A DNA stretch of 24,068 bases, from positions 13,814 through 37,881 of the IMG/VR virus record IMGVR_UViG_3300030333_005619; one strand, 5' to 3'. A program made the position numbers and the translations under genes. The notes beneath the pieces are model-generated. The model saw only the letters and a list, made by a program, of their open reading frames with translations, ran no database searches and had not been told where the DNA came from. Shown here one piece after another: positions 1 through 24,068 of the stretch (its first letter is position 1; the number at the start of each line of letters is the position of its first letter). This DNA comes from a virus.

Positions 1-1394
1 GACTTGAATTTTCTGTCATCAGCTTCAGAAGCTCTATATCTAACGTGTAAGAACGGTCTAGATATATTTTTACCAAGTGTCTCATCGTAAACAGTTGATG
101 TTCCAGCAGGAACGATAACTCCTTCAACGTCACTCATTAATCCTCTTGTTACAGAGTCATTTAAGTATTTCCAATCAGTTTTGTAGAAGTCATAAGAACC
201 TCTTCTGAAACCAGAGAAACCTAAATTAAGTGCCATATCTTCTTCGTTGTTAAATACACCGTAAGAAGAACCACCTACTCCATAATTGTTTTGAGCAGCT
301 AACATATTATCGATTTCTAAAGAAGTAGCTCTACCTAAGAACATCATGTTCTCTTCAATCGCTCCTTGTTTATCTAATTCCTGAAGAATTGTATCGAATT
401 CTGTTAAACCTGTATGAGCACCAGCAGCAACTTGATCTGTAACACCAGAAGTGTCAACAACATCAAAGTCTGTTTGTGTCCATACTAAACCTCTAGCATC
501 TAGAGCAGAGAATAAACCTTGAGTACCAGCAACAGCGAATGTGTTAGTTCCTTGGAATGTATGACCATCAGGCATGCTTACTTGCTCACCTTCAATCATT
601 ACCATTTCCATTTGATCCTCAAATCTTAATCTTGCTTCGTGCTCAGATTTTAAGTACCATAAGTATCCATTAGCTCCGTTCTCAGTAGTAACTTCAACCC
701 AACCGATTTGAGCAGTATCAGAACCAGAGATTCTGTATCTATCTCTTAAAATAGCAGGTCTATTACTAAATTGAGTAAACTGAGCATCTAAAGATCCAGC
801 TATTCCACTTGATCCTTTGATATATTCAGTACCATATACGAAGATTTTTATTTCTTCTCCGTTGTCGAAATTAACACTACCATTTTCTGTAGCCAAACTA
901 TCAGCACCAGAAGATAATCTTCTTTGCGTATAAGGAGCAACAGAAATGTTAGCGGTTCCACCGTTAGCAACTACTAAACATTTAAGAACTTTAGTACCAT
1001 TTAAATTAGAAACTACGATAGTATCGTGATTTTTAATTAAACTAGAACCATCAGCTTCTACAGGAATAGTAATCGAGTTACCGTTAGCGTTGTTAATTAC
1101 AGGACTAGCTTGTCCGCCAGTATTTTCATACGCGACGTGTAATCTACCCTGTTCTGACCAAATTACTTGGTCTGATGCCATAGGCATCTCAGCACCTACC
1201 ATTTTAAGGAATCCAGAGATAGTTCTTTTTCCATATCTCTCTACTTCCTTTTCATAAATTTCTGGCAAGAATTGCTGTGCGAATGTTCCACCACCTGAAG
1301 CAGAGTCAAATGATAAATAGTTATCATTGTAAACGTCTTGCTGAGGACGTGGAGTTAGGTGAGCCAAAGCTGCACCTGTTGAATTAAAAGGCAT
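1..1394 (-). CDS. Major capsid protein, C-terminus cut off by the window edge
   Basis: The frame opens at an ATG (1392-1394) and stays open through 464 codons to the left edge, so the 3' end lies outside the window. The N-terminus reads MPFNSTGAALAHLTPRPQQD, followed by a segment with FLPEIYEKEVERYGKRT (about residues 42-58), then SDQVIWSEQGRLH and many short beta-rich stretches. This is the type of N-terminal arm and early core I associate with HK97-fold capsid proteins of marine and Bacteroidota tailed phages. The position after TerL, portal and a scaffold-like gene is where the capsid gene is expected. The start is preceded by an A/T-rich leader without a Shine-Dalgarno sequence. The capsid assignment rests on order, size and general appearance; no search was run. 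The main alternative is another abundant head protein. Confidence 0.82.
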   Translation of the reverse strand, partial: MPFNSTGAALAHLTPRPQQDVYNDNYLSFDSASGGGTFAQQFLPEIYEKEVERYGKRTISGFLKMVGAEMPMASDQVIWSEQGRLHVAYENTGGQASPVINNANGNSITIPVEADGSSLIKNHDTIVVSNLNGTKVLKCLVVANGGTANISVAPYTQRRLSSGADSLATENGSVNFDNGEEIKIFVYGTEYIKGSSGIAGSLDAQFTQFSNRPAILRDRYRISGSDTAQIGWVEVTTENGANGYLWYLKSEHEARLRFEDQMEMVMIEGEQVSMPDGHTFQGTNTFAVAGTQGLFSALDARGLVWTQTDFDVVDTSGVTDQVAAGAHTGLTEFDTILQELDKQGAIEENMMFLGRATSLEIDNMLAAQNNYGVGGSSYGVFNNEEDMALNLGFSGFRRGSYDFYKTDWKYLNDSVTRGLMSDVEGVIVPAGTSTVYDETLGKNISRPFLHVRYRASEADDRKFK

Positions 1395-1414
1395 AATTTT
1401 TAATTTTAATTGTT
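1395..1414 (-). promoter_or_regulatory. A/T-rich translation leader of the capsid gene
   Basis: Immediately upstream of the capsid ATG the transcript reads AACAATTAAAATTAAAAATT. It has no purine-rich Shine-Dalgarno core. Leaders of this type are typical for highly expressed Bacteroidota genes, where A-rich upstream bases replace the Shine-Dalgarno. The same flavour (AAATTAAATAATAAAATT) precedes the coiled-coil gene starting at 8655. The role is inferred from composition. Confidence 0.45.
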
Positions 1415-1419
1415 AAACT

Positions 1420-2703
1420 TTATTTACGTAATTTAACTCTAAGCTTTCCTACATCATCACCTGTTATAGCTCTTACTTTCATTCCACCAGCTTCAACTGT
1501 TCCAGAATGTGATTGCCTAGGATCCATACTTACGTTTTTCGCCTTAGCAACACTTTCTTTAATAGCGTCTGCTTTACCTTGTTCATAAAAGTGATTTGCA
1601 ATAACATCAGGGTTCATAGCCGTAAATAAAGATTTATGATAACCAGCTGCATCAGCAATTTCATTTTTATCGTTAGTAAACTTTGAAACAAAATTGTTAA
1701 TATCGCTTTGAGTAGTTTTTACTTTACTTGGGTCTTTAACATTTAATCTAAACTTTTTATCTCCGATGTTATATTCAAAACCTTTGAACTTATCGCTGAA
1801 AACTTCATTAGTTTTCTTATTAAAAAGATTGACTCTATGCTCCTGAACCTTTTTGATTTCAGATTGCTCTTTGTTATATCTACCAAAGAATTCCACGGCC
1901 TTTTGTTGTTCAGGTGTTAACTTAACACCAGCCTTGATTTCCTTATAGTATTTAGACTTTAACCCGTCTAGGTGGTTTTTAGCGTTCGCAACTTGCTCTT
2001 TTAACGCCAATTTCTTTCTACGAATATCTCTTTCCTCGTCAACATCTTCGTCAACAGAAAATTGATCTTCCATTAAAAAACTAATTTCATCATCAGTAAG
2101 ATGTGATTTAGTTTGTTTGTAATATTCTCTTAGTAATTGATTATCATCGTAATTACTGTAGTCTTGATTTAATCTAACATATTCTTCAAGACTTCCACCA
2201 GTTTCATTCATAAAGTCTACAACTTTTTGAATATTTTCCGGTAAAGGTTCACCAGTTTCTTCAGCTTCTTTCATAGCATCATTAACTTCGTCTGCAACCT
2301 CTTGAGTTTCTTCTTCAATAGGTTTTACCTCTTCATTTGTTATTTCTTCTAAAACAGGAGTATCTTCTTCCTTAACCTCTTCTTCAACTTTTTCCTCTTT
2401 TATTTCTTCAATAACTGGAACCTCTTCTTTAACCTCTTCTTTAACCTCTTCCTTAACTTCTTCCTTAACTTCTTCTTTAGGTTCTTCTTTAACTTCAGTT
2501 TTACTTAAATCAACTTTAGCAACATCATCTTTTGGTTGCTCTTCTTTTGCTTTAGTTAAATCAACCTTAGCAACATCAGGCGTTACTTTACCTAATTGTT
2601 TAGGTTTAGTAGCCTTTTTAGCTTTCGCAGTGACTTTCATATCACCACCTTCGCTTTGTACTTCTTCGGTAGGTTTAGCTACCTGCTCTTCTTTTTTAGC
2701 CAT
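1420..2703 (-). CDS. Acidic coiled-coil protein, probable capsid scaffold
   Basis: This 427-residue protein lies between portal and capsid, the usual place of a scaffolding protein. The first 70 residues are Lys/Glu-rich and repeat VAKVDL[TS]K twice. Residues about 70-95 are a run of EEVK tetrapeptides, and acidic sequence continues to about residue 155. The rest is predicted helical and charged. Near the C-terminus (about 375-403) is NPDVIANHFYEQGKADAIKE, a pattern I associate with scaffold-like proteins of marine phages, followed by a basic end (GKLRVKLRK) that could contact the capsid shell. Such acidic, helical proteins with a basic tail fit a scaffold that is removed during maturation. 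The start ATG is the first in frame and follows an A/T-only leader. No protease domain is visible. A capsid-associated decoration or head-fibre role cannot be excluded. Confidence 0.6.
   Translation of the reverse strand: MAKKEEQVAKPTEEVQSEGGDMKVTAKAKKATKPKQLGKVTPDVAKVDLTKAKEEQPKDDVAKVDLSKTEVKEEPKEEVKEEVKEEVKEEVKEEVPVIEEIKEEKVEEEVKEEDTPVLEEITNEEVKPIEEETQEVADEVNDAMKEAEETGEPLPENIQKVVDFMNETGGSLEEYVRLNQDYSNYDDNQLLREYYKQTKSHLTDDEISFLMEDQFSVDEDVDEERDIRRKKLALKEQVANAKNHLDGLKSKYYKEIKAGVKLTPEQQKAVEFFGRYNKEQSEIKKVQEHRVNLFNKKTNEVFSDKFKGFEYNIGDKKFRLNVKDPSKVKTTQSDINNFVSKFTNDKNEIADAAGYHKSLFTAMNPDVIANHFYEQGKADAIKESVAKAKNVSMDPRQSHSGTVEAGGMKVRAITGDDVGKLRVKLRK
2421..2492 (-). repeat. Six tandem 12-bp units coding for EEVK
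   Basis: Six consecutive 12-base units begin at 2421, 2433, 2445, 2457, 2469 and 2481 on the plus strand (CCTCTTCTTTAA and variants). Units 1 and 2 are identical; the others differ at one to three bases. They are in frame and code for the EEVK run of the scaffold-like protein. Slippage or unequal recombination could change the length by whole tetrapeptides without breaking the frame. Confidence 0.85.
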
Positions 2704-2732
2704 AATATAATATTATAAAATTATTAAACAAA

Positions 2733-5159
2733 TTACTTAGGATCAAACTGACCCATGTTGATTCCGCCTCCTAAAACATCATTACCTGATGATTCAAATC
2801 TTTTAGGTGGTTTACCACTATTTCTTTGATCGATTAGTTCAGATTGTTGACTAGCTTGAATTCTAGTTCTTTCATCTTTACGATCTTCTTTATATTTTTC
2901 TTTTCTATCTATTAATGATGTTTCCATTTGCTTTAATTGCATATTTAACTGGAATTCATGATTCATTAATTCTTTTTTGAGTTTAGCTTCTTGCATTAAC
3001 TCTAGATTTTTTAACTTTTGTTTCCCTTCCTCCAACATTAATTCAGCTTGAATTAATTGTTGTTGTTTTTCTACTTCAGCTTGAGCAGCTTGTTTTTGAG
3101 CTTCAGCATTAGCCTCTGCTTGAACTTTCATATTTTCTTGCTGCATCTTTTGATCTTTCTCTAATTTCTTTTTACGTCTTACTTTAAGAAGTTGATTAGC
3201 TAGTTTAACATTTTTAATCATTCTTAAATCTACAGCATCTTCTAATTCTATGCTTTGCTGTGTTAAAGCCATTTGAATATTATTCTCAAGTAGTTGTTTT
3301 TCTTCTTCATCTGGTTCTAATTCTAAGAATATACCAAAATCGTATAAATGTAAATCATTCATCTCTTCAAGAGTTCCAACATTATGAGCACCTATTTGTT
3401 GTATGAAAGCATCTTTTGTAGGTGAGTACTCTATAATATCAGATATTCTTAATGATATACCTTCAGCTGTTTCAGCTGTTAAATATAATCCAGCTTGTAA
3501 TATATGTCTTGTAGCTGTATTACTATTTGCGGCTGCCATCTTTTGTACTCCAACTAGTGATTTCGCGTCTGGCGTGCTAGCATCTCTTGCTTCATTTAAT
3601 CCGGTTACATCTCTTATCATCTGTAAGTAATAGTTGTATGTTTGAATCAATGATTGTAATTTTTGACCACCAGCTCCAGATTGTATTTCTTGTATAGGTA
3701 CTTTTCCTGGGTTAGGATCACCCTCAGAAGTCATCGATCTACCGATAATACTACCAGTTTGAAAGAACATGTTTAATGCTTCTTGTGGATTGTAGTTTGT
3801 ACCGTTACCCAAATCAATTTCAGCAAGACCATCAGCATCCATATATATGCCGTCCGGTACCATTCGCGAAACAACTTGTTGTAGTTTTAAGTGAGTTAAT
3901 TGAATCATATCAGCAAAACCTGTTATTCTACTGACTAAAGATTCAATTTTACCTTTATACATTCTTGGTGCTACTATACTGTAGTTCATTTTAACTTTAG
4001 TATAATCACTCTTAGGTCTTAGCATGTTTTTAGCTAACTCCCATTTTAATAATTTATCACTGCCTAATACTAAAGCACCTTCGTATAAAACCTCTATTGA
4101 TCTTTCTAATTTTCCAAATCTTTGTTCTAAAGCAGCATCAATAACTGGATTAAAAGATTCGTCTTTTACCAAAACTTTACTACCACCAGTAGATGTATCT
4201 TTTACTTTATATACTTCTTTTCCGTATGTTTTATAATTAAAATATAAAACTTGAATTTGATTTCTATCTACTTCATCAAAATTTTGAGAAGTGGTATAAT
4301 GTCCAGTTTTTCTAAAACTTTGTTTAGCTATCTCTTCTAATTCTCCCTGAGATAGATCTGGAAATTGTTTTACTAATTCGTTTATAGGTACTGTTTTTAC
4401 TTCACCAACATAATAAATATCATCAAAATAAGGTGATTCTGTATACGACCAAATTAAATTAGCTGGATCAACGTATTCAATTTTAACACCTTCTGATGTA
4501 CTAAATCTATTTTTAACAGCACCAATACCTAATACTGCTAAATCTTGATAAAATCTTTTTCTAGTTAATTCGTAATTATTACCATTTAATATCGTTCTAA
4601 TTGCTTGCTCTTCTGCAATCTCTACACCTTGCTTGTAACTTAACTGCATGTGTAACTCTAGTTCTTCTTTTGAATCTGGTAATTCGTCTTCTGGTGTATT
4701 TATAATAGATACTCCAAAAGCTTCTTCTGTAAACTTATTATCTTCTTTATTATCCATATCCATAAGAACCTTCTTCATATAAGCTGTTCTTTTACTTACA
4801 CCAAATGGATCTTGTGAGTATGCTTTTATATCGTAAACTCTTTCTGCAATACCATTAACTACTATATCTACAAATTTAGGTATAATAGGTACTGGTTTCC
4901 AATCTAAATTAAGATAAGACAAATCACCGTTAATAGCTAATTCATCTTTATATTTTTGTATAGATTGCTCTCCTCGAGCATATAATCTAAGTTTATTAAA
5001 AGTATCTTGGTTACTAGCGAATCTATAAGTAACACCATCTCTTTTAAACCATTCATTTTCAATAGCTTTAGCTACCTTAAGCCCATATTCTTGGCTAACC
5101 TTTTCTAGGTCTGTAGCTACTTGACTAGGGAAATTACCTTTTGTTATTGATTCCGCCAT
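2733..5159 (-). CDS. Portal protein
   Basis: This 808-residue protein follows TerL with a single base between the TerL stop and its ATG (TAATATG). It would form the dodecameric ring at the capsid vertex through which DNA enters and leaves. Supporting features are the length, the position, and a central portal-like core containing GLNEARDASTPDAK followed by LVGVQKMAAANSNTATRHIL, a stretch I associate with portals of Bacteroidota phages. The last 150 residues (about 660-780) form a long Lys/Gln/Glu-rich coiled coil, ending in a Gly/Pro-rich tail. This fits the C-terminal barrel or extension of P22-type portals. Residues 1-60 include RFASNQDTFNKLRLYARGEQ, typical of the start of such proteins. 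Assignment is by pattern recognition and synteny. Confidence 0.85.
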   Translation of the reverse strand: MAESITKGNFPSQVATDLEKVSQEYGLKVAKAIENEWFKRDGVTYRFASNQDTFNKLRLYARGEQSIQKYKDELAINGDLSYLNLDWKPVPIIPKFVDIVVNGIAERVYDIKAYSQDPFGVSKRTAYMKKVLMDMDNKEDNKFTEEAFGVSIINTPEDELPDSKEELELHMQLSYKQGVEIAEEQAIRTILNGNNYELTRKRFYQDLAVLGIGAVKNRFSTSEGVKIEYVDPANLIWSYTESPYFDDIYYVGEVKTVPINELVKQFPDLSQGELEEIAKQSFRKTGHYTTSQNFDEVDRNQIQVLYFNYKTYGKEVYKVKDTSTGGSKVLVKDESFNPVIDAALEQRFGKLERSIEVLYEGALVLGSDKLLKWELAKNMLRPKSDYTKVKMNYSIVAPRMYKGKIESLVSRITGFADMIQLTHLKLQQVVSRMVPDGIYMDADGLAEIDLGNGTNYNPQEALNMFFQTGSIIGRSMTSEGDPNPGKVPIQEIQSGAGGQKLQSLIQTYNYYLQMIRDVTGLNEARDASTPDAKSLVGVQKMAAANSNTATRHILQAGLYLTAETAEGISLRISDIIEYSPTKDAFIQQIGAHNVGTLEEMNDLHLYDFGIFLELEPDEEEKQLLENNIQMALTQQSIELEDAVDLRMIKNVKLANQLLKVRRKKKLEKDQKMQQENMKVQAEANAEAQKQAAQAEVEKQQQLIQAELMLEEGKQKLKNLELMQEAKLKKELMNHEFQLNMQLKQMETSLIDRKEKYKEDRKDERTRIQASQQSELIDQRNSGKPPKRFESSGNDVLGGGINMGQFDPK

Positions 5160-5160
5160 A

Positions 5161-7380
5161 TTAATTTTCTATTAATTTAGATAAAGTACCTTTATTTTCG
5201 TACCTTGATATGTTTAAGTTTAATTTAGTTTTTTCAGTTTTCATACTAGGATTATATAAATGTCTATTACAAGCCATTATAGCTAAACCCGAACTTATAG
5301 AAGCATCATGTCTTGTTCTATTATTTATATCAAATCTAGCCCAATCTTGTAAACATGCATTAAAATACATGTTACCATGTGTTCCATCTTGTTTAATACC
5401 TACATTATCTTGTATGTACATTTCAATCGCAGCTGCATGAGCTTGCTTAATATCTTCACTTGAATTTGGAATTCCACCAACTTCTTTTTCTGCTGCTGAT
5501 AACTTATTCCAAAGACGATCAGGTCTATTCATACTAAACCCTCTATAACCTCTTCTTTTTAAATAATATAATAATCTAGGTTTATTATTTTCTGCTAATA
5601 AAGGCATTCCATAAAATACTAATGCCATTAAAACATCTTCAAAAAATATCTCAGCTGTTTGTGGTCTAGCTATATACTCTAAAAAGATTTGATTTGGTGG
5701 ACAATCTTCCATGGAAAACTTAGTTAATCCATGTAAAGCTCCTTTGGATCCTTGTCCATCAACAGTTCCTGATATATCATAACTATCACAACCAAAAGCA
5801 CCCATATGCTCATTTCCAGGGTATTTTCTACCATTTTTCTCAATAACATTATTTTGTAAATGTGCTTGAGGTGTCCATGATATTTTAAATCTTCCTTTTG
5901 GATCTGGATAAAACATTACTTTAGTATCCTTTATTCCATTAATCCACTGAAAATTTCCTGTAGTAATATGGTTTTCTGCACCATATTCTTCATTAAAATC
6001 TATTTGTTCGTATATTTTTGCTAAGTTAAATATACTATTTTGAGTCTCGTCTCTGAAAGCGTGTTCTTCAGTTCTTGGAAATTGTCTATAAAACTCATTT
6101 AAAGCATCTCCGTCGTTCTTTAAGCCATCAACTTCGTTTTGCCAATGCTCTAGTATACCAATGTCTATAAAATCCCCGTATGGACCTTTAGTTTCTGTTT
6201 CTGGTGTATCGAATACAGGCATTCCATAAGAATCAATGAATCCCTCGTAGTTCCATTCCATAGGTATGAACAAACTATATAATCCCGAGCTAGTCTGTCC
6301 ATTGCGGTTTCTTTTTGTAACATCTGAATCTCTATATAATTTTTTAAAATTATCACCACCTTTATCCAAAGCGTTTGATGTTGATCCCATCATACATTTA
6401 CCTATAACTCTAGAACCTAACCTTAATGTAGTTTTAGTTACACGCCAGTTATTTAATATATTATTAGGTCGTTCCCACTTGCCACTTTCATCATGAGCTA
6501 ATAGTTTTAATTTTTCACCATCATAACTATTATCTCCAGTATTTTTCCAGTCAATAGTTGTATCTAAACCTTGTAAATCTATAGCTTCACTACCAGACTC
6601 TATCTTTCTTCTAGTTAACTTACTAGCTGGTACTCTATATGCTAATTCTGTTTTAGGTCTATCCATACCATCTTGAATCGGTTTAAAAAAGAATGGATAA
6701 TTAACTGATATTGGTACAACCTTATCAGTAAACATCTTCTTAGCATCAGGACCAGTTTTAGATAATATACCATATCTAGCATCACTTGATATTGTAGCTA
6801 AATTAACTAATTCTCCAGAAGCCATAAAAGAAAACCCAGAACGTCTATTTTTTAAATAACACATTCCATAACATCTTTGATCTGCTTTACAACCTTCCCA
6901 AAACAAATAGAATAATCTATTAGCTTCTCTAAAATCTGGGTGACCAACGTCTATCTTTGACCATTGTAGGTACATATAATGTGTACCTGTTATATAAGTT
7001 GGAATTCCTTTGTTATAGTACCAAAATCCTTCTTCTCTTCTTTTAAACTCTTCTTCTATATAATCTATATATTGATTTTTAAAATCTTCTGGATACTCTT
7101 TCCAATCAAATATAGTTTTAATTCTTTTTAATGCTTTAGGTTGTTCAGTTACCTCCCATTTGTCACTATCAAATTTATGTACCTTTTTAGGAGTTTTAGG
7201 TAAAGCTATTTGAAAATTTTGTATTTCATATATCTCTCCAATTTCCCCTGTTTTACTTATAACAACTAAATCATATTCTTTGTTATAACCATATTTCCAG
7301 GCTTTTTTCTTATTAAGCCTTTTGATAGTATTTATTTTTATAGGTTCTACAACCTTATATAAAGTTTGTTCGTAAGCCAT
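5161..7380 (-). CDS. Terminase large subunit (packaging ATPase and nuclease)
   Basis: This 739-residue protein would be the motor that pumps DNA into the procapsid and cuts the concatemer. The ATPase half has a degenerate Walker A-like stretch (KNRRSGFSF, 177-185), a clear Walker B with catalytic pair (LKLLAHDES, D297 and E298) and a coupling motif MGSTSN (331-336). A linker with QFPRTEEHAFRDE (433-445) precedes the RNase H-like nuclease half, which contains the first acidic site GAFGCDSYD (D532 region) and a late acidic site HDASISSG (D692). The Walker A lacks the usual GKT/S, which occurs in several TerL lineages. The start ATG overlaps the last A of the preceding stop, suggesting coupled translation. 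This is one of the two or three most secure calls in the window. Confidence 0.9.
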   Translation of the reverse strand: MAYEQTLYKVVEPIKINTIKRLNKKKAWKYGYNKEYDLVVISKTGEIGEIYEIQNFQIALPKTPKKVHKFDSDKWEVTEQPKALKRIKTIFDWKEYPEDFKNQYIDYIEEEFKRREEGFWYYNKGIPTYITGTHYMYLQWSKIDVGHPDFREANRLFYLFWEGCKADQRCYGMCYLKNRRSGFSFMASGELVNLATISSDARYGILSKTGPDAKKMFTDKVVPISVNYPFFFKPIQDGMDRPKTELAYRVPASKLTRRKIESGSEAIDLQGLDTTIDWKNTGDNSYDGEKLKLLAHDESGKWERPNNILNNWRVTKTTLRLGSRVIGKCMMGSTSNALDKGGDNFKKLYRDSDVTKRNRNGQTSSGLYSLFIPMEWNYEGFIDSYGMPVFDTPETETKGPYGDFIDIGILEHWQNEVDGLKNDGDALNEFYRQFPRTEEHAFRDETQNSIFNLAKIYEQIDFNEEYGAENHITTGNFQWINGIKDTKVMFYPDPKGRFKISWTPQAHLQNNVIEKNGRKYPGNEHMGAFGCDSYDISGTVDGQGSKGALHGLTKFSMEDCPPNQIFLEYIARPQTAEIFFEDVLMALVFYGMPLLAENNKPRLLYYLKRRGYRGFSMNRPDRLWNKLSAAEKEVGGIPNSSEDIKQAHAAAIEMYIQDNVGIKQDGTHGNMYFNACLQDWARFDINNRTRHDASISSGLAIMACNRHLYNPSMKTEKTKLNLNISRYENKGTLSKLIEN

Positions 7381-7652
7381 TATTTAGATCTTCTTTCAGC
7401 AAAACCTTTAAAAGTGCTTTCTTTTTTCTCCAAAGGTTTATCATTTAATATAGCTTCTTCTTCTTGTATTCTAGTTAATATTTCAAAAGCATCAAATATA
7501 GCTAATTTTTTAGTTGCTGCAGCATTCTTTAATCTATCTGCTGATATATCATCATCTGAATCAACGATAGGTTCTTTAGCTACTTTAATTAATTCATCTA
7601 CTGCTTTCTGTCCAGCGTGGATTATATTCTTTTTCGTCTCCTTGATATTCAT
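7380..7652 (-). CDS. Small helical protein, candidate terminase small subunit
   Basis: The product is 90 residues, lies directly upstream of TerL (one-base overlap, TAATG) and is predicted to be almost entirely helical, with a central segment AAATKKLAIFDAFEILTRIQ. Small terminase subunits are short helical DNA-recognition proteins encoded just before TerL, so position and size fit. No helix-turn-helix can be named with confidence. Its ATG (7650-7652) lies inside the preceding gene, giving a 59-base overlap in a different frame; no other ATG is available near the start. The assignment rests mainly on synteny. Confidence 0.45.
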   Translation of the reverse strand: MNIKETKKNIIHAGQKAVDELIKVAKEPIVDSDDDISADRLKNAAATKKLAIFDAFEILTRIQEEEAILNDKPLEKKESTFKGFAERRSK

Positions 7653-8205
7653 ATTTAACTGTAATTGAATGACTAAATATTCTATATAGCTTTTGGTTTT
7701 CTATAATAAACTCATATTCAGTGTTAGGTTTAAAACCAACTAGATCACCAGCTTTAATACCGGCTTTAATTAAATATTTATCAGGATACTTCATTATACC
7801 TACTAAAGGTCTTTCTTTATCCTCACTAAACATATCATTTGATTCAATTGGTTGTACAAAACAAAAACTTTCATTAGCTTTCCAAGTGTCTTTATTTTTG
7901 TATAAAAATATTTGATCATCAAAAACAAAATACGTATCATCTTTGTAATATGATTTACTATTTTGCTCTTTACCTCTAATATCTTTCCATCTTCTAAAAA
8001 CATTATGATGTACTATAACAGTATCTCCTACTTGTATATCAGTATCACCAACTGTTGGAATAGCTAAAACCTCAGCTTCTCTATTAACGAATTTATGTTC
8101 AAAATTATCAGTATTAACTATTAATTTTTTACCATCTACTTCTACTTCGTTATTATATCTAGAATTATTAAGAGGTTTTACTATAAAATTTAAAACTGCT
8201 CTCAC
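7594..8205 (-). CDS. GroES-like (co-chaperonin fold) protein
   Basis: The 203-residue product resembles the order of elements in GroES: FIVKPL near the N-terminus (7-12), then EAEVLAIPTVGDTDIQVGDT (43-62), where the VGD-T-V-I-V strand matches the VGDIVIF strand of GroES, then YFVFDDQIFLYKN (92-104). A second half repeats a similar theme (IKAGDLVGFKPNTEYEF, 150-166), so it may be two barrel units or a longer variant. No obvious mobile loop for GroEL binding is visible. Some phages encode GroES replacements (T4 gp31 is the classic case) to fold their capsid protein, and this one sits just before the packaging genes. The start is GTG, sharing its first G with the TAG of the upstream gene; it is preferred because the FIVKPL strand begins within seven residues. 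Sequence similarity was judged by eye only. Confidence 0.5.
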   Translation of the reverse strand: MRAVLNFIVKPLNNSRYNNEVEVDGKKLIVNTDNFEHKFVNREAEVLAIPTVGDTDIQVGDTVIVHHNVFRRWKDIRGKEQNSKSYYKDDTYFVFDDQIFLYKNKDTWKANESFCFVQPIESNDMFSEDKERPLVGIMKYPDKYLIKAGIKAGDLVGFKPNTEYEFIIENQKLYRIFSHSITVKYEYQGDEKEYNPRWTESSR

Positions 8206-8426
8206 TAATATTCAAGATTGAATTCAACAGATATAGCCATGTTTTTATTAAACTCTTTCCAAGGTAAAATTTCGTTATCCTTTCTAATAAGAATACTAAA
8301 CTTTTGTTCTTCTTCTATAATATCAGAAATAACATGTCCACCATACACTTCCTGTCCTACAGCATAATGCATGGCGTCATTTTTATAATCTTTACCTATG
8401 CTAATCTTTCTAATTAAGTGGTCCAT
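8205..8426 (-). CDS. Small protein of unknown function
   Basis: This 73-residue product begins MDHLIRKISIGKDYKNDAMH and has a central beta-like segment (YGGHVISDIIEEEQKFSILI). I chose the ATG at 8424-8426. The frame is open nine bases further upstream, but only to a TTG. With this start it overlaps the end of the preceding gene by 17 bases, and its TAG shares one base with the GTG of the next gene. I do not recognise the family. Its place in a tight cluster before the terminase genes suggests a late-expressed accessory role. Confidence 0.65.
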   Translation of the reverse strand: MDHLIRKISIGKDYKNDAMHYAVGQEVYGGHVISDIIEEEQKFSILIRKDNEILPWKEFNKNMAISVEFNLEY

Positions 8427-8655
8427 CTTCTTCAATAGCTTTTATAGTTCCGTCAGTAATATTAACACTAACTTTACCGTATTTCTCCTCAAGAGTATTT
8501 TGGACAACATTTAATTCTTGTTGAAATGCTCTTAGTTTTTCTATAGCAAGACTTTTTTGAACCTCAAGTCCACCTACCTGCATTTGAGCATTATTGATAG
8601 CATTTACTTTGTCTTGTATTGATTTTAATTCTTCTTTCTTTATTTTTTTAGCCAT
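8410..8655 (-). CDS. Small coiled-coil protein
   Basis: This is an 81-residue, mostly helical product. Residues about 10-57 form a Gln/Glu/Lys-rich coiled coil (GGLEVQKSLAIEKL, then FQQELNVVQNTLEEKYG), followed by a short beta-like end (KVSVNITDGTI). I have the impression that small proteins ending in LEEKYG-x-V are common in marine phage head regions, but their role is unknown to me. A longer frame beginning with GTG at 8685 exists. The ATG at 8653-8655 is preferred because it gives MAKKIKKEEL directly behind an A/T-rich leader (AAATTAAATAATAAAATT) like that of the capsid gene. Confidence 0.7.
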   Translation of the reverse strand: MAKKIKKEELKSIQDKVNAINNAQMQVGGLEVQKSLAIEKLRAFQQELNVVQNTLEEKYGKVSVNITDGTIKAIEEDGPLN

Positions 8656-8692
8656 AATTTTATTATTTAATTTAACTTGATTCACTATTTTA

Positions 8693-8724
8693 TATTATCA
8701 CGCAATTGTCACGTTTTTTACTAT
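8693..8724 (-). promoter_or_regulatory. Intergenic motif ATAGTAAAAAA...GTGATAATA, copy 1
   Basis: On the minus strand the 11-mer ATAGTAAAAAA (8714-8724), which overlaps the TAG stop of the glycosyltransferase-like gene, is followed 12 bases later by the 9-mer GTGATAATA (8693-8701). Both words recur in the same order between 9678 and 9656, and both copies lie about 30-40 bases upstream of a gene start. This may be a late-gene promoter or a processing site. It does not match the Bacteroidota housekeeping promoter well. Confidence 0.3.
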
Positions 8725-9626
8725 TTTTTTGCTTTTGGCTTTCTATTATCAATAAACCAATTTTTATATACATCACGCTTTTTGCAAATATAATCAAAAT
8801 ACTTATCAACTTTTTCTTTCCAATTTTTATCTATATTTGGATTTATAATACCAGATTTATAACTTGAAAAGCATTTATCTATATATTTCTTAACATGATG
8901 TTGATTGTCAAATAAATGACTATTTATACATGCAAAGGATCCATGCATAACGTTATTCCAAACATCAATAGGTTCTATCTTTTTACCTAATACAGAAGCA
9001 TAAACTGCACTCTCGCTAATATGTGTTGTATAAATATGCTTTGCTTTTTGCATATAATAATACATATCTATTTCTCTAGGTAATATATTTTCTTCACCAA
9101 AGAAATCTTTTAGTTCACCAATTATTTGATGAGTTGTTATAGGATGTGGTTTAAAATATACATTATCACCATGTTTTTTAGATATTTCTTTTAATCTATT
9201 TAAACAAACATTAGTTTTAACCTTATTTGAACCAGGTAATATAACTAAGTAATCTTTAGCAGGGTAAGCATCAAAAGATTCTTTTCTATGTTGATATTTA
9301 TTTGCGTTTTTGCTTACAATATTTTTTACTAAATAAGATGACCAATCGGATACATCTTTAACATCATGATTCCAAGCATCAATCATTTGCTCATTTCTTA
9401 ACTTTAAATTCAAAGGTTGCATGTAAAAATTAGTTGCAAACTCTGTATAAGCCATTGTTTTAAAATAAGGCATTTCTTCTGCTAAAACATCATAACTATA
9501 TTCCAAACCTAATTCGCTACATTTTCTTATAACGTATCCTTCTACGACTTCTAAGTCTTCTAGGTTTTTATTTTTCTTAAGAGGACCTATTCTTTTATCT
9601 AGTTCCTTTCTATTAAACATTTCCAT
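8721..9626 (-). CDS. Glycosyltransferase-like protein (GT-B-like C-terminal half)
   Basis: The 301-residue product has, in order, a strand and loop YLVILPGSNK (126-135), the motif FKPHP (158-162), and THISESAVYASVLGKK (201-216), followed by IEPID. The KPHP element and the later [ST]-x-S-x-x-x-Y-x-x-x-x-x-G-K-K element occur in the nucleotide-sugar-binding half of GT-B-like enzymes of capsule synthesis, such as KpsS/KpsC and CDP-glycerol transferase relatives. The N-terminal third matches nothing I recognise. There is no signal peptide or membrane segment, so it would act in the cytoplasm. It follows the second Thr/Ser/Asn-rich giant directly, which makes virion-protein glycosylation a reasonable idea, but acceptor and donor are unknown. 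It could also modify host surface sugars. The start used is the first of two nearby ATGs (MEMFNRK). Confidence 0.5.
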   Translation of the reverse strand: MEMFNRKELDKRIGPLKKNKNLEDLEVVEGYVIRKCSELGLEYSYDVLAEEMPYFKTMAYTEFATNFYMQPLNLKLRNEQMIDAWNHDVKDVSDWSSYLVKNIVSKNANKYQHRKESFDAYPAKDYLVILPGSNKVKTNVCLNRLKEISKKHGDNVYFKPHPITTHQIIGELKDFFGEENILPREIDMYYYMQKAKHIYTTHISESAVYASVLGKKIEPIDVWNNVMHGSFACINSHLFDNQHHVKKYIDKCFSSYKSGIINPNIDKNWKEKVDKYFDYICKKRDVYKNWFIDNRKPKAKK

Positions 9627-9655
9627 ATTATTAAATTTAATTATTATTGTATTAT

Positions 9656-9678
9656 TATTATCACATATTTTTTACTAT
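9656..9678 (-). promoter_or_regulatory. Intergenic motif ATAGTAAAAAA...GTGATAATA, copy 2
   Basis: The 11-mer ATAGTAAAAAA (9668-9678) begins seven bases downstream of the stop of the 1425-residue giant. The 9-mer GTGATAATA (9656-9664) follows after three bases, and the start of the glycosyltransferase-like gene lies 30 bases further on. The same two words flank the next gene boundary at 8693-8724. A related ATGATAATAT precedes the start of the other giant at about 19361-19370. The role is unproven. Confidence 0.3.
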
Positions 9679-9684
9679 TTCTAC

Positions 9685-12600
9685 CTACTCCCCAGTATTC
9701 CTATTAAGATTCACCCTTTCCGTGCTATAATCTTTTCTATATGTGTTATACCAAGCTCTAGTAGTACTAACTGTTGTTGTAGTGGTAGTTGATATAGTAG
9801 TACCAGTAGACGTATTGTAAGCTGTAGTAGTAGTCTTACTTGTTTCTACTGCAGTATTAGTTGTTTTACTAGTTTCATAAGCTGTACTAGTACTCTTGTT
9901 AGTCTGATATGTAGTCGTATATAATGTTATTGTACTAGTACTCGTATTAAACACTGTTGTAGTACTCTTATTAGTGCTCCATTGAGTTATAGTATTATTA
10001 CTAGTTGACCATGTAGTAGTATATGATGTCGACGTTGTTGTACTCGTGTTAAACGTTGTCGTGGTATTTGTACTCGTATTAAACGCGGTAGTAGTAGATT
10101 TACTAGTTTCAAAAGTTGTACTTGTAGACTTAGTTGTATTCCAAGTAGTAGTATAAGAAGTAGTAGTAGCAGTTTGAGTGTTATACGTTGTAGTGGTACT
10201 GGTTGACGTATTATACGCAGTAGTAGTACTCTTACTTGTCTCAACAACAGTTGTGGTTGACTTACTAGTGCTCCATGTGGTAGTATAAGCAGTTGTGGTT
10301 GCTGTTGTAGTATTAAAAGTTGTTGTTGTACTCTTATTTGTACTCCAAGTTGTCGTTGTATTTTTATTTGTAAGAGAACTAGTTTCAAATATAGTTGTTT
10401 TACTTGTTTCCCAAGTAGTAGTATATTCTGTGTTTGTAGCTGTACTTGTATTCCATGTAGTTGTTGTACTCTTACTAGTTTCAACCACAGTGCTTGTAGA
10501 TGTACTAGTATTGAACGTAGTTGTAGTTGACTTGCTAGTTTCTACAACAGTAGATGTTGACTTACTAGTAGTAGTTGATGTGTTCCATGTTGTAGTGGTA
10601 GCTGTCTGAGTATTAAACGTAGTCGTTGTGTTAGTACTAGTATTAAAAGTTGTACTTGTTGTTTTATTAGTAGACCAAGTAGTTACCCATGACGTTGTTG
10701 TTGATGTTTGAGTATTAAACGTAGTCGTAGTATTAGTACTAGTGTTCCAAGTTGTAGTAGTTGATTTACTTGTCTCTACAACCGTATTTGTACTCTTACT
10801 AGTTGTTGTAGCTGTATTAAATACTGTTGTAGTTGATGTAGAAGTATTATACGTTGTGCTAGTTGATTTTGTAGTATTATACGTAGTAGTTGTACTTTTA
10901 GATGTAGATACTACCGTTGACGTTGATTTAGATGTAGACCAAGTAGTTGACGTTGAAGTATTATACGTAGTAGTTGTATTAGTTGACGTATTATATGTTG
11001 TCGTAGTGCTTGTACTAGTATTGTAAGCTGTAGTTGTACTCTTAGTAGTATTATACGTTGTTGTAGTATTCTTGCTGGTTTCAACTACAGTGCTAGTCGA
11101 TCTACTTGTGCTAACCACTGTTGTTGTGGCTGTATTATATGTAGTTGTTGTACTTGTGCTAGTGTTAAATGTGGTTGTAGTACTTGTACTAGTATTAAAG
11201 GTTGTAGTAGTATTCTTACTAGTTGAAACAACAGTAGCTGTACTCGTATTAAATACTGTAGTAGTATTAGTACTAGTATTAAATGTGGTTGTAGTAGCGG
11301 TACTAGTGTTAAATGTAGTTGTAGTAGACTTATCTGTGCTCCACGTAGTATTAGTGTTTTTACTTGTACTCCAAGATGTTGATGTACTAGTATTATACGT
11401 AGTTGTTGTACTTTTTGTTGTATTATAAACAGTATCTGTACTTCTTAATGTGTTATAAACTGTAGTGGTAGTAGTACTTGTATTAAAAGCTGTACTAGTA
11501 GATTTACTTGTCTGAACTACAGTAGATGTACTAGTATTAAATGTTGTAGTAGTTGATTTACTAGTATTATATGTAGTAGTAGTTGCTGTACTTGTATTAA
11601 AGGCAGTCGTTGTACTCTTACTAGTGCTTACTACAGTATTTGTTGATTTACTTGTTGATACAACGGTAGCTGTAGATCTATCAGTACTAACTACAGTAGA
11701 GGTGCTGGTATTAAATGTTGTAGTCGTATTAGTTGAGGTATTAAATGTTGTGGTTGTGGCAGTACTAGTATTAAAAGTAGTTGTCGTACTCTTGTCAGTT
11801 GACCAAGTAGTGTTTGTGCTTCTGTTAGTGCTGACAACTGTGTTTGTACTAGTGTTGAATGTTGTTATTGTATTAGTACTTGTATTAAATGTGGTTGTGG
11901 TAGATTTACTAGTTTCATATGTAGTGGTTGTCGATTTTGAAGTCGACCAAACAGTACTTGTGCTCCTATTTGTTGATACAACTGTATTTGTGCTAGTATT
12001 AAACGTAGTGGTTGTATTAGTTTGCGTATTATACGTAGTTGTTGTTGTTGTAGACGTATTAAAAGTAGTCGTCGTGCTAGTACTCGTATTAAATGTTGTA
12101 GTTGTACCTTTATCAGTGCTTACTGTAGTCGTAGTAGATGTGTTAAAAGTAGTGGTTGTAGCAGTAGAAGTATTAAATCTTGTTGTTGTTGCTGTAGTAG
12201 TATTAAACGTAGTTGTTGTAGATTTATTAGTACTCCACGTAGTTGTAGTTGATTTATTAGTACTCCACGTAGTTGTGGTTTGCGTGTTATAAACTGTTGT
12301 GGTTGATTTACTAGTATTATATACAGTATCCGTACTTCTATTTGTATTATATACAGTTGTCGTCGTTGTGCTTGTATTAAATACTGTAGTTGTTGACTTA
12401 CTAGTTTGAACAACAGTTGTAGTAGTCGTATTAAAGGCAGTAGTAGTACCAGTTGACGTATTAAACGTTGTTGTCGTAGCAGTTGTTGTATTAAATGTTG
12501 TAGTAGTTGATTTACTAGTTTCCCACGTTGTGGATGTTAAATGTTTTGTAGTTGTTGACGTGTTAAACGTAGTAGTTGTATCAAAAACAGTTGTTGTGGA

Positions 12601-13962
12601 CTTAGTAGTTAATTTAGATGTAGACCAAGTAGTATTCCAAGAAGTAGTAGTATTTTTAGACGTAACTGTAGCTGTATTAAATGTTGTAGTCCAAGATGTT
12701 GTAGTTGATCTACTAGTAGATCTAGTAGTGTTCCAAGTTGTTGTTCTATTTGTAGCCCAAAGAGTTGTGTATGTGGTTAATGTACTAGTATTAAATGTAG
12801 TAGTTGTGTTTTTGTTTGTAGATACTACCGTTTCTGTTTGTTTTTTAGTAACTGTAGATGTATTAAACACAGTATTAGTTTCAAAAGTAGTTGTAGTTGA
12901 ATGCTGGGTTTGAGTTCCCGTATTAAACGTAGTTGTGGTATCTGTACTCCTACTAGTTGTTGTAGTGGTGTTAAATGTTGTGGTATAAGATGTAGTAGTG
13001 TTTTTACTTGTTTCCCACGTTGTAGTGTAAAGCGTTTGTGTTGATGTTGTTTTAGACGTGTTGAATGTAGTAGTCCAAGATGTTGTGGTATCTTTAGACG
13101 TAAGAGTAGATGTATTAAATGTTGTTGTAGTACTTTTGGTTGTTACAGTACTTGTGTTCCACGTAAGTGTTGTTATAAATGTTGTTGCTGTATTTTTACT
13201 TGTAGCCCAAGTGGTATTATATTCTGTTACTGTTGCTTTACCTGTAGTCCAAGTCGTAGTCCAAGATGTTGTAGTTGTTTTTGAAGTGGTTGTACTTGTG
13301 TTCCACGTGGTTGTATAAACTGTATTAGTAACTGTAGATGTATTATATGCGGTGTTAAATACTGTTGTAGTACTTTTACTTGTTGCTGTACTAGTATTAT
13401 ATGTAGTAGTATATACTGTTACTGTGTCTGTAGAAGTATTATATGTAGTAGTAGTATCTCTTTGTGTTATTCTACTGGTACTCCAGGTCGTAGTCCATGA
13501 CGTAGTAGTAGTCTTACTTGTTTCTGTATTTCGATAAGTTGCATCCCAAGTCTCCCACGTGGTACTAGTGGTTTTTGAAGTTGATCTAGTTGTATTCCAC
13601 GTTGTAGTTGTACTTCTTGTAGTAGTTTTAGAAGTCTCATGTGTACTACTGGTTTCCCACGTTGTAGTTTTACTAGTATTCCAATTTGTTGATACAGCCT
13701 CTTCCCAAGTTGTTGTTTTTGAAGTTGACCTACTTGTGGTTTTACTTGTTATTTTACTAGTTGTTGTACTAGTATTATAAGACGTATTCCTCCAAGTATT
13801 ATAATATGTTGTTCTACTTGTACCTCTTGTGGTATTAAAAGTTGTTGATCTAGTTATCTGTGTTGAAGTAGACGTAGCAACACCTGTAGGCACACCTGTC
13901 TGGTACGTCGTAGTTCTAGTTGTGTTCCAAGAAGTATTATACGTAGTAGTAGTATTAGGCAT
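9685..13962 (-). CDS. Giant Thr/Ser/Asn-rich repeat protein 1 (1425 aa), putative virion fibre
   Basis: The product is dominated by Thr, roughly half of the central region by eye, with Ser, Asn and regular aromatic residues. The basic unit is 10 residues, [FYWV]-[NSEQ]-T-x-[TKR]-[STNA]-T-x-T-x, for example FNTSTATTTT and WSTSKSTTTT, mixed with 8-residue units such as FNTSTNTV. Thr, aromatic and Lys/Arg residues share one parity of position through the parts checked, so the chain alternates like a beta-strand. The N-terminal 200 residues are less regular and richer in Arg, Trp and Tyr; the C-terminus ends in a non-repeat, charged stretch (AWYNTYRKDYSTERVNLNRN). I saw no Cys, and Pro and Gly are rare. 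The start ATG overlaps the upstream gene by 8 bases and has a good Shine-Dalgarno. It lies in the late region beside a fibre-like gene, so a tail fibre or other virion appendage is inferred. Function is not established. Confidence 0.85.
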   Translation of the reverse strand: MPNTTTTYNTSWNTTRTTTYQTGVPTGVATSTSTQITRSTTFNTTRGTSRTTYYNTWRNTSYNTSTTTSKITSKTTSRSTSKTTTWEEAVSTNWNTSKTTTWETSSTHETSKTTTRSTTTTWNTTRSTSKTTSTTWETWDATYRNTETSKTTTTSWTTTWSTSRITQRDTTTTYNTSTDTVTVYTTTYNTSTATSKSTTTVFNTAYNTSTVTNTVYTTTWNTSTTTSKTTTTSWTTTWTTGKATVTEYNTTWATSKNTATTFITTLTWNTSTVTTKSTTTTFNTSTLTSKDTTTSWTTTFNTSKTTSTQTLYTTTWETSKNTTTSYTTTFNTTTTTSRSTDTTTTFNTGTQTQHSTTTTFETNTVFNTSTVTKKQTETVVSTNKNTTTTFNTSTLTTYTTLWATNRTTTWNTTRSTSRSTTTSWTTTFNTATVTSKNTTTSWNTTWSTSKLTTKSTTTVFDTTTTFNTSTTTKHLTSTTWETSKSTTTTFNTTTATTTTFNTSTGTTTAFNTTTTTVVQTSKSTTTVFNTSTTTTTVYNTNRSTDTVYNTSKSTTTVYNTQTTTTWSTNKSTTTTWSTNKSTTTTFNTTTATTTRFNTSTATTTTFNTSTTTTVSTDKGTTTTFNTSTSTTTTFNTSTTTTTTYNTQTNTTTTFNTSTNTVVSTNRSTSTVWSTSKSTTTTYETSKSTTTTFNTSTNTITTFNTSTNTVVSTNRSTNTTWSTDKSTTTTFNTSTATTTTFNTSTNTTTTFNTSTSTVVSTDRSTATVVSTSKSTNTVVSTSKSTTTAFNTSTATTTTYNTSKSTTTTFNTSTSTVVQTSKSTSTAFNTSTTTTTVYNTLRSTDTVYNTTKSTTTTYNTSTSTSWSTSKNTNTTWSTDKSTTTTFNTSTATTTTFNTSTNTTTVFNTSTATVVSTSKNTTTTFNTSTSTTTTFNTSTSTTTTYNTATTTVVSTSRSTSTVVETSKNTTTTYNTTKSTTTAYNTSTSTTTTYNTSTNTTTTYNTSTSTTWSTSKSTSTVVSTSKSTTTTYNTTKSTSTTYNTSTSTTTVFNTATTTSKSTNTVVETSKSTTTTWNTSTNTTTTFNTQTSTTTSWVTTWSTNKTTSTTFNTSTNTTTTFNTQTATTTTWNTSTTTSKSTSTVVETSKSTTTTFNTSTSTSTVVETSKSTTTTWNTSTATNTEYTTTWETSKTTIFETSSLTNKNTTTTWSTNKSTTTTFNTTTATTTAYTTTWSTSKSTTTVVETSKSTTTAYNTSTSTTTTYNTQTATTTSYTTTWNTTKSTSTTFETSKSTTTAFNTSTNTTTTFNTSTTTSTSYTTTWSTSNNTITQWSTNKSTTTVFNTSTSTITLYTTTYQTNKSTSTAYETSKTTNTAVETSKTTTTAYNTSTGTTISTTTTTTVSTTRAWYNTYRKDYSTERVNLNRNTGE
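11440..12336 (-). repeat. Long super-repeat in giant 1, landmark spacing 894 bp
   Basis: The landmark VYNT[NL]RSTDTVYNT[ST]KST occurs twice. The Ser codon after its Arg lies at 12334-12336 in the first copy and at 11440-11442 in the second, exactly 894 bases (298 codons) apart. Similarity extends on both sides: VVQTSKST and FNTSTTTTT precede both landmarks and a WST[ND]KSTTTTFNT stretch follows both. The same 894-base spacing separates the equivalent landmark pair in giant 2. Confidence 0.75.
11692..12267 (-). repeat. Four consecutive 48-residue (144-bp) blocks in giant 1
   Basis: From 12267 down to 11692 the frame divides into four blocks, each of four 10-residue units followed by one 8-residue unit. 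The 8-residue units are FNTSTTTT, FNTSTNTV, FNTSTNTV and FNTSTSTV, and the residue after each is Val. The block immediately before also ends in an 8-residue unit (YNTQTTTT, 12268-12291). Bases within the blocks have diverged, mainly at third codon positions. Confidence 0.8.
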
Positions 13963-15055
13963 TTTCGTCTCCTTTCATTAGTATATGATTGACAAAATAG
14001 TTACCATTAATCAAAACCCTAGATATACAGTATTTTGTATCTGAACTATCAAAATCAATTTTAAGTATCTCTTCTTCACCCTCAGGTAAAATTTTAAATA
14101 ATTTATCACCAACAACAACTTCATTCATTGGTTTTTCTATCCAAGAGCCATCTCTTTTTATTATCATTGGATGGTTTCCTGTTACTTTTATTAATCCATC
14201 ATTAATAATATAAACCCCTTTTCCAGTCATAGCAACTGTTCTACCACTTGCTTTAGGAACTAAATTAGGATTACTAGGATCAGCACATGTTAAAATATCT
14301 TCATTATGAACGGCTAATATTCGCTTTGTACTATCTAAATCTTTACTAATAATAGCATCGTTATAATTATAAAAGCCACTATGAAATCTTTCGTCATCTG
14401 TTTTTGTTCCTGCAACAACACCCATACCAGTTGTCCATGGTGTTAATATTTTTAAAGGAACTTTATAAACATCTTTATTATAATATGAGTTTAATGGAGG
14501 ATCAACAGCTACATCAGTAAAAGAAACATTATCCCAATAAAACTTCATATATGGATCAGAATCTCCACCGCTAAAATTCCACCAAGTTATTTTACAACCA
14601 GTTTTAACACCTTTTCTATTAGCAAATTCCCTGAAACGAGGATGCAAATCATCATCAGCATATGTATCCATTAATATTGAATCATATCTAGTATTACCAT
14701 TAATCAATGTTAACCATCTATCTTCATGCAAAATAATATTAGACTTTCCACTAGCCCATTCCCTCATCTTTGGTATTATATCTGGGTGATTCTCACATAT
14801 AGTATGTGATGCTGGATTTCTAGCTTGAATAGCATCAGACAAAATACCCATTCCAAAACCACACTCAAGAACATGGTCCCCTTCGGATACAGTTAGCTCT
14901 GCCATTTTTTCCATAATAGGTCGTTCCCAATCCATCATAACCTCTAAAGTTCCTGGTGAAAATTTATCATTATCCACAGTACTATCAAAAGTTATCTTAT
15001 CACTTTCGAACTTTAATTTTGCGTTCCAATATTCTTTTTGAATGTCTGTTGCCAT
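13955..15055 (-). CDS. GAMT/RMT2-like methyltransferase fused to a Hint-like domain
   Basis: Residues about 20-165 resemble S-adenosylmethionine methyltransferases of the guanidinoacetate / protein-arginine (RMT2) type: VMMDWERPIMEKMAEL (39-54), motif I VLECGFGMGILSDAIQ (62-77, with E64, G66, G68, G70), an acidic end of the second strand HTICENHPDII (84-94), REWA (98-101) and LMDTYADDD (128-136). Residues about 245-366 resemble a Hint (hedgehog/intein) fold: VTGNHPMIIKRDGSWIEK (291-308) with the block B His295, VVVGDKLF (313-320) and a final NYFVNHILMKGD (352-363), which parallels the last strand of Hint domains. The terminal His-Asn of inteins is missing (MKGD instead) and no clear first Cys is seen, so self-splicing is unlikely. 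The gene sits exactly between the two Thr-rich giants and overlaps the second by 8 bases. Neither part was checked by search; substrate is unknown. Confidence 0.65.
   Translation of the reverse strand: MATDIQKEYWNAKLKFESDKITFDSTVDNDKFSPGTLEVMMDWERPIMEKMAELTVSEGDHVLECGFGMGILSDAIQARNPASHTICENHPDIIPKMREWASGKSNIILHEDRWLTLINGNTRYDSILMDTYADDDLHPRFREFANRKGVKTGCKITWWNFSGGDSDPYMKFYWDNVSFTDVAVDPPLNSYYNKDVYKVPLKILTPWTTGMGVVAGTKTDDERFHSGFYNYNDAIISKDLDSTKRILAVHNEDILTCADPSNPNLVPKASGRTVAMTGKGVYIINDGLIKVTGNHPMIIKRDGSWIEKPMNEVVVGDKLFKILPEGEEEILKIDFDSSDTKYCISRVLINGNYFVNHILMKGDENA
13963..13974 (-). promoter_or_regulatory. Shine-Dalgarno sequence of giant 1
   Basis: The message reads AAGGAG (13969-13974), a six-base spacer and then the ATG of giant 1. 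This is a textbook Shine-Dalgarno, in contrast to the A/T-rich leaders of most other genes here. It also lies within the end of the methyltransferase-Hint gene (coding GDENA), which suggests reinitiation after that gene's stop. Confidence 0.6.
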
Positions 15056-15085
15056 ATTTAATTATTCACTTGTTTATTAATATTT

Positions 15086-18000
15086 TTATATACAACCTCT
15101 CATACAACCACCGCCTCCAGTTTCTGTATATCTATATGTACTTCTAGTTGTTATATACGTCGTGTTTCTACTAGTATTACGATTTGACGTATACGACGTG
15201 TATGTATTATTAGTATATATAAACACTGTAGTCGTACTAGTATTATATGTGGTATTAAATACTGTAGTAGTACTCGTATTATATACTGTTTGGGTACTTG
15301 TATTATAATTAGTATCCCACGATGTTGTATACGTTGTTGTAAAATCAGTAGTATATGTAGTTGTGGTACTAGTATTATACCTTGTTACAGTAGCAGTTTG
15401 ATATATAGTAGTTGTTGATGTGTTCCAGTAGGAAGTTGTGTTGTAGTATGTAGTCCATGTTGTTGTAGTAGATGAACTAGTTTCATACGTAGTGGTCCAA
15501 GTAGTTGTTGTATCTCTACTAGTATTATGAGTATTTGTATTTTGTATGAACGTTTGTGTAAGATACGTTGTAGTAGTAGATTTACTAGTTGTTGTAGACG
15601 TATTCCACGTGGTAGTATATTCAGTTGAAGTATCTGTTGACGTGTTATATTCAGTGCTAGTAGAATGTTTTGTTATTGTCGACGTATTATACGCAGTGTT
15701 ATAAACGGTTGTCGTACTGTGGTTAGTTATTGTACTAGTATTATACTCAGTTGTTGTATTACGATTCGTAACTCGACCAGTTGACCACACAGTAGTATAT
15801 ACTGTTGTTGTGCTTTTACTAGTTGTTGTTGATGTATTAAACACAGTTGTAGTACTATGTTTTGTTACCGTAGTTGTGTTAAATACAGTTGATGTAGCTC
15901 TAACTACAGTACTATTTCTTGATGTTGCCCAAGTTGTTGTATAAGCTGTAGTTGTAGATTTAGTAGTAGACCACTCTGTGTTCCATGATGTAGTAGTCGT
16001 TTTACTAGTAGTAGTACTCGTATTAAACGTAGTTGTTGTATTTGTTGCTTTGTTTGTTACAGTAGATGTATTATAAGCAGTTTGAGTACTCTTTGAGGTT
16101 ACTGTAGAAGTATTAAACGTAGTGTTAAAATGAGTTGTTGTTGAGGTAGCTCTAGTAGTATTCCACACAGTTGTATAAATTGTAGTAGTACTTCTAGTAG
16201 TCGCTGTATTTTTAGATGTAGTCCAACTAGTAGTATAAAAGGTAAAAGTACTTGTTTGTGTATTATATACTGTCTCAGTAGATTTATTAGTACTCCAAGT
16301 AGTAGTATGCTTAGTTATTGTAGATGTATTAAACGTAGTAGTTGTACTTGTATTAAATGTCGTGTTAAACGTTGTTGTGGTACTCTTAGATGTAGTGGTA
16401 CTTGTGTTAAAAGTAGTTGTAAAAGCTGTTGTAGTTGACTTAGACGTAGTAGTACTTGTGTTAAAAGTGGTAGTATACTGCGTTGTTGTACTTCTAGACG
16501 TTGATGTAGACTTGCTAGTAGACCAAAGGGTTGTGTATACAGTTAACGTATCAGTTGATGTATTATAAGCAGTAGTAGTGCTTTTACTTGTGCTCACTAT
16601 AGTATCAGTACTCTTACTTGTGCTCCAAGTAGTTGTAGTAGTTTTAGATGTTGACCATTTCGTAACCGTTGAAGTATTATATACTGTAGTTGTACTTTTA
16701 CTAGTTTCCCAGGTTGTAGTTGTTGATTTAGTTGTATTATATACTGTATTAGTACTTCTCTCGGTATTATATACTGTAGTGGTTGACTTACTAGTCTGTA
16801 TAACAGTAGTTGTAGATGTATTAAAAGTTGTAGTAGTGCTGGTACTAGTATTAAACGTGGTAGTTGTATTTTTACTTGTAGACCAAGTTGTATTTGTTGA
16901 TCTAGTAGTAGACCAAGTTGTAGTAGTAGATTTAGATGTACTAACCACAGTATCAGTACTTGTGTTAAAGACTGTTGTAGTATTTTTACTTGTAGACCAG
17001 GTCGTTAAAGTACCTTTACTAGTAGACCAAGTTGTTGTAGTGCTTTTACTAGTTTGTACTACAGTAGCAGTAGATTTACTAGTACTTACGACTGTCGCTG
17101 TTGAGGTATTAAACGCGGTAATTGTATTAGTAGACGTATTAAAAGTAGTTGTTGTTGATTTGCTAGTTTCATACGTTGTAGTAGTAGATTTATTTGTGCT
17201 CCAAGCAGTAAGAGTTGATTTAGTAGTACTCACAACAGTATTTGTACTAGTATTGAATGTAGTCGTGGTAGCTGTTGTGGTATTGAAAGTAGTAGTAGTA
17301 TTTTTACTAGTTGACCACGTTGTTGTTGTATTCTTGCTAGTTGACCATTGTGTTGAGGTTGATTTATTAGTACTCACAACTGTAGTGGTAGCAGTATTGT
17401 AAGTGGTAGTTGTATTAGTACTAGTATTAAATGTTGTGGTAGTAGCTGTTTGTGTATTGTATACCGTTGTAGTACTCTTATTAGTTAACCACGTAGTAGT
17501 TGTGCTCTTACTGGTTTCGTATGTTGTTGTCGTAGATTTACTTGTACTTACAACAGTTGTAGTAGCTGTATTATAAACAGTAGTTGTACTCTTAGTCGTC
17601 TCCCAAGACGTTGTGGTTGATTTAGTAGTGTTATAAGTTGTGTTAGTACTCCTGTCAGTGTTATATACTGTAGTAGTTGATTTACTTGTTTCAATAACAG
17701 TAGTTGTAGACGTATTGAAAGTCGTAGTTGTTGAAGTAGTTGTATTAAATACAGTTGTAGTATTTTTGCTAGTACTCCACGTGGTAGTAGTGCTTTTATT
17801 AGTACTTACTACAGTAGATGTTGACTTAGATGTTGATACAACAGTTGTAGTGCTGGTATTCCAAGTTGTAGTTGTAGACTTGTTAGTACTCCATGATGTT
17901 ACAGTGCCTTTACTGGTACTCCAAGTAGTATTAGTGCTTTTGCTAGTACTTACAACTGTACTTGTGCTAGTATTAAAAGTAGTAGTGGTATTTGTGCTAG

Positions 18001-19360
18001 TATTAAATGTTGTTGTAGTACTCTTAGATGTCTCGTATGTAGTTGTTGTTGACTTACTGGTTTCATATTGTGTTGTAGTACTTTTAGATGTACTTACTAC
18101 AGTTGCTGTTGCTTTTGATGTACTTACAACTGTATTTGTAGAAGTATTAAATGTCGTTGTTGTGTTAGTACTAGTGTTAAACGTGGTGGTTGTAGATTTG
18201 CTGGTTTCGTATGTAGTAGTGGTGTTTGTACTTGTATTAAACGTCGTTGTAGTACTTTTATTAGTACTCCAAGTTGTTACATATGTTGTCGTAGTGGAAG
18301 TTTGAGTATTATATGTTGTTGTTGTTGAAGTACTGGTGTTATAAGCAGTGGTAGTACTTTTACTAGTAGAAACAACTGTATTAGTAGATTTACTAGTTGT
18401 AGTACTAGTATTGAAAGTAGTTGTTGTATTAGTTGAAGTATTATATGTAGTGCTTGTAGTTTTACTTGTACTTACAACCGTGTTAGTAGATTTATTAGTA
18501 CTCCAAGTCGTAGTCCATGATGTAGTTGTATTTGTAGAAGTATTATAAGTTGTCGTAGTAGACTTGCTGGTTGATACTACGGTATTAGTGGTAGTAGATG
18601 TGTTGAACGTAGTAGTAGTTGATTTACTAGTTGATACTACAGTGTTTGTATTTTTATTTGTTATTGATGATGTTATAAATATCGTTGTTCTACTAGTGTT
18701 CCAAGTTGTTGTATACTCTGTATTAGTAGATGTAGATGTGTTGAACGTAGTTGTAGTACTTTTATTAGTTGACCAACTAGTATTAGTAGACTTAGAAGTT
18801 ATAGTACTTGTGTTAAAGGCAGTTGTAGTACTTGTAGATGTGTTAAATGTAGTGGTAGTAGATTTATTAGTCTCGTATGTAGTAGTTGTAGATTTACTAG
18901 TACTAACCACAGTATTTGTGCTTTTACTAGTTACAGTGGATGTATTAAATGTTGTAGTGGTATTTGTACTTGTATTATAAGTAGTAGTAGTTGATTTATT
19001 AGTTGACCAACTAGTTGAAGTTGACTTATTTGTTGAAATTACCGTATTAGTATTTTTACTAGTGGTTGTACTAGTATTATATGCTGTGGTAGTTGTAGTG
19101 CTTGTATTAAACGCAGTCGTAGTTGACTTATTTGTAGATACTACTGTATTTGTAGCTATTTGGGTAATAGTACTAGTGTTAAATGCTGTAGTAGTGTTTG
19201 TTGAAGTGTTATATGCGGTTGTGGTGCTTGTAGACGTATTATACGTCGTAGTAGTAGACTTACTAGTCGCCCAAGTTGTAGAAGTCGACTTTGTAGTCGA
19301 CGTGGACTTTGTAGTCGCTGTATTCCAAAAGTCTTTTTTGAAGAAGCCTAACCATTTCAT
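15086..19360 (-). CDS. Giant Thr/Ser/Asn-rich repeat protein 2 (1424 aa), putative virion fibre
   Basis: This is a paralogue of giant 1, almost the same length and built from the same 10- and 8-residue units. Near the N-terminus 14-residue units such as FNTSTVTSKSTNTV recur, and 4-residue spacers (YTTT, WTTT) also occur. The N-terminus is different: MKWLGFFKKDFW, a short hydrophobic and basic segment before the repeats begin. The last 200 residues are less regular, with many Tyr and Trp, and end in TETGGGGCMRGCI, where the two Cys are the only ones I saw. The 8- and 10-residue steps keep Thr at alternating positions. The gene follows the fibre-like gene by 15 bases and is followed by the methyltransferase-Hint gene. 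It probably forms a long virion appendage or fibre; secretion or a mucin-like surface role are alternatives. Function is inferred from context only. Confidence 0.85.
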   Translation of the reverse strand: MKWLGFFKKDFWNTATTKSTSTTKSTSTTWATSKSTTTTYNTSTSTTTAYNTSTNTTTAFNTSTITQIATNTVVSTNKSTTTAFNTSTTTTTAYNTSTTTSKNTNTVISTNKSTSTSWSTNKSTTTTYNTSTNTTTTFNTSTVTSKSTNTVVSTSKSTTTTYETNKSTTTTFNTSTSTTTAFNTSTITSKSTNTSWSTNKSTTTTFNTSTSTNTEYTTTWNTSRTTIFITSSITNKNTNTVVSTSKSTTTTFNTSTTTNTVVSTSKSTTTTYNTSTNTTTSWTTTWSTNKSTNTVVSTSKTTSTTYNTSTNTTTTFNTSTTTSKSTNTVVSTSKSTTTAYNTSTSTTTTYNTQTSTTTTYVTTWSTNKSTTTTFNTSTNTTTTYETSKSTTTTFNTSTNTTTTFNTSTNTVVSTSKATATVVSTSKSTTTQYETSKSTTTTYETSKSTTTTFNTSTNTTTTFNTSTSTVVSTSKSTNTTWSTSKGTVTSWSTNKSTTTTWNTSTTTVVSTSKSTSTVVSTNKSTTTTWSTSKNTTTVFNTTTSTTTTFNTSTTTVIETSKSTTTVYNTDRSTNTTYNTTKSTTTSWETTKSTTTVYNTATTTVVSTSKSTTTTYETSKSTTTTWLTNKSTTTVYNTQTATTTTFNTSTNTTTTYNTATTTVVSTNKSTSTQWSTSKNTTTTWSTSKNTTTTFNTTTATTTTFNTSTNTVVSTTKSTLTAWSTNKSTTTTYETSKSTTTTFNTSTNTITAFNTSTATVVSTSKSTATVVQTSKSTTTTWSTSKGTLTTWSTSKNTTTVFNTSTDTVVSTSKSTTTTWSTTRSTNTTWSTSKNTTTTFNTSTSTTTTFNTSTTTVIQTSKSTTTVYNTERSTNTVYNTTKSTTTTWETSKSTTTVYNTSTVTKWSTSKTTTTTWSTSKSTDTIVSTSKSTTTAYNTSTDTLTVYTTLWSTSKSTSTSRSTTTQYTTTFNTSTTTSKSTTTAFTTTFNTSTTTSKSTTTTFNTTFNTSTTTTFNTSTITKHTTTWSTNKSTETVYNTQTSTFTFYTTSWTTSKNTATTRSTTTIYTTVWNTTRATSTTTHFNTTFNTSTVTSKSTQTAYNTSTVTNKATNTTTTFNTSTTTSKTTTTSWNTEWSTTKSTTTAYTTTWATSRNSTVVRATSTVFNTTTVTKHSTTTVFNTSTTTSKSTTTVYTTVWSTGRVTNRNTTTEYNTSTITNHSTTTVYNTAYNTSTITKHSTSTEYNTSTDTSTEYTTTWNTSTTTSKSTTTTYLTQTFIQNTNTHNTSRDTTTTWTTTYETSSSTTTTWTTYYNTTSYWNTSTTTIYQTATVTRYNTSTTTTYTTDFTTTYTTSWDTNYNTSTQTVYNTSTTTVFNTTYNTSTTTVFIYTNNTYTSYTSNRNTSRNTTYITTRSTYRYTETGGGGCMRGCI
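16754..17650 (-). repeat. Long super-repeat in giant 2, landmark spacing 894 bp
   Basis: The landmark VYNT[DE]RSTNT[TV]YNTTKST occurs twice; the Ser codons after the Arg lie at 17648-17650 and 16754-16756, exactly 894 bases apart. About 85 residues before and about 60 after each landmark align without gaps by eye. Both are preceded by a WSTSKGT[VL]T[ST]WST[NS]K stretch and by FNTSTTTVI[EQ]TSKST. Confidence 0.78.
16802..17377 (-). repeat. Four consecutive 48-residue (144-bp) blocks in giant 2
   Basis: From 17377 down to 16802 the frame divides into four blocks of 10+10+10+10+8 residues. The 8-residue units are FNTSTNTV, FNTSTATV, FNTSTDTV and FNTSTTTV, each followed by Val or Ile. The count and total length (576 bases) match the block array of giant 1. 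Confidence 0.8.
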
Positions 19361-19375
19361 ATATTATCATAAGTT

Positions 19376-19981
19376 TTAAGAGAAATCACCAATATAATTC
19401 ACAAGCACGCAGTCTGTAGCCAAAACAATATATGAAATTACTGCAATTTTGTTTGCTGTTGTATCAAAGTTTACTGTTGCACCAGAAGGTGTTTTCATGT
19501 AAGCTGGTAACGCAGCAAAAGTTAACGATCCTACACTTGAAGGATTTGTTATTATTATGTTACCAGATTGACCAATATTTTCAGATGCTACTGTTAATGC
19601 TATTGTTTGATTAGCCGCATTAGCGACTGTAAATTTAAAATTATCATTTAAGCTGAGATCACATGTGTATGTACTACCCGATACAGTTACTGTTGTTACT
19701 GTTCTACGTAGATTTTTAGTTATTAAAGCAGCACCAGTTACAGATAATATAGTACCATCAAATGTTAAATTAGCTTCACCGTTTAAGCTATCAGCATCAG
19801 CAGCTGTTATAATTCTATTATTAGCAGCGTTAGATATATCTACATTACTGTAGTTGTTTTGAATAAAAGTTCCTAAGTCTGATAAAGGATAATTTTTAGT
19901 TACACCAGAAGAATCTGTACCTAAAAGTTTATCAGCTGTTGTTAATGCTGAATCTACTACATAATTTTTAATTCTACCCAT
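19376..19981 (-). CDS. Short tail-fibre-like or virion appendage protein
   Basis: The 201-residue product starts MGRIKNYVVDSALTTADKLL, followed by GTDSSGVTKNYPLSDL (21-36), a pattern common at the N-terminus of phage fibre proteins that describe a list of attributes. Residues 55-84 contain NRIITAADADSLNGEANLTF and DGTILSVTGA, a module I know from many marine phage structural proteins. The remainder is beta-rich, with Thr/Ser/Asn, and looks like a small receptor-side or collar domain. There is no signal peptide. Its start ATG overlaps the stop of the holin gene by one base (TAATG) and the Thr-rich giant follows, so these three genes are probably co-translated. The exact place in the virion is unknown. 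Confidence 0.6.
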   Translation of the reverse strand: MGRIKNYVVDSALTTADKLLGTDSSGVTKNYPLSDLGTFIQNNYSNVDISNAANNRIITAADADSLNGEANLTFDGTILSVTGAALITKNLRRTVTTVTVSGSTYTCDLSLNDNFKFTVANAANQTIALTVASENIGQSGNIIITNPSSVGSLTFAALPAYMKTPSGATVNFDTTANKIAVISYIVLATDCVLVNYIGDFS

Positions 19982-20382
19982 TATTTATTCTTTTTAAATT
20001 TTTCAACACTTCGTCCTCCGAAATAGGCTCCGATCGTAGTCATCAGAACTAATTGAAGAAGATCCGTCCATTTTTCATCGACGTTAAAACTGATAGAACC
20101 ACTATCAATAAATACCATGAGCACGGTCGCCACTATTAGGAATATGAGTACGAGAGGACGAACTGAACGCGTTAACCAGTTTCCGTGCTCTAAATCTGCT
20201 TTCCACCTGTCGGTGACATTTTTTTGCATTGCAGCTTCAGCATCAATAAATATTTGCGTCATTTGTTTTTCAAAATCCGCTTTCTCGTCTTTTGTTCTAA
20301 TAAATCTATCAGCGACGCCAGCTAGTTTGTCTACTACACTACCTCCAGCGTTACCGAAAAGTTTTCCTAATAACTTACTCAT
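19981..20382 (-). CDS. Holin, 3TM family (GTA_holin_3TM type)
   Basis: The product is 133 residues. The N-terminal half is amphipathic and charged (DKLAGVADRFIRTKDEKADF, 18-37). The motif NWLTRSVRPL (68-77) leads into a first membrane segment (about 74-92, LVLIFLIVATVLMVFI). A second membrane segment (about 105-123, LLQLVLMTTIGAYFGGRS) ends in GRSVEKFKKNK. The W-x-T-R-x-x-R-P before a membrane segment and the GGRS-x-E-K end are what I know from the holin family first described in gene transfer agents. It would form membrane lesions that time lysis. No endolysin with a recognisable amidase or lysozyme domain is seen in this window. Confidence 0.8.
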   Translation of the reverse strand: MSKLLGKLFGNAGGSVVDKLAGVADRFIRTKDEKADFEKQMTQIFIDAEAAMQKNVTDRWKADLEHGNWLTRSVRPLVLIFLIVATVLMVFIDSGSISFNVDEKWTDLLQLVLMTTIGAYFGGRSVEKFKKNK

Positions 20383-20389
20383 AATTTAT

Positions 20390-22279
20390 TTAATATCCAG
20401 GTCTATTTAATCTACCTCTTTTTAATTTAAAACCAGATGGTTTATTTGATTTTGAAACCGCTTTATAAGCAGGTTTAGAATATATTTTGTGGGTACCAGC
20501 ATTAACACCTGAATTTGCGTTTTCTTGGCTTTTTCTAAAATCAGCCATAATTTGCTCTATTTCAGCATCGCTTGTAGCTGCATCTAACTGAGCTTGTACA
20601 TCATCAGGAATATCCATACTACCTGTGCCTGTTACAGCTTGTTCAGTAGTAATTTCTTCAGTATGTTGACTAGTGCCTGGTCTATTTTGATTACCAGTTA
20701 AATCCCTTATTCTTTCTAAATCTTCATACCCTAAATTACCCCATCTTTCTTTATCATAGTCACCACTATGTAAATCTTCAATATCTATTTTGTTTTGATC
20801 AATTAATCTAGTTAATTGATGTATACTCACTTGACCTCCATGTAGATCAGCTGGATCTGGTCGATATGTCTTTAAAAACTCACTTCTTGCTTTTTTTGCA
20901 TCTTCTTCGGATAAGTTAGTTAAATCTAAGTTATTATCAGCTGCATAACTAGCAAAAGCATTATCTTCGTTGATTTGATCCATTTTATTAAAAATTTGCT
21001 GTTCACGAGCAATCTTTGCAGATTTACCACCAAATAGCCTCTTTTTAGTTAAATCTCCAGCGTCACCTAATTCTTTTGCTGCTTGATCATAAAGAGCCTG
21101 CTCATTAGGCGTCATTTCTTGTTTTTGATTTTTTAGATTTTTTGCTTCGTTCTTTTTTTGCCAATTCTCTGAAATGTTTTTACCCCAATTATGTTGTAAC
21201 TGATCAGCAAATGTCATATTATGACTTACTGTTCCAGGTGTAGTAGTTTCTTCCATTAGTTGACTTACCGCAGCACTTACATTCTCTGAACCTTGAGTAC
21301 ATTTACCATCTGGTCCTGGTTCACTACCATCTGCACATTTACCATCTTTTGGTGTTTCTTTACATTGTTTATATTGTTTATGACAAGGTTCTAAGCATGG
21401 ATTTTTCTCACAAAGCTTTATCCAATCTTCATCAGGCATATCAGGTACATTAGGATCTTTTTGTGTTGGAGTAGTACAAATACCATCTTCACCTAATACC
21501 ATACCTTTTGGACATTCACCACCAACTGGAAGTACTTTTTCTCTAGTGTCATCATAGTCAGTTTCTACATTATAAACATTACCTCGTACATTAATAGTTC
21601 CTTTACTTGTTCCTTCACCACCTTCAGTACCTTCTAAATCATCTAAAGCAGCATCACCTGTAAGTTCTTCGTCTGTAGCAGCACCTTGATGAAAAGGACT
21701 AGAATCTAATAATTTTACACCTGCTTCTTCATAAGCTTTTTTCTTTTTTATATAATCAGCACCTTTTTTACCAACAACACTTTCGTTGAATTCATCTTCT
21801 TTTGCTTTTCCAATAGCACCTTTTAATGTTTTTCCAGCACCTCTTAAAGCGTTACCAATTCCGCTTCCACCTTTTTGTTTCTTAAATAATTTTCCAAGTA
21901 AACCTAATTCCTCTGATTCAGCTTCCATGTCTGGATTAACATCTTCCATGGTTCCAGCTAACTCTGATGCTTTTACTTGTGGATCTACTTCATCATTTTC
22001 TGTACAAGCTTCACCATTATTTGGTCCACCAACCCAAACGCCTTCTACGCATTTACCTTGATTATTTGCTTCTGCTTGACTTTCTATTGCAGAGCCACCT
22101 TCTAAAGCAGCTTCTGGTGGAGCACCGGCTCCAGCATCATAAGCGCCATGGTCTTTACCAGTAACATCTTTAAATTTACCAACCGCTTCAGCCATTGATG
22201 ATGGGTTGTTTAATTCATTGTATTTTTTTAAAAGATTTTCTTTTTTCTTTTTTCTTATTTTGTCATATAATCCTGCCAT
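20390..22279 (-). CDS. Large Cys-containing virion-type protein of unknown function
   Basis: The 629-residue product is hydrophilic. The N-terminus is basic (MAGLYDKIRKKKKENLLKKY). Ten Cys lie at 77, 92, 256, 268, 290, 295, 299, 306, 315 and 327, in short Gly-rich loops such as GKCVEGVWVGGPNNGEAC (75-92), GECPKGMVLGEDGIC (254-268) and GKCADGSEPGPDGKC (313-327). These look like small knotted modules and are unusual for an intracellular phage protein. A Gly/Lys segment (LGLLGKLFKKQKGGSGIG, 125-142) and a basic C-terminus (about 600-629) flank long charged, helical stretches. I do not recognise the family. Position between the putative internal protein and the holin suggests a virion protein, perhaps ejected with the DNA or part of the tail. 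Confidence refers to it being a real gene. Confidence 0.75.
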   Translation of the reverse strand: MAGLYDKIRKKKKENLLKKYNELNNPSSMAEAVGKFKDVTGKDHGAYDAGAGAPPEAALEGGSAIESQAEANNQGKCVEGVWVGGPNNGEACTENDEVDPQVKASELAGTMEDVNPDMEAESEELGLLGKLFKKQKGGSGIGNALRGAGKTLKGAIGKAKEDEFNESVVGKKGADYIKKKKAYEEAGVKLLDSSPFHQGAATDEELTGDAALDDLEGTEGGEGTSKGTINVRGNVYNVETDYDDTREKVLPVGGECPKGMVLGEDGICTTPTQKDPNVPDMPDEDWIKLCEKNPCLEPCHKQYKQCKETPKDGKCADGSEPGPDGKCTQGSENVSAAVSQLMEETTTPGTVSHNMTFADQLQHNWGKNISENWQKKNEAKNLKNQKQEMTPNEQALYDQAAKELGDAGDLTKKRLFGGKSAKIAREQQIFNKMDQINEDNAFASYAADNNLDLTNLSEEDAKKARSEFLKTYRPDPADLHGGQVSIHQLTRLIDQNKIDIEDLHSGDYDKERWGNLGYEDLERIRDLTGNQNRPGTSQHTEEITTEQAVTGTGSMDIPDDVQAQLDAATSDAEIEQIMADFRKSQENANSGVNAGTHKIYSKPAYKAVSKSNKPSGFKLKRGRLNRPGY

Positions 22280-22281
22280 AA

Positions 22282-22668
22282 TTATGCGTGTTTAGTAAAC
22301 ATGTGGTTAAATACTTCATCTTGTTTATTGTATGCTTCTTTCTCCCATGGTAATTGTTTAGATCCTTCGTTCATATCTTCTCTAGGCCATGTTTCACCTT
22401 TCCAAAATACGAAGTCATCGTTATAATCAAGATCACCACGTTGCATTTGATCATGGTGTACTTGTTCGTGAGCTATAGCTAATTTAGCTTTCTCACTATC
22501 TAAATTTATATCTTTATCTATAAATGTGGTACCATCTTTATTAGCTTCAGCTATAATACCATCATCTAAATCCTTTTTTATAATTTCATCAGATCTTATA
22601 ACATTATTTGAAGTAACATCATTTTGATCGGAATTATTAAAATCCGGAGGATTCATTTTAAACCCCAT
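22282..22668 (-). CDS. Small zincin-like protein with HEQVH motif
   Basis: The 128-residue product has IAHEQVHHDQMQ around an HExxH motif at 67-71, preceded by a helix (SEKAKLAIA) and followed about 40 residues later by LPWEKEAYNKQD (106-117), where E109 or E111 could be the third zinc ligand as in gluzincin-like small domains (the DUF4157/eCIS-core type is the nearest I know). It may be a metal-dependent peptidase acting on a virion or host protein, or a non-catalytic remnant. The start ATG is two bases after the stop of the 34-residue gene; a second ATG four codons further (MNPPDF) is a possible alternative start. Confidence 0.6.
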   Translation of the reverse strand: MGFKMNPPDFNNSDQNDVTSNNVIRSDEIIKKDLDDGIIAEANKDGTTFIDKDINLDSEKAKLAIAHEQVHHDQMQRGDLDYNDDFVFWKGETWPREDMNEGSKQLPWEKEAYNKQDEVFNHMFTKHA

Positions 22669-22670
22669 TA

Positions 22671-22775
22671 TTAATATGCTTTTTTTACCTTTGGTAATGC
22701 AGGTTTAGAACTTTTATTATTCTTCTTTAATATAACATTTACCTTAGATATTGCTTTTGGTCCCTTTTTTCCCAT
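22671..22775 (-). CDS. Very small basic protein (34 aa)
   Basis: The ATG at 22773-22775 opens a frame of 34 codons ending in TAA (22671-22673). The product begins MGKKGPKAISKV and ends PKVKKAY; it contains 11 Lys and no acidic residue. It fills the only gap between two tightly spaced genes: its stop is two bases from the next start. The leader is A/T-rich (AATAAATTAAACA) like those of the other genes, which supports translation. The role is unknown; a DNA-binding or virion-associated small peptide is possible. Confidence 0.55.
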   Translation of the reverse strand: MGKKGPKAISKVNVILKKNNKSSKPALPKVKKAY

Positions 22776-22804
22776 TGTTTAATTTATTTTGTTTATTTAT
22801 TTGT

Positions 22805-23908
22805 TTATTTTTTTGGCCCAAAATGAGTCTTTTTCATACCCGGCTTGTTAAAAGCCCTAACATTACCATACGACTCTCCTTTACCAATAACATCAGTCTT
22901 ACGAGCAAAATTGATATTTGGTTGATTAGGTTTTTTAGGTACAGATTCTGATGCTTTTCTAGCTTTAGCTTTAGCATAAAGATCTCCTGTATTTTTTCTT
23001 TGAGGCCAAAAAGATTTTTTCCCTCCTATACCAGTAAGTCTTGAGAATGTTTTAGCAGCACCACCTAATATACCTCCTACTAATCCTAAATTACCAGAAG
23101 CGCCTATTACATTAGGTTTTCCTTCATTCCAGGTTTTTAATTCTCCTTGTTTAGCTTTTTGAGTTATTGGGCTAGATTTTAAAGCAGATGGATTAACTGT
23201 AGTTGCATTTGAATATGCTCCTGCAGAATTAGTTTTAGCAAATGTTGCTGGACTTCCCTCTCTAATCATTTCTCTTTCTGCTCTACCTTTTTGTCTTTCC
23301 GCTTTATATGCGTCTTTTTTAGCTAGTCTTGCAGCTCTATTTTGAGCTCTTTTTTCAGCTCTCCATTTTCTTCGGAAATTTCTAGCTTTTATACGTTCTA
23401 ATTTTGGATCTTCACCAGTATATGTTTTTTCACCCATTAAAGCTTTCATACCAACATCTCCTTCACCACCTTGTTTATATGTTAAATTAGGAACTATTGC
23501 TGAACCTTCTTGTCCAAACTTTTTAACTCTTCTTCTAGCAATTACGTTTTGTGCTAAATTACCTAATGTTCTTGCACCAGCTCCAGCAGCCATTGCTCCT
23601 GCTCCAACACCAGCAGATGCTCCTAATGCACTTGCAAGTAAACCTGCTCCTATTTCACCTCCCAGAGTTTTTGCAGCTTCACCTGTTGCTAATCTACCTT
23701 CTCTAGTTCCTAAACCTAACTCTTGATCACTTATACCTTCTCTTTTTGTATATGTATCAACTGGTCCACTACTCTCTACTTCACTAACTGGTTCAACTGG
23801 AGTTCTATCTCCTTGTTCTTGTTGTGTTTCAATTGGTGGATCTTCTTGATGTAATGGAGAAATTGCACCTGCACTCCTTAGTTTTTGATATATGTTAGTT
23901 GCTTTCAT
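22805..23908 (-). CDS. Gly/Ala-rich and basic protein, putative internal virion or ejection protein
   Basis: The 367-residue product has an acidic, Pro-rich first 60 residues, then a hydrophobic Gly/Ala segment (about 82-121, including GGEIGAGLLASALGASAGVG and GAGAMAAGAGA) that could insert into membranes, then a strongly basic helical region (about 168-213, including FRRKWRAEKRAQNRAARLAK). The C-terminal half is basic and low in complexity, ending GMKKTHFGPKK. Membrane-active Gly/Ala segments next to a basic coiled coil occur in phage ejection proteins that travel with the DNA, so that role is suggested. I recognise no family. Its ATG follows the stop of the upstream gene after one base (TAATATG). 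Confidence 0.6.
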   Translation of the reverse strand: MKATNIYQKLRSAGAISPLHQEDPPIETQQEQGDRTPVEPVSEVESSGPVDTYTKREGISDQELGLGTREGRLATGEAAKTLGGEIGAGLLASALGASAGVGAGAMAAGAGARTLGNLAQNVIARRRVKKFGQEGSAIVPNLTYKQGGEGDVGMKALMGEKTYTGEDPKLERIKARNFRRKWRAEKRAQNRAARLAKKDAYKAERQKGRAEREMIREGSPATFAKTNSAGAYSNATTVNPSALKSSPITQKAKQGELKTWNEGKPNVIGASGNLGLVGGILGGAAKTFSRLTGIGGKKSFWPQRKNTGDLYAKAKARKASESVPKKPNQPNINFARKTDVIGKGESYGNVRAFNKPGMKKTHFGPKK

Positions 23909-23909
23909 A

Positions 23910-24068
23910 TTATCTGTCTTTATCTTTGATCATACTGTCAATAGCTTTATTGAATACTTTATCAGTATATGATCTGTTGTTAAAAAAAATATTTCTTTCT
24001 GAAGTTGGAATATCCTCCTCCCCTAATAGAATTCTGTATATACGGGATATAAGTTGACTGCATTTGAA
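23910..24068 (-). CDS. C-terminal end of an unknown gene (5' end outside the window)
   Basis: The frame is open from the right edge for 52 codons to TAA (23910-23912). The visible part includes CSQLISRIYRILLGEED, then YTDKVFNKAIDSMIKDKDR at the end. It is helical and charged with no recognisable motif. The one-base gap to the next ATG matches other junctions here, which supports it being a real gene. An alternative frame with an ATG at the edge stops after 27 codons and is less likely. Confidence 0.6.
   Translation of the reverse strand, partial: FKCSQLISRIYRILLGEEDIPTSERNIFFNNRSYTDKVFNKAIDSMIKDKDR

Follow-up and report, generated by a model that had tools for sequence, protein, structure and literature searches.

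The thin needle at the tip of the bacteriophage T4 long tail fibre belongs to gp37, a trimeric phage fibre protein whose chain runs out to a tip and returns. The trimer, with seven irons along the needle, has been described (PMC6957217), and the needle measures about 150 x 25 angstrom (PMC3004832). In the 2010 crystal structure the needle is reportedly six-stranded and antiparallel. Other phage tail fibres and spikes carry the S74 (endosialidase) intramolecular chaperone, which usually trimerises one protein. β-Solenoid antifreeze proteins (Rhagium, Tenebrio) present T-x-T arrays with small residues on the other face, and designed β-hairpins of about 20 residues place an aromatic residue opposite Lys or Arg across antiparallel strands as cation-π pairs. 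Small T-rich proteins of 170–220 aa are encoded by phages KVP40 and phi-pp2 (annotated "cell wall mannoprotein") and by the Caulobacter phages Lullwater (gp41) and BL198 (gp46), with no function established in the records read here. Here we describe two neighbouring genes of a marine bacterial virus, encoding proteins of about 1,400 residues that match each other end to end in opposite directions and probably zip together into a very long fibre, inferred to serve in host attachment.

Gene content of the locus

The window analysed is a 24,068-nucleotide stretch (positions 13,814 to 37,881) of the 37,881-base virus record IMGVR_UViG_3300030333_005619. On its minus strand lie an uncharacterised gene (367 aa), a short HExxH protein, a 629-aa protein, a holin, a 201-aa fibre-like gene (fib201, 19376–19981), the giant gB (15086–19360, 1424 aa, 46% T), a methyltransferase/Hint gene (13955–15055), the giant gA (9685–13962, 1425 aa, 48% T), a 301-aa gene (8721–9626), three small genes, the large terminase, portal, a scaffold-like gene and the capsid gene. 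The portal places the virus with podoviruses of Flavobacterium, Cellulophaga, Maribacter and Tenacibaculum. The HExxH protein (22282–22668, 128 aa) has a metallopeptidase-like HEQVHHD motif and is conserved near the holin in many relatives. The fib201 product, upstream of gB, has a tail-fibre-adaptor-like N-terminus, and its C-terminal domain is shared with a YadA-head-repeat protein in L082 (loci compared here are designated by L-numbers). Long Val-rich ORFs on the plus strand, antisense to the giants (9987–13318 and 16578–19379), are shadows of ACN repeat codons and probably not genes.

The N-terminus of gA is MPNTTTT, at the putative tip end, and its C-terminal cap, of the SWY..YRKDYSTER type (here RAWYNTYRKDYSTERVNLNRNTGE), lies at the gB N-terminal end. 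The N-terminus of gB, MKWLGFFKKDFW, and its C-terminus, GGGGCMRGCI, are both conserved. Searches of Pfam, PHROGs and PDB sequences assigned no family to the giants, and tblastn against phage records, with the low-complexity filter on, returned no match.

Two-residue alternation in gA and gB

The original prediction was that residues in both giants fall into two parities, one carrying Thr, an aromatic or Lys/Arg and the other Asn, Ser, Glu, small residues or Val, with even unit lengths of 10, 8, 14 and 4. This observation was confirmed. Mutual information between residue and parity was 0.436 bits for gA and 0.431 bits for gB, whereas 1000 shuffles gave 0.010 ± 0.003 (maximum 0.022). Parity counts for gA were F/Y/W 128:5, K/R 83:5, S 2:210, N 5:121 and E/D 2:36, and gB was the same. 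One parity holds T, K, R, F, Y and W, and the other holds S, N, A, E, Q, V and a third of the T; the claim that one parity carries Thr is therefore corrected to a two-to-one bias (462:219 and 457:191). A two-phase model found no phase slip in gB and one in gA (residue 1418, in the C-terminal cap), against 33–38 in shuffled sequences. A cross-trained alternation likelihood gave +576 and +573 bits, compared with −492 ± 31 and −556 ± 31 after shuffling.

The unit lengths were also right. Spacings of the Φ-x-T-x motif in gA were 79 of 10, 18 of 4, 15 of 8 and 15 of 14 residues, with 139 even and 0 odd in total, and gB had 133 even and 0 odd. As predicted, the phase holds in the irregular N-terminus of gA. 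The two conditions set beforehand as refuting the pattern, equal composition of the parities and frequent odd-length insertions, were both absent. Among 143 relatives and fragments, 6349 spacings were even and 52 odd, and the few slips in relatives lie mostly at inserted globular domains. Of the 52 odd spacings, 37 are 19 residues. A recurring element (YSSHIRSTNR) in gB of the L104–L110 subgroup coincides with phase slips and may be a β-bulge. To examine recent tandem duplication, codons of identical 10-aa words were compared; these differ at 58–59% of codons, as random codon choice would give. Silent sites are thus saturated, recent tandem duplication was rejected, and the pattern is old and kept by selection at the protein level.

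Relatives and gene neighbourhood

To identify relatives, a profile of the methyltransferase was used, which found 25 loci (L088–L112) whose match covers the whole gene including the Hint domain. All have T-rich alternating ORFs next to it, on both sides wherever the contig reaches that far, whereas loci matching only the methyltransferase domain have none. A degenerate DNA pattern for the repeat hit at least 118 stretches of viral contigs and one contig in bacterial genomes, a Flavobacteriales MAG contig carrying the same phage genes. The gene order is constant: fib201, gB, a methyltransferase-like gene, gA, the 301-aa gene, small genes, terminase and portal.

The product of 13955–15055 is a guanidinoacetate methyltransferase (GAMT)-like SAM methyltransferase (aa 1–206; PDB 3orh, E 1.1e-10 over residues 39–195) fused to a C-terminal Hint/intein-like domain (C257, TGNH, NYFVN). 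It is always found between gB and gA in this subgroup. The Hint part occurs only in loci with T-giants, and its TxxH motif is lost in L012. Elsewhere in marine phages, the methyltransferase without Hint sits directly after a tail-fibre gene. In one subgroup (L170, L220, L258, L281) the gene between gB and gA is a different, spermidine-synthase-like Rossmann protein (PF01564, E 0.006, below cut-off, tested for L281).

The 301-aa protein (phrog_26179), a putative GT-B glycosyltransferase-like partner, is present in all 48 terminase-linked loci with giants and absent from all 25 without, with no discordant locus. It belongs to an uncharacterised phage protein family (phrog_26179 and phrog_30602) with a KPHP...SES...GK motif, resembling capsule Kdo transferases and linked to T-rich proteins in Bacteroidota, Caulobacter and some Vibrio phages. 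Its profile has one PDB match below E 10, the Kdo transferase KpsC, at a non-significant E of 2.3 and aligned on the KxHP...S(E/Q)...GK motif; Pfam and NCBIfam gave nothing. A glycosyltransferase acting on Thr/Ser is therefore plausible only. A wider profile search for the family returned only phages already known. A T-rich neighbour was not seen in every phage with a relative of this gene, as it was missing in the Vibrio phages D479, F86 and D484 (DLP_6 could not be scored).

Tail-fibre position and S74 chaperone

In relatives without giants, the same slot, between the holin/fib201 region and TerL, holds a 1700–1850-aa tail fibre; the one scanned (L001, 1848 aa) ends in an S74 chaperone (E 5.7e-19). 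In L170, L176, L181, L209, L220, L232, L236, L255, L258 and L281, gB itself ends in a globular Cys-containing domain followed by an S74-like sequence. Pfam PF13884 is above the cut-off of 22 bits in L170 (23.1 bits) and L209 (23.4 bits), just below it in L281 (19.5 bits), and gave no match in L220. gB is therefore a tail-fibre protein by domain and position, although its presence in virions is inferred. The window's own gB lacks S74 and has GGGGCMRGCI at that end instead (15089–15118), an overhang beyond gA residue 1 in the slot where orthologues carry the Cys-containing domain plus S74 chaperone.

Length locking of gA and gB

For 31 complete gA/gB pairs, decoded stalk lengths (inserts and end domains removed) range from 390 to 1643 residues, correlate at r = 0.995, and differ by a median of 6 residues (0.9%, against 35% when pairs are permuted). 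On a tree of the 301-aa gene, 28 phylogenetic contrasts gave r = 0.999 with a slope of 1.00, and 8 of 8 sizeable changes were in the same direction.

ANTIPARALLEL complementarity of gA and gB

The positions of Φ-x-T-x motifs in gA were found to coincide with those of gB read backwards (79% in the window, against 32 ± 3% after unit-order shuffles), not with gB read forwards. Over 30 pairs, the mean match was 0.61, against 0.42 in parallel (p 5e-9) and 0.38 for foreign partners. No parallel peak was seen, and simple gA/gB duplication was rejected. At the register of greatest mutual information the residues are complementary, F or Y facing K, R or H. In the window, 149 such pairs fall on one register, gA i facing gB 1416−i (1-based), constant to the C-terminus (z≈45). 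The maximum over all registers was 43 ± 2.3 after parity-preserving shuffles and 48.6 ± 3.5 after shuffling unit order, and the best parallel register gave 57. The other 44 protein pairs of the window gave |z| < 2.2. For gA residues 1–136 (13555–13962) the facing register is shifted by two (gA i faces gB 1418−i), with 18 aromatic:cation pairs; including this shift there are 167 pairs, covering 315 of 379 F/Y/K/R/H residues. The ends are flush, with gB's last 9 residues and gA's last 10 the only overhangs.

All 31 complete pairs from viral contigs showed this complementarity (z 11–70), always at a register of about len(gA)−10, with a cross-phage score of 0.47 against 1.13 within a phage. Pooled counts were F:R 859 against 80 expected, F:K 508 against 63, Y:K 495 against 51, Y:R 394 against 65 and N:S 1440 against 616, whereas like-with-like is avoided (Y:Y 2 against 34, F:F 8 against 53, K:K 3 against 19, K:R 5 against 48). 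The loci are related and several come from the same contigs (pairs were de-duplicated by sequence start). E-values and z-scores measure departure from shuffles and not independent evolutionary events. Close relatives keep 500 facing pairs, with few double changes (10 gained together, 6 lost together, 1 swapped, 60 one-sided); compensatory evolution is suggested, not proved. W does not follow the rule: it mostly faces T, and is enriched opposite W, F or Y at shifts of −4, +6 and +10, perhaps a second interface. A second constant register, as a six-stranded barrel might show, was not resolved, because secondary peaks at ±10 match the unit length.

Globular domains of about 130–170 aa (LWRYPD...GAIxNW...RIRLRDS) are inserted in the stalk of giants of L088, L089, L103, L104, L107, L108, L110 and L111, one weakly like a "putative tail fiber" in MW202476. 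Where gA or gB of a relative carries such an insert, the register resumes beyond it, shifted by about the length of the insert, so the insert would loop out of an unbroken zipper. In the contig of L082/L090/L187, gB is split into two frames (676 + 136 aa), a frameshift or assembly error, and the register still holds over the first part.

Self-complementary single-gene relatives

Some loci have one giant (1704–3395 residues) instead of two, and these are self-complementary about their centre. L190/L237 (1704 aa) has 110 pairs (z 48) with a globular domain at residues 819–890, the centre; L245 has 172 pairs and L257 has 175; L286 (3395 aa, truncated) has 226 pairs at centre 1718 (z 72). Relatives of the 301-aa gene in cultured phages led to short versions. 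The KVP40-type Vibrio phage proteins KVP40.0254 (L299, 3193–3786, 197 aa), phi-pp2_249 (L291, 7211–7741) and QD01_260 are hairpins around SVTKGSYS (z 5.8–7.6), with z 3.9 for Lullwater gp41 and z 3.1 for BL198 gp46; Quill gp41 and Cr30 gp254 were not significant. The phi-pp2 record (and a note in QD01) calls this protein a yeast cell wall mannoprotein relative, but it is a phage adaptor-like N-terminus followed by a self-complementary T-rich hairpin. The two-gene form thus reads as a split hairpin: gB is the outgoing arm, gA the returning arm, and the gB C-terminal domain sits where single-gene forms have their turn. The methyltransferase gene, between gB and gA, also lies at the place of the hairpin turn.

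Discussion

The explanation we consider probable is that gA and gB are the two strands of one very long tail fibre of a Bacteroidota podovirus, running antiparallel over their whole length in one fixed register as a continuous β-ladder parallel to the fibre axis. Side chains would alternate between two faces: on one, F/Y of either chain would sit opposite K/R/H of the other (cation-π or similar contacts) with T opposite T between them, and on the other would lie small polar residues (N opposite S, V or N). Complementarity would make the two chains choose each other and the right register. Because the strands would never turn, only even-length changes would survive in each chain and both chains would have to change length together. 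The end with gB's C-terminus and gA's N-terminus would be the tip, where orthologues carry a globular domain and the S74 chaperone, and the other end (gB N-terminus, gA C-terminus) the base. Single-gene relatives would be the same thing as one hairpin, with a tip domain or tight turn at the centre. The analysis itself establishes the pairing rule, the register, the length locking, the hairpins, the gene neighbourhood and S74 in orthologues; the β-structure, cation-π contact, virion location, number of chains, host attachment and glycosylation are inferences from these. Strict alternation with only even length changes, one register over 1400 residues and same-parity facing are what such a ladder requires, in which side chains of facing residues are on the same side and no turn interrupts the phase, but complementarity does not by itself prove β-structure. 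AlphaFold2 models of single chains with repeat-aware alignments (gA 641–900 and a 434-aa gB orthologue) had pLDDT values of 29 and 32 with no confident fold, the weak strands of the second being 5–7 residues long and not continuous, which does not test a two-chain fold. If fully extended at about 0.33 nm per residue, the window's fibre would be roughly 0.46 micrometre long. The S74 chaperone in orthologues suggests three copies, of which a 3+3, six-stranded needle as in T4 gp37 is the likeliest arrangement, and the glycosyltransferase-like protein probably modifies Thr/Ser of the fibre.

Other readings appear unlikely. Two separate homotrimeric β-fibres (triple β-helix or solenoid type), with lengths set by a shared ruler and patterns by common ancestry, would fit with S74 chaperones usually trimerising one protein and with the shared unit repertoire of the giants. 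Common ancestry predicts parallel similarity, however, whereas the match is antiparallel and complementary, like residues avoid facing each other, and single-gene forms are hairpins. Mucin-like, disordered stalks, O-glycosylated on Thr/Ser by the putative neighbouring glycosyltransferase and comparable to serine-rich repeat adhesins, are similarly unlikely; T+S of about 63%, the co-occurring GT-like protein and the absence of a single-chain fold are consistent with this, but a disordered stalk needs neither strict parity, nor even-only spacing, nor a fixed antiparallel aromatic:cation register over 1400 residues. Glycosylation as an addition to the zipper is not excluded.

The original prediction inferred a continuous β-structure with a fibre, ice- or sugar-binding role, recalling the flat T-x-T faces of β-solenoid antifreeze proteins, and was partly supported. 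The continuous β-structure and fibre role are supported by the antiparallel complementarity, locked lengths, hairpin versions, S74 in orthologues and the tail-fibre slot; sugar binding remains conjecture. Each giant as its own ice-binding solenoid is not supported and is very unlikely: although T-x-T arrays are present and many relatives come from environmental viral contigs, no solved-structure or family match was found, aromatic:cation positions break the Thr runs about every 10 residues, the pattern is explained by gA:gB pairing, and single-chain AlphaFold2, which gave no confident fold, showed no solenoid. Finally, complementarity as a by-product of nucleic-acid pairing (F codons TTY against K codons AAR) was refuted by a codon test. 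Complementary bases in facing codons are in slight excess (0.359 against 0.330 ± 0.011), but 36% complementarity cannot form a duplex, T:T is the commonest facing pair, F:R and Y:K are not codon complements, and silent sites are random. Reversal of amino-acid order also cannot come from DNA inversion.

We consider it likely, though not demonstrated, that these proteins form a natural protein "double strand", in which two proteins from neighbouring genes carry complementary sequences (F/Y opposite K/R/H, T opposite T, N opposite S) in antiparallel register over up to 1,650 residues, and in single-gene relatives over arms of about 1,700 residues. They would assemble by this code into a continuous β-zipper fibre several hundred nanometres long, whose length evolves freely because both strands change together. 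We know of no natural pair of proteins whose sequences are long-range complements by a residue-pairing rule, in the way two nucleic-acid strands are, and literature searches found nothing on this architecture, although most subscription papers were outside their reach. If the structure is confirmed, it gives a readable code for antiparallel β-pairing, explains how fibres of very different length evolve without misassembly, and offers a design rule for long self-registering protein filaments. It would also give a function to the family found in viral contigs and in the cultured KVP40-type and Caulobacter phages, in which it can be tested at once.

Comparison with described systems

With the T4 gp37 needle, gA and gB share, on sequence evidence only, a chain that goes out and returns with antiparallel strands. 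The T4 needle is tens of residues, the product of one gene, and is held by His-coordinated iron and a hydrophobic core, whereas the strands here are 400–1700 residues, often from two genes, rich in Thr and follow an aromatic:cation complementarity rule. By composition, the inward HxH iron-binding motifs of T4 are not a feature here, with 3 His in gA and 6 in gB. With S74-bearing tail fibres and spikes, gB orthologues share the C-terminal Peptidase_S74 domain and the tail-fibre locus, but the stalk has no relative in Pfam, PHROGs or the PDB. The KVP40, phi-pp2, Lullwater and BL198 proteins are likewise alternating and T-rich, beside relatives of the 8721–9626 protein, but are short and encoded by one gene. 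β-Solenoid antifreeze proteins share T-x-T arrays with small residues on the other face but fold alone, whereas here the pattern is complementary between two chains. Designed β-hairpins share the aromatic residue opposite Lys/Arg across antiparallel strands, but are short peptides and not natural 1400-residue sequence complements.
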